Assembly (NCBI RefSeq): GCF_000786695.1
Contig: NZ_CP009962.1
Location: 4,588,001 to 4,652,000 of the forward strand
DNA: 64,000 nt
Direction: 5' to 3'
Origin: Collimonas arenae
GTDB lineage: Bacteria > Pseudomonadota > Gammaproteobacteria > Burkholderiales > Burkholderiaceae_D
The translations under genes and the position numbers were made by a program. The notes below the pieces were generated by a model. That model did not search any database, was not told the DNA's origin, and saw only the letters and a list, made by a program, of their open reading frames with translations. Of this stretch, positions 1 through 64,000 are shown piece by piece. Positions within the stretch are counted from its first letter, which is position 1, and every line of letters begins with the position of its first letter.

Positions 1-228
1 CGGTCCGTATTTTTGCGTCAGCCACACCGCCAGCCAGCCCTTGAAGCCATCGCCCAGCAAGGTCAGTGCAGCCGCCGATTTATTACCGCTGCGCAGTACG
101 TTGGTGGCGCCAGGATTATTGGAGCCATAAGTGCGCGGGTCTCCCAATCCGAACAGCTTGCTGGTGACGATGCCGAACGAAATCGAACCCAGCAGGTAGG
201 CGGCAATCACGAATAACAGTGTGTACAT
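1..228 (-). CDS. plsY: Glycerol-3-phosphate acyltransferase PlsY, N-terminal part
   Basis: This is the amino-terminal 76 codons of an inner-membrane acyltransferase; the gene runs off the left edge. PlsY transfers the acyl group from acyl phosphate to sn-glycerol-3-phosphate, the first step of phospholipid synthesis. Reading leftward from ATG at 228, the protein opens with a hydrophobic segment ([16 protein letters not shown]). It then shows the family motif [17 protein letters not shown] and the segment [11 protein letters not shown]. These match the first two cytoplasmic signature loops of PlsY. The match is strong, although only about 40 percent of the usual length (about 200 residues) is visible. 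plsC, which acts next in the pathway, lies far away at 58716. Confidence 0.93.
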
Positions 229-271
229 GCGTGTCTCTTTCTTTTTGTCTTAATCGATTTAAAGTTGATGC

Positions 272-757
272 TTATTCTTCCAGCGCACATTGGACTGCTT
301 TTGCCTGCAGCAGATCGACCACGATGTGCGGCGCCACCCCGATCAGGTAACCACGCCGGCCACCGTTAATATATATCTTCGGCAAGCTCAGGATGCTCTC
401 TTCTATATAGACGGGCAACTGCTTGCGCGTGGCAAAAGGCGAAGTCCCGCCGATCAGGTAGCCGGAATGACGGTTCGCCACCTCCGGTTTGCACGGCTCG
501 ACAGATTTATGGCCGGTTTGCCGCGCCAGATTCTTGGTCGACACTTTGCGGTCGCCGTGCATCAGGATGATCAGCGGCTTGGCCGCCTCATCCTGCATGA
601 CCAGCGTCTTCACCACATGATGCTCATCCACCCCCAGCGCACGCGCCGATACCGTGGTGCCGCCGTGTTCCTCATAGGGGTAGGGATGTTCGGAAAAGAG
701 CGCACCGTGCTTGCGCAGGAATTGCGTGGCCGGAGTCTCTGAAATATGTTTTGTCAT
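272..757 (-). CDS. ybaK: Cys-tRNA(Pro)/aminoacyl-tRNA deacylase, YbaK/EbsC family
   Basis: Predicted 161-residue trans-editing enzyme that hydrolyses mischarged aminoacyl-tRNA, typically Cys-tRNA(Pro). The frame is open further upstream to 886. The ATG at 757 is the natural start because it gives the family opening TPATQFL and the usual length near 160. The conserved lysine segment (VVKTLV), the GDRKVSTK stretch and the GGTSPFATRK loop fit the YbaK branch of the family. It stands alone on the minus strand between plsY and a small charged protein. The substrate is inferred from the family only; ProX-type or other editing deacylases are close relatives. Confidence 0.9.
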   Translation of the reverse strand: MTKHISETPATQFLRKHGALFSEHPYPYEEHGGTTVSARALGVDEHHVVKTLVMQDEAAKPLIILMHGDRKVSTKNLARQTGHKSVEPCKPEVANRHSGYLIGGTSPFATRKQLPVYIEESILSLPKIYINGGRRGYLIGVAPHIVVDLLQAKAVQCALEE

Positions 758-902
758 ACAGGAGATTTGAATGCAGCGCCTTTTATATAGAGGCGTCTGC
801 TTGCAAATGGTCTTTCGTAAAGCTGATACAGCGGCATCACGGATCGCGGCAGTGACTTGGTTCTGATCCGCTATCCCGAGGGTCAAGCCGCCATCGTCTC
901 GC

Positions 903-1133
903 TTAAGGCTGCTTCGGTTCGTCGCTCGCAGGTTCCCCTGCCGCAGGTTCGCCCGGCACAGGCTCTACACTTTCGTCCGCGCCTTCTTCAGCTTCGGCTT
1001 CAGTTTCGGAAGAAGAACCTTTCTCCAGCTTGCGCTTCAGCTTTTCTTCCTTCTTTTTTTTCTTTTCTAATTCCTTTTGCCGTTTTTCGTACTGAAAATT
1101 CGTTTTTGCCAATTGCGCCCCCTTAATAGACAT
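903..1133 (-). CDS. Small highly charged conserved hypothetical protein
   Basis: A 76-residue protein with a Lys/Glu-rich first half (QYEKRQKELEKKKKKEEKLKRK, probably a helical or coiled-coil segment) and an acidic, Pro/Glu-rich low-complexity tail. It has no signal peptide or membrane segment. The opening MSIKGAQLAKTNFQYEKRQ resembles small uncharacterised proteins I recall from betaproteobacteria, so I take it as real rather than a chance frame. No function can be assigned. It sits alone between ybaK and xerD on the same strand, with no obvious Shine-Dalgarno sequence. Confidence 0.6.
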   Translation of the reverse strand: MSIKGAQLAKTNFQYEKRQKELEKKKKKEEKLKRKLEKGSSSETEAEAEEGADESVEPVPGEPAAGEPASDEPKQP

Positions 1134-1251
1134 CTTGAATGATGTAGTACAGGATACAGGAGAATAATTGGAAAGACGCAGAATTCAATGGCTCGGCACA
1201 TTAACAAATCGCTCATTTTTCATTACTTAAAAGCAATTTTTTGAGTACATT

Positions 1252-2190
1252 CTAGCCGCGCGGATGATGTGCCGCATGCAAGGCTTTCAGACGCTCCCGC
1301 GCCACATGCGTATAAATCTGCGTGGTCGATATATCGGCATGTCCCAGCAATAGCTGCACAACGCGCAAGTCCGCGCCGTGATTCAACAGATGGGTGGCGA
1401 ATGCGTGGCGCAGGGTATGCGGCGACAACGGGGCGTTGATCACCGCCTTGGCAGCGTATTTCTTGATCAGGGTCCAGAACATCTGCCGCGTCATGGCGCC
1501 TCCGCGCGCCGTCACAAACAGGGCGTCATCCATCTGCCCATCCAGGATCTGGCCACGCGCGTCTTTCAGATAACGCACGATCCAGTTGCGCGCTTCTTCG
1601 CCAAATGGAAGCAAACGGGTTTTATTGCCCTTGCCGGTAATTCGCAAGACGCCTTCGTTCATGCCGACTTCCAGCGATTTCAACAGCACCAGCTCGGATA
1701 CGCGCAAACCGCTGGCGTACATCAGCTCCAGCATGGTGCGGTCACGCAGGCCGAGCGGCGTACTGACGTCAGGCGCCGCCAGCAGCGCCTCTACCTGCGC
1801 TTCCGACAATACCTTGGGAAAGCGCGGCGCCTGCTTGGCCGAACGCAGATGCAGGCAGGGATCGGTACTGATGCGATTTTGCCGCAGCGCCAGCAGATAG
1901 AATCGCTTCAGCACCGCCAGGCGGCGATTCGACGAAGTCGCCTTGCTGCTGTCGTGCTTGGCCAGGAAATAGGCGTTCAGATCGCCGGCCTGGACCGCAA
2001 ACAATGGCTTGTAGTCCGGCTGCTCCTGCAGCCACAGGGCAAACAAGGTCATGTCGCGCCGATAGGCTTCCAGCGAATTCTTGGCCAGGCCGTCTTCCAG
2101 CCACAAGCTATCGCAAAACTCGTCGATGGCGGTTTGATGTTCGGCGTTGAGCACTGGTCTGGCCTGGAGTTCGGCCTTGGATCTTCTCAC
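1252..2190 (-). CDS. xerD: Site-specific tyrosine recombinase XerD
   Basis: A 312-residue tyrosine recombinase that, with XerC, resolves chromosome dimers at dif. The N-terminal SAM-like core-binding domain (about residues 20-105) is followed by the catalytic domain. All catalytic positions are visible: Arg in SGLRVSE, Lys in TGKGNKTRLLPF, His-x-x-Arg in HTLRHAFATHLL, His in LLGHADIST and the nucleophile Tyr in TQIYTH. Length and spacing fit chromosomal XerD rather than a phage integrase, and no att site or tRNA is adjacent. The start overlaps the last 4 bases of ogt, so the two are translationally coupled. Confidence 0.94.
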   Translation of the reverse strand: MRRSKAELQARPVLNAEHQTAIDEFCDSLWLEDGLAKNSLEAYRRDMTLFALWLQEQPDYKPLFAVQAGDLNAYFLAKHDSSKATSSNRRLAVLKRFYLLALRQNRISTDPCLHLRSAKQAPRFPKVLSEAQVEALLAAPDVSTPLGLRDRTMLELMYASGLRVSELVLLKSLEVGMNEGVLRITGKGNKTRLLPFGEEARNWIVRYLKDARGQILDGQMDDALFVTARGGAMTRQMFWTLIKKYAAKAVINAPLSPHTLRHAFATHLLNHGADLRVVQLLLGHADISTTQIYTHVARERLKALHAAHHPRG

Positions 2191-2720
2191 AAGCCGGTCA
2201 CGCCTTCGTGCTGCAGCAGCCAGCGCTTGACCCGCAGATGAAAGCCGTCGGCATCATCGTGATGGGAAAAGCCGCCTATGCCGCCGGATGCGGTCACGCG
2301 ATGGCAGGGAATCACCAGCGGAAACCAGTTGGCGCCGCAAGCCTGGCCGACCGCGCGCGGCGCCGATTCGATCAGCTTGGCGACCTGGCCATAAGTGAGA
2401 ATTTCGCCGCGCGGTATGGCAGAAATCGCTTTCCACACTCTGTGCTGAAAAGCGGTGCCAAGAGGCGCTAACGGCAGGTCGAAGCGAAAATCAGGTTGTG
2501 CGAAATAACGACAAACCTGCTCGGCCACCCGTGCAGACAAGGCGTCGCTGGCATCTTTTTCGTGGAATGAGGGAGGCAGATAGACCAGTTCGCGCAACAG
2601 GCCGGCGTCGGTACGGATGCCGACCGCACCGAATGGCGCGGCGACCACGGCAGTGAAATGCTGGGCAGGCAACTGACCGCCGGCTACGCGCTTAAGCGGA
2701 CTATCAGAGATTATATTCAT
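2187..2720 (-). CDS. ogt: Methylated-DNA-protein-cysteine methyltransferase
   Basis: A 177-residue DNA repair protein that removes alkyl groups from O6-alkylguanine by irreversible transfer to its own cysteine. The active-site motif PCHRV is present in the context FPLVIPCHRVTASGGIGG. The preceding wing-helix segment (GEILTYGQVAKLI) and Arg finger region (APRAVGQACGAN) are in the usual order. The N-terminal domain is short, as in Ogt rather than Ada. It overlaps the following xerD by 4 bases (ATGA junction), forming a two-gene unit. A Rho-independent-type hairpin lies just upstream of the start at 2732-2762, so the ogt promoter should lie between 2721 and that hairpin, or transcription must read through it. 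Confidence 0.93.
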   Translation of the reverse strand: MNIISDSPLKRVAGGQLPAQHFTAVVAAPFGAVGIRTDAGLLRELVYLPPSFHEKDASDALSARVAEQVCRYFAQPDFRFDLPLAPLGTAFQHRVWKAISAIPRGEILTYGQVAKLIESAPRAVGQACGANWFPLVIPCHRVTASGGIGGFSHHDDADGFHLRVKRWLLQHEGVTGL

Positions 2721-2731
2721 ACCGCTAGCAT

Positions 2732-2762
2732 AAAATAAAAAAGGCGCATCTGTCGATGCGCC
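2732..2762 (-). terminator. Hairpin terminator reading leftward, upstream of ogt
   Basis: A perfect 8-bp stem (GGCGCATC, loop TGTC, GATGCGCC; 2743-2762) is followed on the minus strand by a T-rich run (the A-run 2732-2742 on the plus strand). It would end a leftward transcript coming from the apparently gene-free stretch 2763-3060, which is why I flag a possible small RNA there. Confidence 0.65.
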
Positions 2763-3120
2763 TCAAATTACTCCGTGTGCAATCCCGGCTGTTTATACAG
2801 CTTCATTTGGATCGCACTGTCTCCTCAGTATCCCCGGTATCAATACCGTTCTTATGCACCACCACCTGTAACTCTGTAATTCAAGCGCGTTGCCGCTTTT
2901 TCTGCTGCTTAAAAAATCCGAATCCTGTGCCACATAAAACTACCGCACGACAAAAAACCTGAAACCAGATCAAGCGGACACAACCGCTGGTTTTTTATTC
3001 TGCAATGTCAAATTGTGGTCGCACTGTAACAGGTGTTACCCGGATTTAACAAATAATTTATATGAATCATTTTGGCTAAACAACATAGGTTTACACTAAA
3101 GCCTTATCAAATTATTCAAG
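2763..3120. other. Gene-poor interval, possible small RNA between opposed terminators
   Basis: No convincing protein gene. A plus-strand frame of 68 codons (2756-2962) starts inside the hairpin above and lacks a ribosome site, so I do not accept it. The stretch is bounded by a leftward terminator (2732-2762) and a rightward one (2962-2996), as expected for a short unannotated transcript in either direction. It also holds the inverted repeat GTAACA-GG-TGTTAC (3026-3039). Confidence 0.35.
2962..2996 (+). terminator. Hairpin with T-run, rightward
   Basis: AGCGG (2973-2977) pairs with CCGCT (2984-2988). Beyond an unpaired internal stretch, AAACC (2962-2966) pairs with GGTTT (2989-2993), and a run of T follows to 2996. 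A-rich sequence on the left side makes weak bidirectional use possible. Confidence 0.5.
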
Positions 3121-3142
3121 TTAATTTCCACATGGAAATTAA
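3121..3142. promoter_or_regulatory. 22-bp palindrome, candidate operator before the AEC transporter
   Basis: TTAATTTCCA (3121-3130), CA, TGGAAATTAA (3133-3142) is a perfect inverted repeat 76 bases before the transporter start. It could be an operator for an unlinked regulator or a stem in the leader RNA. Confidence 0.45.
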
Positions 3143-3174
3143 TGACAGCGCAACCATTGGACATTCACCTGTCC

Positions 3175-3197
3175 CGCTCCTGAACCGGAGCGTTTTT
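3175..3197 (+). terminator. Terminator-like hairpin in the leader of the AEC gene
   Basis: CGCTCC, loop TGAACC, GGAGCG, then five T (3175-3197), ending 20 bases before the start codon at 3218. It either ends an upstream transcript or acts as an attenuator for the transporter gene. Confidence 0.5.
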
Positions 3198-3217
3198 CTT
3201 CCAATATCCGCCACGCT

Positions 3218-4111
3218 ATGTATATCGTCAACCTGTTACTTCCCGATTTTTCTTTGATATTGCTGGGAACGGTTTTGTACCGTATTAGCAACTGGGAAAG
3301 CGCATTCTGGACCGGGGCGGAAAAGCTGGTGTATTTCCTGCTCTTCCCCGCTTTGCTTTTTTATTCCACTGCCCGCACCCCGCTCAGCTTCGACACCAGC
3401 GGCAAGATGCTAGCGGTAGGCATGTGCGCACTGTCCGGCGCCATCATCCTGACCTGGCTGGGCAAGCCATGGATCAAGGCCGCGCCGATGGATTATGAAT
3501 CCGGCATGCAAACCAGCTACCGCTTCAATTCCTATATGGCGCTGGCTTTGGCGGCGCGGCTGGGCGGCGAGCAGGCCACCGGCATGATGGCCATGCTGAT
3601 CGGCTTTGGCGTGCCCTTGTGTAACCTGGCGGCGGTGCATGCGCTGGCGCACAAGAGCGGCGGCCTGTTCAAGGAGCTGGCGCGCAATCCGCTGCTCATC
3701 GCCACCGCCTGTGGCTTACTGTACAGTTTATGCGGCTTGCCCATGCCGGAAGTCGCCGGCGCTGTGCTGTCGCGGCTGGGCAACGCTGCACTGGCGCTGG
3801 GCTTGCTGCTGGTTGGCGCGGGTTTGCGCCTGAGCGGCATCCATCAAGCCAAGGGACTATCGGCGTATTTCCTGATGATCAAACTGATGGCGGTACCCGC
3901 CATGGCCTGGCTGCTGGGACAATGGGCAGGCCTGGCGCCAGCGCAGTTGCAGATCGTCGTGCTGTTTTGCGCCCTGCCTACCGCCTCCAGCGCCTATATC
4001 CTGGCAGCCCGCATGGGTGGCAACGGTCCTTTGGTAGCAGTCTTGATTTCAGTCGGCACCATGTTGTCAGCCTTGACCTTGCCGTTCTGGCTGTGGATGC
4101 TGCAGCACTAA
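3218..4111 (+). CDS. AEC (auxin efflux carrier) family transporter
   Basis: A 297-residue, very hydrophobic inner-membrane protein with about eight to ten membrane segments in the N-terminal and C-terminal halves typical of the AEC/bile-acid-sodium-symporter-like fold. Recognisable features are the N-terminal LLLPDFSLILLGTVLYR, the central Asn/Arg-containing segment TSYRFNSYMALALA and the LLVGAGLRL segment of the second half. Bacterial AEC carriers export or import small organic acids such as malate, but the substrate cannot be read from the sequence. The gene stands alone, converging on queG with a 12-base gap. Its leader carries a palindrome and a terminator-like hairpin (3121-3197), which suggests regulation. 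Confidence 0.85.
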   Translation: MYIVNLLLPDFSLILLGTVLYRISNWESAFWTGAEKLVYFLLFPALLFYSTARTPLSFDTSGKMLAVGMCALSGAIILTWLGKPWIKAAPMDYESGMQTSYRFNSYMALALAARLGGEQATGMMAMLIGFGVPLCNLAAVHALAHKSGGLFKELARNPLLIATACGLLYSLCGLPMPEVAGAVLSRLGNAALALGLLLVGAGLRLSGIHQAKGLSAYFLMIKLMAVPAMAWLLGQWAGLAPAQLQIVVLFCALPTASSAYILAARMGGNGPLVAVLISVGTMLSALTLPFWLWMLQH

Positions 4112-4123
4112 GCGGCTTCAGCA

Positions 4124-5278
4124 CTAGGCCGGACCGACGCCATGCTGCTGCAAGGCCCAAGCCACGTGCTCTCGCACCAGCTCTGACGGATCGTCGCTGC
4201 GCGACTGTAGCGCGGCGATGATGTCCGGCGAGCTAACGCCCGCAGCGGCAGTGTTGCCGAGACCAACCGCTATATTGCGCAACCAGCGCTGATGGCCGAT
4301 GCGGCGGATCGGGCTACCTTCCATGCGGCTGTTGAATTGCTCTTCGGTCCAACTGAACAACTCCACCAGCGTGGCCTGGTCAAGACCGTTACGCACATCG
4401 AAATCGCCCAGCGCAGATGGCTGCGCAAATTTGTTCCAAGGACAAAACAGCTGGCAATCGTCGCAGCCGTAAACGCGGTTGCCGATAAGGGGCCGCAGTT
4501 CGAGCGGAATGCTGCCTTTGAGTTCGATCGTCAGATAAGAGATGCAACGGCGCGCATCAAGCTTGTAAGGCCCGACTATCGCCTCGGTCGGGCAGACATC
4601 GATGCACGCGCTGCATTGCCCGCAATGGGAACTGGTGGCCTGGTCGACCGGCAACGGCAAGTCGGTCAGGATTTCGCCGAGAAAGAAGAATGAGCCGGCT
4701 TCGCGATTCAGCAGCAAGGTATGCTTGCCGCGCCAGCCGAGGCCGGCTTTCTGCGCCAGCGCCACCTCCATCACCGGCGCCGAATCGGTAAACACCCGAT
4801 AGCCGAATTCGCCGATTTCGGCCTTGATGCGGTCCGCCAGTTGCTGCAGCCGCGAACGGATGACCTTGTGATAGTCGCGGCCACGGGCGTATAGCGACAC
4901 CGTCGCCATGCCCGCAGCCGCAGGATCGAGCCGCGCTTGCTCAAGCGGACGCCATTCACCCGGCGCATCCTGGAAGGCGCGCGGCAGATAATCCATCCGT
5001 ACTGCAATCGCCCGGATCGTCCCCGGCACCAATTCGGCAGGCCGGGCGCGCTTCATTCCGTGCGCTGCCATATAATCCATCTCACCGTGATAGCCGAGCG
5101 CCAGCCACGCCTGGAATCCAGCCTCTTGCTCGGTCAGGTCGACGTCGCTGATACGGATATCGGCAAAACCGAGCTCACGCCCCCAGGCCTTGATAGTGGT
5201 GGCGAGCGCCGCCAGATCGGGATCCGGCGCGTTTTGTTGCGAATTTTGCTGCATAAGGTGCTGCTGTGAGACTGCCAT
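4124..5278 (-). CDS. queG: Epoxyqueuosine reductase QueG
   Basis: A 384-residue cobalamin- and iron-sulphur-dependent enzyme that reduces epoxyqueuosine to queuosine in the wobble position of tRNAs. The ferredoxin-like domain shows two four-cysteine clusters, in the segments HCGQCSACIDVCP, RRCIS and GCDDCQLFCP. The N-terminal part carries the conserved VDLTEQ...WLALGYHGEMDYM block, and the C-terminal part is a HEAT-like tail ending in a region of PSELVREHVAWAL. A second in-frame Met lies at 5254. The gene is divergent from tsaE across 57 bases. The two are tRNA-modification genes of different pathways, and such a divergent pair is common in this group. Confidence 0.94.
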   Translation of the reverse strand: MAVSQQHLMQQNSQQNAPDPDLAALATTIKAWGRELGFADIRISDVDLTEQEAGFQAWLALGYHGEMDYMAAHGMKRARPAELVPGTIRAIAVRMDYLPRAFQDAPGEWRPLEQARLDPAAAGMATVSLYARGRDYHKVIRSRLQQLADRIKAEIGEFGYRVFTDSAPVMEVALAQKAGLGWRGKHTLLLNREAGSFFFLGEILTDLPLPVDQATSSHCGQCSACIDVCPTEAIVGPYKLDARRCISYLTIELKGSIPLELRPLIGNRVYGCDDCQLFCPWNKFAQPSALGDFDVRNGLDQATLVELFSWTEEQFNSRMEGSPIRRIGHQRWLRNIAVGLGNTAAAGVSSPDIIAALQSRSDDPSELVREHVAWALQQHGVGPA

Positions 5279-5335
5279 GGCCGGTGCGATTCAAAAAGAC
5301 ACGAACGAATTTACTATAGAGGACTATGTAACGAG

Positions 5336-5830
5336 ATGTCGCATTTTACAACCCACCTGCATGATGAAGCCGGCACCAATGCATTGGGTGCTGCCTTGGC
5401 CCGCGCCTTGCTGCCCGGCATGGCGATCCATTTACATGGTGATCTCGGCGCCGGCAAGACCGCGCTGACGCGGGCTTTGTTGCATGCCGCCGGTTACCAG
5501 GGCCATGTAAAAAGCCCGACTTACACCTTGGTGGAACCTTATTCCATCCAGATAGACAAACACAGCGTCGAAGTAATGCACTTCGACCTGTATCGGATGG
5601 CCAGTCCGGATGAATTCCTGGAAGCCGGTTTTCGCGAATATTTCAACCAAAGCACCATCTGTATCGTCGAATGGCCGGAAAAAGCCGCCGCAGCGTTGCC
5701 GCCACCCGACATCAACGTATTACTCAGCGTTTCCAGTGTTTCCGACAAGGGACGTGATGTAGAATTGCAGGCGTTATCTGATAAGGGTAGTCAATGTCTC
5801 GCTCGACTGAAATTTGCTCCAAACCTCTAA
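5336..5830 (+). CDS. tsaE: tRNA threonylcarbamoyladenosine biosynthesis ATPase TsaE
   Basis: A 164-residue P-loop ATPase that works with TsaB and TsaD in making t6A37 in tRNAs decoding ANN codons. The Walker A is GDLGAGKTALTRALL, the family block SPTYTLVEPY follows, and a Walker B-like MHFDLYR segment precedes the EFLEAGFREYF region. VEWPEKA near residue 118 is the usual C-terminal signature. Its last 37 bases overlap the start of the amidase gene. The tsaE-amiC order is widespread in proteobacteria and indicates co-transcription. Confidence 0.94.
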   Translation: MSHFTTHLHDEAGTNALGAALARALLPGMAIHLHGDLGAGKTALTRALLHAAGYQGHVKSPTYTLVEPYSIQIDKHSVEVMHFDLYRMASPDEFLEAGFREYFNQSTICIVEWPEKAAAALPPPDINVLLSVSSVSDKGRDVELQALSDKGSQCLARLKFAPNL

Positions 5831-7155
5831 AATCGAAGACCCGCCGCACTGTGCTAAAAGCGGGGGGGACCCTGCTCATTTCGGTGCTGGTGCCAAGCGT
5901 GGCTCGGGCCGCACAAATTGTCGCAGTACGGGTCTGGCCGGCGGATGACTACACCCGCGTCACCCTGGAAAACGACTCGGATCTGAAAACCAGCCATTTC
6001 GTGGTGCAAAACCCGGATCGCATGGTCGTCGACATCGAAGGCATCGAACTCAACTCAACCCTGAAAGAGCTGGTCGCCAAGATCCAGCCTAACGATCCCT
6101 ATATCAAGCAAGTCCGCGTCGGCCAGAACCGCCCGGGTGTGGTGCGGCTGGTGTTTGACCTCAAGGAAGAAGTCAAACCCCAGGTATTCACCCTGCCGCC
6201 GGTAGCCGGCTACCAGCACCGCTTGGTGTTTGACTTGTATCCGGTCAACCCGCCCGACCCAATCGCAATGATGATCGAAAAAGGCGAATGGCCCTCTTCC
6301 ACTCCGGGGGAAGTTACGCCACCGGTTGCGCAAACCAAACCCGATCCCAAGCCTGCGCCGACGCTGCAACCACAGCCGCAACCGCAGCCGGATCAATCAC
6401 AAATCGCCCGCAACGATCCCAAGCCTGAACGCAGCTCGAACCTGACCCGCATGATCACCATCGCGCTGGATCCCGGCCATGGCGGCGAAGATCCGGGCGC
6501 GACCGGCAGCGGCGGCAATCATGAAAAACACGTGGTGCTGTCGATCGCCAAACGCCTCAAGGCGCGCATTGAACAACAGCCCAACATGCGGGTCATGCTG
6601 ACGCGCGATGCCGATTTCTTCGTGCCGCTCGGCGTGCGTGTGCAAAAAGCCCGCAAGGTACAAGCCGACCTGTTCGTCTCCATCCACGCAGATGCGTTTG
6701 TGACGCCGTCTGCACGCGGCTCGTCGGTGTTTGCCCTGTCAGAGAAAGGCGCCAGCTCAACCGCAGCGCGCTGGCTCGCCAACAAGGAGAATTCGGCCGA
6801 CATGATCGGCGGCATCAACATCAAGAGCCATGACCGCCAGCTGGCCAGCGTCTTGCTCGATTTATCGACCACGGCGCAGATCAGCGACAGCATGAAACTG
6901 GGCGGCGCGGTATTGGGCGAAATCGGCGGCATCAACAAATTGCACAAGGGTTCAGTGGAACAAGCCGGCTTTGCGGTGCTGAAGGCGCCTGATATTCCGA
7001 GCATCCTGATCGAGACAGCCTTCATTTCCAATCCGGAAGAAGAAGCCAAGCTGACCGACAATGCCTATCAGGACCAGATGGCGGATGCGATCCTGAAGGG
7101 CATCAAGAAGTACTTTGCCCACAATCCGCCGCTGGCGAGGAATGTCCTCACCTGA
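5794..7155 (+). CDS. amiC: N-acetylmuramoyl-L-alanine amidase, AmiC type
   Basis: A 453-residue periplasmic cell-wall hydrolase that cleaves the amide bond between MurNAc and the stem peptide during daughter-cell separation. The N-terminus has a twin-arginine-like signal (KTRRTVLKAGG, hydrophobic stretch, then ARA). An AMIN domain (about residues 40-150, septal targeting) and a Pro/Gln-rich linker (about 185-220) follow. The zinc amidase_3 domain comes last: first His in LDPGHGGEDPG, a Glu in the NHEKHVVL region, His in VSIHADAF and the catalytic Glu in ILIETAFISN. The start overlaps tsaE by 37 bases. A strong bidirectional terminator follows at 7195-7236. Confidence 0.93.
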   Translation: MSRSTEICSKPLKSKTRRTVLKAGGTLLISVLVPSVARAAQIVAVRVWPADDYTRVTLENDSDLKTSHFVVQNPDRMVVDIEGIELNSTLKELVAKIQPNDPYIKQVRVGQNRPGVVRLVFDLKEEVKPQVFTLPPVAGYQHRLVFDLYPVNPPDPIAMMIEKGEWPSSTPGEVTPPVAQTKPDPKPAPTLQPQPQPQPDQSQIARNDPKPERSSNLTRMITIALDPGHGGEDPGATGSGGNHEKHVVLSIAKRLKARIEQQPNMRVMLTRDADFFVPLGVRVQKARKVQADLFVSIHADAFVTPSARGSSVFALSEKGASSTAARWLANKENSADMIGGINIKSHDRQLASVLLDLSTTAQISDSMKLGGAVLGEIGGINKLHKGSVEQAGFAVLKAPDIPSILIETAFISNPEEEAKLTDNAYQDQMADAILKGIKKYFAHNPPLARNVLT

Positions 7156-7194
7156 GGTGCAAACCAAAAACTCAAGAAAACGTAGCATTAAAAC

Positions 7195-7236
7195 AAGAAG
7201 GGCTGGCTGCAAGATATGCAGCCAGCCCTTCTTTTA
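7195..7236. terminator. Strong bidirectional terminator between amiC and dedA
   Basis: A perfect 17-bp stem (7195-7211 with 7217-7233, loop AGATA), with A-rich sequence before it and T-rich sequence after it. It lies between convergent genes and can serve both. Confidence 0.85.
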
Positions 7237-7263
7237 TTCCGCTTTAGAATTACGCCGATCGAC

Positions 7264-7908
7264 TCAGGCGCCGCGCATCTTCTTGTAGAACTTCCACAGA
7301 CCGCCCAGCGCCACCGGCACGACTGCCGCGCCAACCCCTATCAGCACGATCGTGTTGAGGTGATCACGGATGACAGGAATATTGCCAAAGAAATAGCCGG
7401 CGGACACCAGGCCAACCACCCAGGCTAGCGCGCCGATAATATTAAAAAACTGGAATTTGGAAAACGTCATTTCCGACACCCCCGCCACAAACGGCGCGAA
7501 AGTGCGCACGATCGGCACGAAACGCGACAGGATAATGGTCTTGCCGCCGTGGTGCTCATAGAACGCATGGGTCTTTTGCAAGGCGTTCTTGTCCAGCCAG
7601 CGATAGTCGTGGGTATAGACCTTATGCCCGATCAGGCTGCCGATCCAGTAATTCAGCGTGTTGCCGGTAGTCGCCGCAATGAGCAGCAATGCCATCAGCA
7701 GCCAGATATTCATCTCGCCGGTCGCACAAAACGCACCGCCGATGAACAGCAAGGTATCGCCGGGCAGGAACGGGAATACCACCAGGCCTGTTTCGCAAAA
7801 CACGATCAGGAATAGCACCATGTACACCAACGTGCCGTATTCCCGAATCAGGAACCCCAGGGATTTATCGACATGCAGGATGATGTCGACGAATTGCATA
7901 AAGTCCAT
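7264..7908 (-). CDS. DedA family membrane protein
   Basis: A 214-residue inner-membrane protein of the DedA/VTT superfamily, now linked to lipid flipping and membrane homeostasis. The family hallmark ETGLVVFPFLPGDTLLF (about residues 39-55) and the Arg-containing reentrant segment SRFVPIVRTFAPFVAG (about 130-145) are clear. The C-terminus ends in a basic tail (KFYKKMRGA). It is transcribed alone and leftward. E. coli has several DedA paralogues (YqjA, YghB, DedA), and I cannot say which one this equals. Confidence 0.9.
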   Translation of the reverse strand: MDFMQFVDIILHVDKSLGFLIREYGTLVYMVLFLIVFCETGLVVFPFLPGDTLLFIGGAFCATGEMNIWLLMALLLIAATTGNTLNYWIGSLIGHKVYTHDYRWLDKNALQKTHAFYEHHGGKTIILSRFVPIVRTFAPFVAGVSEMTFSKFQFFNIIGALAWVVGLVSAGYFFGNIPVIRDHLNTIVLIGVGAAVVPVALGGLWKFYKKMRGA

Positions 7909-8260
7909 AAACCTAGATTCCTCAGTTGACCGCTATTTATAATGGAAAGTCTTATGCACACTGACTTTCTTTTGTTGAATAAAGTTCACCAAACCGGGTG
8001 AAAATGCTGTCGGCGCGTTGATCGTTTCACACCCGTCTCACCGAGGAATCCAGGCCGATTATTCCTCAGGTAGCGCCGGAATAATACACTACCGAAGACG
8101 GCAAAATGACAGATTCGGCAATTGTTTGTCCCGGCAAACGCCATGATGACAGCGAGCATGTGCTTAGGCGCTTTGTCTCTTTGTTGCTTTGTCCCTTTAT
8201 CACATTGTCTCTTTATACAGCAGCCGGGAGCTGGCAGTCCGGCTTCGGTATAATCGCTGC
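7909..8260. other. Divergent promoter region between dedA and mutL
   Basis: About 350 bases without a credible gene. The part before mutL contains a pyrimidine-rich run with repeated TTTGTC(C/T)CTTT units (about 8172-8216). A TATAAT box lies only 6 bases before the mutL start codon. Confidence 0.5.
8249..8254 (+). promoter_or_regulatory. Consensus -10 box immediately before mutL
   Basis: TATAAT at 8249-8254. A start point 6-8 bases downstream would fall on or next to the ATG at 8261, and no Shine-Dalgarno sequence is visible, so a leaderless mRNA is possible. No good -35 hexamer is present at 17 bases. Confidence 0.4.
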
Positions 8261-10129
8261 ATGAATGCACCGCTCTCCCCTATCCGCTCCATCCAGCAGC
8301 TGCCCGACAACCTGATTTCGCAAATTGCGGCGGGTGAAGTGGTCGAACGCCCGTCCGCCGTAGTCAAGGAATTGCTGGAAAACGCCCTCGACGCCGGCGC
8401 CAGCCAGATCACAGTCCGGCTCGAACAAGGCGGCGTCAAGCGCATCGCCATCACCGACAACGGCCGCGGCATCACGCCGGAACAATTGCCGCTGGCGCTA
8501 GCGCGTCACGCCACCTCAAAAATCGCTTCATTGCACGATCTGGAAAACGTCGCCACGCTAGGTTTTCGCGGCGAAGCCCTGGCCTCGATCGCATCTGTGT
8601 CGCAACTGACCTTGACCTCGCGTACCGCGGATGCCGCACACGCCTCGGAAATCGATGGCAGCACGCTGGCGGTGACCCCATCGTCAGGCGCGCAAGGCAC
8701 CACCGTCGACGTCCAGGATTTGTATTTCAATACGCCGGCCAGACGCAAATTCCTCAAGTCCGACCAGACCGAGTTCGGCCATTGCGCAGAAGTCGTCAGG
8801 CGCATTGCGCTGGCTCGGCCGGATGTATCATTTTCGCTGACCCACAATGGCAAGACCGTCGATCACTGGATCGTCACGGAAATGGCCAAACGCAGCGCCG
8901 GCATCCTCGGCAACGAATTCGCCAACGCCCGCCTGGCGCTGGACGAAGCCGCAGGCCCACTGCGCCTGCATGGCTTTGTCGGCCTGCCGACCGCCTCCAA
9001 GGCGCGCGCCGATGCGCAATATTTCTACGTCAACGGTCGCTTCGTGCGCGACAAATTGCTGGTGCATGCCGTGCGCGCCGCTTATCAAGACGTGCTGCAC
9101 GGCGACCGCTACCCTTCCTATGTGTTGGGCCTGGACCTGGATCCCGCGCTGGTCGACGTCAATGTGCATCCCTCGAAAATCGAAGTGCGCTTCCGCGATA
9201 GCCGCGCGGTGCACCAGTTCGTGTTTCATGCTGTCAGCCGTGCGCTGGCGCAAACTTCCGCGACCTCTTTCGGCGCCACGCCGGCGCCACTGGCGTCGCC
9301 TAGCAGCGCCATGCCCTGGATTCGCGGTTCGCAAGAACATCTGCAAGCGATCCTGCAACCTGGCGCTCAAATGCCGCCTCAAGTGCCGCAGCAGCAAACC
9401 TCGTTCGGCCCGAGCGCAAACGGCATCGCGCAAACCACCGCCAATTATGGCGCCTTGTTCACAGACAACCCACGCTCGATGGACGGAAGTACGTCAAGCT
9501 ACCAAGCGATACCGCAAGCAGCCAGCCAGACCTTGCCCAGCGATGATTTCCCGCTCGGCTTTGCCCTGGCGCAGCTGCATGGTATTTACATCCTGGCGCA
9601 AAACACCAAAGGCCTGGTGCTGGTCGACATGCACGCCGCTCACGAGCGCATCCTTTACGAACAACTCAAAGGCGCACTGGATGAAGACGCCATGCAAGTA
9701 CAGCCGCTGTTGATCCCGGTGACGTTCTTCGCCGATGCGGTGGAAGTTGGCACCGCCGAAGAAAACCAGGAAACCCTGCACGCGCTGGGCTTCGACATCG
9801 CCGCCATTTCCCCCACCACGCTAGCGGTGCGCTCAGTACCAGCCTTGCTGAAAAACGCCGATGCGCAAACACTGGCGCGTGACGTATTGCGCGACGTGCG
9901 CGAATTCGGCGGCTCGCGGGTACTGGTGGAGCGTCGCAATGAACTGCTCGGCACGCTGGCCTGCCACACCGCAGTGCGCGCCAACCGCATCCTGACGGCG
10001 CCGGAAATGAACGCCCTGCTACGCCAGATGGAAGCCACCGAACGCGCAGACCAATGCAACCACGGCCGCCCCACCTGGAGCCAGTTGGCGCTCTCCGACC
10101 TGGATAAACTCTTCCTGCGCGGCCAATAG
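8261..10129 (+). CDS. mutL: DNA mismatch repair protein MutL
   Basis: A 622-residue GHKL ATPase that couples MutS mismatch recognition to MutH or other downstream nucleases. The N-terminal ATPase motifs are intact: [23 protein letters not shown] and [12 protein letters not shown]. The [13 protein letters not shown] and VDVNVHPSK blocks follow. The middle (about residues 345-430) is a Gln/Pro/Ser-rich linker. The C-terminal dimerisation domain carries DMHAAHERI and ends in CNHGRPTW. The frame is open to 8189, but [16 protein letters not shown] matches family starts, so I place the start at 8261. miaA follows after 38 bases, a classical mutL-miaA arrangement. Confidence 0.95.
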
Positions 10130-10167
10130 TCGCCGGGAAAACGCGAAAAATCGCAGAAAAAAGCAGC

Positions 10168-11139
10168 ATGCCATCACCCTCAGCAAGTCCCGGACAAAAA
10201 CCGCTGGTAGTCGCCATCATGGGCCCCACCGCGTCCGGAAAAACCGCATCCGCGCTGGAAATCGCCCGTCACATCCCGTCCGAAATCATCTCGGTCGATT
10301 CGGCGCTGGTATACCGCGGCATGGACATCGGCACCGCCAAGCCCAGCCGCGCAGAACTCGACGCCGTGCCGCACCACCTGATCGACATCATGGAGCCGAC
10401 ACAGTCCTATTCGGCCATGCAATTCCGCGACGACACCCTGCGCCTGTTCGCAGACATCCATGCGCGCGGCAAGCAAGTGCTCATGGTTGGCGGCACCATG
10501 CTGTATTTCAAAGCCCTGCGCGACGGCCTCGACGCCCTGCCGCAAGCCGATCCGGCGCTACGCGCCAGGCTAGACGTCGAAGCCGCCGTGATCGGCGTAC
10601 CCGGCATGCACGCCAAACTGGCGCTGCTCGACCCGGTGACCGCAGCACGCCTCAAACCCAACGACAGCCAACGCATCCAGCGCGCCCTGGAAATCATCGA
10701 ACTGAGCGGCCAGACCATGTCCTCGTTGCTGACCAACCAGCCCGCACCGGAATTGCCCTTCGACACATTGCCAATCGCCCTCGAGCCATCCGACCGCAGC
10801 GTATTGCACGGCCGCATCGCCCAGCGCTTCGACCTGATGCTGGATCCCCAAAGCGGCGGCTTAATACAGGAAGTCGAAACCCTGCGCGCCCGCGGCGACC
10901 TGCACCTCGGCCTGCCATCGATGCGCTGCGTCGGCTACCGGCAAACCTGGGAATATCTGGATGGCCAGTACGGCTACCAGGATTTACGTGAAAAAGGCAT
11001 CGCCGCCACTCGCCAGCTAGCCAAACGCCAGCTAACCTGGCTACGCGCCATACCAGACCGGATCGTGATCGACTGCATCGGCGATCATGTCGCCGATACC
11101 GTACTGGCGACGGTCACAAACGCCCTGAAACGCCCATAA
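10168..11139 (+). CDS. miaA: tRNA dimethylallyltransferase MiaA
   Basis: A 323-residue enzyme that transfers a dimethylallyl group to N6 of A37 in tRNAs reading UNN codons. The Walker A loop is [12 protein letters not shown], followed by the substrate-binding [18 protein letters not shown]. The [17 protein letters not shown] and [11 protein letters not shown] blocks follow, and the C-terminal [15 protein letters not shown] closes the family signature. It is co-oriented with mutL. MiaB, which methylthiolates the same base, is encoded separately at 46901. Confidence 0.95.
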
Positions 11140-11142
11140 CAC

Positions 11143-11182
11143 GCTTCAGTTGCCATTTTGCAGCACCTGAAGCCTGTTTTTC
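11143..11182 (+). terminator. Likely terminator after miaA
   Basis: GCTTCAG (11143-11149) pairs with CTGAAGC (11167-11173), with an inner TGC/GCA pairing. A T-rich tract follows and leads directly into the tRNA promoter. Confidence 0.5.
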
Positions 11183-11212
11183 TTGACAGCATTTGAAGAA
11201 ATGCGTCATAAT
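11183..11212 (+). promoter_or_regulatory. Sigma-70 promoter of tRNA-Met
   Basis: A perfect -35 TTGACA (11183-11188), an 18-base spacer and -10 CATAAT (11207-11212), ending 13 bases before the first tRNA base. Confidence 0.75.
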
Positions 11213-11225
11213 TTAGGGCTTCATT

Positions 11226-11302
11226 GGTGATATAGCTCAGTTGGTTAGAGCACAGCACTCATAATGCTGGGGTCGGTGGTTCAAATCCACCTATCACCAC
11301 CA
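11226..11302 (+). tRNA. metT: Elongator tRNA-Met (anticodon CAT)
   Basis: A 77-base cloverleaf with the acceptor stem GGTGATA/TATCACC, D arm GCTCAGTTGGTTAGAGC, anticodon stem CAGCA/TGCTG with loop CTCATAA, T arm with GGTTCAAATCC and an encoded CCA end. The first acceptor pair is a normal G-C, and the variable loop GGGTC matches elongator Met. It is neither initiator tRNA, which has a C1 mismatch and GGG in the anticodon stem, nor tRNA-Ile2. It is the only tRNA in the window. Confidence 0.95.
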
Positions 11303-11333
11303 GATACACGTCCAAGGAAGTTCTTTGGCGTAC

Positions 11334-11373
11334 AAAAACCCGCTTCTAGCCCAGTGCTGATGCGGGTTTTTTG
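11334..11373 (+). terminator. Terminator after tRNA-Met
   Basis: AAAAACCCGC (11334-11343) pairs with GCGGGTTTTT, with a loop of 18 bases and a T-run. Confidence 0.75.
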
Positions 11374-11528
11374 TTTCTGAACGCTTTACTGCGCCCATTG
11401 ACTGAATACGCGTTTGGCGCAGCAAGGCCACAATTGCGGGTCTGTGGAATCGACATTTTTGCTATGCTAGCGTCTTTCCACCAGCCAGCAGCATTGCCCT
11501 GGCTGGCCCAATTTACGGAGTAGTACAT

Positions 11529-12065
11529 ATGGTTTCGTTGCAAGAACAACTTTTGAAAGCTGGCCTGGTCGATAAAAACAAGGTCAAAGTGGCCAACCAG
11601 GAAAAAACCAAGCAAAAAAAGATCGAACGCCGTACCGGCGTGCAAAGCGTCGATGAGGTGCGCGTGGCCGCACTCGAAGCGCAACGCAAGAATGCCGAGC
11701 GCGCCCGCGAACTCAACGCCCAGCGGGATGCAGCCGCCAACCAAAAGGCGATCATGGCGCAAATTGCCCAGATGGTGCAGAAAAATCGCCAGAGCGCCGG
11801 CGCCGGCGACATCGCCTACAATTTCACTCACAACAATAAAATCGAACGGCTGTATGTGTCGGCTGCGGTCCAGGCGCATTTAATCGCCGGACGCCTGGTG
11901 ATCGTTTGCCTGGGCAGCGCGACTGAGCTGGTCCCCAGGATTATCGCTGACAAAATCTCTGAGCGAGATCCGTCGCTCGTAGTGCGGGTGAACAAGACCG
12001 GCGTCGAGATTGATGAGGATGATCCGTATGCAGCCTTCCAGATTCCTGACGACTTGATGTGGTAG
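11529..12065 (+). CDS. DUF2058 family protein (YaiL-like)
   Basis: A 178-residue soluble protein. The N-terminal half is a long charged helix rich in Lys, Gln and Arg (MVSLQEQLLKAGLVDKNKV, then EKTKQKKIERR). The C-terminal half contains YNFTHNNKIERLYVS and ends ...PDDLMW. This arrangement is that of DUF2058, annotated in E. coli as YaiL, a nucleoprotein/polynucleotide-associated protein without a defined biochemical role. The gene is preceded by TTTACGGAG and stands alone. An RNA- or DNA-associated function is plausible from the basic helix but not shown. Confidence 0.85.
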   Translation: MVSLQEQLLKAGLVDKNKVKVANQEKTKQKKIERRTGVQSVDEVRVAALEAQRKNAERARELNAQRDAAANQKAIMAQIAQMVQKNRQSAGAGDIAYNFTHNNKIERLYVSAAVQAHLIAGRLVIVCLGSATELVPRIIADKISERDPSLVVRVNKTGVEIDEDDPYAAFQIPDDLMW

Positions 12066-12103
12066 GTCAGGCGCAGGAAGATGTGTATTGCTGGAGACAA
12101 TGC

Positions 12104-12664
12104 ATGAAGAATTTCAAACTGAGAACAGACAGACTTGAATTGCAGCTCTTGTCTTTAGATAGAGTCGATGCAGTTGCCGAATACCACATCAAAAACAGAG
12201 AGCATCTGGCCCCGTGGGAGCCGCTGCGCGACGATGATTATTTTGATGTGCAACAGTGTTCGGAACGGATCAAGAATGCGCATGCCAATCACGAACTCGG
12301 TACAGCGCTGCATTTCATAGTCAGTGAGATTGGTTCAGACCGGATGATTGGCGCATGCAATTTCACCAATATCGTCAAAGGGCCATTTATGGCATGCAAT
12401 CTTGGATATTCTTTGGCGCACGACGCACAGGGGAAGGGATATATGCAAGAAGCTCTGCATATGGCGATTCGGCATGTCTTTGAAAGCGTCGGCTTGCATC
12501 GGATCATGGCGAATCATTTGCCTGGCAACCTTCGCAGTGAAAAACTACTGCATGGCCTTGGATTTGAAAAGGAAGGCTACGCCAAGTCGTACTTAAGGAT
12601 CGCAGGAAAGTGGCAGGACCACGTATTAAATTCACTGGTTAACCCTGCGGATAAAATGCCGTAG
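12104..12664 (+). CDS. GNAT N-acetyltransferase, RimJ-like
   Basis: A 186-residue acetyl-CoA-dependent acyltransferase. The start at 12104 is chosen because GGAG lies 7 bases upstream and MKNFKLRTDRLEL matches the RimJ/RimL opening; the frame is open back to 12059. The acetyl-CoA loop region is LGYSLAHDAQGKGYMQEAL, followed by VGLHRIMANHLPGN and SEKLLHGLGFEKEG, both typical of the RimJ group that acetylates protein N-termini, for example ribosomal protein S5. The substrate here is inferred. It converges on a methionine aminopeptidase gene, which also acts on protein N-termini, with 30 bases between them. Confidence 0.85.
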   Translation: MKNFKLRTDRLELQLLSLDRVDAVAEYHIKNREHLAPWEPLRDDDYFDVQQCSERIKNAHANHELGTALHFIVSEIGSDRMIGACNFTNIVKGPFMACNLGYSLAHDAQGKGYMQEALHMAIRHVFESVGLHRIMANHLPGNLRSEKLLHGLGFEKEGYAKSYLRIAGKWQDHVLNSLVNPADKMP

Positions 12665-12694
12665 CTGCGGCTTGCTCGCGCAGCAACTATCCCA

Positions 12695-13510
12695 TCAGGC
12701 GATTTGCCGTTCTTCCCTCTCCCTGGCCGACAGCGTGAATATCTCCACGCCGTTTTCGGTGACCGCCACCGTGTGTTCAAACTGCGCGGACAGCGAATGG
12801 TCCTTAGTGACGGTGGTCCACTTATCACCCAACACCTTGACCTGATAGCCGCCCGCATTAACCATCGGCTCTATCGTAAAAAACATCCCTGGCTCCAACA
12901 CGATGCCGGCACCACGCGTGCCCTGGTGCGTTACCTGCGGCGTGTCATGGAATATCTGTCCCACGCCGTGCCCGCAGAAATCCCGTACCGAAGAAAATCC
13001 CGCGGCGCGGATGATGCCATCTATTTCGGCGCCTATGTCGCCCAGCGTGTTGCCTGGCTTGACCAGCGCCACGCCTGCCATCATGGAGCGATACGCAACG
13101 TCCACCAGCCGGCCGGCGAGGATGGACACCTCGCCCACTTTGAAAGTACGGCTGGTGTCGCCGTGCCAGTTGCCTTCAATCTTCGGTGTAACGTCGACAT
13201 TGACGATGTCGCCTGTTTTCAGAATCTTGGTAGCGGAAGGAACGCCGTGTGTGACCACATGGTTGACCGAAATGCAGCTGGCATGCTTGTAGCCGTGGTA
13301 ATCGATGGTGGCCGGTATGCTGCCTGCGGCGCGCATGAACTCTTCGCATAGCCGGTCCAACTCGGCCGTGGAAACGCCAGCCTGCACGTGCGGCGCAATG
13401 TAGTCCAACGTGTCGGCGGCAATCCGCCCTGCAATCCGCATGTGTTCAAAATGCTCTGCATCGTGCAGGCGTATCTGTTTTCCGTGTTCTTTCTGGGTCG
13501 AATATCGCAT
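12695..13510 (-). CDS. map: Methionine aminopeptidase, type I
   Basis: A 271-residue metallopeptidase removing N-terminal methionine. The dinuclear metal ligands are all visible: Asp in VNVDVT, Asp in HGDTSRTF, His in CGHGVGQ, Glu in FTIEPMV and Glu in FEHTVAV. The substrate His is in DYHGYKHASC. The start at 13510 follows the regulator gene by 10 bases and gives MRYSTQKEHGKQI. The open frame to 13591 would overlap tetR. The housekeeping map normally sits with rpsB-tsf, so this is probably an additional copy, co-transcribed with and presumably controlled by the TetR-family regulator. Confidence 0.9.
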   Translation of the reverse strand: MRYSTQKEHGKQIRLHDAEHFEHMRIAGRIAADTLDYIAPHVQAGVSTAELDRLCEEFMRAAGSIPATIDYHGYKHASCISVNHVVTHGVPSATKILKTGDIVNVDVTPKIEGNWHGDTSRTFKVGEVSILAGRLVDVAYRSMMAGVALVKPGNTLGDIGAEIDGIIRAAGFSSVRDFCGHGVGQIFHDTPQVTHQGTRGAGIVLEPGMFFTIEPMVNAGGYQVKVLGDKWTTVTKDHSLSAQFEHTVAVTENGVEIFTLSAREREERQIA

Positions 13511-13520
13511 CTGTTTTATC

Positions 13521-14129
13521 TCAATGTAATGATGGGTCGCCCGCATACGCCGCAACCACGGCGTCGTGCGATGCGCGCAAGACATCGTCAATGCACGCGG
13601 GAATGTTCAGGTCTTGCAGCAGGTAGGGTTTGATCATGGCGATCGGTGAAGAGAACAACGTAAAGCGCAACACAGCTTCCGCTTCAGCGCCGGTGTCCGC
13701 GCTGCCTTGCGGCATATGGGCCAGGCACTGCCTGAAGCACAAATCCAGCGCTTCCTGCTCGGCTTCCAGCGCAGCATTCAGCTCGGCCGAAAGCGGCTCG
13801 CTGAATACGGGATAGTCTTCGCATTGCAGCAGAAATTTGGCGTACAAGGGTTTGTCGCGGCACCATTGCAGAAAACCGGCAACGGCGGCCCAGGTATCGC
13901 CTTCGGACCAGTGGCAGGCCACGGCGTTGCGGAAATCCGACTTCACGCGCAGCCAGGCACGCGCCAGGATGGCGCCGCGCGATTCAAAGCGGTGGTATAC
14001 CGATCCCGTCGGCGCGCCGGCCTTGCCGGCAATGGCCGAGATGGAAACGGCAGCCACGCCGCAGTGCGCGACCATTTCGATGGAGGCATCGATAATGCTG
14101 TCTTCGGTAAATTTTGCGAGTCTGACCAT
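13521..14129 (-). CDS. TetR/AcrR family transcriptional regulator
   Basis: A 202-residue regulator with an N-terminal TetR helix-turn-helix (about residues 8-55: ISAIAGKAGAPTGSVYHRFESRGAIL) and a ligand-binding C-terminal domain of unknown specificity. The start codon at 14129 lies inside the first arm of a perfect 13-base inverted repeat (14128-14157). A -35/-10 pair fits with the transcription start at the ATG. This suggests leaderless, self-repressed expression together with the map gene 10 bases downstream. Confidence 0.9.
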   Translation of the reverse strand: MVRLAKFTEDSIIDASIEMVAHCGVAAVSISAIAGKAGAPTGSVYHRFESRGAILARAWLRVKSDFRNAVACHWSEGDTWAAVAGFLQWCRDKPLYAKFLLQCEDYPVFSEPLSAELNAALEAEQEALDLCFRQCLAHMPQGSADTGAEAEAVLRFTLFSSPIAMIKPYLLQDLNIPACIDDVLRASHDAVVAAYAGDPSLH

Positions 14130-14164
14130 CCAAATAGAATACGGATTCTATTTGGATTTGTCAA
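14128..14164 (-). promoter_or_regulatory. Overlapping promoter and operator of tetR-map
   Basis: The inverted repeat ATCCAAATAGAAT (14128-14140), ACGG, ATTCTATTTGGAT (14145-14157) is perfect. On the minus strand TTGACA (14164-14159), a 17-base spacer and TATTCT (14141-14136) form a promoter that embeds the repeat. The seventh base after the -10 box is the A of the start codon. Confidence 0.75.
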
Positions 14165-14341
14165 ATGACGCCTAATTCCTTGTCTTGTTCGCCGGTGCTA
14201 TGGCCGTGTGCGCGAAGCGGTCCTGTCTCCACAGCAAATCATCTACAAACGCAGTTTGCTGCTGGCGAGTCGAACCGAGTCCGGATCATGGAAATCACTT
14301 ACATTCGAACGCATGCAGGTTTGTCTCAAGATCAGGGCGAC

Positions 14342-14806
14342 TTACTTCCTCGCTACACTTTTCATGCAGTATTCAGCCGCTGCCGTCTCTTTTCCTTCGG
14401 GCAAGGTATTGAGAGCGGCATCAAACTGCTGCCGTAACGGCGCACTTCCCGGCAGCATCGTGAATGCACCCAGGGTGCTGCTGAATTCCGGATCGAAAAA
14501 TATCGAGCAACCCAATTCCTTATCCGGCACCGCCGCACAACTGGCGATTTTCGCGATTTCCGACATCGTTTTCTGGTCGATCTGCTTCTTGTTTTTCGAT
14601 GCTTCCTTAGCCGCCCAGTTCTCGCCAAACGCACTAATCAAACGCGTGTCCAGTTCGTGCGCAATGGCGTTGATGTTGCCTTCGAAAGTACCGGCCGCCG
14701 TAGCGCTGCACTGCAAATTTGGCGGCATGACAAGCGCCTCGCCTGCGTAGGAAACGCGCGCAGTAACGCAGAGCAGGCAGAGCAACAAAATTCTTACTTT
14801 ATTCAT
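14342..14806 (-). CDS. Exported hypothetical protein
   Basis: A 154-residue protein with a clear Sec signal peptide (MNKVRILLLCLLCVTARVSYA, cleavage about residue 21) and five later cysteines (LQCSA, ASCAA, LGCS and near the end EYCM among them), so disulphides in the periplasm are likely. The start at 14806 is preferred to the open frame at 14878 because it begins the signal peptide. I do not recognise the family. It follows the PAAR gene of the T6SS island on the same strand after 150 bases. It may belong to that island, for instance as an immunity or accessory protein, but nothing in the sequence proves it. Confidence 0.65.
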   Translation of the reverse strand: MNKVRILLLCLLCVTARVSYAGEALVMPPNLQCSATAAGTFEGNINAIAHELDTRLISAFGENWAAKEASKNKKQIDQKTMSEIAKIASCAAVPDKELGCSIFFDPEFSSTLGAFTMLPGSAPLRQQFDAALNTLPEGKETAAAEYCMKSVARK

Positions 14807-14956
14807 TCTTACCCGACGTGTTGTGGGAGCACAGTACCGCACAATAGCTTGCCAGTGGCATCGGCGCATTCTTGTCAATAATCATGTCGCGCCAGGCTTG
14901 CGCCATCTTTAACTCGATACTTTGTTCCCCTCGGTTTCAAAGCACAATTCTTTCCG

Positions 14957-15214
14957 TTACAACGACGAAATCAGCGTCGCACCACAGGCGGTAGGATCGC
15001 CATGATAGGCGACCGCCTTGCCATGGTGTTTGCGGGTGCTGTTTACCGGGTGGATGGCGAACTTGCCTTTGCATTGAGGACAGGTCGTCATGTCACCTTC
15101 CAGCGCGACGGCTTTTCCCATCGCTGTAAAACTATCGCTGGCGGTGATCACCTCGCCGCCATGCGATGTTTTGTCTCCCAAGCGAATTACGCCGCGTCCG
15201 TTTTCGTCTTTCAT
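14957..15214 (-). CDS. PAAR domain protein (T6SS spike tip)
   Basis: An 85-residue PAAR-repeat protein that caps the VgrG spike of a type VI secretion system and can carry effectors. The start at 15214 has AAAGGAA eight bases upstream. The pattern IRLGDKTSHGGEVITAS, GKAVALEGDMTTCPQCKG and GKAVAYHGDPTACGA shows the repeated short beta strands and the Cys/His residues that bind the tip metal. No C-terminal toxin extension is present, so it is a stand-alone PAAR likely serving the DUF2235 effector encoded in the same leftward block. Confidence 0.9.
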   Translation of the reverse strand: MKDENGRGVIRLGDKTSHGGEVITASDSFTAMGKAVALEGDMTTCPQCKGKFAIHPVNSTRKHHGKAVAYHGDPTACGATLISSL

Positions 15215-15337
15215 TTCACATTCCTTTAATCTGCGTTCAGGTAAATCACTTCGCATACAACGCGTTTATTCATGGGAAAAGCCCTACGGAGAATAGACAA
15301 TATTGACTGTCTTCCTGTGGGACGTAAGCTACGGCAT

Positions 15338-16412
15338 TTACGTCTTCGGCGAAACGTCTTCTGCCCACAGCGAAGCATTGGCTTCGCCATCTTTTTCGCC
15401 GCGCCAGTTATCCATTTCTTTTTTAGAGCTATAGGGATAGTCATGCCGTTCTTGCGCCAACGCTGTTTCAGCCCAGCCTACGGGAGTATCGCCACGCGGT
15501 TGATTGTAAGCATCATCTGCCGGTATGGCGCTAACTTGCTCTACCGATTTTGGCCAAATCAGACTGCGACAAGTTGCAATCGCCACGATACGGAAACATG
15601 CCCATACCAAGGTCAATGGCATCATAACTATTCGGTATGCTGGACTTCCGGTCATACCAAAACCATACATCGCGAACAAAAATGACTCACGCAAACTTTC
15701 ATGTTCAGTATGAAACAGCATCGGCTTCGGCAATTCTGCCGGACCGCGGTTCATGTACCAGCACCAATAATTCCATTGCGCCAGCAGGATAGTTAAATTA
15801 CCGAACCAGGCACGGCCAATCGAGAATGCACGAACCACATTGCCATTGTCATCGACCGTGTAGTGCCGAATGTGATAATAGAGTCCGTAATTGGTTCTTT
15901 CCTTGTGGATGCAAAAGATGGAATTTTTATCCCAATTTGCTTCCCAGGTGATGTCACCCTCATCTGGCTTGACAAAAAAAACGCCTGCGCCGCACTGTGT
16001 ATATTTTTTGCTGCTCTCGATTGAAGCGGATAGGGCGACGCTTCAAACCAAAAAATTCGTCGCGACCTGATTTAAAGGCCAAATAGCCAAAACCTAAGAC
16101 ACCAACGACAATAGGAGTGCAAGCCAGAAGAAAAGTAAAACTAATATTGTCAGGAGGGTTCTTGAATATTATTCCAACGAATCTTAAAAGTCCTACTATC
16201 ACAAATAGTGCTATAAATGTAGCCGCAGCTGTCCATTGGCGTTGCAAATATGGCTGCTCGGTTACATCCATATAAGTCGAATTAATACGGAAAATCGTCC
16301 CACCGTCCCAGCAATCTGACCCTACCGGCACGTCAATTGGTAAACGATGCTGTAAATCCCATGCTGGAATTGGTTTGCCATTTTGATTCGGAATTGCGCG
16401 TTCATCCATCAA
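15338..16412 (-). pseudogene. Frameshifted membrane protein of the T6SS island (DUF6708-like)
   Basis: Two overlapping frames form one gene. The first part (16412-15960, 150 codons) has two membrane segments (WTAAATFIALFVIVGLLRF and ISFTFLLACTPIVVGVLGF) and ends with RPIRFNREQQKIY and a stop. If one T of the eight-T run (15974-15981) is removed, translation continues without break to the stop at 15338. It then passes through GDITWEANWDKNSIFC, YHIRHYTVDDNGNVVR and another hydrophobic stretch. The full product would be 357 residues. The RPIRFNR...IY element and T6SS setting resemble DUF6708 proteins, a tentative call. The shift is either a sequencing error, a decayed gene or a slippage switch. 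Confidence 0.7.
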
Positions 16413-16463
16413 CTTCTTTCATCGAGCTCAGCATATATGGCCTGTCAAGGGGTAGGAACGGCA

Positions 16464-18227
16464 TTAACCCCTTGCAGTGTTTTGATCGATAGCATCATTG
16501 CTTGCAACCTGTTCAGTGCGGTTTGGATCTTTTACCTCGTTGCGTACGATCGTTACTTCGCCATTACCACGGAATCCTTTGCGGTAACGCCAATATCCTG
16601 TTGGCTCGACAAGGCTTTTGGTAAAACCAGCATAGGAATCGTGAATATAGTCGTCGAAAAGGACTGCCAGCGGCTCAGGCGTCGGTGGCGCTTTCTGCGC
16701 GATGTCCACTACCGCAGGTGCTTCCTGATCTAGCGAACTTAATTCGGACTGCCGATATTCGTGCTCTTTAAGACTCGCACCGGGAGTGCCTTTGACATAA
16801 TCGAGAAACCGCCGAGATCGACTCGCATCGCCTTTGAATGCTATCAACTCGGCATCCCTCACTAATTTCTTGTTCGCATCGATCAACAGTTTACGATCTT
16901 CTGCATTTGCTTTTTGAACTTGATGAAGCTGCTCGTAGCTTTTACATACTTGCCAACGCCAAGTCAGATAAGGTTGCAACCAATTGTGCATCTGGCGCGG
17001 GACCATTGTGGAGGCTGTTAAAAAATTATTGAAGGCTTGTTCCACACGTGGATCTATGATGAACGGATCATGGCCTGAATCGGAGATTGCTAATTTTTTA
17101 TTCAGAGGAACGCCGGCCGCAAGCGCGCATTCCAGCATGTGATTAAGGGGGATTTGTGCCAGTTTGAGCGCGTCGCTCTCGGCTGGAGTCTTGCCGACCG
17201 AAATACCTAGTTCTTCCGGTAGGTAGCCGCCGCCGACATCGCTGTGCGCACCAGGATACGCAAACTCCTGGCAATGCGGCGGCAATATACCGTTCACTCC
17301 AAGTTCATCGAGAGGGAAATTCTTGCGTAGCTCGTGCATTGCCACCATGTGCACACAATTTTCCACTGAAGCAGGAATGAGCAAATTCTTTGGTACAGCC
17401 CAGCCTTTATGTCCATCGGTGCTATTCGTAATGGCCCCAAATATGCCAGACAATATCCCCGCTGAAGCCACCGTATCCATCAGACCGACAAAGCGTAAAC
17501 GGACGGTGATGCCCGCCAGTTTACCGTCTGACAGCAGTTGATCTAGCCACTGGCAAAACACACGAGCTTGTGCCGCTCCGCGTGAAAAACCGAATACATC
17601 CACGAAGCATTCTTTGATGTCAGGTTTGCCATGCGCTGCAAGTTTTTTCTCTAACAGTTTTGACTGTTTTTCTAGAAAATCTTGCCGACGATAACCTTCA
17701 GCTGCATCTGGCATTAACAAACCATATTTTATCCCTAGAGCTTCTAACGGCTTTTGGTCTGATTCAAGTGGTTCACCTGGGCCGTTGCGACATAGAGCTT
17801 TAACCTGTGCGGCATTGAATAGTTTCTGATCGTCGTAAGCCCGTTGATGTATTGAATTAAAAATTGCCAATAAGCCAAATATTATGCGGCTCTCACAACC
17901 CAAACCAAAGCCATTGCCGAAAGTGCTATGTCCCATTTCTCCAATTTCGATAAAAGGGGTGCCTACACCCGGGACATAAATCCGATAAAGACCATCTGCC
18001 GGTTCTTGCGGATAAGCGTCGGACAACCTCACAATATTGCTATGCCCCAGCTTCGGCTTATCTTCGTCACGGTTATTATTTGTGCCGTCGAAAAATAAGC
18101 CGACATGCAAATTTTCTTCACATTTTCCAAAATCAAGATGATGCTTAGGGACAACCATCGTAATCCCTTGGGCTGGGGCTTGGCGAGTTGGCGCAACGGC
18201 AAAAGTGAGTTCTTCTATCATCTCCAA
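16464..18227 (-). CDS. T6SS lipase effector, DUF2235 (Tle1-like)
   Basis: A 587-residue alpha/beta-hydrolase of the DUF2235 family, the catalytic fold of Tle1 phospholipase effectors that attack membranes of rival cells. The signature LFFDGTNNN lies at residues 44-52. The nucleophile motif GFSRG is at 213-217 (Ser215). Asp251 in GLMDTVAS and His328 in PGAHSDVGGGY complete a probable triad. The first 30 residues have no signal peptide, consistent with T6SS delivery. The C-terminal 150 residues are charged and less conserved. It overlaps the DUF3304 gene upstream by 10 bases, which argues for coupled effector-immunity expression. PAAR follows downstream. Confidence 0.88.
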   Translation of the reverse strand: MEMIEELTFAVAPTRQAPAQGITMVVPKHHLDFGKCEENLHVGLFFDGTNNNRDEDKPKLGHSNIVRLSDAYPQEPADGLYRIYVPGVGTPFIEIGEMGHSTFGNGFGLGCESRIIFGLLAIFNSIHQRAYDDQKLFNAAQVKALCRNGPGEPLESDQKPLEALGIKYGLLMPDAAEGYRRQDFLEKQSKLLEKKLAAHGKPDIKECFVDVFGFSRGAAQARVFCQWLDQLLSDGKLAGITVRLRFVGLMDTVASAGILSGIFGAITNSTDGHKGWAVPKNLLIPASVENCVHMVAMHELRKNFPLDELGVNGILPPHCQEFAYPGAHSDVGGGYLPEELGISVGKTPAESDALKLAQIPLNHMLECALAAGVPLNKKLAISDSGHDPFIIDPRVEQAFNNFLTASTMVPRQMHNWLQPYLTWRWQVCKSYEQLHQVQKANAEDRKLLIDANKKLVRDAELIAFKGDASRSRRFLDYVKGTPGASLKEHEYRQSELSSLDQEAPAVVDIAQKAPPTPEPLAVLFDDYIHDSYAGFTKSLVEPTGYWRYRKGFRGNGEVTIVRNEVKDPNRTEQVASNDAIDQNTARG

Positions 18228-18850
18228 TCCCCATATTTTTTAAGATTTGCTTCTCGTTTCCGCCCTATTTCATCCAATTCTTCCGGTGTAAATAGAGCAT
18301 CAATAGGCGTGCCGACAGTCGCGATATCTGCCGCATGCGAGTCATTGCGTTGAATTGGGTGGAGTTTGCTAAGAGAACCGGGGGAACTAGAAACTACGCG
18401 TACCTTCCCCCCGGCGAAAAAATGGACATACACTTGCTCAGGCGCGTCGTATTTTTCGACCGGAACTCTAGCTTTGTAACGTTCGAAAGTAATACTCTTA
18501 TAGTTTCCGTGATCCGTCTCTGTGAGATTTTCTTTGCTCCAATCACCCACGGCCCAACGTACCTCGACGGTCAGATCAGGCCGCCATTGATTCGGCAACG
18601 CCACGCAGCAGACGGTGCCGCCGCCGCCGCCGCCTCGCCCAACATTGCCACCACCTGCGCCGTTAACATAAAAATCAGAAATATTGAAATCCCTGCCAAT
18701 GTGCTGAACGCCAGTTAAGCCAACAGGTGTGAAATTGTCCTCACCTGCTCCAGCCTGAAAACTGGCGCATCCGGTAAAAATAAATGCTAATAAGGACATA
18801 GCGACTGTATGGAACCAGCTAAGTCGCCCTTTTTTTTGAAATGGCTTCAT
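18218..18850 (-). CDS. DUF3304 lipoprotein, candidate immunity protein
   Basis: A 210-residue lipoprotein. The start at 18850 gives a basic N-terminus, a hydrophobic stretch and the lipobox-like FTGC with Cys about residue 28. The mature part has the DUF3304 core: FTPVGLTGVQH, SDFYVNGAGGGN, a glycine run, then GGTVCCVALPNQWRP and VEVRWAVGDW. The gene overlaps the Tle1-like effector by 10 bases. Immunity proteins of Tle1 effectors are typically periplasmic or outer-membrane lipoproteins, so a protective role is a reasonable inference but not visible directly. A GGC-repeat-like DNA stretch encodes the run of six glycines. Confidence 0.8.
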   Translation of the reverse strand: MKPFQKKGRLSWFHTVAMSLLAFIFTGCASFQAGAGEDNFTPVGLTGVQHIGRDFNISDFYVNGAGGGNVGRGGGGGGTVCCVALPNQWRPDLTVEVRWAVGDWSKENLTETDHGNYKSITFERYKARVPVEKYDAPEQVYVHFFAGGKVRVVSSSPGSLSKLHPIQRNDSHAADIATVGTPIDALFTPEELDEIGRKREANLKKYGDWR

Positions 18851-18881
18851 TAATTTATTCCTAACGATAAGCTTCTGATAA

Positions 18882-19682
18882 TCACAGTATCTCTTCAACA
18901 TGCCCATCTTCTTTAAGACGCAATATAGGGCGATAAAAAGCATTCGCTTCCAGACTTTCACCGTAGGCAACAATGAGACTGGTGGAGATGCTGGAACATT
19001 GCCGCGCATTTTTCATTTCTTTAATAATTTCGGCGCGCCTGCTTTCTATGGCTTGTTCTGAGATCGCATATTTTTTTCTTTCCTCATAAGGCAAGGTGCG
19101 ATTAAATGCCTTGCCAATTACGAACGCCATCTTGCTGTATTCCAGCATCGACATATTTTTGGCGCTTTTATTAATATCTGGAAATTGTAAATCTCCCCCC
19201 ATGCCCTTACGATTGGCGTCGTCGATAATTTCCTGAGTTACTTTCAAAAGTAGCGCTTTGTACTCCACATTTAATTGATCTAGTTTCTGAGTTGGATTTC
19301 CCAAGACTTCTTTTTCTTCTATCGCTAACGTGTTTTCAAAAAGAGCACCCGATATTACGAGCGCTGCTTGCCAGCTCAAATCCGGATGCTGTTTATGAAA
19401 CTCCTTTTCAAAATCAGGTTGGGCTCCATCCTCTTTGGCAGAATTTATAAAGCGATATGTTTCTGCGTAACTTCGGATGTCTTGATCCGACAACTCAAGA
19501 TTTTTTTCGATAGCAATTTTTTTGGTTTCTTGTATCAAAACCTCATTCGGAACCCTATAGACGAGTTTTTTACAAAAGCTCTCAGACGGCACACTGTCGT
19601 CTGTTGTCACAGCCATGCTTGACAGTGATGATAGCGTCAGTAGGAGTATTGGGAAAAATTTTGACCAGTTGTGAAATCGCAC
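18882..19682 (-). CDS. Exported hypothetical protein of the T6SS island
   Basis: A 266-residue protein with an N-terminal signal peptide (basic MRFHNWSK, hydrophobic FPILLLTLSSLSSMA). The mature part is mostly charged and predicted alpha-helical, with only two cysteines near residues 37 and 232, and there are no transmembrane segments. No family is recognised. It is sandwiched between the DUF4123 adaptor and the DUF3304 lipoprotein in a tight leftward block (24 and 31 base gaps). This position is usual for effectors, immunity proteins or accessory factors of a vgrG island. With a Sec signal it is more likely an immunity or periplasmic partner than a secreted toxin. Confidence 0.75.
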   Translation of the reverse strand: MRFHNWSKFFPILLLTLSSLSSMAVTTDDSVPSESFCKKLVYRVPNEVLIQETKKIAIEKNLELSDQDIRSYAETYRFINSAKEDGAQPDFEKEFHKQHPDLSWQAALVISGALFENTLAIEEKEVLGNPTQKLDQLNVEYKALLLKVTQEIIDDANRKGMGGDLQFPDINKSAKNMSMLEYSKMAFVIGKAFNRTLPYEERKKYAISEQAIESRRAEIIKEMKNARQCSSISTSLIVAYGESLEANAFYRPILRLKEDGHVEEIL

Positions 19683-19706
19683 TAGCTGCTTTCATTACGT
19701 TGAATA

Positions 19707-20525
19707 TCAAAGGCGAATTGCCGCTTGCTGTAAATCACGACAAATAGAAGCAGTATTTTTTTGCGCAAGTATATCGGGCAACTCGGGATGCATTAACAGT
19801 CCTCCGCGGGTATCAAAAATTGCGCTGGCAAGTGAAAACAACACTCCATTATCGTAGTGACCCGCAGCATGCCAAATACGCCTGGCCTCACTTGCCCATT
19901 GGTGCTGCTCTACTGGATTGCCCGATAAGGTTTGACCATAGCGCATACGCTGCACGTTTCCAATCAACTGATCTGCTGCTGCCGATTCCTTCAGGCTTTC
20001 AACCTGTTGAGCGGTCAGAATAAATGGCGTAGCTACGGGTGCTTGCTCTTGATCAGCCTGTGGCAATGTGGTCAGTGTCCCATCTCGCTCATGAACGCAC
20101 CAACGTACAACAGGACCAACGAAGGTTGTCCATTGCGCCGGTGTTAATACGTGCGCCAGCGCCGGCAAGATGCAGCAATCTGCAAAGCGCAATGTAGGTT
20201 CTTTACCCGTATCTAGTCTGACGCAAATAAAGTGACGCAGATGCTGCGCCAACTGCTGGTGCGTCAGTACTGTTTCTATAATGGAGACATGCAACTGCGG
20301 TTGCCTGGCATTTACCAATGCCATCATCAACTCAAGCTGTCCAGCTCGTTCAGCGGCTTCGATATCGATCACCAGCGGACTAACAGTGGCTGCGTCTTCT
20401 CTGTAGATTGGGATCAGCCACGCGGGACGCGCGTCTGACATCATCGACAGAAAAGCTTCTGTGCCACCTAGCATAGCGCTATCGATTAGCAGAAATGAGG
20501 AAATTTTAGGAATGGTTTCTGTCAT
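19707..20525 (-). CDS. DUF4123 family T6SS effector adaptor
   Basis: A 272-residue cytoplasmic protein of the DUF4123 (Tap/TEC chaperone) family, which loads an effector onto its cognate VgrG. Visible family features are the N-terminal FLLIDSAMLGG, the PLVIDIE segment, the HLRHFICVRLDTGKEPTLRFADCCILP block and the following LTPAQWTTFVGPVVRWC. It begins in the last 4 bases of vgrG (ATGA overlap), the standard vgrG-adaptor arrangement. By position its client is the DUF2235 lipase three genes downstream. Confidence 0.88.
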   Translation of the reverse strand: MTETIPKISSFLLIDSAMLGGTEAFLSMMSDARPAWLIPIYREDAATVSPLVIDIEAAERAGQLELMMALVNARQPQLHVSIIETVLTHQQLAQHLRHFICVRLDTGKEPTLRFADCCILPALAHVLTPAQWTTFVGPVVRWCVHERDGTLTTLPQADQEQAPVATPFILTAQQVESLKESAAADQLIGNVQRMRYGQTLSGNPVEQHQWASEARRIWHAAGHYDNGVLFSLASAIFDTRGGLLMHPELPDILAQKNTASICRDLQQAAIRL

Positions 20526-23017
20526 GACGGATTGGCGAATGGGTCATTTCTCTTTGCTGCTTTCAACAGGCAAGGGATGCAAATGTCATGATCCGGCAAC
20601 TGGCCGGCGAATTGTAATGGCTTGGCTTGCGGCCCCATGGTCTGGTGGTTTGCTGCGTGGACTTCATGACCGCCAGGGGTATATTCCTTGATGCCGTCTT
20701 TACTGATGACAATCTCACTGCCGCCACCGTTGAGGCGTATGCCGACTTTGGCTTTAAGATTAATCCAGTCCGTGGTGCTGATGATATCGACCACCTTCTG
20801 CGCCAGCAGTTCCATGTCGTCGCTTTGCGCCTGAATCTGTACCTTGCCACTAGCAGCAATCAGCTTAATACCAAGCTTGTGCACAAAGACTGACCACATG
20901 TCTTGTACTGCCGCGAAAAACGATTTTCCGGTGGCGATAGACACGTGGCCACCTGTCGTCAATGCAGTATGTTCAGTGCTGGCGATATGAGTGGACGCTG
21001 CGGTCGTGGTCTCTATCCCGCTAGGACTCGCCACCACCAGATGGGGCTTCGCCAGTTCGGGAAATTTCCCGTCACCGCCGCCGCTGCCTTTGATTTCGTC
21101 GTTTTGCGTTTTGATCGCCTTGGTGACGTCGGTCTGGTCGGCTTCGTTGCCTTGAGCCTGATGTCCTTTCGCCAGTCCAGCCAACTGCTCATGCAGGTCT
21201 CTAGATTGCGTCAAGCGCGAGACTGTCTCGCCCATATCGGTGATATGAGACGCGGCCTTGGGCCTGGCCTCGGTGCTTATAAGCATGCCCTTCGATCTCA
21301 CTACGCCATGACCATCTGACCTCAGCTCAAACCCATTTCCGCGAGCATCCTGGCGGCCTGCATTGTTTTCAATGCGCGTAATGCTGCCTAGCGAAAGCTG
21401 GCTATCAAATGCGTCGCTGCGTACCTGCGTCTGTATGGCACCATTGCTATCATCGAACAGGACGTGGCCGGAACGGCCGCCAGGGGTGTTGCCACCCTTT
21501 GGCACCAGTTCCCGGCTGCGCATGCCGGACAACGCGCTTTGGGCCGGCAAGGCCCAGGGCGGCATGTTGTTTTGGCTGGTGACCGATCCGGTAATAATGG
21601 GGCGGTCGCAATTGCCATCCAGCCATTGCACGATCACCAGTTGGCCGATGCGCGGAATGGCGACGAATCCCTGGTCAGCCCCTGCCCAACCGCTGGACAC
21701 TCTTATCCACGCTGAACTGTCCTGATCGTTTTTTCCGACACGGTCCCAGTGAAATTGCACCTTTACGCGGCCATAATTATCGACGTGAAGATTCTCGCCG
21801 GCAGGGCCAACGACTGTTGCCGTCTGCAAGCCGTAGATGCGTGTTTCTTCGCTGTTGTAGCCGCGCCCAGGATGCCAGGGGATTTTCTTGCGGATGCACA
21901 CCACAGTGTTGGTATAGGCCGGTGCCGCATCGACGTTTTGCAGGTAATTATTGGTGGCGCTGTGTTCGACGCTGATGACGAGGAATTCGTGATCCTGCTC
22001 TTCGCTCCGCTTATCGCTACGTGAGGACCAGTCTTCAGAAAAATGCCCTGTCAGACGGAACGTGCGCCCGGGTTGCAAGAACCGGCAGTTACCGCCGCCA
22101 TCGAAAGTTTTTGCAACGGCCTCAGGCTCCCCCATCCTCACACGGCTTAGACGATCGCCGTCTTGCATGTTGGAGAAGCCATATGCACCCACGTATTTAT
22201 ATGATTCCACCACCGGCACGGCCCCTTGTTTATTGATCGTGGGGACGCTCACTTCTTGCGGGCGAGAATTTTTGAAATCAAAGCTGGTGAGTGCGACGGT
22301 CGATATCGAAAACTGGCGAACCGGGGACCAGTCGGCAATGGCGTCTTCTTCTATCGCGCCGGCATGGCGCTGAAACGGAACATCATGCTTGCCGTCTATG
22401 GGCTGGGCATAGGTCGAATCATCCGACAATTTCAGGGTATGTCCCTTGGCATCATGCTCATAGTGATAATGCCAGCCCAAATTTTCCCAGCGGCGATGCA
22501 ACAGGTTGGCATCGCTTTCTGCGAATTGAAATATTTCGGTGGTCACCGGATCAGTGTGGCGCAGATTGCAATCCCAGACTGCATGCGCACCGTAATCGGC
22601 AAACACGTTGGCGCTTAAATCCTGCAAGGACAACTGATGGAAAATATAGTTGTCCTTCCTTGACTTGAGGTAAGCCAGCCATGGCACAAGCCGCGCTTCA
22701 TAAAATGCAACGCTGCCGTCGGTACGCTTAAACCGGAAGCTCTCGACGTAACCAGTGAAGTAGCGGGAGGTTCCATCTCCGCGAACGAGCTCTGCACAGA
22801 GCAGCTTGCCCATCATGGTTTTGAGCGGGATGTTTGCGTCATCGCTTAACAACTCAAGCGTGTAAGAAAAATCCCGGCTTAACGCTTCGCTGGCATCCAG
22901 CCGATTGATCAATAACTCAGCCTTCGGGCCGTCCTTATTAATGAACGACAGAAGCAAAATTCTGTTGTGTTGACGACCCTGCGTCAGGCTTTGCAGTGAT
23001 TTTACGGCGTCAGACAT
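20522..23017 (-). CDS. vgrG: Type VI secretion spike protein VgrG
   Basis: An 831-residue spike protein forming the trimeric tip below PAAR. The N-terminal gp27/gp44-like region spans about residues 20-400 (RYFTGYVESF; AESDANLLHRRWENLGWHY). The gp5 OB-fold follows (NYGRVKVQFHWDR and SSAWIRVSSGWAG, then GFVAIPRIGQLVIVQWLDG). The DUF2345 beta-helix (about 640-790) carries repeating short strands such as GKVQIQAQSDDMELLAQK. The C-terminal tail ends with the CIPCLLKAAKRNDPF segment. There is no fused toxin domain. AAGGG lies 5 bases before the ATG. It is the first gene of the leftward island; no tss structural genes lie in the window, so the apparatus is encoded elsewhere. Confidence 0.95.
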   Translation of the reverse strand: MSDAVKSLQSLTQGRQHNRILLLSFINKDGPKAELLINRLDASEALSRDFSYTLELLSDDANIPLKTMMGKLLCAELVRGDGTSRYFTGYVESFRFKRTDGSVAFYEARLVPWLAYLKSRKDNYIFHQLSLQDLSANVFADYGAHAVWDCNLRHTDPVTTEIFQFAESDANLLHRRWENLGWHYHYEHDAKGHTLKLSDDSTYAQPIDGKHDVPFQRHAGAIEEDAIADWSPVRQFSISTVALTSFDFKNSRPQEVSVPTINKQGAVPVVESYKYVGAYGFSNMQDGDRLSRVRMGEPEAVAKTFDGGGNCRFLQPGRTFRLTGHFSEDWSSRSDKRSEEQDHEFLVISVEHSATNNYLQNVDAAPAYTNTVVCIRKKIPWHPGRGYNSEETRIYGLQTATVVGPAGENLHVDNYGRVKVQFHWDRVGKNDQDSSAWIRVSSGWAGADQGFVAIPRIGQLVIVQWLDGNCDRPIITGSVTSQNNMPPWALPAQSALSGMRSRELVPKGGNTPGGRSGHVLFDDSNGAIQTQVRSDAFDSQLSLGSITRIENNAGRQDARGNGFELRSDGHGVVRSKGMLISTEARPKAASHITDMGETVSRLTQSRDLHEQLAGLAKGHQAQGNEADQTDVTKAIKTQNDEIKGSGGGDGKFPELAKPHLVVASPSGIETTTAASTHIASTEHTALTTGGHVSIATGKSFFAAVQDMWSVFVHKLGIKLIAASGKVQIQAQSDDMELLAQKVVDIISTTDWINLKAKVGIRLNGGGSEIVISKDGIKEYTPGGHEVHAANHQTMGPQAKPLQFAGQLPDHDICIPCLLKAAKRNDPFANPS

Positions 23018-23362
23018 GGGAACCCTTTATTGAGATGCAATATTACCCAGCGGAAATGAGGTGTGATTTTAACAAACAATACTGATTAATTTGCAAGCCC
23101 GCATTTGCGCATTGTTGGCAAATCGTGACAAAAACCAGTTTTCGTAGAGCAATAATCCTACACCCATGCAGGCATATGGCATTGCAAACAATTGTGTCTT
23201 TAGTCACGAATAAATTGCAAGAATAGCATTGTTTTTATCGATGCAGTATTGCCCCTCCCTATCTCCCACATCCACCGAGTAGGGTAATTAGCAAGATTGA
23301 CAGATGAGTGGACTGCACCGGCGACGGCTTCCAGGCTTGGTGGCAAATCGCGGCTGGAATCA
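23018..23362. other. Non-coding interval upstream of vgrG
   Basis: About 345 AT-richer bases with no credible gene or strong hairpin. It must hold the promoter of the T6SS island on the minus strand. It marks a composition change between the vgrG island and the following GC-rich SDR gene. Confidence 0.45.
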
Positions 23363-24139
23363 TTACCGGTACCCGGCCTCAATCACCAACTCTGTCCCGC
23401 TGACAAACCGGCTCGCATCGGACGCCAGATACAGAATCCCCGCGGCCACATCCGTCGCCGAACCCCGCCCCGTCAGCATCTGCACCTCCGCCAGATCAAC
23501 CAGCCTCTGCGTCAGGTCCCCTTGCTTGCGCAAAGCCTCCACCAGCGCTGGTGGCCGCGAAAAACCCGGATGAATCGTATTGACACGGATATTGCGCGCC
23601 GCATAGCGCATCGCATTCATATTGGCCATCCGCAGCGCCGCCTTCGCCGCATGGTCGGCCGCTTCATGCCGCTCATCCTCTAGCGCACACAAAGACAGCA
23701 CATTGACGATAGAGCCGCCACCGGCCCGCTCCATCGCCGCGATGACGTGCTTGGTGCAGAGGATGCTGCCGTTGACGTTGGCCGACATGGCCTTCTCCCA
23801 CTGCGCCAGCGAGAGTCCCTGCGCCGACGGATTGTCGGCATCGATGCCGGCGCTGTTGACCAGGATATCGATACGGCCGAAATGGCCCTCCACCGCCGCC
23901 ATCACTTGTTGCACTGCTTTGCGGTCGCTGACATCGAGCGACCAGAACCTGGCCCGGCCCTGGGCGCTGCCAAGCAGCCAGGCAACGACCTGACCCTCCT
24001 GCTCGCGCACGTCCAGGATTGCCAGCCTGGCGCCGGCGGTGGAGAGCGCGCAGGCGATGTGGAGTGCGATACCGCGCGCGGCGCCGGTGACCAGGGCGAC
24101 TTTGTTTTTGAGGGAGAAGTAGGCGTTGAGTTGGTTCAT
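23363..24139 (-). CDS. SDR-fold protein lacking the catalytic tyrosine
   Basis: A 258-residue short-chain dehydrogenase-fold protein; the start at 24139 gives MNQLNAYFSLKNKVALVTG. The nucleotide-binding motif is TGAARGIA (residues 18-25, with Ala replacing the last Gly), then LDVSD and NSAG (95-98). Ser149 is present. The usual Tyr-x-x-x-Lys reads D-H-A-A-K at residues 162-166, so the catalytic Tyr is Asp while Lys166 is kept. The C-terminal LYLASDASRFVSGTELVIEAGY is typical. It may still bind a nucleotide but not catalyse the normal redox reaction; a binding or regulatory role is possible. No operon partner is close. Confidence 0.85.
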   Translation of the reverse strand: MNQLNAYFSLKNKVALVTGAARGIALHIACALSTAGARLAILDVREQEGQVVAWLLGSAQGRARFWSLDVSDRKAVQQVMAAVEGHFGRIDILVNSAGIDADNPSAQGLSLAQWEKAMSANVNGSILCTKHVIAAMERAGGGSIVNVLSLCALEDERHEAADHAAKAALRMANMNAMRYAARNIRVNTIHPGFSRPPALVEALRKQGDLTQRLVDLAEVQMLTGRGSATDVAAGILYLASDASRFVSGTELVIEAGYR

Positions 24140-24360
24140 GGCGGCATGGTATTTAAAGTGCCTCCCCCACTCCTGATGCATACAAGTTTCCAATCAAGTC
24201 CTTTTCACTCCCTTGTAAGCGACATTTTTTGCTTCAAAGAACTAAGATGATCGTAGTTGTTAGCTCAAGTCGCGTATGGAGGTTTCTCAAGTTATATGCT
24301 CCCGACGCACTTATGCTGCAGGAGCATCCCCAGCAAACAGCAATTCTTGCAATCCAAACA

Positions 24361-24374
24361 ATACCAATTGGTAT
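24361..24374. promoter_or_regulatory. Perfect 14-bp palindrome upstream of the HTH gene
   Basis: ATACCAATTGGTAT is fully self-complementary. A partial second copy, TTTGGTACT, lies 16 bases further right. The position 59 bases before the start suits an operator for autoregulation. Confidence 0.4.
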
Positions 24375-24432
24375 TAAATAAAACAACTGTTTGGTACTCC
24401 ATATTGAGGATGCGAGTCTTGACAATTGCCTT

Positions 24433-24822
24433 ATGCATACACCAACAGAAAAAAGAGGGTTTTCCGAGCGACTACGTGGTGCGCTTGCCCAAGCATCGCC
24501 TTCGGTGACGACATCCAGCGAACTGGCAAGACAGTTTTCGTTGCGCTACAAAGAGGGCTCGATTACGCCAGGAGCGGTACGTAAATGGTGGAATGGCGAA
24601 GTAATCCCTGCCGAAGACAAACTTGATGTTTTAGCCGCGTGGCTTAAAGTGCCTAAACATTGGCTGCGGCACGGAGATGCTCCAAAAAACAAGAAAGGTG
24701 AGCATCCCAACGAAGCGAACAACGCAGAGGAGATAATTCTGTTGCAGCGCTGGCGATCATTGTCAGCCAGTAGGCGCAAGATAGTTTTGGCGCTACTGAC
24801 TGAATTGGGGAAAGATTCCTAG
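24433..24822 (+). CDS. HTH domain protein, phage-repressor-like
   Basis: A 129-residue protein; the start at 24433 gives MHTPTEKRGFSERLRGALAQ. The middle (about residues 20-75) reads ELARQFSLRYKEGSITPGAVRKWWNG, then IPAEDKLDVLAAWLKVP and KHWLRHG. This is the pattern of small lambda-repressor-like HTH proteins common as single genes in betaproteobacteria. The C-terminus (ILLQRWRSLSASRRKIVLALL) is helical. A TTGACA-like box lies at 24419-24424, very close to the start. A palindrome at 24361 could be its operator. The target genes are unknown. Confidence 0.75.
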   Translation: MHTPTEKRGFSERLRGALAQASPSVTTSSELARQFSLRYKEGSITPGAVRKWWNGEVIPAEDKLDVLAAWLKVPKHWLRHGDAPKNKKGEHPNEANNAEEIILLQRWRSLSASRRKIVLALLTELGKDS

Positions 24823-24938
24823 CGCTAAACAAACTCAATCGTGGAGATCCCTCCATATGGAACGCAGGTTTAGGTCTTGCGATAACACATTCCAAACGCC
24901 AGATCTGAGATCCTAACTCTGCCCCCTCCCCGCGAGAC

Positions 24939-25877
24939 TCAAATAGCGCTGCTCTCATCGGCTGGTTCCATGATCTGCTCGCGCGCATACCGCGTTGGCG
25001 GCAGTCCGACATGGCGTGTGAACGCGACGCTGAACGTGCTTGCGGAACTGTAGCCCACGCGTTCCACCACTTCGGCGATACCTGTTTCTCTGCGTCGCAA
25101 CAGGTTCTTCGCCAAAGCCATTCGCCAAGTGAGCAGGTATTCTATCGGGGGGACGCCTACTGCGCGCCTGAATCGTTCGAAGAATGCCGAGCGGGAGAGT
25201 GCAGCCTCCTTTGCCAGCTGCGCCACCGTCCATGGTTCGGTCGGCCTTTCGTGCATCCGTCGTATGGCGAGCGCGAGGCGGGGGTCGGCAAGCCCGCGCA
25301 AGAGGCCTGGCGACGCTGCCGTTCCCGCCGTGGAGCGCAAGGCTTCGATGAGCAGGACTTCCAGCAGGCGCGCCAGGATCACGTCGCGTGCGGGTCGCAA
25401 CGCGCGGGATTCATCGCCCACTAGCTGTACGAGAGTGGCTAGCCGCTGCTCGCCGCGCACGAACACCAGTTGCGGGAGGAGCGAAATCAGCAAGGCGGCG
25501 TCCGGCGAACCGAAGACGCAGTGTCCTACGAGTAAGCGAACGTCAGGCGGGCCGCTTTGGATACCGAGTCGCAATTCGCCATTGGGCAACAAGACGGCAG
25601 GGAGATCGGCGTCTTCGGCTGTCGTCGGCTCGATGCTTGACATCGTGAAACCATGCGCCGACGGGATCAGGACAAAGTCGCCCTCCTGGAGAGTGAACGG
25701 CTCGTGTCCGTCGACCGCAAGGCGGCTGGCCCCGTCGAGGATCACGCAGTAGAAGGGTTGCCCGGACCCCATGCGGCGAACGTTCCAGCGACCTGCGCCG
25801 CTGACGATTTTCGAGAACGGTGCGCCCGGCTGGAGCAGTGTGACTACCTCTGCAAGCGGATCGACCATATTGACCAT
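24939..25877 (-). CDS. AraC family transcriptional regulator with cupin sensor domain
   Basis: A 312-residue regulator. The N-terminal cupin (AraC_binding_2/cupin_6 type) has DPLAEVVTLLQPGAPFSKI, then QPFYCVILDGASRL and EGDFVLIPSAHGF. The C-terminal double HTH has WTVAQLAKEAALSRSAFFERFRR in the first motif and GIAEVVERVGYSSASTFSVAF in the second, ending in GLPPTRYAREQ. I chose the ATG at 25877 because GGGAG lies 7 bases before it; frames open at 25937 and 25868 are alternatives. It is divergent from the SDR gene at 25977, an arrangement in which the regulator usually controls that enzyme. Confidence 0.88.
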   Translation of the reverse strand: MVNMVDPLAEVVTLLQPGAPFSKIVSGAGRWNVRRMGSGQPFYCVILDGASRLAVDGHEPFTLQEGDFVLIPSAHGFTMSSIEPTTAEDADLPAVLLPNGELRLGIQSGPPDVRLLVGHCVFGSPDAALLISLLPQLVFVRGEQRLATLVQLVGDESRALRPARDVILARLLEVLLIEALRSTAGTAASPGLLRGLADPRLALAIRRMHERPTEPWTVAQLAKEAALSRSAFFERFRRAVGVPPIEYLLTWRMALAKNLLRRRETGIAEVVERVGYSSASTFSVAFTRHVGLPPTRYAREQIMEPADESSAI

Positions 25878-25976
25878 TACCGGACTCCCGCAAACGAAAC
25901 CTGGACTTTGAATTGTAGCAGGTCCGGCTTCGGTCACTTATAGTTTTGGTACCGCAAACAGCCTAGAGGACTCTCC

Positions 25977-26720
25977 ATGAAAACCATCCTGATCACCGGA
26001 TGCTCGTCCGGCTTCGGCCTTGAGACCGCCAAGTACTTCCTTGATCGCGATTGGAAAGTCGTCGCCACCATGCGCACGCCGCGCGAAGACTTGCTGCCCC
26101 GTTCCGAGCATTTGCGCGTACTTGCGCTCGATGTCACCGATCCGCACAGCATTCGTCAGGCTGTGGAGGCTACCGGGCCGATCGACGTACTGGTCAACAA
26201 CGCGGGGATCGGCTTGCTAGACGCCCTGGAGGGCATCTCGATGGAAACTGCTCGCGAGGTTTTTGAGACCAACACTCTCGGTACGATAGCCGTCACGCAG
26301 GCGGTGCTGCCGCAGTTCAGGCAACGCAAGGCAGGCGTCATCGTCAACGTCACCTCGAGCGTGACGTTGAAGCCGCTTCCCCTGCTGGCCGTCTACACCG
26401 CGAGCAAGGCGGCGATCAATGCGTTCACCGAATCGCTTGCGCTGGAACTCCAACCCTTCGGCATAAGAGTAAGCCTGGTGCTGCCGGGACGGGCGCCAGA
26501 TACCCGCTTTGGCGAGAATGCCCAGCCCCGGATGCAAGGCAGCATTCCCGAGGCGTACGCCGACCTTGCACGGCGTGTGTTCGAAGCATGGGGGCAATCG
26601 TCGGAGGTCACCCGGGCGCAGGACGTGGCGGAAGCGGTGTGGCGTGCGGCAACCGACCTGTCGTCTCCGGTTCGCATTGCTGCCGGCGCCGATGCTGTGG
26701 CGTTGGCTGGATCACGCTGA
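25977..26720 (+). CDS. Short-chain dehydrogenase/reductase
   Basis: A 247-residue oxidoreductase with a full SDR motif set: TGCSSGFG for NAD(P) binding, LDVTD, NNAGIG, catalytic Ser in VTSSVTL and Tyr/Lys in YTASK. An Arg after the second strand (ATMRTP) suggests NADP preference. The substrate is not known. AGAGGA lies before the ATG. The gene is divergent from the AraC-type regulator, with 99 bases between the starts, and is the likely target of that regulator. It is unlike the SDR at 23363, which lacks the catalytic Tyr. Confidence 0.9.
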   Translation: MKTILITGCSSGFGLETAKYFLDRDWKVVATMRTPREDLLPRSEHLRVLALDVTDPHSIRQAVEATGPIDVLVNNAGIGLLDALEGISMETAREVFETNTLGTIAVTQAVLPQFRQRKAGVIVNVTSSVTLKPLPLLAVYTASKAAINAFTESLALELQPFGIRVSLVLPGRAPDTRFGENAQPRMQGSIPEAYADLARRVFEAWGQSSEVTRAQDVAEAVWRAATDLSSPVRIAAGADAVALAGSR

Positions 26721-26881
26721 ATCTGCGGGGGCGGGCCGGGTTTGCGACAACACTTTCTACACGCCGGATCTGGGATCGTCACGTTATCCAAGCCAACAAA
26801 GATTCAGAAAGCCGATTCAGACAGTCATTAGCGCTTGCTCACAACCAAGGGAGAGGAAAACATAATTCAGGTCCACCTGTT

Positions 26882-27418
26882 TCATTTGACGAGCGTCACC
26901 GGAATGTCGGTCAAATGGATTACCTTGATCGACACATTGCCAACGATCAGGGAGGTAATCGCACCATGCCCGCTGGTGCCCATCACAATTGCGTCGCAAC
27001 CCTGCGCTTCGGCATAGCTGGTGATGGTCTGTGCAATGGGGCCGGTTTCTACCCGGCTCACGTAATTCACCCCGGCTTCGGCAAGCAAATGCTGGGCCGC
27101 CAGCAGTGCTTTGTCGCCGGCAGCCTCCTCAAATGCAAGCAGCTTCTTGCGTGAATAGTAGGCGTGTACTCTAGGGGATTCGCAGGTGTCTTGAACGTTG
27201 AGCAAGTGTATTTCGCTTGCGTCATGCTGGCGATACAGTCTGATGACGTGCCGGACCGCGTGCAGTCCGTGTTCTGAGCCGTTGATGGCTACCAGCAGTT
27301 TCTTTAGAGATTTGCTGTCGGGCGCGCTCCGATTTTCTGTTACAGGTCTTGAAAAGTCCTGCTTCTGTGCCGCGCGGCCGCTTGGCATAGTACCCAAACC
27401 GAGAGATAGGCTGATCAT
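26882..27418 (-). CDS. Universal stress protein, UspA family
   Basis: A 178-residue protein with an N-terminal extension of about 40 residues before the Usp fold (KKLLVAINGSEHGLHAVRHV). The ATP-binding region is MGTSGHG followed nine residues after the second Gly by GNVS, close to the G-2x-G-9x-G-(S/T) pattern but with Asn after the last Gly. The last strand is DIPVTLVK. GGAG lies 6 bases before the ATG. The product probably binds ATP and is induced under stress. It lies downstream of an mgtC-type gene on the same strand with 225 bases between, so it is probably separately transcribed. Confidence 0.88.
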   Translation of the reverse strand: MISLSLGLGTMPSGRAAQKQDFSRPVTENRSAPDSKSLKKLLVAINGSEHGLHAVRHVIRLYRQHDASEIHLLNVQDTCESPRVHAYYSRKKLLAFEEAAGDKALLAAQHLLAEAGVNYVSRVETGPIAQTITSYAEAQGCDAIVMGTSGHGAITSLIVGNVSIKVIHLTDIPVTLVK

Positions 27419-27643
27419 AACGTCTCCATGAATGATGAGCGGTTCATGGCATTACGGTAGCAGTCTCGATGTAAAGATGTTGTAAATTTTTGGTGGGTCG
27501 TGCTGCCTGCTTATCCTGCTTTCATCGGCAACAACACCATTTGCTTACCTGCTTCGATTGCAATCCTTGCAATGCGTACGCTGTTTTTGAAGTTAATAAC
27601 TTTTATTCACGACCACATCTTTTGCATAGATGGAGCGCATTGC

Positions 27644-28393
27644 TCAATTGCGGCAATGGGTCAATTCAAAGCTCTGCACGCCTTCGTAGGCATGCATCAT
27701 GCGCGCCAGCTCGGAGACCGACGTGCCTTTCTTGCTGTCGATCGCTACTGCGATGAAATGCCATTTCGCATGCTTTTCCCTGGAACTGATCGTCAGCGAA
27801 TCGCCGTCGATCTCATAACCGTGCTCGAACGCGACCTTGCGCAGCGCGTCCTCGCGCGGCGTAAAATCCTTTTCAAATTCGACCGAGACGGCAACGCCTG
27901 CCCGCGACGGCAGCCAGCGCTCCAGCTTGACCACCCAGATCATGCACAGGGTGCACAGCAGCGTCAGCGATATCGCCGCAATGTAGAAGCCGATGCCGAC
28001 CAGGATACCGATGGCCGATGCCGCCCAGATCGATGCCGCCGTCGTGAGCCCCCGGATATTCAAGCCCTCTTTCATGATCACGCCAGCGCCCAGGAAGCCG
28101 ATGCCGGTGACCACGCCCTGCACTACCCGGGTCGGGTCAGGAGTGATGGACAATCCGACATGCCCCCCATACCAGAGACCGGGATAACCAACAAACACTG
28201 TAAGCGCCGCTGAGGCCATGCACACCAAGCCGTAAGTACGCATCCCGGCAGCGCGCCCATGGAATGCGCGTTCATAGCCGACCACCATCCCCAGCAACAA
28301 GGCACCCGACAAGTTGAAAAATATGAGGATATTTGCGGTAACCACAGGGGCCGACCAATAGACGGCCAATGAATCAAGGGAAAGCATGTTCAT
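27644..28393 (-). CDS. MgtC/SapB family membrane protein
   Basis: A 249-residue protein with four or five membrane segments in the N-terminal 150 residues. The family block reads LSGALLLGMVVGYERAF, then AAGMRTYGLVCMASA and the highly conserved VVQGVVTGIGFLGAGVIMKEG. A soluble C-terminal domain (about 165-249) resembles an ACT-like fold, as in Salmonella MgtC. MgtC proteins support growth at low magnesium and modulate the F-ATPase. The role here is inferred from the family. A second Met is two codons in. The gene is divergent from DUF2076 across 233 bases. Confidence 0.9.
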   Translation of the reverse strand: MNMLSLDSLAVYWSAPVVTANILIFFNLSGALLLGMVVGYERAFHGRAAGMRTYGLVCMASAALTVFVGYPGLWYGGHVGLSITPDPTRVVQGVVTGIGFLGAGVIMKEGLNIRGLTTAASIWAASAIGILVGIGFYIAAISLTLLCTLCMIWVVKLERWLPSRAGVAVSVEFEKDFTPREDALRKVAFEHGYEIDGDSLTISSREKHAKWHFIAVAIDSKKGTSVSELARMMHAYEGVQSFELTHCRN

Positions 28394-28626
28394 GCACTAT
28401 TCTTTTTTCTTTTGCGTTGATTTTCATATCCCCTGAAAGGGGCGTGGGAAGGTGTTTATCACTACTTTTGTGATTGTAACGCTGGCAATAAGGTTTCACG
28501 GCAATGCTGATGAAGGAACACGAAGTCTGGCGATATCTCAACGCGCCATTGAACAGCTCTTGAACAGGCCGACAAACGACTCCATATGCTTCCTGTGACC
28601 GTCCCTATTATGAAGGAGCAACCCGC

Positions 28627-29289
28627 ATGAGTCCGCAAGAAACGCAAGTTTTGCAAGATTTCCTGAATCAACTGACGCAGGCAAGAGGCATCGCCAAGGA
28701 TCCGCAAGCCGATGCATTGATTGCCAGCGCTGTGGCTCAGCAACCCGACGCCGCTTACTTGCTGGTGCAGCGTGCGTTATTGATGGACCAGGCGCTCAAC
28801 GCAGCAAAAGCGCAAATCGCGACATTGCAAAGCCAGGTGCAGTCGGCACAAGCGCCAGCGCGCGGTTTTCTGGATCCGGCAAATGCTTGGGGGAACAGTG
28901 CTGCGCCTGCATCGCGGCCGACAGCCATCGCAGCGCCATATCAGCAAGCATCGATGCAAACTGCCGCTGCCTACCAGCCGCCAATGCAGGCGCCGGCTGC
29001 GGCATCGGGATTTTTTGGTGGTGGGATTGGAAATGTGCTGGGGAGTGTCGCCACCACTGCTGCGGGTGTTGCCGGCGGGGCGTTTCTGTTTCAAGGGATA
29101 GAGCACTTGATGGGGAACAGCAGCAATCATGGCGCGGGGCTGTTTGGCCAGCAGGCTGCGGCGGCTCCGGTAGAAAATACGACTATCAACAATTACTACG
29201 GCGATGATGCATCGTCGGGCGATAGCTCGGATAACCCAGACAGCACCGCCAGTAATGACATTGGCAATGATGATGGAACTCTTGTGTAA
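28627..29289 (+). CDS. DUF2076 family protein
   Basis: A 220-residue protein whose N-terminal helix bundle (MSPQETQVLQDFLNQLTQ ... DAAYLLVQRALLMDQALN) is the DUF2076 signature. The middle is Ala/Pro/Gln-rich, then Gly-rich with a hydrophobic segment (GGGIGNVLGSVATTAAGVAGGAFLF). The C-terminus ends in NNYYGDD followed by an acidic Ser/Asp tail. AAGGAG precedes the start by 7 bases. The family is described only as periplasmic-ligand-sensor-like; no function is established. No signal peptide is seen. Confidence 0.85.
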   Translation: MSPQETQVLQDFLNQLTQARGIAKDPQADALIASAVAQQPDAAYLLVQRALLMDQALNAAKAQIATLQSQVQSAQAPARGFLDPANAWGNSAAPASRPTAIAAPYQQASMQTAAAYQPPMQAPAAASGFFGGGIGNVLGSVATTAAGVAGGAFLFQGIEHLMGNSSNHGAGLFGQQAAAAPVENTTINNYYGDDASSGDSSDNPDSTASNDIGNDDGTLV

Positions 29290-29438
29290 TCCACCACTCT
29301 CGTCCTTACCGTGCCACACAGGTGGGGAAATCAAAAAATCATCCGCTACCGCACGCTGAGCACTACGCGATCACGAACAGCGAATACTAAATCCTTGTTC
29401 GAATGGAGGGAATTGCTAGATCCATGCGTTCAATAACT

Positions 29439-30158
29439 TCAACGCATAATGACGGGTATAGGCGCTACTTTGGCTCGTTCCAGAGAAATTTCGATGCTTA
29501 ATTGACTTTTAACTGCGAGGCCGTTAAGTTTTCCGGGACTGAATTTCACCTTCGCAAAGGCGTCGCTGACAAAGCGTTTGGCTTCCTCTGAAAGGTCTTC
29601 CTCGTCAATCACGACCTGATCTACCTCTCCCTGCTCATTAATTAGTATGTACGCCCGAGCTACGTGCGGTGGAATGTTATCAGGCAACGCCATGAATGTA
29701 TCTGGATCAATATCTTGCAAAAGGATCGGATTCTCCGTCAGTTCGTCCGCGCGAAAATAATGCGGCAAGGCCGGGTTGGCAAGCGGAAGAGATGCTACAC
29801 CCTCGCTCGGTTGAGGCATTGGCGATTGAAGCGACGCTAGCTGATCGCCTGTGATTTCCGGTCCGCTTGGAATTCTGGCCCCAGCTGCGGATGCTGCCGC
29901 ATGAGGCGGTTCCGCATCGACCGGCTGGGATTTTGAATCACTTTCAGGAGAGGCGAGCGCATTCAAACCAGGTAATATCGGTCGGACCGGCAACTCGATG
30001 CTTCCTGATGCCCCTAGCTGCACTTCTACTGTTGTTGCCGCACTTTGGGGGGATCCATAGCTTGCTGTCGCCAGCTTGCCACTATCGAGTACAAAGATCA
30101 GGCCAACATGTCCGGCGACTGACAGCAAAAGCGCCAAAAGATAATACTGATTTCGCAC
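29439..30158 (-). CDS. TonB-like C-terminal domain protein, last gene of pilus cluster A
   Basis: A 239-residue membrane-anchored protein with one N-terminal transmembrane segment (YYLLALLLSVAGHVGLIFVL) and a Pro/Ser/Ala-rich periplasmic stretch (about 60-150). The C-terminal domain (about 160-230) has ARAYILINEQGEVDQVVI and then FSPGKLNGLAVKSQLSIEI, the pattern of TonB C-terminal or TonB-like proteins. ExbB/ExbD are absent nearby. It follows pilY1 of cluster A by 66 bases on the same strand, and an intergenic hairpin lies between them. A role in pilus or envelope assembly is inferred from position only. Confidence 0.7.
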   Translation of the reverse strand: MRNQYYLLALLLSVAGHVGLIFVLDSGKLATASYGSPQSAATTVEVQLGASGSIELPVRPILPGLNALASPESDSKSQPVDAEPPHAAASAAGARIPSGPEITGDQLASLQSPMPQPSEGVASLPLANPALPHYFRADELTENPILLQDIDPDTFMALPDNIPPHVARAYILINEQGEVDQVVIDEEDLSEEAKRFVSDAFAKVKFSPGKLNGLAVKSQLSIEISLERAKVAPIPVIMR

Positions 30159-30181
30159 GAGCTTCTGATTCTATGAAAATG

Positions 30182-30205
30182 ATGGGATGCATCGCTGCAT
30201 CCCAT
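30182..30205 (-). other. 10-bp hairpin between pilY1-A and the TonB-like gene
   Basis: ATGGGATGCA, loop TCGC, TGCATCCCAT is a perfect stem in the 66-base gap, followed leftward only by a weak T-rich stretch. It may reduce read-through or stabilise the long upstream mRNA. Confidence 0.45.
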
Positions 30206-30224
30206 TACTGCGTTGTTACCGCGC

Positions 30225-33200
30225 CTACTGCGTCGTCAATACTCGCCATGAAACCCGTCGAGTGTTGCTGGTTGCAGACGGCTTGATAGGAGGCGTCGTG
30301 ATAATCGTACCGCCTAGATCGGTGCCCGTCGAGGTGCCATTCGCCGAACGAATCAGCACCCGGACAGTGCCGTCGGCCTGCTCGATCATTACAGGTCGCG
30401 TCACCAGACTTGCACCTAAATTGAAACCACTCACTCCGGAAGCGCCATCTACTGCAGCGCCGGTCAGGTAATTCAGCGCGTAAAGGAAGCTGCCCGAAAC
30501 ATTTGGATCGGTCGCTCCGCAAGCGCTGACAGTCGAAACTTGTGGCGTAATCGTCGTGAACACCAAAGTACCGAGAGCAAGCGATGGATCAGTACTGGCA
30601 CGCTCCCCCCCCGTCAGAAAATCAATGTACCACCCGGTATTGGTTGTCCAATCGACTGGATTGTTGCTACTTGTCCGCACCACTTGACCCGGAGTGCAAA
30701 GCGAGACCGGCGAGTTTGCCGGGCACGTTTTAGCAGTCAAGGTTTGCTGAACAAACTTGCTGGTGCTGGTTGGTACTCGCGGATTGGTATAAGTATTCGC
30801 GTCCGATTTATCGAGGACAGCATAGAACGACTCGATGCTAGTATCGGCGACGTCAGTGGTGCCCAAATAACGGCCGGTTCCTACGTAGACCACCGGATTG
30901 CCATTGACTGTCGCTTCCAGCGGTGCAGCGGTAATCGGTTGCGGATTGCCTGCCGCATCTTTAAAACTGACTAGCAACTGAGCATCGTAGCCGCTGGCGC
31001 CGATATTACCGTTGATGTCGAAGCGCCACAGATTACCCAATGTATCGCCGCCGTACGCTGCGATGGACGTATTGTCAGTCAGTGCTTGCACCGAATGGGC
31101 GCTGATCCGCGCCATCCCGCTGGGGGTCGCTGTACTACCGGCGCTCGTGACAATGTCCCGGATGGTAGCACCGGTATTAGCGTTCAACACGTAGAGGTGA
31201 CCGAGGCCATCTGCATTGTTATAACCGGAACTCAGCAATACCACCCACGTACCATCGCTAAGTTTGGTGATTTTCGGATTGCCATAGGAATAGCCCAAGT
31301 TGGTATTGGTAAACTCCCACAACAATTTTGGCGTCGTCGGATCCGTAACGTCCAATGCATAGTAGCCTTTTCCTCCGCGGTTCAGACCGCCTACCAGAAT
31401 ACTCTTCCACTGTGCGCTGGTACAGGTTGACGCCGGAGCATTCGGGCAGATATCGCCGGTTTCCGGCGAGTTATCGACGAAGAATTGATGCAATGTGGCG
31501 TAATTCTTGTCTGCCAAGTTGTACATGTTCGGCAAAACCATGCTCGGTATGTAGGCCCACAATTCTTTGCCGGACGAAGCGTCAAAGGCATGCACCATGC
31601 CGTCATTCGCGCCGACATAGACAGCTCCAACGCGCGATGTAATCGCGCTTGAGGTTTTGAATGCAGCGTAATTAGTATCAGCGTAACTGAACAGCGGCGT
31701 TTGTACATATCTGGCTTCTGAAGAAACAATGTCGCCCAGGACATGTGCCCGTGTGCGGAAGTATGTACCTTCATTGCTGCGGTCGCCACGCAGGAAGTTG
31801 ACCAGCGCCTCGCCGGACGCGCCGCCAGTCGCAATCGTGTTATTGCTTTGTGCGGCGCTGCTCAGGCAATTGCCACCAGAGGTGCAGAACTGCGTCAACC
31901 CCGTTGGCGCTGCTCCTGAAACATAGCTAATATGAGGCGCAGTGAAATTTGAATCCAGTCCGGCGGACTGCAGGGTAGCCCAGTCAAATGTTATGAGTCC
32001 GGTAGTTGAACCAATTGTCCCTTTGGTATAGATGGTTCGGCTGGTCGGCGCTGTCACGGCAACCGGCGTAGTGGCGGCACCATCGACATTAACCACCTTG
32101 GTATTCATCCCGTCGACACCAGTGGCAGCACCATTGAACGTAGTGCCTGAAGAGTAACCGTTGACGACCGTATAGCAGTTTGTTCCTTGGCGGAATACAT
32201 TGCCAATGATGTAGCTTGTCGATGCCCTCCATGGTGTGGTTGCGCAATCAAGCAGCGTCATCGCCGACCAGTTTTGGGCGCCCAAAGTACCTGTAGTACT
32301 CAGTTGCTGACGAATCAGCTCTCCATACCAATCGACAGACTTGTAGGAAGAACTAAATACGTAATTATCAGCAGCGCTCACGTTGGGATTACTGCTGGCA
32401 GCGGCAGCGGCGGTACCTGGCCGTGGCGTATTGATGATCGTTGCGAGAGCCGATGTAAGACCGTTGGCGAGCGCCGAAGGGTTAGCTGCACTGAAATACG
32501 TACCATGTCCATTAACCGCTGCATGCCATAGGTCATCGATATTAGTATTGGAATTGGACGCTGGAGTGGGCCAGTTACATACTCCGCTAGTCTGCCAAGA
32601 ACAGATACCCGCGCTTGTATTTGCAGTCGTTCCCTTATATACGTCATAAAAATCGCCGCTGGTGTCATTCCAATAATCCTTGCCGTCTGTAGGCGCATAA
32701 ATCATCTGACCTTGCGAGCCCAAGCCAAGCGTAAATGTCGTCATGTGCTGAGTGGTGGCAACATCACGACCATTTGACGGCACGTTGTCCGCACACAAGT
32801 CATTCGGGGTCGTTGACGGCGAGATGGTTGGACCGGTGCAAGTTCCAGTACCTTGAGTTGTATCGGAGCTACGCAAATCGGTGTTGTAGTAATAAGCTGC
32901 CACGTCAGCCAGAGTATTCGAGGTTCCACCTGAGTTCACGGTAGAGCACTGCATTGCGGTGCCTACCGTATAGTTGGGAGCTGTGGATTGCGCCAGGGCG
33001 GTGCAAGAGCTTGCGTTCGCAGGTGTACTCCAAGCCGTATACTGACAGTTACTCGTGCTTGAGGCCGTACATGAAGATGCATTTACCCATGTTCCGAGTA
33101 TTGGTGTTGGGCCGCTCTGACATTGATATGCGGTGCCCACTGTATAAGCAGGCCCGACAGACTGTGCCGTAGGCGTACACGAAGCTGTATTGTTATATGC

Positions 33201-35381
33201 GGTCCAAGCGGTATACCTACAATTACTAGCACTTGATGCTGTGCACGACGATGCAGTTTGCCATGTCCCGAGGACTACACCCGAAGTCTGGCACTGAACT
33301 GCCGTACCTACTGAATAAGAAGTGGGCCCGGTCGACGGTGCTACAGCCGTACACGAATTTGGGCTACTGTTGCTATAGGCAGACCAACCTGCATATTGAC
33401 AACTGATTGTGGTTGACGAAGTGCTGGACGCAGTGCAACTGGTAACAGCAACCCAACCAGAATCAAGAGTCTGACATTGCGTTTGATTTTTACCACTGGT
33501 TACCGGTATACATGACGTTGCGTTAGCCCAAGATGTCCATTTAGAACCTGAATTACTTGAAGTTCTCTTCTGTAATTGCTGTGTATCACTCTGTAACTGA
33601 TTAGTGCTGGTTTGCCATTGAGGACTGATCGTCTGCGACTGCAATGTGCTGGTACTAGTCTGCGGCTGAGGCGTAACCGTCTGCGACTGCAAATTACTGG
33701 TACTGCTTTGTATTTGGGCACTGCCCCCGTCGTAATAGGGACGAGGTAAACCTGCATCCTGATTGCCAACCGACGTCGAGCCATTCATTTTGTAGAATCC
33801 CGAATTTTCATTCCAGAAGCCGTCTGTAGAAAGAATGGTGTAGTTTTGCTGGCATGAATACTGCAGCGGATCAACGACAGTAGAACCGTTAAGTGTCTGT
33901 CCATTAAGCTTGCCGGCATAAAGCCGGCCGGCCTTTGACAAGGCTGCACGCAAAGGAGTCGAGTTGCCAGGTATTGCGCTGGTAAACGCGTTGTACCAGT
34001 TATATTTCTGCGCGCCTGTGAATTCAGCAAGATTAACAAAATCACCACCGGTATTATTGTTAATACTCATATACCCAACGCGAAAACGCGAGACACCATT
34101 CGCGATATCGGTTGCCTTGTCTATCGCGGCAAATGCGTTGCTCGCAGAGGTTTTCATCATCTGCATGCGCGATTTGTAATAGGTCCACCAGTTCGCGTAG
34201 TTGGTCATTTCCTCATTGCCTGTACAAAGTGTCCCAGCGCAATCTGTTCGAGTGACGGCCTTGCCTGTCTGTCCGGGAAAAGGAAAAACTGCAACGGTGC
34301 CAGCGGTAATGACAGCTAGCAAACTATATCCAGGTACTGGACTAGTGCTAAAGGCAGCAGGAGAAGAAAGAGTAATCGTACCGGTTTTGCTCAGCACCGG
34401 TGTGGCAACTGTGTTGATTCCCGCAGTGATTGTCACAACACTGCCTGAGGCGGTCGCTCCATAGCCAGCCACTCCGCAAATCCCTGAAATCGATCCGTTA
34501 CAAGCATTGATGCTTGCGGCGATAGCAGCTGCCATATTTGACGAAGAAGTAGATGCGGCAGTGACAGCACCGGATAAAATTTGTAGTCCATTTACCTTGA
34601 TGCTGCTCACAGTCGCGCCGGTCAAGATGCTGCTGACCGAAAAACTCGTCGTTCGCGGCGACGGTGCGCGAGCATAGGAGAAGTTTGAACTAAAAGCCGC
34701 TTGACAATTGGTCAATGCACTGCTGTCGCACCATCGCAAAACGGCGGGAAAATTGTAAGCCACTCCACTGACGGTGGTAGCGGCACTAGCTGTAATACAT
34801 TTTCTCAAGCTCGCCGAAGTGCAATATTCTCCGGCTACAGTAGTATAAAAATACTGTGGGGTAGACTGAAGGTCCGATGTTGACGACAAACTGCTCTGGA
34901 CGCCATATGCATCGTCTCCAACAGCCTTCCAATTTGGCTTGGTACCGGAATTTGCTCCAGTAGTGGAATCCGCTCCCGTCATGCTGGGAAAAGTCGTAGA
35001 GTTGACAGCACCAGTGCTATCGACGGCAACAGGTGGCTTGTAGACAACGGCCGGATTGTAATAAATACCGTTATAACCGGCATTCCTGAATAAATACTCC
35101 TGATCTGCCGAGCTTGCAGTTTGTCCAGCTGATGAACAATCTCCCCCGCTGCGTGTCGAGTATGTAGGAGAGCATGCCCAGTCTGGCATGAAGTCCCAGT
35201 TCATACTGCCCGAATCATCCAGCACCATAAATACGTTTGGCTTTACATCGGTGCTTGAAGGTGCTGAGTAAGTGTTCAACGGATCAGTTGAAATGTCGGT
35301 CTGCCCCGCGTGAGCAGATGCGCTGAATGCCAGAGTAATCAGCAAGCTGCTGAATGTTCTGAACGATCGGTTGTTGGTCAA
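30225..35381 (-). CDS. pilY1: PilY1-type type IV pilus tip adhesin, long form
   Basis: A 1718-residue exported protein acting at the pilus tip in adhesion, surface sensing and pilus biogenesis. The frame opens far upstream, but the TTG at 35381 has CAGGAG seven bases before it and starts a good signal peptide (NRSFRTFSSLLITLAFSASAHA). A von Willebrand-like domain follows with the MIDAS motif DDSGS at residues 55-59. Within it, about residues 554-608 hold three 16-residue T/S/Q repeats, and about 614-817 four cysteine-bearing repeats. A C-terminal beta-propeller (about 1195-1700) has VGANDGMVHAFD and a YVLNANTGAT blade. It is about 580 residues longer than the cluster B homologue. Confidence 0.9.
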   Translation of the reverse strand: MTNNRSFRTFSSLLITLAFSASAHAGQTDISTDPLNTYSAPSSTDVKPNVFMVLDDSGSMNWDFMPDWACSPTYSTRSGGDCSSAGQTASSADQEYLFRNAGYNGIYYNPAVVYKPPVAVDSTGAVNSTTFPSMTGADSTTGANSGTKPNWKAVGDDAYGVQSSLSSTSDLQSTPQYFYTTVAGEYCTSASLRKCITASAATTVSGVAYNFPAVLRWCDSSALTNCQAAFSSNFSYARAPSPRTTSFSVSSILTGATVSSIKVNGLQILSGAVTAASTSSSNMAAAIAASINACNGSISGICGVAGYGATASGSVVTITAGINTVATPVLSKTGTITLSSPAAFSTSPVPGYSLLAVITAGTVAVFPFPGQTGKAVTRTDCAGTLCTGNEEMTNYANWWTYYKSRMQMMKTSASNAFAAIDKATDIANGVSRFRVGYMSINNNTGGDFVNLAEFTGAQKYNWYNAFTSAIPGNSTPLRAALSKAGRLYAGKLNGQTLNGSTVVDPLQYSCQQNYTILSTDGFWNENSGFYKMNGSTSVGNQDAGLPRPYYDGGSAQIQSSTSNLQSQTVTPQPQTSTSTLQSQTISPQWQTSTNQLQSDTQQLQKRTSSNSGSKWTSWANATSCIPVTSGKNQTQCQTLDSGWVAVTSCTASSTSSTTISCQYAGWSAYSNSSPNSCTAVAPSTGPTSYSVGTAVQCQTSGVVLGTWQTASSCTASSASNCRYTAWTAYNNTASCTPTAQSVGPAYTVGTAYQCQSGPTPILGTWVNASSCTASSTSNCQYTAWSTPANASSCTALAQSTAPNYTVGTAMQCSTVNSGGTSNTLADVAAYYYNTDLRSSDTTQGTGTCTGPTISPSTTPNDLCADNVPSNGRDVATTQHMTTFTLGLGSQGQMIYAPTDGKDYWNDTSGDFYDVYKGTTANTSAGICSWQTSGVCNWPTPASNSNTNIDDLWHAAVNGHGTYFSAANPSALANGLTSALATIINTPRPGTAAAAASSNPNVSAADNYVFSSSYKSVDWYGELIRQQLSTTGTLGAQNWSAMTLLDCATTPWRASTSYIIGNVFRQGTNCYTVVNGYSSGTTFNGAATGVDGMNTKVVNVDGAATTPVAVTAPTSRTIYTKGTIGSTTGLITFDWATLQSAGLDSNFTAPHISYVSGAAPTGLTQFCTSGGNCLSSAAQSNNTIATGGASGEALVNFLRGDRSNEGTYFRTRAHVLGDIVSSEARYVQTPLFSYADTNYAAFKTSSAITSRVGAVYVGANDGMVHAFDASSGKELWAYIPSMVLPNMYNLADKNYATLHQFFVDNSPETGDICPNAPASTCTSAQWKSILVGGLNRGGKGYYALDVTDPTTPKLLWEFTNTNLGYSYGNPKITKLSDGTWVVLLSSGYNNADGLGHLYVLNANTGATIRDIVTSAGSTATPSGMARISAHSVQALTDNTSIAAYGGDTLGNLWRFDINGNIGASGYDAQLLVSFKDAAGNPQPITAAPLEATVNGNPVVYVGTGRYLGTTDVADTSIESFYAVLDKSDANTYTNPRVPTSTSKFVQQTLTAKTCPANSPVSLCTPGQVVRTSSNNPVDWTTNTGWYIDFLTGGERASTDPSLALGTLVFTTITPQVSTVSACGATDPNVSGSFLYALNYLTGAAVDGASGVSGFNLGASLVTRPVMIEQADGTVRVLIRSANGTSTGTDLGGTIITTPPIKPSATSNTRRVSWRVLTTQ
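32930..33540 (-). repeat. Cys-rich tandem repeats inside pilY1-A
   Basis: Four degenerate units of roughly 45-50 codons, each with an aromatic-rich element (TAW or AGW), SCT, a GP-x-YTVGTA element and a QC ending, then a stretch such as LGTWVNASSCTASS. Adjacent units are similar at DNA level, which points to recent internal duplication. Confidence 0.7.
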
Positions 35382-35457
35382 GGCATTCTCCTGAATATTG
35401 AAGCACATGTTGCTGCACACGCAATGTTGTTTTTTAATCAGTTCAACGGCGTTCCGT

Positions 35458-36081
35458 TTACATCGAAACGACTGCCTGCACATAGCTGACTGTATTTCTT
35501 GGGCCGCTAACCCGTACAGTGATCCGGTAATACACGACCGAAGGTGCGTTAAGCGGAATCTGCCCGGCTTCTTCGGCATTTCCTGTGGCGGCCTGAACTA
35601 CGGGGGACGCGACGCATGAGGCTCCACCTGTTTTGGAACCGGCGTTGTTGCACAAGCGGTCGATGACATAGCTGACGTTATTCCCGGCCGAATCGAGAGC
35701 TACAGCTTGACGCGCTCTCGTGGTCGCCAGAGAACTAGACCAAAAGTTATCCCATGACTGGCCGGCCCCGGGACTATTCGTCGCAGCGCTGCCATTGGCA
35801 GCGTAGCCATTTGTAGAATCGTCGGCATCGAGCGTACTGCCGGTATTGTTAGTCTGCAGCCAAGCTGTCGCGGCCTCGACTCCTGTATCGGCCGAATGGG
35901 TGGCAGCTTCCTGAAACGCCAGATTGCCAGCGATGATATTGGCGCTATCGACTGACCGCATCAATGCAAGCGCAGCCAAAGTCATCGCTATCAATACAAT
36001 CAGAGCGACGAACAACACCACGCCAGATTGCTTGGTGCGGAGTTTTAACGGATGCGACGGTATGTGGTTTGCGGTTAACAT
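35458..36081 (-). CDS. pilX: Minor pilin PilX (cluster A)
   Basis: A 207-residue minor pilin. The ATG at 36081 overlaps the pilW stop; the longer frame starts at a TTG and is less likely. The leader ends KQSG, followed by the hydrophobic VVLFVALIVLIAMTLAALALMR. Glu5 of ordinary pilins is missing, as usual for PilX/GspK-type subunits, which sit at the tip. The globular part includes a paired-cysteine region (RLCNNAG, ASCVA). It lies between pilW and pilY1 in the conserved order. Confidence 0.85.
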   Translation of the reverse strand: MLTANHIPSHPLKLRTKQSGVVLFVALIVLIAMTLAALALMRSVDSANIIAGNLAFQEAATHSADTGVEAATAWLQTNNTGSTLDADDSTNGYAANGSAATNSPGAGQSWDNFWSSSLATTRARQAVALDSAGNNVSYVIDRLCNNAGSKTGGASCVASPVVQAATGNAEEAGQIPLNAPSVVYYRITVRVSGPRNTVSYVQAVVSM

Positions 36082-37175
36082 CCTTGCGTCACTCCCATCC
36101 AACCGACATTGCGTATCGGTATTACAGTTTCAAACACCTTATAGCGATAGTGTTTCCAGGGTTCGTCTGCCGCCGTATTTGGCCCTAGGGTGCCGGTGGC
36201 AGCGATAATTGAAGCGGTAGCGTTTTCCGACCAGGTGGGAGCATTGACAGGGATAGGAGAATTCAATGCGGTCGCCGTAACAATTCCTTTTTCAAATTGC
36301 GCACTGCGTGCCACCAGTACCAGCCCCACAGCGGAAAGCCTGGCCCAGCCGCAAGCAGTGGTCGGCGTACTCTGATCGTGCCCATTGGCATCTGGAATAC
36401 CGTCCATTGGCGCACTCGTATCGCGCCAATACACGGCTCGCATGCTGACAACGTTATTTGCAATCGGCGCCCATATCGACGGATCGCTGGTATTTGCGGA
36501 CAAGCCACAATCGTTGGCCTGGTAGTCGCATACCGTCAGATTGCCGCCGCGTATCGCATAGGCCAGCATACTTGGCGTAGGGCCGAGGTTATAAAGCGTG
36601 CTACCGGCAGCGCCCGTTCCAACAGTAACGGTGGTCGCTGCAGTCGCCGTAATTCTGTCAAGAACCAAATTGGCGGAGCATACGGCAGGTGCCGCTATGA
36701 CACGATCGCCTACAGCGAACGCACTAGGCATCTGCACCGTGTCTACGGTGCTGGCCTGCGCATTGATGGGATTACCTTGAGGCTGACCATTGGTGTTGCC
36801 ATAAACGACTAGCAGTGTGTCAGTATTTGCATCGCCGGCAGGAATGATGCTCGTGGCAGGGTTAACAGTCACTGGAGCCAATGGAATGGCAGTAGCTATA
36901 CTTGTGCCAGAAGGCAGCTTCCACGTCAGATTGCAGTTAAACAAACCAACCGCACTGATTCCGTAGCCAGCTTGACCAACATCACTCTGCAACTGATTTA
37001 AAGCAATCGCCGCAGTACTTTGCGCATCGCCACCGCCAGTAGTGGTGCGCTTGCGCTGCTCCGAGAGAGCGAACACCTGCAACATGATAATGACTGCGAT
37101 CATGCCGATCGCTAGGCTGACCATGACCTCAACCAAACCGAAGCCAGCAGTTGGGCGATTGAATAATTTTGGCAT
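36075..37175 (-). CDS. pilW: Minor pilin PilW (cluster A)
   Basis: A 366-residue minor pilin with the prepilin site TAG-FGLVEVMVSLAIGM (Glu5 present) and a long C-terminal globular domain. AAGGAG lies 15 bases before the ATG chosen here; the TTG codons at 37184 and 37181 are better spaced and may be the true starts. The body contains GNTNGQPQGNP and a CDYQANDCG pair of cysteines. It lies between pilV and pilX and overlaps pilX by 7 bases. Confidence 0.85.
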   Translation of the reverse strand: MPKLFNRPTAGFGLVEVMVSLAIGMIAVIIMLQVFALSEQRKRTTTGGGDAQSTAAIALNQLQSDVGQAGYGISAVGLFNCNLTWKLPSGTSIATAIPLAPVTVNPATSIIPAGDANTDTLLVVYGNTNGQPQGNPINAQASTVDTVQMPSAFAVGDRVIAAPAVCSANLVLDRITATAATTVTVGTGAAGSTLYNLGPTPSMLAYAIRGGNLTVCDYQANDCGLSANTSDPSIWAPIANNVVSMRAVYWRDTSAPMDGIPDANGHDQSTPTTACGWARLSAVGLVLVARSAQFEKGIVTATALNSPIPVNAPTWSENATASIIAATGTLGPNTAADEPWKHYRYKVFETVIPIRNVGWMGVTQGC

Positions 37176-37194
37176 CGGCAACAATTTGCTCTCC

Positions 37195-37620
37195 TTACCT
37201 GATTTGCGCAACGGTGACGTACTGGTGCTTAGTAGTATTAGCCACCTCGCTTGGCGCCAGCCATTTGACGGTGACCGTCACGATGTTTTGGCTATCGACG
37301 TTGACCGTTGCAGAGCTCTGCGGCAAGGCTGCGGACACGTTGGCCAGCCACGCGATATAGCCTGCTCCATTAGGACTGTTGAAGTTGGATTGCATAGTCG
37401 CCGTAGTGTGGTCGCTTACCCACATTGTTCCGATCAAAGTATTTGATAACACGGCAGCTTGCGAACGGTATGAAGCGTCGCTGACCTGTTTGACGCTCAC
37501 ACTTTGCAGGCCGACGATGGCGAGGATACCCATCGAGAAAATAAAAATCGCGATGAGCCCTTCTATCAGCATCATCCCTGCTTGCTTGTCCAAAGGTTGA
37601 GAGTTTGTAGGCATGGTCAT
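37195..37620 (-). CDS. pilV: Minor pilin PilV (cluster A)
   Basis: A 141-residue minor pilin. The ATG at 37620 lies 1 base after the fimT stop. The prepilin site is KQAG-MMLIEGLIAIFIFSMG, with Glu5 present. The mature part is short, with VSVKQVSDASYRSQAAVLSN and a C-terminal beta segment (TVNVDSQNIVTVTVKWL). It belongs to the fimT-pilV-pilW-pilX core that primes pilus assembly. Confidence 0.82.
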   Translation of the reverse strand: MTMPTNSQPLDKQAGMMLIEGLIAIFIFSMGILAIVGLQSVSVKQVSDASYRSQAAVLSNTLIGTMWVSDHTTATMQSNFNSPNGAGYIAWLANVSAALPQSSATVNVDSQNIVTVTVKWLAPSEVANTTKHQYVTVAQIR

Positions 37621-37621
37621 G

Positions 37622-38230
37622 TCAGCATGCTTGCGGGTCGGTGGGTTTGGAAACGGTAAGCGCCGGATCGCACATGCGAATCTGTCCGGCGGGCGTGACG
37701 ATGACCCGCAGGCAACGCATCTTGCCGCCGGCGACCGCGCAAGTCCCACCGCCAGAATTGCTGATGTCGTAGACCGCGTTATCCGCAGTCGCCAGAGTGC
37801 TTGCAATCACGCGGCCCAGGCCATTGAATGTAAGGGTGTTCGTAAAAACCGTCGTACCGGCCGCTGCGCCGGTGGAAGCTACTACCTCTGAAGTCGCCAC
37901 CTGTGCCTGGGTAGAGCCTTCGGCCGCGACGCGCTTCATAATGACGGCAGGACAACTGGCAGAAGCCGCGGTACATCCTACTGCCCAAGAAGAATCCGTC
38001 GAAGAATCCACTCCGGAAGAAAAATTGACCTGAGTATTCCGCCGAAGCGCTTCTACGCGAGCAAGGCCGAGTCCATTTTGCATTGCTTCAGCGGCATTGC
38101 GAATGTTGCTATTCGCAATGAATGCGCTGAAATTGGGCAAGGCAATGGCAAGCAGTATGGCGAAAATCACTATGCCGATCATGAGCTCGATCAAAGTGAC
38201 ACCTTGCTGTTTGGTGGGTAGTGTTAGCAC
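37622..38230 (-). CDS. fimT: Minor pilin FimT/FimU (GspH-like, cluster A)
   Basis: A 202-residue GspH-type minor pilin. The GTG at 38230, four bases after a GGGGGG run, overlaps the pilE stop and gives a ten-residue leader ending KQQG, then [24 protein letters not shown]. Position 1 is Val rather than Phe. The globular domain has two cysteine pairs ([15 protein letters not shown]...RC) and ends PQAC. It is translationally coupled to the pilE-like gene before it. Confidence 0.85.
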
Positions 38231-38661
38231 ACTCCCCCCTTTTTGGTCACCCAGCAAGTAGCGTTGGTGGTCCAGTTTGCAGGCACAGCTGTCGTTGCTT
38301 TGGCATTAGTCTGATCGACGGTATAAGTAAAACCGGTCATCGAGTTCGTGCCAGTCGCGGTCAGCAAGAAGGTCGTAGCATTACTGACACAGCTGAAATT
38401 GAAATACTTGCTGGTAGTGCTATCGACAGCGGCGCACGGGGGAGCACCTGCGTAAGTGTGGTTGTCCTGAAAAAACTGCTCCATCTGCACGCGCAGCGTC
38501 GATAAATTGGAAGTGGCATCGGGAATTTTCCCGCGGGTGACGTAATCTGCGTAATTGGGCAAAGCAACCGCTGCCAATATGCCGATAATGGCAACTGTGA
38601 CTAATAATTCAATCAAGGTAAAACCGGCCGAACGTCGGTTCGACTGTTTGCTGAGTCCCAT
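38224..38661 (-). CDS. pilE: Type IV pilin, PilE-like (cluster A)
   Basis: A 145-residue pilin with leader [13 protein letters not shown], then [24 protein letters not shown], the classical methylation and Glu5 site. The C-terminal domain has the D-region type cysteines (PPCAAV, FSCVS, ATCWV and a final GGVC). GGGGGAA precedes the ATG. It is the first gene of cluster A, whereas in cluster B the pilE-type gene is last. Confidence 0.88.
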
Positions 38662-38908
38662 ATTTCCCCCTGTTTCCTGCGTTGATCTTGTTCGAAGCAT
38701 CTCAAATCTTAACGGTCGAAATTTCCGCCATGCAAGTGTTGCAGTATTATAGGTTCGCCGTTTCCTCAAGGTAACCATTTCCCCCCTCCGTCCGTCGCAA
38801 TCTCAGTACCGCTTATCCAGTTTTGTTTTTAATTTAACAACCGGCATTTAGATACTTCATACTCCTTTGACAACAATCGGCACATATTGAGTGCAGCAGG
38901 ATAGGTGA

Positions 38909-39100
38909 ATGGCAGATGCAACAAACCGTGTTTTCGGGTATCGCGTCGTGTGCTCCCGCGGTACGCGACGAACGGTCGCTACTTTTACAACGTTTGGTTA
39001 TTACAATTCCGACTTGGCTCAGTCGATTTTTGACACGATACTTTTCAAGGCCGCACGCTGTGTGGCCAAATATTTATCGCAAATGAAGGTGGTTACGTGA
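38909..39100 (+). CDS. Small uncharacterised ORF between pilus clusters
   Basis: A 63-codon frame with AGGATAGGTGA before its ATG. The product is basic and not membrane-spanning, and no family is recognised. It ends in an overlap (GTGA) with a second short frame. Both could be chance frames in a decayed region. Confidence 0.25.
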   Translation: MADATNRVFGYRVVCSRGTRRTVATFTTFGYYNSDLAQSIFDTILFKAARCVAKYLSQMKVVT

Positions 39101-39237
39101 GCGGTTATGCGGTCGACGAGTTTGGCTTGCTATTCATGTTCTGCCTAGCGACGTTAACGTTATCCGCACAACTGAGAAGCGCGATTTTCGCACTTAAACA
39201 TGCTGGACAATCGCCGAGGATCAAAACGCGACAATGA
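39097..39237 (+). CDS. Second small ORF, possible membrane peptide
   Basis: A 46-codon frame starting at GTG inside the stop of the preceding ORF. It has a hydrophobic stretch (FGLLFMFCLATLTLSA) and a basic tail. No family is recognised; coding status is doubtful. Confidence 0.2.
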   Translation: MSGYAVDEFGLLFMFCLATLTLSAQLRSAIFALKHAGQSPRIKTRQ

Positions 39238-39535
39238 GTTGGTACATATTACGACCATCACCAGGGTCGCAGATTTTGTTTTGAATACATAGGAACAAAC
39301 GCAGATCCCTGGTTCACCGAGCAGTGACACATATCTGACGAATTACATCTCGAAAGCGCAGACAATATTGCCTGGAGCAGGACGTAACCACAGCTCCAAG
39401 CTGTGCCGGACTTGTACGCTGAATTTGGCTGCCATGCTTGGGAATGTCAGGGACAGGCCGGGGAAAAGGTCGCCTCTATTCATTCGGCAAATTTTCTTAG
39501 GCAAACCCCTGATCTCTTATCTTGCTGAAGATTAG

Positions 39536-39964
39536 CTATCGTGACGCCCAGCAATCCGCAGCAGTTGCAGCCGGCGCCTTGGCTTTATCGGTACTCCTCT
39601 TACCGGTGCTGTCCAATAAGAAAGTCCCGCATTTATCGTTTGTCACCGGTACCGCTTGCAACGTAAATGAACTGGCGTTCGAATCGCTGACAGAAAACGT
39701 ATATTTTGAGCCGATATCACCCCATGTCGGCAAACTGAGCGGCTTGCCGCCTGACAGGTAGCTGTTGTTAATCGTATATTGCTGCTGCATCCAGTTAGCG
39801 TACTTCAGCAGCGTCGCCGTTGCCTGGGCGCGGTTGCCGCGCTGGACGTACTGCGTGTAATTCGGTACTGCAACCGCCGCCAGGATGGCGACTACCGCTA
39901 CCGTGATCATTACCTCAATCAGCGTAAAACCGCGCTGCCAGGAGAACATATTCCGATCCCTCAT
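39536..39964 (-). CDS. pilE: Type IV pilin PilE (cluster B)
   Basis: A 142-residue minor pilin of the PilE type. The leader is MRDRNMFSWQRG, then FTLIEVMITVAVVAILAAVAVPNY. The globular part has a single disulphide-type pair (NDKCGTF and AADCWASR), the usual C-terminal loop. AAAGGG precedes the ATG; a second Met at codon 6 is possible. It is the last gene of cluster B, 18 bases after pilY1, matching the fimU-pilV-pilW-pilX-pilY1-pilE order in Pseudomonas. Confidence 0.88.
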   Translation of the reverse strand: MRDRNMFSWQRGFTLIEVMITVAVVAILAAVAVPNYTQYVQRGNRAQATATLLKYANWMQQQYTINNSYLSGGKPLSLPTWGDIGSKYTFSVSDSNASSFTLQAVPVTNDKCGTFLLDSTGKRSTDKAKAPAATAADCWASR

Positions 39965-39982
39965 ATATACCCTTTCAATCGT

Positions 39983-42900
39983 TTAATTTGGCTTGATCGA
40001 CAACTGCCGCCAGCGCCGCACCGCCACTCCCGTCGTCAGGTATTCCTGACAATGCGGCTTGCCGTCAGAACCAATCGTATTGATGCAGCCGGGTTGGGTG
40101 ACGTCGGGATTGGGTACGGGCAAAGCAGTACCCACGGTACCGGGCACCTTGGCCGAACTCAAATTGACGTTGGGTGGCGTGTCGGCGACGATCAGATGGA
40201 ATTTGTCGGTATAAGCCCCGCTCAGGAAATTCGCCCCCAAGATTTGGGAGGAGCCGCCCCCGGCGCACGGGTCTGCAGTATTCGGCGTCAGCGAGGTCGT
40301 CAGTACGATAACGTCCTTGATGATCCGCAAAGCGCCGACGGTGCGCTCGCCGCTGGCAGACGGATAGTCGATATACCAGCCGCGCTTGCTGCTCCAGGCA
40401 ACGGTATTGGTCGACAAGGTACGGCCGAGCAGTTCGCCGGTTTTCGAAGATACATCTGTCAGCGTTTGCACCTGTAGCTGGCTGCGGCCGGTGACCGCGT
40501 TTGCACCAGGCTTGTCCCATATGCCATACAGACTCTGGACATTGGTATCGGCCAGGTCTTCAGTTTCAAAGTATTTCCCAGTGCCGAACAGCACCATGAA
40601 ACCTCCCAGGGGATGTGGTGCGATGACCGGCGCCTGCACTATCGGCTGCACCTTCGGCACGCTGCTCTGATCTTTGGCTGTAAACAAGGTGCTGCGATTC
40701 CATTGCGCATCGCTGGCATTGCTTAGGTCGAACTTCCAAAGATTGCCTTGCAGATCGCCAGCATAGGCGGCAATCAGCTGGCGCGACGCATTGAACAGCA
40801 ATGCCGGTGCGGACAAGCCGTTCTGCGCTGTGGCGCTACCGACGCCGGTGTCGATTTTCTTGATCAGGGCGCCGGTCTGGATATCGACCAGATACAGCAC
40901 CGCATGACCGTTGGCGCTGTTGTAACCGTTGCCGAAAATGGCTGCCCATTTATTGTTGGCCAATAACACGACGGCCGGCGCACCCAGCACATTACCCATG
41001 TCGGCATCGCTTGCAGTAGCGTTGTACTCCCACAAGACACTGCTTTCCGCCAATCCGTCGGTCTTGGTAACATCGATTGAAAACACGCTCTGCGCACCGG
41101 CGCCGGTGCTTCCTAATAGAATATTCTTCCACGCGCCGCCGACATAAGCGTCGCCTTCCGCCAACGGACCATCGACAAAATAATGATGGCCGTAGTTAAG
41201 ATCGCTCAGGGTCTTCAGATTAGGGTAGACGCTATTCGGTATGAAGGCGAATTTCTCGGTTCCGCTGGTATCAAATCCATGCAGCATGCCGTCGTTGGCG
41301 CCGACGTAGAGCATGCCGCTGCGCGCCGCCTTGGTTGTCAGGAAAGCGTTATAAGTACTGCCTCCAGGGATGCTTGCCGGTAGCGCCGTGTAACCGAAAT
41401 CGTTGCTCTTGATATAAAGCGGCGTCGAATTGACGATGTCGCCGAGTTTGTTCTGGCGATAACGGTATACGCCCGCACCGCTGCCGTCCGGCGCTTTCTC
41501 CATCGCCGAACTGCCTTTGAGATAGTCCAGCACATTAGCCGATACCAGGGCCGCTTGCTGACTGTCGGTGCCGACGGTCAGATTTTCCCAAACAAACTTC
41601 TTGGCACTCTTGGTCGTTGGATTCCAGGTCACGATGTTACGTTTTTCGTAATCCGGCAACAGCGTTGCGGCATCCCATTTCGGCGTAGGATCGAGCTTTC
41701 CCTTGGCGTCGACCGGATGTGCTTTCAAATGCCCGGTCCAGCTGCCGGAGTCGAAGCTCGGCACATAAGCGACGGCATCTTTGCCTCCCGGCACCGCCCC
41801 ACCAGGTACCGAAGCATTGCCGCCGGAACCTGAGGCCCTGCCGATTTCGGCCAGGATGCTGTTCAGGCCGTCTTGCAGATTCTTGGGATTCTTTGCGCTG
41901 AAATAGCTGCCGTGGCCATTGACTGCCGCGTGCCATAAGTCATCGATCGCGGTATCAGTATTCTCCTTTGGTATACCCCAGCTTCGTTTTCCTTGCTTAA
42001 TTTCTGCATAGTGGCCACTGGTTGCCGTCTTATAATCCGCTTGATAAATCAAATTTCCATTGGCGCCCAAACCAATGGTGTGCGTTGTCATGTGCTGCCA
42101 GGTTGCCGGATCGGTCGAGGTCGCCGTAATTTTTCCGGCAGTGCCGCCATTACTGCCGCGCACCCCGATGTCGGTGATCCAGTACTTCATCGCCGCATCC
42201 GCCAGTGAATTGGAAATTCCAGTGCTTCCCTCATGGAACGGGGCCGGAAACGGATCTCCTGCTTTCAACGCTCCGCCGGAGACAGGATCATACGAAACCG
42301 GTGCGGGCAAAGCCGGCACCAGCTTGTCCTGATTGCCGATTGAGCTTGGCACAGTGCCATTCCAATATCCGTCGGTGGCAAGAATCGTATAATTTGCCTG
42401 GCATTTCAATTGAATAGGGTCTGGGGTTGAAGATGGTGCACCATTCATTGGCTTGCCCATGTAGTATTGCCCGACCTGATTCAAAGCATCGATCAGCGGC
42501 GTAGCGCCGTTAGGCTTGATCGCATACAGCTTGGCATACCATGCGGATTTTTGCGCTGCATTGAAAGTCGATATCGGAACGAAATTGCTTGCATTGTCGT
42601 TGATCGTCCCAAAGCCCACCCGGAAGCGGTCGTTGATACCGGAAAATACGGTTCCCAGCGAAGTTTTCGTCAACAGAATGCGCGTCCGGTAATACGAAAA
42701 CCAATTGGCGAAATTCTGAATTTCCTCGGCATAGGTACAGGTGGCGCCTGCACAGTCGGTACGACTGGCAACGCGCGGATAGACATTTCCGCTGACAATG
42801 TCTATCCGTGTGTAATATTTATCGGTATCCTCCCCTATAGCGCCAGTCGGTGTCCCGCGCCCTATCCAGTTATAGTAGAACGCATACTGCGCTACTGAGT

Positions 42901-43396
42901 TTGCCCCTGATGCGCCACAGTTTATGCTAGAAAAATTCGTGTTATAAAACGGTAGAGTGAATGACTTGTTGTAATAGCATTTGGCGCCGATGTTCGTCAA
43001 CTTTGTACCCGGATTCAGATACGGATCGATGATGGTTGCCGTAGTGCTGGCGTTACCCATCGATGTGCCGTTAGCCTTCACTCCAGGCGTATAAGTCGTT
43101 GCCGGGTTGTAGTAAATCTGGTTCCAGGCGCTGGAATAATAAGAGAGCTGGGTTTTCCCGGCATTGAATTCCACCGTTGCATCCGTACCCGTCACAGTCC
43201 CCCACACCATACTTCCCGAATTGTCCAGCATATACATAATGTTCGGCGGCGGCGGCACCGGCAGGAACAGTGGCGACTGTGCTATTTCTGCAAGGGCCAC
43301 GCCCGATACCGCGGCCATGCCCAGGCAAACGCAATGCGCCGCCAGCTTGAGCAAGCGACCATACGAAAAAACGCGCGCTACACTTATTCTTAACAT
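39983..43396 (-). CDS. pilY1: PilY1-type type IV pilus tip adhesin (cluster B)
   Basis: A 1137-residue exported adhesin. The signal peptide covers about residues 1-36 (ending VSGVALA). The von Willebrand-like region has DNSGS (residues 58-62) as its MIDAS and the CQANYTILATDGYWN block. The C-terminal seven-bladed propeller includes YVGANDGMLHGFD, GGAWKNILLGSTGAG and VLFGTGKYFETEDL. AGGAAAA precedes the ATG. Compared with cluster A PilY1 it has no T/S/Q or Cys-rich repeat block between SSIGNQD and NSLADAAMKYW. It ends in a gene junction of 18 bases with pilE. Confidence 0.93.
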   Translation of the reverse strand: MLRISVARVFSYGRLLKLAAHCVCLGMAAVSGVALAEIAQSPLFLPVPPPPNIMYMLDNSGSMVWGTVTGTDATVEFNAGKTQLSYYSSAWNQIYYNPATTYTPGVKANGTSMGNASTTATIIDPYLNPGTKLTNIGAKCYYNKSFTLPFYNTNFSSINCGASGANSVAQYAFYYNWIGRGTPTGAIGEDTDKYYTRIDIVSGNVYPRVASRTDCAGATCTYAEEIQNFANWFSYYRTRILLTKTSLGTVFSGINDRFRVGFGTINDNASNFVPISTFNAAQKSAWYAKLYAIKPNGATPLIDALNQVGQYYMGKPMNGAPSSTPDPIQLKCQANYTILATDGYWNGTVPSSIGNQDKLVPALPAPVSYDPVSGGALKAGDPFPAPFHEGSTGISNSLADAAMKYWITDIGVRGSNGGTAGKITATSTDPATWQHMTTHTIGLGANGNLIYQADYKTATSGHYAEIKQGKRSWGIPKENTDTAIDDLWHAAVNGHGSYFSAKNPKNLQDGLNSILAEIGRASGSGGNASVPGGAVPGGKDAVAYVPSFDSGSWTGHLKAHPVDAKGKLDPTPKWDAATLLPDYEKRNIVTWNPTTKSAKKFVWENLTVGTDSQQAALVSANVLDYLKGSSAMEKAPDGSGAGVYRYRQNKLGDIVNSTPLYIKSNDFGYTALPASIPGGSTYNAFLTTKAARSGMLYVGANDGMLHGFDTSGTEKFAFIPNSVYPNLKTLSDLNYGHHYFVDGPLAEGDAYVGGAWKNILLGSTGAGAQSVFSIDVTKTDGLAESSVLWEYNATASDADMGNVLGAPAVVLLANNKWAAIFGNGYNSANGHAVLYLVDIQTGALIKKIDTGVGSATAQNGLSAPALLFNASRQLIAAYAGDLQGNLWKFDLSNASDAQWNRSTLFTAKDQSSVPKVQPIVQAPVIAPHPLGGFMVLFGTGKYFETEDLADTNVQSLYGIWDKPGANAVTGRSQLQVQTLTDVSSKTGELLGRTLSTNTVAWSSKRGWYIDYPSASGERTVGALRIIKDVIVLTTSLTPNTADPCAGGGSSQILGANFLSGAYTDKFHLIVADTPPNVNLSSAKVPGTVGTALPVPNPDVTQPGCINTIGSDGKPHCQEYLTTGVAVRRWRQLSIKPN

Positions 43397-43411
43397 GGAA
43401 TTTTCCTACTC

Positions 43412-43924
43412 TCAGAATTTCAAATAACTTTGCAACATGACTTTTGCGTTAGCGCTTGCGAAGGTCGTATCGACCCCGAAAGCGGTAACCCGATAGACTT
43501 TGGCGCTTACATCTCGCGTTACCTGAGTGCCCCCCATCGCGATCGTTGTGGTCACGTCTTCGATAACGCATTGCGCAGCACCGCTTGCCGCTGGCAGACC
43601 CAAGGTCGCCGTGGTCGGCGCCGTTGCAGGCCAGGTGTCCCAGACGTTGGCGCCGGCAACCGGTGTGGTGATCATGCGGTCCAGCGGCTGGGCCGCCGCA
43701 CCGGCTTTGGGAATGATGGAATTTTTTTGCGCGCCTGTTTCGCAATAACGCAAGCCGCTTTCCGCAGCCTGGAACGCCAACTGCTGATTACGTGAATTGG
43801 CCGCCATTTTTTCATCCAGCGTCACATTGCGCATGGCGACGGCCCCAATCAGCATCATCAGCACCAGGAAGATCAGCACCATCGGCAGTGCGATGCCGGT
43901 TTGTGAAAATTTTGTATTTGCCAT
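43412..43924 (-). CDS. pilX: Minor pilin PilX (cluster B)
   Basis: A 170-residue minor pilin. After the short leader MANTKFSQTG comes the hydrophobic segment IALPMVLIFLVLMMLIGAVAMR, without Glu5, as in PilX/GspK-like subunits. NVTLDEKMAANSRNQQLAFQAAESGL is the conserved second part of the N-terminal helix. The globular domain has one cysteine pair (LRYCE, AQCVIE). It lies between pilW and pilY1. Confidence 0.88.
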   Translation of the reverse strand: MANTKFSQTGIALPMVLIFLVLMMLIGAVAMRNVTLDEKMAANSRNQQLAFQAAESGLRYCETGAQKNSIIPKAGAAAQPLDRMITTPVAGANVWDTWPATAPTTATLGLPAASGAAQCVIEDVTTTIAMGGTQVTRDVSAKVYRVTAFGVDTTFASANAKVMLQSYLKF

Positions 43925-43953
43925 AAATGTGTTCGATAAATGATCGGCTTCGG

Positions 43954-44874
43954 TCAGTTGAGCAAACTGGCCGTGGCGTTATTGCGCAAAGTGAATACGC
44001 GCGTCATGGTGGTATGCAGAAAACGATCGCTTGCGACGGTTGGCTTGGTCGCGTTGCATTTGTAGTAGCTTTGCCCGGTGGCTCCGCTCACCACACGATT
44101 CGTGCCATGCATCTCCAGGCACACAGTCACCGTGACCACACGATCCCAGCCAACCTTGTTGTTGCCGTTGATGGCGTCGGCGGTGCCAGCGACAGTCGCG
44201 TCGGTCGTCGATTGCACCGGTGCATACTGGTTGCCGGTGTCGAGGTCGTACGTAATCAGCAAATTGTCGACGTTGCTTAGTACCGGCTGTGGGGCCCTGG
44301 TCCCTGCATTCCCTCTGCAATACAAGGTGCTGGTCTTAGTGTCGACATAAAAATTGTTGATGACGATACCGCCCTGCGTGCTGCTGGCGTTGACGGCCTG
44401 GGTCCCGCTGCAATCCGTCCCTGCGCCGCTAATGTTGGTTGCATCGTAATAGGGTTCGGTGGTGTAACTGACGGTGAACGCGGAAGGCCCGGAGATGTCG
44501 GAAGGCGCCGGAACCGGTGCGGCGGCACAAACCGGGCGTACGGCCACCGGCGTGACGAAGCCGTAATTACATCCGGTCAGTCCTTTCAGATCGGGATCCG
44601 ACGCTGGCGGAAAGTCCGTGGTGGTTCCGCTTTGCATGTTGCCGAAACCCGCCTGCATCAGATTACGGCCAATCAACGCTAGCGCATAACGGCCATCTTC
44701 CTGTATGCGCGCATTGTCGTCGTTCAGACGCGAGCTGGAACGGCTGTTGAAGTAGAGACTGCTCAGGAACAATAATAAAAGCAGGCCTATGACCAGCGAA
44801 ACCATCAGTTCGACCAGTGTAAACCCGTGCATGCCGGTGCGGCGGGCGGCTGTCGCCGAGTGTGGAGTCATCAT
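43954..44874 (-). CDS. pilW: Minor pilin PilW (cluster B)
   Basis: A 306-residue minor pilin. The ATG at 44874 overlaps the pilV stop, and the long upstream frame to 45156 is the wrong frame of pilV. The prepilin site is GMHG-FTLVELMVSLVIGLLLLLFLSSLYFNSRSS, with Glu5. NARIQEDGRYALALIGRNLMQAGF is the typical PilW continuation. Several cysteines lie in the globular part (GCNYG, RPVCAA, DCSGTQ, YCRG, TVCLE, YKCNA). Confidence 0.9.
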   Translation of the reverse strand: MMTPHSATAARRTGMHGFTLVELMVSLVIGLLLLLFLSSLYFNSRSSSRLNDDNARIQEDGRYALALIGRNLMQAGFGNMQSGTTTDFPPASDPDLKGLTGCNYGFVTPVAVRPVCAAAPVPAPSDISGPSAFTVSYTTEPYYDATNISGAGTDCSGTQAVNASSTQGGIVINNFYVDTKTSTLYCRGNAGTRAPQPVLSNVDNLLITYDLDTGNQYAPVQSTTDATVAGTADAINGNNKVGWDRVVTVTVCLEMHGTNRVVSGATGQSYYKCNATKPTVASDRFLHTTMTRVFTLRNNATASLLN

Positions 44875-45473
44875 GGCATCACCGTGGTCTGAAAGCAGCG
44901 CATTTCCTTCTGTTCGACGCCTGAAGGAAATACCGAAGCGTCGCAATTGGCGTCGGACGCATTGGCCAACAACTTGTCGGGTTCGCTGTAATACACCGTG
45001 ACAGTCATGCCCTGCTTCGGGTCGTAGGCCGATACGTTGCCCCAGCCCCCGGCCAGCGCCCGGTTGAGGGTGACACGCCACTCGTAGATATCCCGGTTCG
45101 CAATTTCTTGTGCATTCGCGCAAGGTGGTGGATCGGCCTGGGCAGAACTGGCGCATGCCGGTACGGTCGATGGCGGCGCAGCGGAATACTGGTCATTCTT
45201 CAACGAATAAGTCACGGCGTTGCTCGCCCCACTGGCGGCCGTCTTGGTAACGGGTGAGGCGTTGGCGCGTATCCGATCCGCCATATCCGCACCCAGCTGG
45301 CTGGCCAGTGAGCGGAAATGCGCCACTTTCTGATATTTCAATGCAGCCATCTGCAAACCCGCGAGACCGAGCAGCGCAAAGGCAGATATGGTGATGGCGA
45401 TCAGTACTTCGATCATGCCAACGCCACGTTGCCGCTGTGTGGCGAGTGGCGAGCTATTCTTGAGAAAGACCAT
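44871..45473 (-). CDS. pilV: Minor pilin PilV (cluster B)
   Basis: A 200-residue minor pilin. The ATG at 45473 follows GGGAAAT. The prepilin site is QRG-VGMIEVLIAITISAFALLGLAGLQ, with Glu at position 5. The segment RSLASQLGADMADRIRAN is the PilV type. Cysteines are at PACASS, PPCANA, NCDAS and RCFQ. The gene is translationally coupled to pilW (ATGA). Confidence 0.9.
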   Translation of the reverse strand: MVFLKNSSPLATQRQRGVGMIEVLIAITISAFALLGLAGLQMAALKYQKVAHFRSLASQLGADMADRIRANASPVTKTAASGASNAVTYSLKNDQYSAAPPSTVPACASSAQADPPPCANAQEIANRDIYEWRVTLNRALAGGWGNVSAYDPKQGMTVTVYYSEPDKLLANASDANCDASVFPSGVEQKEMRCFQTTVMP

Positions 45474-45505
45474 ATTTCCCGCTCCCTTCAATTGCTTAAA
45501 AAATG

Positions 45506-46111
45506 TCATGCCGGGCATGTGTCTGCACCTGCCGGAAGCGCACTAATCCGTCCGCTTGGCGAAAAGCAGACCTTGTGTGAAAAGTCGTTTTTGAAAGTAA
45601 ACGTAAAATCACCAGGTGGAGCCGGCCAGGGTGCGCCGCTCGCGTTATAGGTAATCGCTGTCGCCGTTGATGCCGGCGTAATGCTGGTCCCGGCATTGAA
45701 TGCGCCCTGGCGCGCCAGAATGCGATGTGCGGAAGATGCATCCGAATCCGGAGAGTCCGCAGCTGTGCCCACATAGATCAGCCAGCCGCTGGACCAGTTG
45801 CTATTACTCTTATCGCAAGCGTTCGATCCGCTTTCGGCACCGCTGCTACGGCAAATGGTGACTGCACCGGCGCGCTGAATCGCTTCGGAGCGCGCCAGCA
45901 TGGTTGCGGCAATGAATTCATTCACATTGCCGGACAGACGCGTCTGGTTGATGAACTTGCCCATCGATGGCAATGCCACTGTTGCAAGTATTGCCACGAC
46001 AGAAATGGTGACCAATAACTCTATTAATGTAAAACCCTTGCCTGAACGAAAAATAGTGCTTTTACAACACTGATTAAAATGCAATAAAATGCCAAATTTA
46101 CTTCTTTGCAC
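45506..46111 (-). CDS. fimT: Minor pilin FimT/FimU (GspH-like, cluster B)
   Basis: A 201-residue GspH-type minor pilin, first gene of cluster B. A GTG at 46111 is preferred to the ATG at 46150 because GGGGG lies 7 bases before it; the same G-run plus GTG arrangement starts the cluster A fimT. The prepilin site is [30 protein letters not shown]. The GspH domain has NVNEFIAATMLARSEAIQRAG, the SGWLIYV strand and a C-terminal cysteine pair (KVCFSP, DTCPA). Confidence 0.88.
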   Translation of the reverse strand: MQRSKFGILLHFNQCCKSTIFRSGKGFTLIELLVTISVVAILATVALPSMGKFINQTRLSGNVNEFIAATMLARSEAIQRAGAVTICRSSGAESGSNACDKSNSNWSSGWLIYVGTAADSPDSDASSAHRILARQGAFNAGTSITPASTATAITYNASGAPWPAPPGDFTFTFKNDFSHKVCFSPSGRISALPAGADTCPA

Positions 46112-46152
46112 GTTAGATCCCCCCCGGGAAAATGCTGATTTAACGAGCATCT

Positions 46153-46181
46153 ATTATAAATTTTGCATTGCCACATAGAAA
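46153..46181 (-). promoter_or_regulatory. Candidate promoter of pilus cluster B
   Basis: On the minus strand, TATAAT (46158-46153) lies 17 bases downstream of a weak -35 TTTCTA (46181-46176). It is 42 bases before the fimT GTG. Confidence 0.5.
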
Positions 46182-46226
46182 CCATTTGGGACTCCGCCTA
46201 TCGTTGCTTCGCTACCGCTCATCTGT

Positions 46227-46269
46227 TACAAATTGTAATTAAACAATATTTTTTGTTTCAAATTGTAAT
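46227..46269. repeat. Two operator-like copies 30 bp apart
   Basis: The palindrome TTACAAATTGTAA (46227-46239) and the near copy TTTCAAATTGTAA (46257-46269) share the exact 11-mer CAAATTGTAAT at a 30-base period, about three helical turns. Confidence 0.5.
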
Positions 46270-46367
46270 AAACAAGAATTTTTTATTTATCTGTGATTTT
46301 ATTTTTTCAGCGATCTGAAAGACTGTTTTCAATTGCGCTCCTCCTCATAAGCGCAGCCGCCAAATGC

Positions 46368-46373
46368 TATAAT
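46368..46373 (+). promoter_or_regulatory. -10 box for the periplasmic protein/miaB transcript
   Basis: TATAAT at 46368-46373; no good -35 at the standard distance. It lies 165 bases before the start codon at 46538, so a long leader is implied if it is used. Confidence 0.45.
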
Positions 46374-46537
46374 CCGCGCTTCCCGCAAATGGGCCGATAG
46401 ACGCCTGATGTGCGGTGCTGCACTGCCGTTGCAGGTGAGCGATACTCACCGCCCAACGATCTTTGCCGCTGTATACGGTCATCCTTGTCCAACGCCATGC
46501 GCAGATGCGGCATGGCTTTCATCTAACGGAGTTTGCT

Positions 46538-46888
46538 ATGTCGGCAACAATGCGGCCTATCCGCCTGCTTATTCTTTTCCTGCTGGCGACGCTGGCGTTT
46601 TCTGCCATGGCGATCGAGCGTGATTTCCCCGCCACTACCCTGCGTGGCAACATGACCATCACCGACTACCCCAACGTCACGATGAATGGCAACGTCCTGC
46701 GGTTGTCGCCCGGTTCACGGATCTGGAATACCCAGCAGTTGACGCAGATTCCCAGCTCGCTGGGCAGCGATACTTACCGGGTGAACTACACCGTGGACAT
46801 GCAAGGCGATATCGACCGCGTCTGGATCCTGAGTCCTGACGAGGCCAGCCAGAAAATTGAAGCGCAACGCAATAGCCAGAAACGGTAA
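46538..46888 (+). CDS. Small exported hypothetical protein upstream of miaB
   Basis: A 116-residue protein with a signal peptide (MRPIRLLILFLLATLAFSAMA) and a mature domain of about 85 residues containing LRGNMTITDYPNVTMNGNVLRLSPGSRIW and VNYTVDMQGDIDRVWILSPDEA. It is a beta-rich small periplasmic protein. ACGGAG precedes the ATG at 46538. I recognise no named family, though similar small proteins upstream of miaB occur in related genomes by my recollection. It ends 12 bases before miaB, so it shares the transcript. Confidence 0.75.
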   Translation: MSATMRPIRLLILFLLATLAFSAMAIERDFPATTLRGNMTITDYPNVTMNGNVLRLSPGSRIWNTQQLTQIPSSLGSDTYRVNYTVDMQGDIDRVWILSPDEASQKIEAQRNSQKR

Positions 46889-46900
46889 TTAGAAGTAGTC

Positions 46901-48253
46901 ATGGAAAAAACGATGCAAAAGAAAGTATTCATCAAGACCTTCGGCTGTCAGATGAACGAGTACGACTCGGACAAGATGGCCGATGTGCTGAACGCTTCCG
47001 ACGGACTGGTCAAGACAGATCGCCCGGAGGATGCCGACGTGATCTTGCTCAATACCTGTTCGGTGCGCGAAAAAGCGCAAGAGAAAGTGTTTTCCGACCT
47101 CGGCCGCCTGCGCGAGCTGAAGCGTCTCAATCCCGATCTGCTGATCGGCGTCGGTGGCTGCGTGGCGTCGCAAGAGGGTGCGGCGATCGTCAAGCGCGCA
47201 CCGTACGTCGATATGGTGTTCGGCCCGCAGACCCTGCACCGGCTGCCGGAGATGATCAGCCAGCGCCGCACTACCGGCAACGCACAGGTTGACATCAGCT
47301 TCCCTGAAATCGAAAAATTCGATCACATGCCGCCGGCCAAGGTCGACGGCGCGACCGCGTTCGTGTCGATCATGGAGGGTTGCAGCAAATATTGCAGTTA
47401 TTGCGTGGTGCCTTACACCCGCGGCGAAGAAGTCTCGCGCCGTTTTGAGGATGTGCTGACTGAAGTGGCCGGGTTGGCCGAGCAAGGCGTCAAAGAAATC
47501 ACGCTGCTGGGCCAGAACGTCAATGCCTTCCGCGGCGAGATGGCGGACGGCGAGATTGCCGACTTTGCCTTGTTGATCGAATACATCGCCGAGATTCCAG
47601 GCATCGAACGGATCCGCTTTGTCACCAGCCATCCGAAGGAATTCACACAGCGTCTGATCGATACCTACGCTAAGGTGCCGAAGCTGGTAGATCATTTGTA
47701 CCTGCCGGCGCAACACGGTTCCGACCGTATCCTGTCGGCCATGAAGCGCGGCTATACCGTGCTGGAATACAAATCGGTGATCCGGCGCTTGCGCCAGGTG
47801 CGCCCGAACATCACGATTTCGAGCGATTTCATCATTGGCTTCCCAGGCGAGACCGATGCCGATTTCGAGGCATTGATGAAGCTGATTACCGATATCGGCT
47901 ACGACAACAGTTTCAGCTTCATTTTCAGCCCGCGTCCTGGCACGCCTGCGGCCAATCTGCAAGACGATACGCCACATGAGGTCAAGCTGAAACGCTTGCA
48001 GCACTTGCAATCGGTTGTTGAACAGAACATGAGCAAGATCAGTGCAGCAATGGTCGGCACTGTACAGCGCATCCTGGTCGAAGGCCCTTCCAAGAAAAAT
48101 CCGGATGAGCTGCAAGGCCGCACCGAGAATAACCGGGTGGTCAATTTCAATGCAGGGCCAAACGGCGCGCGCCTGATCGGCCAGCTAGCCGACGTCACGA
48201 TTACAGAAAGCCTGGTCTATACCTTGCGCGGCGAAATCGTCGTGGCAGAATAG
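46901..48253 (+). CDS. miaB: tRNA-2-methylthio-N6-dimethylallyladenosine synthase MiaB
   Basis: A 450-residue radical SAM methylthiotransferase that adds a methylthio group to i6A37 of tRNA, completing the modification begun by MiaA. The N-terminal UPF0004 domain has [17 protein letters not shown] and the Cys in [11 protein letters not shown]; a third Cys is in [10 protein letters not shown]. The radical SAM motif C-x3-C-x2-C is in [16 protein letters not shown] (about residues 160-175). The C-terminal TRAM domain is in the last 65 residues ([19 protein letters not shown]). The minus-strand frame opposite it is not a gene. Confidence 0.96.
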
Positions 48254-48313
48254 CGTGCGTAGCGTACGACATTGCGTCCACCGACCAACCAGACAAGATA
48301 AACACGCCCCGGT

Positions 48314-49483
48314 TTGAAAACTAAAACTCCTACCCAGCCGCATTATTTCATCCCGCAGCCGCTCGACAATACGCGGCTGGCGCACCTGTGCGGACCGCTG
48401 GATGAAAACCTGCGTCAGATTTCCGCTGCGCTGGATGTCTCGATTTTCCGCCGTGGCGACAAGTTCATCGCAGCTGGCAGCAACGCCGAGCGCGCCGTGG
48501 AAATCCTCGACCAGTTCTACGCCGTCGCCAACAAAGTGGTTTCAGTTGACGAGATCCAGTTGGCGCTGGTTGAGCAACGCGCCAAGCTGGGTATAGGGAA
48601 GAAAATCAAATCCGCCAAGAGCAACGGCAAGGCTGGCGCGGATACGGATGAAGAGGCGAATGCCGATCCGGCAGATGCCGAGCTGACCGAAACCGATATC
48701 GAAAGTCCGGTCCTGAAGACTCGCCGCAGCGATCTGCGCGGCCGCACTCCGCATCAAAGCCAATACATCCGTTCGATCCTGGAACATGACGTCACACTCG
48801 GTATCGGTCCGGCCGGCACCGGCAAGACCTATCTGGCGGTGGCCTGCGCCGTCGACGCGCTGGAACGCGATGCCGTCAAGCGCATCGTGCTGACGCGGCC
48901 GGCGGTCGAGGCTGGCGAACGCCTGGGCTTCCTGCCGGGTGATCTGGCCCAAAAGGTCGATCCTTACCTGCGCCCGCTGTATGACGCACTCTACGATTTA
49001 CTCGGCTTTGACCGCACCCAGAAAATGTTTGAAAAGCAGGCGATTGAAATCGCTCCGCTCGCTTATATGCGTGGCCGCACCCTGAACCACGCTTTCATCA
49101 TCCTGGACGAAGCGCAAAACACCACGCCGGAACAGATGAAGATGTTCCTGACCCGGATCGGCTTCGGCAGCAAGGCCGTGGTGACCGGCGACGTTACCCA
49201 GATCGATTTGCAGCGCGGCCAGAAGAGCGGCCTGATCGACGCCATGAACATCCTGAAAGACGTGCGCGGCATTGCCTTTACCCGCTTCAACAGCAGCGAC
49301 GTAGTGCGCCATCCTTTGGTAGCGCGCATAGTCGATGCCTACGAGAGCGCGGCGCAGGCGACGCCGGTGGCGTCTACCCACGGCGTCATCGAAGCCGCTG
49401 CGCCAGCGCCCGTCAAACCTGCCAAGCCGGTGCAGACCGGCATTACCAAAACAGCTCGCAGCCGCCATGCCGTCAAAAAATAA
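48314..49483 (+). CDS. ybeZ: PhoH-like ATPase (YbeZ)
   Basis: A 389-residue predicted cytoplasmic ATPase. The N-terminal 110 residues are a PhoH-associated domain with an Ala/Asp-rich acidic insert. The ATPase domain (about 140-350) has the Walker [30 protein letters not shown], then Walker [12 protein letters not shown] and GDVTQIDL. The start is a TTG at 48314 without a strong ribosome site; no ATG fits. The C-terminus overlaps ybeY by 17 bases. The PhoH-YbeY pair is conserved and linked to ribosome and RNA maturation. Confidence 0.92.
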
Positions 49484-49934
49484 ACTTTCCTTGTCTGTAC
49501 AGTATCCCGACCCGCGTCTGAAAGACAGCGTACCGCGCCCGCAATTGCGGCGCTGGGTGCAGGCCGCCCTGCTGGCGCCGGCCGAGCTGACAATCCGCTT
49601 TGTCGATGCCGAGGAAGGCCGCAGCCTGAACCGCGATTACCGCGGCAAGGATTACGCCACCAATGTGCTGACCTTCGCCTACTCCGAAGATCAAGAGGAA
49701 GAAGACAACGGTGTCACCCAGGCCGACATCATTCTTTGCACCGATGTCCTGGAGCGTGAAGCCAAGGAACAAAACAAGACTGTCGTGGAACATGCCGCGC
49801 ATCTGGTGGTGCATGGCGTCTTGCATGCGCAGGGATATGACCATGAAGACGACGACGAAGCCGCCGAAATGGAAAACCTGGAAATTGAAATATTGCAGGC
49901 CTTGGGCTGGCCTAACCCTTACGCCGTCAGCTAA
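49467..49934 (+). CDS. ybeY: Endoribonuclease YbeY
   Basis: A 155-residue zinc endoribonuclease involved in 16S rRNA 3-prime maturation and ribosome quality control. The zinc motif [11 protein letters not shown] is present, as is the conserved [17 protein letters not shown] block. The ATG at 49467 lies inside the 3-prime end of phoH; the frame open from 49335 is not used. A strong terminator follows at 49952. corC and lnt usually follow directly but here are displaced by about 2.4 kb of inserted genes. Confidence 0.95.
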
Positions 49935-49951
49935 TAGTTGCCACACATCAC

Positions 49952-49980
49952 AAAAAAACGCCGCAATCGCGGCGTTTTTT
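49952..49980 (+). terminator. Terminator after ybeY
   Basis: AAAAAACGCCGC, loop AATC, GCGGCGTTTTTT is a near-perfect hairpin with a T-run. Confidence 0.8.
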
Positions 49981-50286
49981 ATTGGCGGCACACTTCGTCA
50001 CCGTCCATTTTATTATTAAAAATCAGTCACTTAGGAAAATTTCTTCCATCATTTTAATGAATGTAATAAACGCAATATTTATCACTTGGATAATATTTTT
50101 TGGCGCAGAATCTACTTAAACCTCTTATCTTTTTTATTAATAAGAATATGATGAATTAGTGTAATGAATCGATTTGGCCTGCGACTAAGCCACATGAAAA
50201 CGATCATAGCCCCGCTGCCGGAGACAATCTTGAACCCTGTCACACCTCCCCTATTGACCACGCCTCTTTCCTTGCAGGTAGCCTAA
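49981..50286. other. AT-rich promoter region before the cytochrome b gene
   Basis: About 300 bases without a gene, distinctly AT-richer than the flanks. It contains the palindrome TTATTAATAA in its middle. It presumably holds the promoter of the cytochrome b/molybdopterin pair. Confidence 0.4.
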
Positions 50287-50892
50287 ATGTCAACATCCAT
50301 ACTCAAAAAGCCTGTCGTACATCCGCTCTGGCTACGCATCACACATTGGCTTAATGCACTGGCGGTGATCGTCATGATCCTGAGCGGATGGCGCATCTAT
50401 AACGCATCTCCGATCTTCCCGTTCCGCATTCCCAGCGAATGGACCTTAGGCGGCTGGCTGGGCGGCGCCTTGCAATGGCACTTCGCGGCGATGTGGCTGC
50501 TAGCCTTGAATGGTTTGATTTACCTGTTGCTGAACACCGGCAGCGGCAGATTGTGGAAGAAATTCCTGCCCCTGCGTCCGCGCGAAGTCGTGCAGGACAT
50601 GCTCAAAGCGCTGCGCGGCAAGCTGCAGCACGACGCGCTTGACCACTACAACGCGGTACAAAAGCTGGCATACGTCTCGGTCATCCTGGACTTGATACTG
50701 CTGGTGGTTTCCGGGCTGGCGATCTGGAAATCGGTGCAGTTCCCAATATTGCGCGAACTGATGGGCGGCTTCGACAACGCCAGGATCGTCCATTTTTGCG
50801 CGATGGCATTTTTAGTCGCTTTTATCGTGGTGCACATCATCATGGTGGCGCTGGTTCCACGCACGCTGCTGGCCATGCTGCGCGGTCGTTGA
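50287..50892 (+). CDS. Cytochrome b561-type membrane subunit
   Basis: A 201-residue inner-membrane di-heme cytochrome b with four transmembrane segments. Likely heme-binding histidines are in RITHWLNA, LQWHFAAMW, ARIVHFCAM and IVVHIIMV. It resembles the cytochrome b subunits of Ni/Fe hydrogenases and formate dehydrogenases. The molybdopterin enzyme encoded 8 bases downstream is the likely partner, with the cytochrome passing electrons to or from quinone. AGGTAGCC precedes the start. Confidence 0.88.
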   Translation: MSTSILKKPVVHPLWLRITHWLNALAVIVMILSGWRIYNASPIFPFRIPSEWTLGGWLGGALQWHFAAMWLLALNGLIYLLLNTGSGRLWKKFLPLRPREVVQDMLKALRGKLQHDALDHYNAVQKLAYVSVILDLILLVVSGLAIWKSVQFPILRELMGGFDNARIVHFCAMAFLVAFIVVHIIMVALVPRTLLAMLRGR

Positions 50893-50899
50893 GGAGAAC

Positions 50900-51682
50900 A
50901 TGATGATCAAGAAAAAACTTGGACCGGCCTCGCTGCTCGACACCGAATCCATATTGAAGGATGCGCAGCGTGAACTGGCCTTGCCGTCGCGCCGCCTGTT
51001 TGCTAAACGGGCGCTGACCCTTGGCGGCCTGTCGCTGCTGACCGGCTGCAACATTACCGATGAAGCTTCCGTCAACCGCATGCTGGAACGCATCTCGCGC
51101 ATGAACGACGGCGTGCAAGGCTGGCTGTTCGATCCGAAGCGCCTTGCACCCACTTACACACAGGCCGAGATGACCCGGCCCTTCCCGTTCAACGCGTATT
51201 ACGGTATTGAGGACGTCCCGGATATCGATGGCAGCGATTATCAGCTGGAAATTCTCGGACTGGTGACCAACAAGCGTCCGTGGACGCTGGAGCAATTGCA
51301 CAAGATGCCGCAGAACGAGCAGATCACCCGGCATATCTGCGTTGAAGGCTGGAGCGCCATCGGCCGCTGGGGCGGCATCCCGTTCTCTTACTTCCTCAAG
51401 ATGATCGGCGCCGACCTGAACGCCAAATATATCGATTTCCAGTGCGGCGACGATTACCACACCAGCATCGATATGGCGACCGCACTGCATCCGCAAACCC
51501 AGCTGACGCTGACTTACGACGGCCAGATCCTGCCGCCGAAATACGGCTTCCCGATGAAATTGCGGATGCCGACCAAACTCGGCTACAAGAATCCGAAGCA
51601 CATCGTGTCGATGGAAGTAACAAACAAATACCCCGGCGGTTATTGGGAAGACCAGGGATACAACTGGTTCGGCGGATCGTAA
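50900..51682 (+). CDS. Molybdopterin-dependent oxidoreductase, sulfite-oxidase fold
   Basis: A 260-residue periplasmic enzyme of the sulfite oxidase/YedY type. The N-terminus carries a twin-arginine signal (SRRLFAKRALTLGGLSLLTGC; the final Cys may be lipidated). The Mo-ligating cysteine is in RHICVEGWSAIGRWGG, and YHTSIDMATALHPQT and the C-terminal PTKLGYKNPKHIVS are typical. It is distinct from MsrP, which pairs with YedZ; here the partner is a b561 cytochrome. The substrate is unknown. GAGGAGA precedes the start by a few bases. Confidence 0.88.
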   Translation: MMIKKKLGPASLLDTESILKDAQRELALPSRRLFAKRALTLGGLSLLTGCNITDEASVNRMLERISRMNDGVQGWLFDPKRLAPTYTQAEMTRPFPFNAYYGIEDVPDIDGSDYQLEILGLVTNKRPWTLEQLHKMPQNEQITRHICVEGWSAIGRWGGIPFSYFLKMIGADLNAKYIDFQCGDDYHTSIDMATALHPQTQLTLTYDGQILPPKYGFPMKLRMPTKLGYKNPKHIVSMEVTNKYPGGYWEDQGYNWFGGS

Positions 51683-51683
51683 T

Positions 51684-51807
51684 TGCTGGCTCTGCAACCT
51701 ACTGCGCGACTCAATCTCGGGGGTTGCGATGCTCACCGTACTTGCGTACGGCGGCTGCGCTTCTCGCCCCCGATCTTGAATCGCTCGCTACGGTTGCAGA
51801 ACCAGCC
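51684..51807. repeat. Long imperfect inverted repeat (about 58-bp arms)
   Basis: The left arm 51684-51741 and right arm 51746-51807 are roughly 80 percent complementary. The apex is a perfect CCGTAC-TTGC-GTACGG and the base pairs GCTGGCTCTGCAACC with a matching right end. It lies just after the stop codon of the oxidoreductase and could be a dispersed palindromic element (REP/MITE class). Confidence 0.6.
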
Positions 51808-51870
51808 GAATTGTCTTTTTTGTTTAACTGTTTTTTTGGCGCTTTTGCCACTTTTACCTGGAGATCTGAA

Positions 51871-52176
51871 ATGAAAAAAAGCCTGACAATCCTGTTGGTT
51901 ACCGGCCTGATGATGAGTGCTGGCGGCGTTTATGCACAAGATGCAATGTCGAAAGATGCTGCGCCTATGGCCAAGGATGCAATGTCGAAAGACGCTGCGC
52001 CTATGGCCAAGGACGCCATGTCTAAAGATGCAATGAGCAAGGACAGCATGTCGAAGGACGCGATGGCCAAGCCGCATAAGAAGATGATGCACAAGAAAGA
52101 CGCCATGTCCAAGGATGCGATGTCGAAGGACGACATGAGCAAGGACGGCATGGCCAAGGATGAAATGAAAAAATAA
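51871..52176 (+). CDS. Exported MXKDX pentapeptide-repeat protein
   Basis: A 101-residue protein of the family described as pentapeptide MXKDX repeat proteins. It has a signal peptide (KKSLTILLVTGLMMSAGGVYA) and a mature part made almost wholly of M-S/A-K-D-x repeats, about 15 copies in two blocks separated by a His/Lys-rich patch (KPHKKMMHKKD). CTGGAG precedes the ATG. No enzymatic residues are visible. The Met/Asp/His-rich composition suggests metal or redox-related binding, though this is only a guess. It lies downstream of the molybdoenzyme and the long hairpin, and its own terminator follows. Confidence 0.85.
   Translation: MKKSLTILLVTGLMMSAGGVYAQDAMSKDAAPMAKDAMSKDAAPMAKDAMSKDAMSKDSMSKDAMAKPHKKMMHKKDAMSKDAMSKDDMSKDGMAKDEMKK
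51945..52170 (+). repeat. Minisatellite encoding MXKDX repeats
   Basis: A 15-base unit (ATG-TCG-AAA-GAT-GCT type) repeated with variants. Two units are expanded to a 36-base tandem (GCGCCTATGGCCAAGGATGC present twice). Such repeats can change copy number. Confidence 0.75.
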
Positions 52177-52198
52177 TTATCATACTGATAATTCCGAA

Positions 52199-52231
52199 GG
52201 ATAGTGCTTTTTTGGCACTATCCATTTTTTA
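52199..52231 (+). terminator. Terminator after the MXKDX gene
   Basis: GGATAGTGC pairs with GCACTATCC around a T-rich loop and is followed by ATTTTTTAT. Confidence 0.8.
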
Positions 52232-52354
52232 TGTGGCGAAATCGCCAGACAGGATCACAATATGACCATCGTGACACACGCGTTTCGTCGTCCTGTCACA
52301 TATTTGTTGTATGCTATTGCTTCCGAAACAATGTGAAACCAAGGCTAACGCCAT

Positions 52355-53236
52355 ATGCCAGAGCACCCTAGTAGCGTCAAATCATTTGACGCTAAACCCC
52401 ACCGGTCATTATTTGAACGCCTGACCGCACTGATTTCTCCCGAACCTGAAAACCGCGCCGAACTGCTCGACGTGCTGCAAGACGCACACGAACGCAACCT
52501 GATCGACGCCGATGCGCTGTCGATGATCGAAGGCGTGTTCCAGGTTTCCGACCTCTCCGCCCGTGACATCATGATCCCGCGTTCGCAAATGGACATGATC
52601 GACGTCACCAAGCCCATCGAAGACTGGATGCCCGAAGTCCTGTCGACCGCCCACTCGCGCTTCCCTGCCGTCGACGGCGAACGCGACAAGGTGATCGGCA
52701 TCCTGCTGGCGAAAGACCTGCTGCGCTATTACGCTGAGGATTCGTTCGACGTCCGCGACATGTTGCGCCCGGCAGTGTTCATCCCCGAATCCAAGCGCCT
52801 CAATGTGCTGTTGCGCGACTTCCGCGCCAACCGCAATCACATGGCGATCGTGGTCGATGAGTACGGCGGCGTCGCCGGCCTGATCACGATTGAAGACGTG
52901 CTGGAACAGATCGTCGGCGACATCGAGGACGAATACGATTTCGATGAAGAAGAAGACAATATCCTGGCCATCCGCGACGGCGATCACGGCGGCCGTTGGC
53001 GCATCAAGGCACTGACCGAGATCGAACAATTCAATGAGACGCTGGAAACGGCGCTGGTGGATGAAGACGTCGACACCATCGGCGGCCTGGTCGCCAATCA
53101 CCTCGGCCGCGTGCCGCGCAAAGGCGATGAATTCACCATCGACAACGTGCACTTTGAAGTATTGCGCGCCGATGCACGCCAGGTGCATGTCCTGCTAGTC
53201 GAAAAGCTGTCAGAATCTGCCAAGGAAGAATCCTGA
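52355..53236 (+). CDS. corC: CorC/HlyC family transporter-associated CBS protein
   Basis: A 293-residue cytoplasmic protein (YbeX) with two CBS domains (ISARDIMIPRSQMDMIDVT and MAIVVDEYGGVAGLITIEDVLEQIVGDIEDE) and the CorC_HlyC transporter-associated domain at the C-terminus (DTIGGLVANHLGRVPRKGDEF). The protein has no membrane domain, as expected for CorC. It is associated with magnesium/cobalt efflux and, in ybeY-ybeZ clusters, with ribosome function. It starts a co-oriented run with lnt, separated by 61 bases. Confidence 0.92.
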   Translation: MPEHPSSVKSFDAKPHRSLFERLTALISPEPENRAELLDVLQDAHERNLIDADALSMIEGVFQVSDLSARDIMIPRSQMDMIDVTKPIEDWMPEVLSTAHSRFPAVDGERDKVIGILLAKDLLRYYAEDSFDVRDMLRPAVFIPESKRLNVLLRDFRANRNHMAIVVDEYGGVAGLITIEDVLEQIVGDIEDEYDFDEEEDNILAIRDGDHGGRWRIKALTEIEQFNETLETALVDEDVDTIGGLVANHLGRVPRKGDEFTIDNVHFEVLRADARQVHVLLVEKLSESAKEES

Positions 53237-53297
53237 CAGAGAGAGCGTAGGTCGGGAGGCTTATCCGACCTACCTCAACCAACAGCAACATCAGCCT

Positions 53298-54866
53298 ATG
53301 CGTTTTAGCCTTACCTCGATTAAATTTCCTTTCCTGCTCGCGCTGGCCGCCATTGCCGGCGCCATCAACGTCTTCGCCTTCGCGCCTTACGGACTATGGC
53401 CGATCCAGCTGCTCACCTTGGCGCTGCTGATTTTCTGTCTGCTGCGTATAGACAGAACCGGCGTCGGTCACATCAAACGCAGCGCCCTGCTCGGCTGGGC
53501 CTACGGTTTCGGCTGGGTCGCCCACGGGGTTTACTGGATTTATATTTCGTTGCATGACTTCGGCGGCTTGCCTGGCTGGCTGGCGGTACTGGCGGTGGCC
53601 GTTCTGGCGCTCGCCATGGGCGTGTATACGGCACTCTGCGCCGGCCTCAGCGTCTGGCTGCGGCAACGCTGGTCGGCTTCGCCGCTGCTGTTTGCACTGG
53701 CGATTTTCCCGGCATTGTGGGGACTGACGGAATGGCTGCGCGGCTGGCTGTTCACCGGCTTTCCTTGGCTCATTTCCGGCTACGCCCATACCTCTGGTCC
53801 GCTGAGCGGCTATGCGCCGCTGGTCGGCGTGTATGGTTTGGGCTGCATCTCGGCCGTCATCGCCGGCTGCCTGGCGCTGCTGCCGCAACGTAAGGCACCT
53901 GTTATCGCCGCAGTATTGGCGTTAATCGCCGGCCTTGGTTTACACCAGATAAACTGGACTTCGCCACATGGCAAGCCGATTTCAGTGCGCCTGCTGCAAG
54001 GCAACGTGCCGCAGGAAGAAAAATTCAACACCGCGCAGATCATCAATTCCCTCCGCCTGTATGTCGACATGATCCGCGCCGTACCGGCTGACCTGATTGC
54101 AACGCCTGAGACTGCGGTGCCGATTTTGCAAACCGAATTACCGCCGGATTTCCTGCCTGCGCTGTCTGATTTTTCCCGGCAGACCGGTAGCAATATCGCG
54201 CTTGGCATTCCTTATATCGACGGCCCCTATCGCTACTCCAACAGCGTGATCGGCCTTGCGCCGCAAGACAAGGCGGTTCCGGCATTCCGCTATGACAAGC
54301 AGCATCTGGTGCCGTTCGGGGAGTTCGTTCCGTTCGGCTTCCGCTGGTTCGTCGATATGATGCACATCCCGCTCGGCGACTTCCAGCGCGGCGCGGCGGT
54401 ACAAGCGCCGTTCGCGGTGAAGGATCAATGGGTGTTGCCGAATATTTGCTACGAAGACTTGTTCGGCGATGAGATTGCGGCCCAACTGGCCGCGACCCAT
54501 ACAGCCGGACAGCCAACTGCGACGCTGTTGCTAAACATGTCGAACATCGCCTGGTTCGGCAATACGATAGCGTTGCCGCAGCATTTGCAGATCTCGCAAA
54601 TGCGCAGCCTGGAAAGCGGCCGCCCCATGCTACGCGCGACCAATACCGGCGCTACCGCCGTGATCGATCCGCACGGCGTAGTCAGCGCTCAGCTGGCGCC
54701 ATACAGTCGTAATACGCTGGCTGTATCGGTGCAGGGCTATAGCGGCATGACGCCTTATATCCTGCTCGGCAACCGTACACTGCTGGCGGCTGCGCTGCTG
54801 ATGCTGGCCTTGAGCTGGTGGCGCTGCCGCACGCAGCGCGGCAAGCCTGAGCAGAAACGGGACTAA
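53298..54866 (+). CDS. lnt: Apolipoprotein N-acyltransferase
   Basis: A 522-residue inner-membrane enzyme that adds the third acyl chain to lipoproteins. The N-terminal half has about six to eight membrane segments (FLLALAAIAGAINVFAFAPYG near the start). The periplasmic nitrilase-like domain (about 220-490) shows the catalytic Glu in ATPETAVP, Lys in DKQHLVPFGEF and Cys in NICYEDLFG. LRATNTGATAVIDPHG is also typical. It follows corC, as in most gamma- and betaproteobacteria. Confidence 0.95.
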   Translation: MRFSLTSIKFPFLLALAAIAGAINVFAFAPYGLWPIQLLTLALLIFCLLRIDRTGVGHIKRSALLGWAYGFGWVAHGVYWIYISLHDFGGLPGWLAVLAVAVLALAMGVYTALCAGLSVWLRQRWSASPLLFALAIFPALWGLTEWLRGWLFTGFPWLISGYAHTSGPLSGYAPLVGVYGLGCISAVIAGCLALLPQRKAPVIAAVLALIAGLGLHQINWTSPHGKPISVRLLQGNVPQEEKFNTAQIINSLRLYVDMIRAVPADLIATPETAVPILQTELPPDFLPALSDFSRQTGSNIALGIPYIDGPYRYSNSVIGLAPQDKAVPAFRYDKQHLVPFGEFVPFGFRWFVDMMHIPLGDFQRGAAVQAPFAVKDQWVLPNICYEDLFGDEIAAQLAATHTAGQPTATLLLNMSNIAWFGNTIALPQHLQISQMRSLESGRPMLRATNTGATAVIDPHGVVSAQLAPYSRNTLAVSVQGYSGMTPYILLGNRTLLAAALLMLALSWWRCRTQRGKPEQKRD

Positions 54867-54878
54867 GGCTGTAAAAAC

Positions 54879-54901
54879 CGCTAAAATCGCTGCTTTTAGC
54901 G
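54879..54901 (+). promoter_or_regulatory. Hairpin in the glyQ leader region
   Basis: CGCTAAAA, loop TCGCTGC, TTTTAGCG is a perfect 8-bp stem 95 bases before the glyQ start, without a T-run. It could be part of the promoter, a leader structure or a weak end signal for lnt. Confidence 0.35.
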
Positions 54902-54995
54902 CTAATGTCAGAAGCTTTATACATCGCGCTCCTGGTCGCCTCTTTCGGTCTCCACTATTAATCGGCACTTGCCGTACGGAAAAGCAACAAAAACG

Positions 54996-55976
54996 ATGCT
55001 TACATTTCAACAAATCATTCTCAAATTACAAGATTACTGGGATGCCCAAGGCTGCGCCTTGCTGCAACCCTATGACATGGAGGTCGGCGCCGGCACCTCG
55101 CATACGGCGACCTTCCTGCGCGCCATCGGCCCGGAGCCTTGGCGCGCCGCCTATGTGCAACCGTCGCGCCGCCCTAAAGACGGCCGTTACGGCGAAAACC
55201 CGAATCGCTTGCAACATTACTATCAATACCAGGTAGTACTGAAACCTGCGCCGGAAAACATTCTTGAGCTGTACCTGGGTTCGCTGGCGGCGCTCGGCCT
55301 CGATCTGCAACGCAACGATGTGCGTTTTGTCGAAGACGACTGGGAAAATCCGACCCTGGGTGCCTGGGGCCTGGGCTGGGAAGTCTGGCTGAACGGCATG
55401 GAAGTCACTCAATTCACGTATTTCCAGCAAGTCGGCGGCCTCGATTGCAAACCGGTGCTGGGTGAAATCACCTACGGCATCGAACGGCTGGCCATGTATT
55501 TGCAGGGCGTCGAAAACGTCTACGACCTGGTATGGACGGAGTGGGTTGAAAACGGCGTCAAGAAGACCCTCAGCTATGGCGATGTGTTCCATCAAAACGA
55601 GGTCGAGCAGTCGACCTACAATTTTGAGTACGCCGATACCGAGTTCCTGTTTCCGCTGTTCGGCAACTACGAAACCCAGGCCAAGCGCCTGCTGGAAGTG
55701 CCTCTCGCGTTGCCGGCCTACGAAATGGTGTTGAAGGCGGCGCACACGTTCAATCTGCTGGACGCACGCGGCGCTATCTCGGTCACCGAGCGCGCGGCTT
55801 ATATGGGCCGGATCCGCAACCTGTCGCGTGCGGTAGCGCAGGCGTATTACGATTCACGGGCAAAACTGGGCTTCCCGATGTGGGAGATCACCAAGGAAAA
55901 CGCCGATCTGTTATTGCAAGAATTTGGAGATGAATACATGGCGGCTGTCGCTCAGCGCGCAGGGGAAACAGCATGA
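54996..55976 (+). CDS. glyQ: Glycyl-tRNA synthetase alpha subunit
   Basis: A 326-residue catalytic subunit of the (alpha-beta)2 bacterial GlyRS. The ATG at 54996 gives [20 protein letters not shown], and the start at 54969 is rejected. Class II motifs and the signatures [37 protein letters not shown] and [23 protein letters not shown] are present. It overlaps glyS by 4 bases (ATGA), so the subunits are coupled. Confidence 0.95.
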
Positions 55977-58081
55977 GCAGCACCCTGTTGATCGAAATTT
56001 TTACCGAAGAACTGCCGCCGAAAGCATTGGCCAAACTGGGCGACGCCTTCGCCATGGGCATCTTCAACGGCTTGAAAGCACGCGACTTCCTGGAAGATGG
56101 CGCACTCGCGACTGCGTTCGCCACGCCACGCCGTCTGGCTGTCGCCATCAGCAATGTGCGCGCCACTTCCCTTGACAAGACCATGCGCGAAAAAGTGCTG
56201 CCGGTATCGGTGGCGCTGGATGCCGAAGGCAAGCCTTCTGCACCGCTGGTCAAGAAGCTGGCCGCCATTGCAGCGCAATGCGGCAAGGTGGTAATCACCC
56301 CGGCCGAACTGGAACGCGCCCCCGATGGCAAGGCTGAGAGTTTCTTCTATAGCTACACCGCTAAAGGCGTGGCGCTGCAAGAAGGTTTGCAAACGGTGCT
56401 GGAGGACAGCGTCGCCAAGCTGCCGATTCCCAAGGTCATGAGCTACCAGCGCCAGCACGGCCACGCTGCCGGTCACACGGTGCGCTTTGTCCGGCCGGCG
56501 CACAGCCTGGTCGCACTGCATGGCGACCAAGTGTTGCCGCTGACTTTGCTGGGCCTGGACGCCGGCCGCCAGACCGAAGGCCATCGTTTCCTGTCGCGGG
56601 GCCGTATCTCGCTGGCCGATGCTGACAGCTACGCCAACACATTGGCGGAACAAGGCAAAGTTATCGCCAGTTTCGAGCACCGTAAGGAAAAGATTCGCCA
56701 AGCCTTGCTGGCCACGGCTGGCGAAGACAAGGTGCTGATGCCGGAATCGCTGCTCGATGAAGTAGCGGCGCTGGTTGAATGGCCGGTGGTCTATGCCTGC
56801 AAGTTTGAAGATGAATTCCTCAGTGTGCCGCAGGAATGCCTGATTCTGACGATGCAAACCAATCAAAAGTATTTTGCCCTGACCGACAACGCCGGCAAGC
56901 TGCGTTCGCGCTTCCTGATCGTGTCGAATCTGCAGACCGATGACCCGCACTTCATTATCGAAGGCAACGAGCGCGTAGTGCGTCCGCGCTTGTCCGATGC
57001 CAAATTCTTTTTCGAGCAAGACCAGAAAAAGAAGCTGGCCGAGCGCGTGCCGCTGCTGGCCAATGTGGTCTATCACAACAAACTCGGCAACCAGTTGCAA
57101 CGCACCGAACGCGTCAAGGCGCTGGCGGTGGCGATCGCCACCCTGCTCGGCGGCGATGCCGCACTTGCCGAGCGCGCCGCGTTCCTGGCCAAGGCCGACC
57201 TACTGACCGACATGGTCGGCGAATTCCCAGAGCTGCAAGGCATCATGGGCAACTACTACGCGCGCCATGACGGCGAAGCGGAACACGTTGCTCTGGCAAT
57301 TTCAGAACATTACCAGCCGCGCTTCGCCGGCGATGCGCTGCCGACTACCGACACCAGCACCGCCGTTGCACTGGCCGACAAACTGGAAACCCTGATCGGC
57401 ATCTGGGGCATCGGTTTACAGCCAACCGGCGACAAGGATCCGTTCGCCTTGCGCCGCCATGCGCTGGGCATCTTGCGTATGCTGCTGGAAAAGCGCTTGC
57501 CGATATCGCTGACGCAATTGCTGGCCAACGCCGCCCAGCAGTTCGCCGGCAACGCCAATTTCAAGGATCCAGGCAGCGACGTGCTGCCTTTCCTGTATGA
57601 CCGTCTGCGCGGCCTGCTGCGCGAACGCGGCTATGCCCAGAATGAAATCGAAGCGGTGGTGGCCCAGCAACCGGAGCAGCTGGCCAACATTATCGAACGA
57701 CTGGATGCAGTGCAGGCATTTGCCGCCCTGCCGGAAGCAGAAGCGCTGGCAGCGGCCAACAAACGCATTACCAACATCTTGAAAAAGACCGAGAGCGTCG
57801 GCAATACGGTCAACAAGGAACTGTTGCGCGACGAGGCTGAACTGCAATTGTTCGTGGCGATGGATGCGCTCAAGCCGGAAGTCGACGCGGCATTTGCCAA
57901 GGGTGATTTCAGCACTGCATTGAAAGCGCTGGCGCAGTTGCGCCAACAGGTCGACGCCTTCTTCAACGATGTGATGGTGATGGCGGAAGACGAGCAGTTG
58001 CGCAATAACCGCCTGGCGCTGCTGGCCAAGCTGCATGTGATGCTGAACCAGGTTGCCGACATTTCCAAACTGGCAGCTTAA
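55973..58081 (+). CDS. glyS: Glycyl-tRNA synthetase beta subunit
   Basis: A 702-residue tRNA-binding and accessory subunit. Visible family blocks are the start [17 protein letters not shown], the [11 protein letters not shown] segment, [12 protein letters not shown] and [24 protein letters not shown]. The C-terminal DALRP-like anticodon domain is in the last 150 residues. The N-terminal HD-like region includes [22 protein letters not shown]. It directly follows glyQ. Confidence 0.95.
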
Positions 58082-58097
58082 CTCTTCGATCAGGCAT

Positions 58098-58655
58098 ATG
58101 AAACTTATCATCCTCGACCGCGACGGCGTCATTAACCACGACTCGGACGCTTTCATTAAATCGCCCGACGAATGGGTGCCGATCAAGGGATCGCTGGAAG
58201 CCATCGCACGGCTCAACCAGGCGGGTTACCGCGTGGTGGTGGCGACCAACCAGTCGGGCATCGCACGCGGCTTGTTCGACATGCAAACGCTGATGGCGAT
58301 TCATCAGAAGATGCACGAGGCGGCGCAGCTGGTCGGCGCCGAAATCGATGCGATATTCTTTTGTCCGCATGCGGCCGACGACAACTGCGATTGCCGCAAA
58401 CCGAAAGCCGGCATGTTCCACGACATCGGCAAACGCTTCGAAGTCAGCCTGCGCGGCGGCGTACCGACGGTAGGCGACTCGCTGCGCGATTTACAGGCCG
58501 GCTTTATTGCCGGTTGCGCGCCGTATCTGGTGCTGACCGGAAAAGGTGAAAAGACCCGTGAAAAAGGTGGCCTGCCACCTGGCACATTGATTTTCCCGGA
58601 CCTGGCCGCGGTGGTCGAATTTCTGCTGAAGAAGCCGGTCGAGTTGGCTGTCTGA
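58098..58655 (+). CDS. gmhB: D-glycero-beta-D-manno-heptose 1,7-bisphosphate 7-phosphatase
   Basis: A 185-residue HAD phosphatase in the synthesis of ADP-heptose for LPS inner core. HAD motifs: LDRDGVI (nucleophile Asp and acid/base Asp), VATNQSG, and the late VGDSLRDLQAG. The zinc loop has CPHAADDNCDC. It begins 16 bases after glyS at the ATG 58098; the longer frame from 58053 is not needed. plsC lies 60 bases downstream. Confidence 0.93.
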   Translation: MKLIILDRDGVINHDSDAFIKSPDEWVPIKGSLEAIARLNQAGYRVVVATNQSGIARGLFDMQTLMAIHQKMHEAAQLVGAEIDAIFFCPHAADDNCDCRKPKAGMFHDIGKRFEVSLRGGVPTVGDSLRDLQAGFIAGCAPYLVLTGKGEKTREKGGLPPGTLIFPDLAAVVEFLLKKPVELAV

Positions 58656-58715
58656 TTGGCGAGTGCGTTGTCCATCTCGTACAAATAAAGCTTGTTAAAA
58701 ATACCTGGAGTTTGC

Positions 58716-59459
58716 ATGTTGCGTTTTTCCCTGTTCTTGCGTTCGCTGCTGTTCACCGTGCTGATGGCCATCCTGACTGTGATCTGGTCTTTCGCCTGCA
58801 TCCTGTTTGCACCATTTCCGTATGCGCGCCGCTACTACCTGACCGCGCGCTGGAATGTCATCGTGGTATGGATGGCCAAGGTCATCTGCGGCATTCGTTA
58901 CGAAGTAAAAGGCATGGAGAATTTTCCGGATGCGCCAGCGGTAGTGCTGAGCAAACACCAGTCGGCCTGGGAGACCATTTTCCTGCTGCAAATGACGCCA
59001 CGCCCGCTGGTATTCGTCTTCAAGAAGTCGCTGACCTACATCCCTTTTTTCGGTTGGGGCATTGCACTGTTGCGCATGATTCCAATCGACCGCAGCAAGG
59101 GCCGCGATGCTTTCGCTCAGGTCGTGGAGCAAGGCCGCAAGCGGCTGGCAGACGGACAGTGGATCATCATGTTCCCCGAAGGTACGCGGATTCCGGTCGG
59201 CCAGACTGGCAAGTACAAGAACGGCGGCACACGCCTGGCGGTTGAAACCAATACCCTGGTCGTACCGATCGCCCACAATGCCGGCGAGTGCTGGCCAAAG
59301 AATTCTTTCATCAAGAAACCGGGCTTGATCACCGTCTCGATCGGCAAGCCGATCTACCCGGAAAACCTGGATAGCAGCGAACTGATGGTGAAAGTCGAAA
59401 ATTGGATAGAATCTGAAATGCGGGTGATTTCACCTCATGTCTATTCCAGGCAAAAATAA
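58716..59459 (+). CDS. plsC: 1-acyl-sn-glycerol-3-phosphate acyltransferase PlsC
   Basis: A 247-residue inner-membrane enzyme converting lysophosphatidic acid to phosphatidic acid. The N-terminal membrane segment (FLRSLLFTVLMAILTVIWSF) precedes the acyltransferase domain. The first motif reads SKHQSAWET, so the usual H-x4-D is H-x4-E. The other blocks are regular: MIPIDRSKG, FPEGTR and VVPIAHNAG. TGGAG precedes the ATG 58716. It works after PlsY, encoded at the other end of the window. Confidence 0.92.
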   Translation: MLRFSLFLRSLLFTVLMAILTVIWSFACILFAPFPYARRYYLTARWNVIVVWMAKVICGIRYEVKGMENFPDAPAVVLSKHQSAWETIFLLQMTPRPLVFVFKKSLTYIPFFGWGIALLRMIPIDRSKGRDAFAQVVEQGRKRLADGQWIIMFPEGTRIPVGQTGKYKNGGTRLAVETNTLVVPIAHNAGECWPKNSFIKKPGLITVSIGKPIYPENLDSSELMVKVENWIESEMRVISPHVYSRQK

Positions 59460-59475
59460 TACTCTCTAGCCAACA

Positions 59476-60399
59476 TTGAAACTATTGCATCAAAAACCAA
59501 CTAAGCCACGTCTGGGGCCGCATGCAACTCCCCAGGGCAAGGCACAGCAGCAACAGGCGCTGCAACTGGATCTATTTTCCGAAGATCCTATCGCCAGCGC
59601 TCCTCCTCCGCAGACTGTTAATCCAAGATCAACGTCGCCCAAGCCGCCGGTCGGTTCAGCCCCTGAGCTGGCTCCTGGCAAGCGGCGCCTGCATTTTGGT
59701 GAACATGTCCTCGATTACACCCTGCTACGCTCTAAACGGCGCTCCATCGGCTTCCTGATCAGCGATGACGGCTTGCGCGTCACGGCGCCCAAATGGGTCA
59801 CGCTGGGCGACGTCGAGCTTGCCATCCGGGAAAAGAAACGTTGGATCTTTACCAAGCTAAGCGAATACCGTGACCGTTCCACCCGCCGCATGCAGCCGCA
59901 AATGGCATGGCGCGATGGCGAAACGCTGCCCTATATGGGGCGTAGCATTACCCTGCGGATTCACGCTACGCAAAAAGCTGGAATTCATTTCGACGACGTC
60001 AACGACCAGTTGATCGTCTGCCTGCCCGCCGACGCCGGCGAACAACAACTGAAAGACCGTGTGCTGGGCTGGCTGCAACTTGAGGCCAAACGCGTGTTCG
60101 GCGAACGGTTGCCGATCTATGCCAAGAAGCTGGGCGTCACCTACCAGTCGTTTGCGCTGTCGTCGGCGACCACCCAATGGGGTTCATGCACCTCGGAAGG
60201 CAAGATCCGCCTGAACTGGCGCCTGATGCATTTCGCCCTGCCGCTAATCGATTATGTGATCGCGCATGAACTCTCGCACTTGCGCGAGATGAACCACAGC
60301 CCGCGCTTCTGGGCGACGGTGCAATCCATCTTCCCGGACTTTGAAACCGCCCGGAAAACTTTGCGCGACAGTGCGCAAGAAACATTGCCGGTTTTCTGA
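59476..60399 (+). CDS. YgjP-like zinc metallopeptidase (DUF45/M48)
   Basis: A 307-residue protein with a Pro/Gln-rich N-terminus (about 1-75) and a C-terminal YgjP domain. The zinc motif is HELSHLREMNHSPRFW (HExxH with a third His), preceded by the SATTQWGSCTSEGKIRLNWRL block typical of DUF45 (SprT-like) proteins. The start is a TTG at 59476, 16 bases after plsC, without a strong ribosome site. E. coli YgjP has no well-established role. The sequence is one continuous frame. Confidence 0.85.
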   Translation: MKLLHQKPTKPRLGPHATPQGKAQQQQALQLDLFSEDPIASAPPPQTVNPRSTSPKPPVGSAPELAPGKRRLHFGEHVLDYTLLRSKRRSIGFLISDDGLRVTAPKWVTLGDVELAIREKKRWIFTKLSEYRDRSTRRMQPQMAWRDGETLPYMGRSITLRIHATQKAGIHFDDVNDQLIVCLPADAGEQQLKDRVLGWLQLEAKRVFGERLPIYAKKLGVTYQSFALSSATTQWGSCTSEGKIRLNWRLMHFALPLIDYVIAHELSHLREMNHSPRFWATVQSIFPDFETARKTLRDSAQETLPVF

Positions 60400-60495
60400 A
60401 GCCGCTGCACTCTCTGTTACGCCGATGTAAACTATCAGCGTACTTTTGGCTTCAACATCCAAACACCGGCTCCCTTCCCAACCATCGAGAAAAAA

Positions 60496-60906
60496 ATGCG
60501 AATCCTCCACACCATGCTGCGCGTCGGCAATCTGCAACGCTCCATCGATTTCTACACCAAGGTGCTTGGCATGAAACTGCTGCGCACCAACGATAATCCG
60601 GAATATAAATATACCCTGGCGTTCGTCGGCTATGGCAGCAATCCCGATCATGCGGAACTCGAATTGACCTACAACTACGGCGTCGAAACTTATGAGCAGG
60701 GCACGGCTTTCGGCCACCTGGCGGTCGCCGTTGAAGATGCTTATAAAGCCTGTGAGGATGTCCGGACTCAGGGCGGGAATGTGACTCGCGAAGCTGGTCC
60801 GGTAAAGGGCGGCAGCACTGTCATCGCTTTTGTCCAGGACCCTGACGGCTACAAGGTGGAACTGATTGAACGCAAAGCTGGCAATGCACCTGACATCAAA
60901 CTCTGA
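60496..60906 (+). CDS. gloA: Lactoylglutathione lyase (glyoxalase I)
   Basis: A 136-residue metalloenzyme that isomerises the hemithioacetal of methylglyoxal and glutathione to S-lactoylglutathione. The first metal His is in RILHTMLRV and the second in FGHLAVAV; Glu ligands are in AELELTYN and YKVELIERK. The pattern [13 protein letters not shown] and the length match GloA. It converges on rsmA with 23 bases between them. Confidence 0.95.
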
Positions 60907-60929
60907 GTTGCAGGCGCTGGCTGGCGCTC

Positions 60930-61712
60930 TTAAGCGGCGCCGTCCGGCAGGCGATTAGCCAGCGCTACGAATAACTCCATCGAAATAGCTTCTGGCCGCG
61001 CTTGCGGGTCGACGCCGGCGTCGATCAGTTGATTTTCACTGAACATGCCGGCCAAGCAGTTGCGTATCACCTTGCGGCGTTGGGTAAATGCCTTGAGCAC
61101 CACGGCTTCGAGTTTCTTCTGGTCGCAGGCCAAGGGTTGGGCAATCGGAACCATGCGCACAATGGCTGATTCGACCCGCGGTGGCGGATCGAAGGCGGTT
61201 GGCGGCACGATGAACAACAACGACATCTGGTAGCGCCATTGCAGCATCACAGAAAGGCGGCCAAAGGCTTTGCTGCCCGGTTCCGCCACCATCCGCTCCA
61301 CTACTTCCTTTTGCAGCATGAAATGCTGGTCTTCCACCAGCGGCGCAATCTCGGCCAGGTGGAACAACAACGGACTGGAGATGTTGTAGGGAAGATTGCC
61401 CACCACGCGTAGTTTTTTATCGCCGATCAGGGGGATGCTGGCGAAATCGAATTTCAAGGCATCGGCGGAATGCACATGCAAACGGGCCGGATCGAAATTC
61501 TTTTCGAGACGTGCGACCAGATCGCGGTCCAGTTCAACCACGTGCAGGTTTTTCAGCGACTCCAGCAGTAAGCGCGTCATGGCTGCCAGGCCCGGGCCGA
61601 TTTCGACCATATTATCGTCGGCTTGCGGATCGATCGCGCCGATGATGTTGTACAGCACGGTATCGTCCGTCAAAAAATTCTGGCCGAAACGTTTGCGGGG
61701 AATATGTTTCAT
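60930..61712 (-). CDS. rsmA: 16S rRNA dimethyladenosine transferase RsmA/KsgA
   Basis: A 260-residue SAM-dependent methyltransferase that dimethylates A1518 and A1519 of 16S rRNA. Motifs: KRFGQNFLTDD near the start, EIGPGLAAMTRLLL for SAM, and the catalytic NLPYNIS. The C-terminal helical domain has FTQRRKVIRNCLAG. It is the last of a leftward set with pdxA and surA, as in E. coli surA-pdxA-rsmA. Confidence 0.95.
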   Translation of the reverse strand: MKHIPRKRFGQNFLTDDTVLYNIIGAIDPQADDNMVEIGPGLAAMTRLLLESLKNLHVVELDRDLVARLEKNFDPARLHVHSADALKFDFASIPLIGDKKLRVVGNLPYNISSPLLFHLAEIAPLVEDQHFMLQKEVVERMVAEPGSKAFGRLSVMLQWRYQMSLLFIVPPTAFDPPPRVESAIVRMVPIAQPLACDQKKLEAVVLKAFTQRRKVIRNCLAGMFSENQLIDAGVDPQARPEAISMELFVALANRLPDGAA

Positions 61713-61791
61713 AAATTCTCTTGTCTATTGAGTACAGGCAGGGATGCCAAGTGCCTTGGCGCCTTGCGCCTTCGCAAACCCGCAGATTGGG

Positions 61792-62853
61792 TTAGCTCGA
61801 CCGGCCAGCCCGCACCATCTGCGCCGCGGTATTCATTGCCGCCAGCATGCTGCCATGATCGGCGCGGCCCAGGCCGGCGGCTGCCAAATCCAGCGCTGTG
61901 CCGTGGTCCACGGAAGTGCGAATAAACGGCAAACCCAAGGTGATGTTGATGCCATGTCCGAAGCTGGCGTATTTCAATACTGGCAAACCCTGGTCGTGAT
62001 ACATCGCCAGGATGCAATCGGCTTCATCCAGATACTTTTGCTGGAACAGCGTATCGGCAGGATAAGGACCGCTCACCGCGATACCGTTGGCTTTGGCCGC
62101 TTCCAGCACAGGGCTGATGATATCGATTTCCTCACGGCCCAGATAGCCGCCCTCGCCCGCATGCGGGTTCAGTCCGGTTACCAGGATACGCGGCTGCGCC
62201 AGGCCGAACTTGCTCTTCAGATCAGCATGCAGGATAGCGATGGTACGGCTCAGGCTATCGAAAGTGATCGCCGCTGCCACATCTTTCAACGCCAGATGGG
62301 TGGTTGCCAGTGCCACGCGTAGCGGCGGCGTGGTTCTGTCGGTCGCCAGCATCATGACCACTTGCGCCGTGACGCTTTTTTCCGCCAGATATTCGGTGTG
62401 CCCGGTAAAGGCTACACCGGCGTCATTGATCGTGCTCTTTTGCAAAGGCGCGGTGACCATGCCGTCGAAATTCCCCTGCAACGCGCCGCCGATGGCGATA
62501 TCCAGCGTACGCAGCACCGCTCTGCCATTGCGTGCATCCAGCACACCCGGCTGCACATGGGCATCAAGCTGGCAATCGATCACCGCGATCTGATCGACCG
62601 CGAAATCCGGCAAGCCGTCATTGAGGAAGGCCTGCTGTGACAAGGCAACCAGACGGATTTGCGGATCGATGTCGGCCGCAATCATGGCCAGGAAAGCGGC
62701 ATCGCCAATCAGTACGCTCTTGATTTGCGTACGCAATTGCCAGGCAGCTCTGATCGATACTTCAGGGCCGATACCGGCCGGCTCGCCACAGGTAACGGCC
62801 AGTACAGGCCGCCGCTGCAGATCGACCGGAGTGGCCGCTAATGGATCAGGCAT
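61792..62853 (-). CDS. pdxA: 4-hydroxythreonine-4-phosphate dehydrogenase PdxA
   Basis: A 353-residue NAD-dependent metalloenzyme of vitamin B6 synthesis. The key blocks are [43 protein letters not shown] and [16 protein letters not shown], with metal-binding His residues in the second, third and fifth. The N-terminus has about 15 extra residues. It lies between surA (23 bases upstream) and rsmA (79 bases downstream). Confidence 0.95.
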
Positions 62854-62876
62854 GCGTACTTTCCAGGTTGAACGGT

Positions 62877-64000
62877 TCAGTGATCGTCGTTACGGTATTC
62901 GACGTAAGTACGGTCGCGCAATTGACGCAGCCAGTCGTTGGTGGCTTCTTCGGTTTTGCGTTCGCGAATTGCCATCCGGGCGGCCAGACGCTGACGCTCT
63001 TTCGATACATCGTTGGTCTTGCGTTCGATCACCTGGATCAGGTGATAGCCGAATGGCGACTCGATAGGATCGCTAACCTGTCCCGGTTTCAAGGCATCCA
63101 TCGCCCGTTCGAACTCAGGCACCGTATCGCCGGGATACACCCAGCCGAGATCGCCGCCTTTGGAAGCCGACAAATCGTTGGAGTACTGCTTGGCCAAGTC
63201 TTCGAATTTGGCGGCGTTGTTATCCAGGCGCTCTTTCAAGTCGAGCAGACGGCGACGGGCGTCAGCGGCTGTCACTGTTGGCGTGACCTTGATCAGGATA
63301 TGACGGACATGAGTCTGCTGCACAGGTGCTGCGGCAGTATCTTTCGGCGCATTGGCAGCAGCACGTTTGTTGATCAGCTTGACGATATGAAAACCGTTGG
63401 CGCTCTTCAATATTCCCGATACCTGGCCTGGGGACAGATTGGCGACAGCATCAACATACAACGATGGCAGACGGTCTTGTGCACGCCATCCCATGTCGCC
63501 GCCGGTCAAGGCGTCGTTGGAATCGGAATAAGCGGCAGCGATGGAAGCGAAATTACCGCCAGAGCGGATTTGCTGCATCGCTTCCTCAGCACGCTTGGCG
63601 CGCTGGGCAATCTGGTCGGCCGTCGCATTTTCCGGCACGCGTACCAGAATCTGGGCTAGATCCAGTTCCTGTGCATTTTGCTTGCTGCTGCTGTCTGCTG
63701 TGATGTAATTGTCGACTTCCGATTCCGAAATCTGGATCTTGTTGTCGACTTCGCGTTCACGCAGTCGTTGCAACAGCATTTCCTGGCGGATTTCTTCACG
63801 GAATGCAGGGTAAGGGATCTTGTCCTGGGCCAATTGCCTCTGGAAATCCGCCATCGACATTTTGTTTTGCTCGGCAATCCGGCCGATAGCACGATCCAGC
63901 ATGACGTCATCCACCGACAAGCCATTCTCTTTCGCCAGTTGCACCTCGGCGCGCTCAAGAATCATGCGCTCCAACATTTGCTTTTGCAGTTCCGCAACAG
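62877..64000 (-). CDS. surA: Periplasmic chaperone SurA, partial (N-terminus outside window)
   Basis: The C-terminal 374 codons of a periplasmic peptidyl-prolyl isomerase chaperone that escorts outer-membrane proteins to the BAM complex. The visible part includes the end of the N-terminal chaperone domain and two parvulin domains. The first has [29 protein letters not shown] and [10 protein letters not shown]; the second has [30 protein letters not shown] and [13 protein letters not shown]. The frame is open to the right edge, so the signal peptide is outside the window. lptD is expected further right. Confidence 0.95.

Follow-up and report, generated by a model that had tools for sequence, protein, structure and literature searches.

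PilY1-A, a type IV pilus tip protein of the PilY1 type encoded in the window (the whole 64,000-nucleotide stretch analysed), carries a repetitive, cysteine-bearing insert in its predicted von Willebrand-type (vWA) domain, beside the predicted MIDAS. Judging from sequence comparisons, we put at roughly 0.55 the probability that this insert is an exchangeable, length-variable binding arm. Such an arm would exit the vWA domain past the MIDAS aspartate, pass through a glutamine-rich stretch and bear a chain of small modules. In each module the two cysteines would form a single disulphide, and in most an aromatic residue stands a few positions ahead of the first cysteine. Beside the metal site, the arm would make multivalent contacts and set reach; it would evolve as repeats are gained or lost and as parts of the array are replaced, and its variation may alter the reach or the target of the pili. 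The proposal bears on how a single pilus machine gains differing targets.

Results

PilY1-A and its predicted metal-site motifs

The PilY1-A reading frame (30225..35579, minus strand, as are all window features below) is intact over 1784 codons. Its likely start is the TTG at 35381 (residue 67), where the database copy, P0003 of 1718 aa, also begins, and its signal peptide probably ends near SASAHA. In its C-terminal half, the PilY1 propeller PF05567 was matched in residues 1281-1615 (Pfam; E=2.6e-37, 129 bits against a cut-off of 28.1), and the solved structure closest to PilY1-A among PDB sequences is 3hx6, a PilY1 (E=1.4e-58). The NCBIfam equivalog model T4_PilC_Neiss fell under its cut-off (77 v 350 bits).

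No vWA profile in Pfam matched PilY1-A (P0001), and no vWA chain was named among its 23 PDB matches. In the N-terminal half, the MIDAS motifs DxSxS, T and D occur in the expected order (121-125, 541, 586), with roles that we take from general knowledge of vWA domains. The first motif, DDSGS (residues 121-125; 35205..35219), has its D and both S residues invariant in alignment A1, which has 56 rows. In the same alignment, T, P, L and R are invariant in the likely second motif, STPLRA (residues 540-545, with T541; 33945..33962), as are D and G in the MIDAS strand ILSTDGFW (residues 582-589; 33813..33836), which contains the metal aspartate D586. The vWA region also holds a second, apparently optional domain (residues 305-425; window about 34305-34667), which shorter relatives such as P0061 appear to lack. 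The calcium motif of the PilY1 propeller is treated in PMC3123361.

Anatomy of the insert

The insert lies between D586, the last MIDAS aspartate, and the next conserved vWA segment. An earlier note, made from the sequence alone, had assigned it to the MIDAS domain and to 32930-33725; it is indeed next to the MIDAS aspartate in sequence, and its two parts, an LQ stretch and a series of modules, were found at 33713-32934. From STDGFW to LADVA, PilY1-A has 304 residues, compared with 56 in the neighbouring PilY1-B and about 38-50 in related loci free of an insert, so that the insert is real and amounts to a net 250-260 residues or so (about 265 in the earlier note). The matching site in PilY1-B (42212..42379) spans its 56 residues from ATDGYW to NSLADA without an array. 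That protein had been described as running directly from SSIGNQD to NSLADAA; in fact, 38 residues intervene.

A conserved lead-in (residues 590-622; 33714..33812) precedes the repeats. Within it, SVGNQD (residue 603) matches SIGNQD of PilY1-B, after which the two sequences part ways, and the LQ repeats start at residue 623. In a group of array sequences with 38 cysteine columns, the first 36 columns, corresponding to the lead-in, are 0.879 conserved, compared with about 0.65 in the modules. The LQ stretch (residues 623-672; 33564..33713) is rich in Q, T and S and consists of 16-residue repeats with a last step of 7. Of the three 16-residue T/S/Q repeats noted previously, two are clear 48-nt copies (73% identical DNA), while the DNA repeat search left the third unreported.

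Residues 681-882 hold 14 cysteines in seven W..C..C modules, in place of the four units of 45-50 residues originally proposed. Module 1 (residues 681-705; 33465..33539) is a divergent first type. Thereafter short modules (2, residues 706-733, 33381..33464; 4, residues 770-791, 33207..33272; 6, residues 828-849, 33033..33098) alternate with long ones (3, residues 734-769, 33273..33380; 5, residues 792-827, 33099..33206; 7, residues 850-882, 32934..33032), so that a short and a long module together repeat every 58 residues or so (174 nt). The two cysteines are spaced by 7 or 11 residues in modules 2, 4 and 6 and by 18 or 19 in modules 3, 5 and 7, and each module has a tryptophan 5 to 10 residues upstream of its first cysteine. 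The array is followed by the conserved segment NTLADVAAYYY (residues 888-898; 32886..32918), a putative helix.

The alternation is reflected in alignment scores, where the six within-type module pairs are the top six of 21 (41 to 98; others at most 40). Percent identities are less clean: modules 4 and 6 share 82% (18 of 22 residues) and modules 3, 5 and 7 share 52-55%, but modules 2 and 4 share 45% and modules 4 and 7 share 58%. The half-versus-half local self-score is 176 for the modules (shuffle maximum 91) and 54 for the LQ part (shuffle maximum 45), with 0 of 1000 shuffles reaching the observed value in either case. The similarity of units at the DNA level, claimed in the earlier note, proved modest (76% for modules 4 and 6), and Tandem Repeats Finder reported no array at the PilY1-A insert even down to score 30; we therefore call the array degenerate in its own genome.

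Distribution among relatives

Residues 596-900 used as a query gave 269 proteins at E up to 1e-3 among 8000 candidates scored, and precomputed Pfam annotation placed a PilY1 propeller in 118 of 120 among the matches listed (the best 120 of the 269). A genome scan yielded 59 related loci. By our own reading of the locus sequences, 34 carry the LQ stretch with the W/C array (including L064, whose end was not found), 19 have no insert, 4 have another insert and 2 (L063, L081) offer no readable segment. Repeats common to all PilY1 proteins would have contradicted the earlier note; PilY1-B and the 19 loci lack the array, and in the 19 loci the corresponding stretch has no cysteine. The insertion site is the same among related loci, and the arrays there range from 3 to 24 modules, which bears out the suggestion that the insert is variable.

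The array is carried by Noviherbaspirillum massiliense, two Herminiimonas, several Ramlibacter, many Accumulibacter and Methylovorus sp. MM2, among others. At E up to 1e-6, the array was found in at least 8 of 195 genomes of the family, at least 5 of 399 of the order and at least 2 of 398 of the phylum, the own genome being counted each time; these are lower bounds because 1 to 7 candidate frames per genome (family) or 1 to 3 (order, phylum) were scored. At the same threshold, the array profile matched in 0 of the 11 other same-genus genomes listed. All fetched array matches that were readable fall in PilY1-like frames (L091 has no pattern match, and L100 and L103 have no bounded segment). The largest array seen is that of Methylovorus sp. 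MM2 (L076 8528-11626), with 1026 residues, 48 cysteines and a TTYPLQ-type stretch in front.

The PilY1-A insert gave no Pfam match and no PDB sequence match. TSP_1 was absent from its Pfam scan at E up to 1 and from the 6 families that appeared at E up to 5 across 13 members; the PilY1 insert site is currently without any Pfam assignment. Silent donor cassettes were considered and set aside: with 7 of 12 candidate frames scored, the 4 places that the array profile matched in the window's genome all belong to the PilY1-A insert. Standalone module proteins fared similarly: a module-only search among proteins of 0.55 to 1.75 times 207 residues gave a single match in 795 candidates, P0123, which contains TTDGYW, an LQ part and modules and reads as a PilY1 fragment.

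A loose module pattern also occurs outside the usual site, at 37 places in 33 of 110 proteins; among the matches listed, 24 of 26 are an N-terminal DWAC..C stretch and were rejected as modules. One real-looking W..C..C module lies elsewhere in the N-terminal part of P0064 (residue 323) and of L043 (frame position 343), and the unit may thus move between loops.

Probable cysteine pairing

An even number of cysteines was found in 114 of 115 homologue segments, among which the window's own protein is counted twice (P0001, P0003); the 115 were parsed from 122 proteins, with P0002, P0008, P0017, P0022, P0053, P0058 and P0100 dropped. The sole odd count is that of P0059, where the stretch reads out of frame, in a frameshift-like manner, beside P0123. 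The number was likewise even in 38 of 38 locus segments with two or more cysteines; these include L047 and L080, which carry a different insert, and L064, L067 and L068, whose bounds are wrong or doubtful.

In P0090, P0113 and P0114, one long module lacks both cysteines while the surrounding sequence is kept, leaving a link of 43-45 residues, and this joint loss supports disulphides within modules. No equally clear loss of a between-module pair was seen in 139 distinct segments (P0059, L047, L067, L068 and L080 left out), among which other odd cysteine gaps are also present (P0108, L040, L066, L073, L075). The between-module link measures 12-15 residues in 1095 of 1274 cases, and the within-module gap is mainly near 7, 11, 14 and 18. 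Cysteine and tryptophan columns of the array are well kept, with 38 of 38 cysteine columns retained in at least 80% of 18 sequences. Taken together, parity and joint pair loss in three proteins suggest that the PilY1-A array is probably disulphide-stabilised, as the earlier note had supposed, with each module closed by its own pair. Hypervariable loops between the paired cysteines were also considered; variability there is no higher than between modules (0.647 v 0.652), so simple variable loops do not fit.

Variation in length and content

Among 110 proteins, 22 of 97 pairs with a propeller identity of 0.85 or higher differ in module number, as do 52 of 70 pairs at 0.80-0.85. In 82 of 97 pairs, both adjacent flanks of 150 residues are better conserved than the insert. 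The pairs are non-independent, and some are copies of one protein. In P0004, the nearest relative found (propeller identity 0.894), there are 9 modules, compared with 7 in PilY1-A. At propeller identity 0.90-0.95, module number differs in 5 of 46 pairs only, and 19 modules is a count shared by many Accumulibacter proteins. On a tree that includes 34 rows with the array, module number changes at least 20 times; support is poor for half of the inner branches. Because many insert-free loci failed the propeller pattern, this tree has 4 array-free rows only and is of little use for judging how the array as a whole was gained or lost.

Two pairs illustrate how the insert changes. P0009 and P0015 have 150-residue flanks that are 0.987 and 0.986 identical and inserts that are 0.579 identical: 55-60 of 60 residues are shared in bins outside 541-971, compared with 38-56% of the positions aligned in the 601-858 bins, with intermediate bins at both edges. 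In P0042 and P0056, with flanks 0.967 (N) and 1.000 (C) identical, the inserts are identical except for one 16-residue and one 70-residue stretch absent in frame. These closest variable pairs come from metagenome assemblies, in which repeats may be collapsed or wrongly joined; P0015 is backed by 19 member sequences and the MAG contig L030 (insert 0.991 identical), P0009 by 4 member sequences, P0042 by 13 and P0056 by 1. The opposite pattern also occurs: between L032 and L043, identity is higher in the insert (0.875) than in the N-flank (0.738).

This mode of change bears on whether the insert might be a spacer or spring only, in which the LQ stretch and disulphide modules would govern how far away the tip head sits and how much it yields, and would bind nothing, the disulphides limiting unfolding under retraction. 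A Q/T/S-rich stretch with 7- and 16-residue steps would suit such a device, as would a module number that varies while the module pattern is kept, and PMC9210963 discusses force-responsive disulphides located in the vWA domain of P. aeruginosa PilY1. However, the divergence of P0009 and P0015 beside nearly identical flanks exceeds what a spacer needs. Moreover, the arm would leave and re-enter the vWA domain at one place, so it would lie in line with the load only if its far end made contact with the surface. We regard a pure spacer or spring as unlikely.

Selection on the insert

Of ten pairs tried for dN/dS, two were saturated in at least one part. In the eight with usable dS throughout, all from Accumulibacter, dN/dS was 0.23-0.41 in the insert, 0.11-0.31 in the C-flank and 0.13-0.35 in the N-flank, so that these pairs show no sign of average positive selection on the insert. 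Insert dS exceeds C-flank dS in 7 of the 8. The combination fits faster-changing repeats, partly through recombination or misaligned units, under purifying constraint.

These values also weigh on the view that the array is a largely neutral expansion of repeat DNA, kept in frame within a tolerant surface loop and of little function. Tandem DNA arrays do exist in relatives, as in L030 (48 bp x 3.9 and 207 bp x 4.2), and other relatives have no insert at all, both of which are in keeping with such an expansion. In contrast, cysteine parity, the joint loss of pairs, the full set of kept cysteine columns and a dN/dS far under 1 speak for a folded product under constraint, which makes neutral expansion improbable.

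Other inserts at the same site

The site accepts different content in L046, L047, L060 and L080 and in the same-genus genomes G002 and G014. In addition to the LQ stretch with W/C modules, the kinds seen are Thr-rich stretches, a domain similar to another part of PilY1-A and another cysteine-bearing repeat. The stretch in L060 resembles PilY1-A residues 353-408, which lie elsewhere in that protein, within the apparently optional domain at 305-425 (49% over 61 residues), and the PilY1 proteins of G002 and G014 (L113 608-4840, L114 570-4808) have a long Thr-rich, repeat-like stretch at the insert site. A third same-genus genome, G013, has two PilY1 genes close together, as in the window; the first has about 56 residues at the site and no array, and the second is 81% identical to PilY1-B. 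In a betaproteobacterial MAG (L080 8162-10237), the same site holds a different cysteine-bearing repeat with NQAGAC-type units.

Differing inserts at one site, a hypervariable stretch flanked by conserved sequence and a position just past the MIDAS aspartate would also suit a shield or decoy, that is, an arm covering the MIDAS face and varying because phages, predators or competitors recognise pilus tips. We hold this to be quite improbable, given that dN/dS is below 1 and that the cysteine and tryptophan columns are well kept.

Returning to a binding arm, a wider and more tentative generalization, to which we would give somewhat less than even odds, is that in betaproteobacterial PilY1 the stretch after the MIDAS aspartate serves as a docking site for interchangeable repeat cassettes of several kinds. 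The W/C kind would then diversify tip adhesion, in specificity and reach, as repeats are added or lost and as parts of the sequence are replaced while the flanks stay nearly identical, with the disulphide-closed mini-module as the unit of change.

Discussion

We infer the disulphides, fold, tip exposure, binding role and ligand of the array from the patterns described above. An arm that exits and re-enters the vWA domain just after the metal aspartate should lie exposed at or close to the ligand face of the tip head. A stalk, disulphide-closed modules and regularly placed aromatics would suit an arm that makes multivalent contacts and resists proteases. Carbohydrate binders often have aligned aromatics, and for this reason our guess for the target of the arm is a polysaccharide. 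Binding of a host or a fungus by the PilY1-A insert, raised in the earlier note, is likewise a guess.

Arms embedded in the vWA domain of pilus-tip adhesins are already known. ComC of Acinetobacter baumannii, a PilY1 orthologue, has a lineage-specific vWA insertion, termed the finger, and ComC variants differ in this insertion (PMC10374093). In the complementation experiments described there, finger-deleted ComC gave no significant rise in adhesion and did not restore twitching, and transformation was an order of magnitude lower. The finger and the PilY1-A array are alike in being insertions inside the vWA region of a PilY1-type tip adhesin that are present in some lineages only. They differ in build: the finger is described as about 90 residues (166-256) forming a predicted antiparallel beta protrusion with a Tyr-rich motif, and the words cysteine, disulfide, tandem and repeat are absent from the main text of PMC10374093, whereas the PilY1 array has up to 24 cysteine-paired modules and a Q-rich stretch. 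The PilY1-A insert is rich in Q/T/S and W/C, and LQ parts across the family contain 1% Tyr, unlike the Tyr-rich ComC finger.

Among Gram-positive bacteria, RrgA and GBS104 bear arms in a MIDAS-containing vWA domain at the pilus tip, which are the most variable part and a proposed ligand cradle; the account in PMC7893114 is of hairpins, helices and loops, with no cysteine-module array described in the portions that concern these arms. Long cysteine-rich PilY1 clades of Myxococcota, with raised cysteine number, predicted disulphides, a vWA domain and a divergent N-terminal part, resemble PilY1-A as far as their description in PMC13190605 goes; the words 'insert' and 'repeat' are absent from its main text.

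A thrombospondin or sushi-like identity of the modules has no Pfam or PDB sequence support. The thrombospondin type 1 repeat is a small unit with a W..W...C pattern and six cysteines per about 60 residues. The W..C pattern of the modules recalls it as a lead only, and the PilY1-A array has four cysteines per double module of about 58 residues, compared with those six, so we set this candidate aside.

A search of the open-licence full-text literature, a body outside which most subscription papers fall, turned up no description of the LQ stretch with its W/C array. The earlier note's view of an undescribed insert type agrees with this for the array; vWA insertions as such have a precedent in the ComC finger. 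Our best reading by analogy is that the array resembles the finger in role and is new in type.

If the arm is the changing part of the tip, it would provide a defined, removable segment for testing, and natural relatives would allow module number to be compared with reach and valency. The graded natural lengths, from 3 to 24 units, would also offer a handle on the role of disulphides in pilus surface sensing.

Genomic setting

Upstream of PilY1-A lie pilin-type genes (35458..38778), namely PilX-like, PilW, one unmatched frame, GspH type and ComP_DUS type; the PilW, GspH-type and ComP_DUS-type matches are above cut-off, PilX_N is below, and one frame has no Pfam match. Horizontal transfer was considered from GC content, for which the modest dip at 32-36 kb (0.50-0.51) is insufficient, since the value at 38-40 kb is just as low (0.496). 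Elsewhere in the genome (G000:C1:5591189-5592646) there is a third PilY1-like frame, shorter at 624 codons, with the propeller half alone matched. Within the window, two pilin/PilY1 gene sets stand close together on the minus strand (30225-45156), the set with PilY1-B being without the array. Pilin genes at 38224-38778 and 39536-39964 match ComP_DUS, a minor pilin and DNA uptake sequence receptor, above cut-off.
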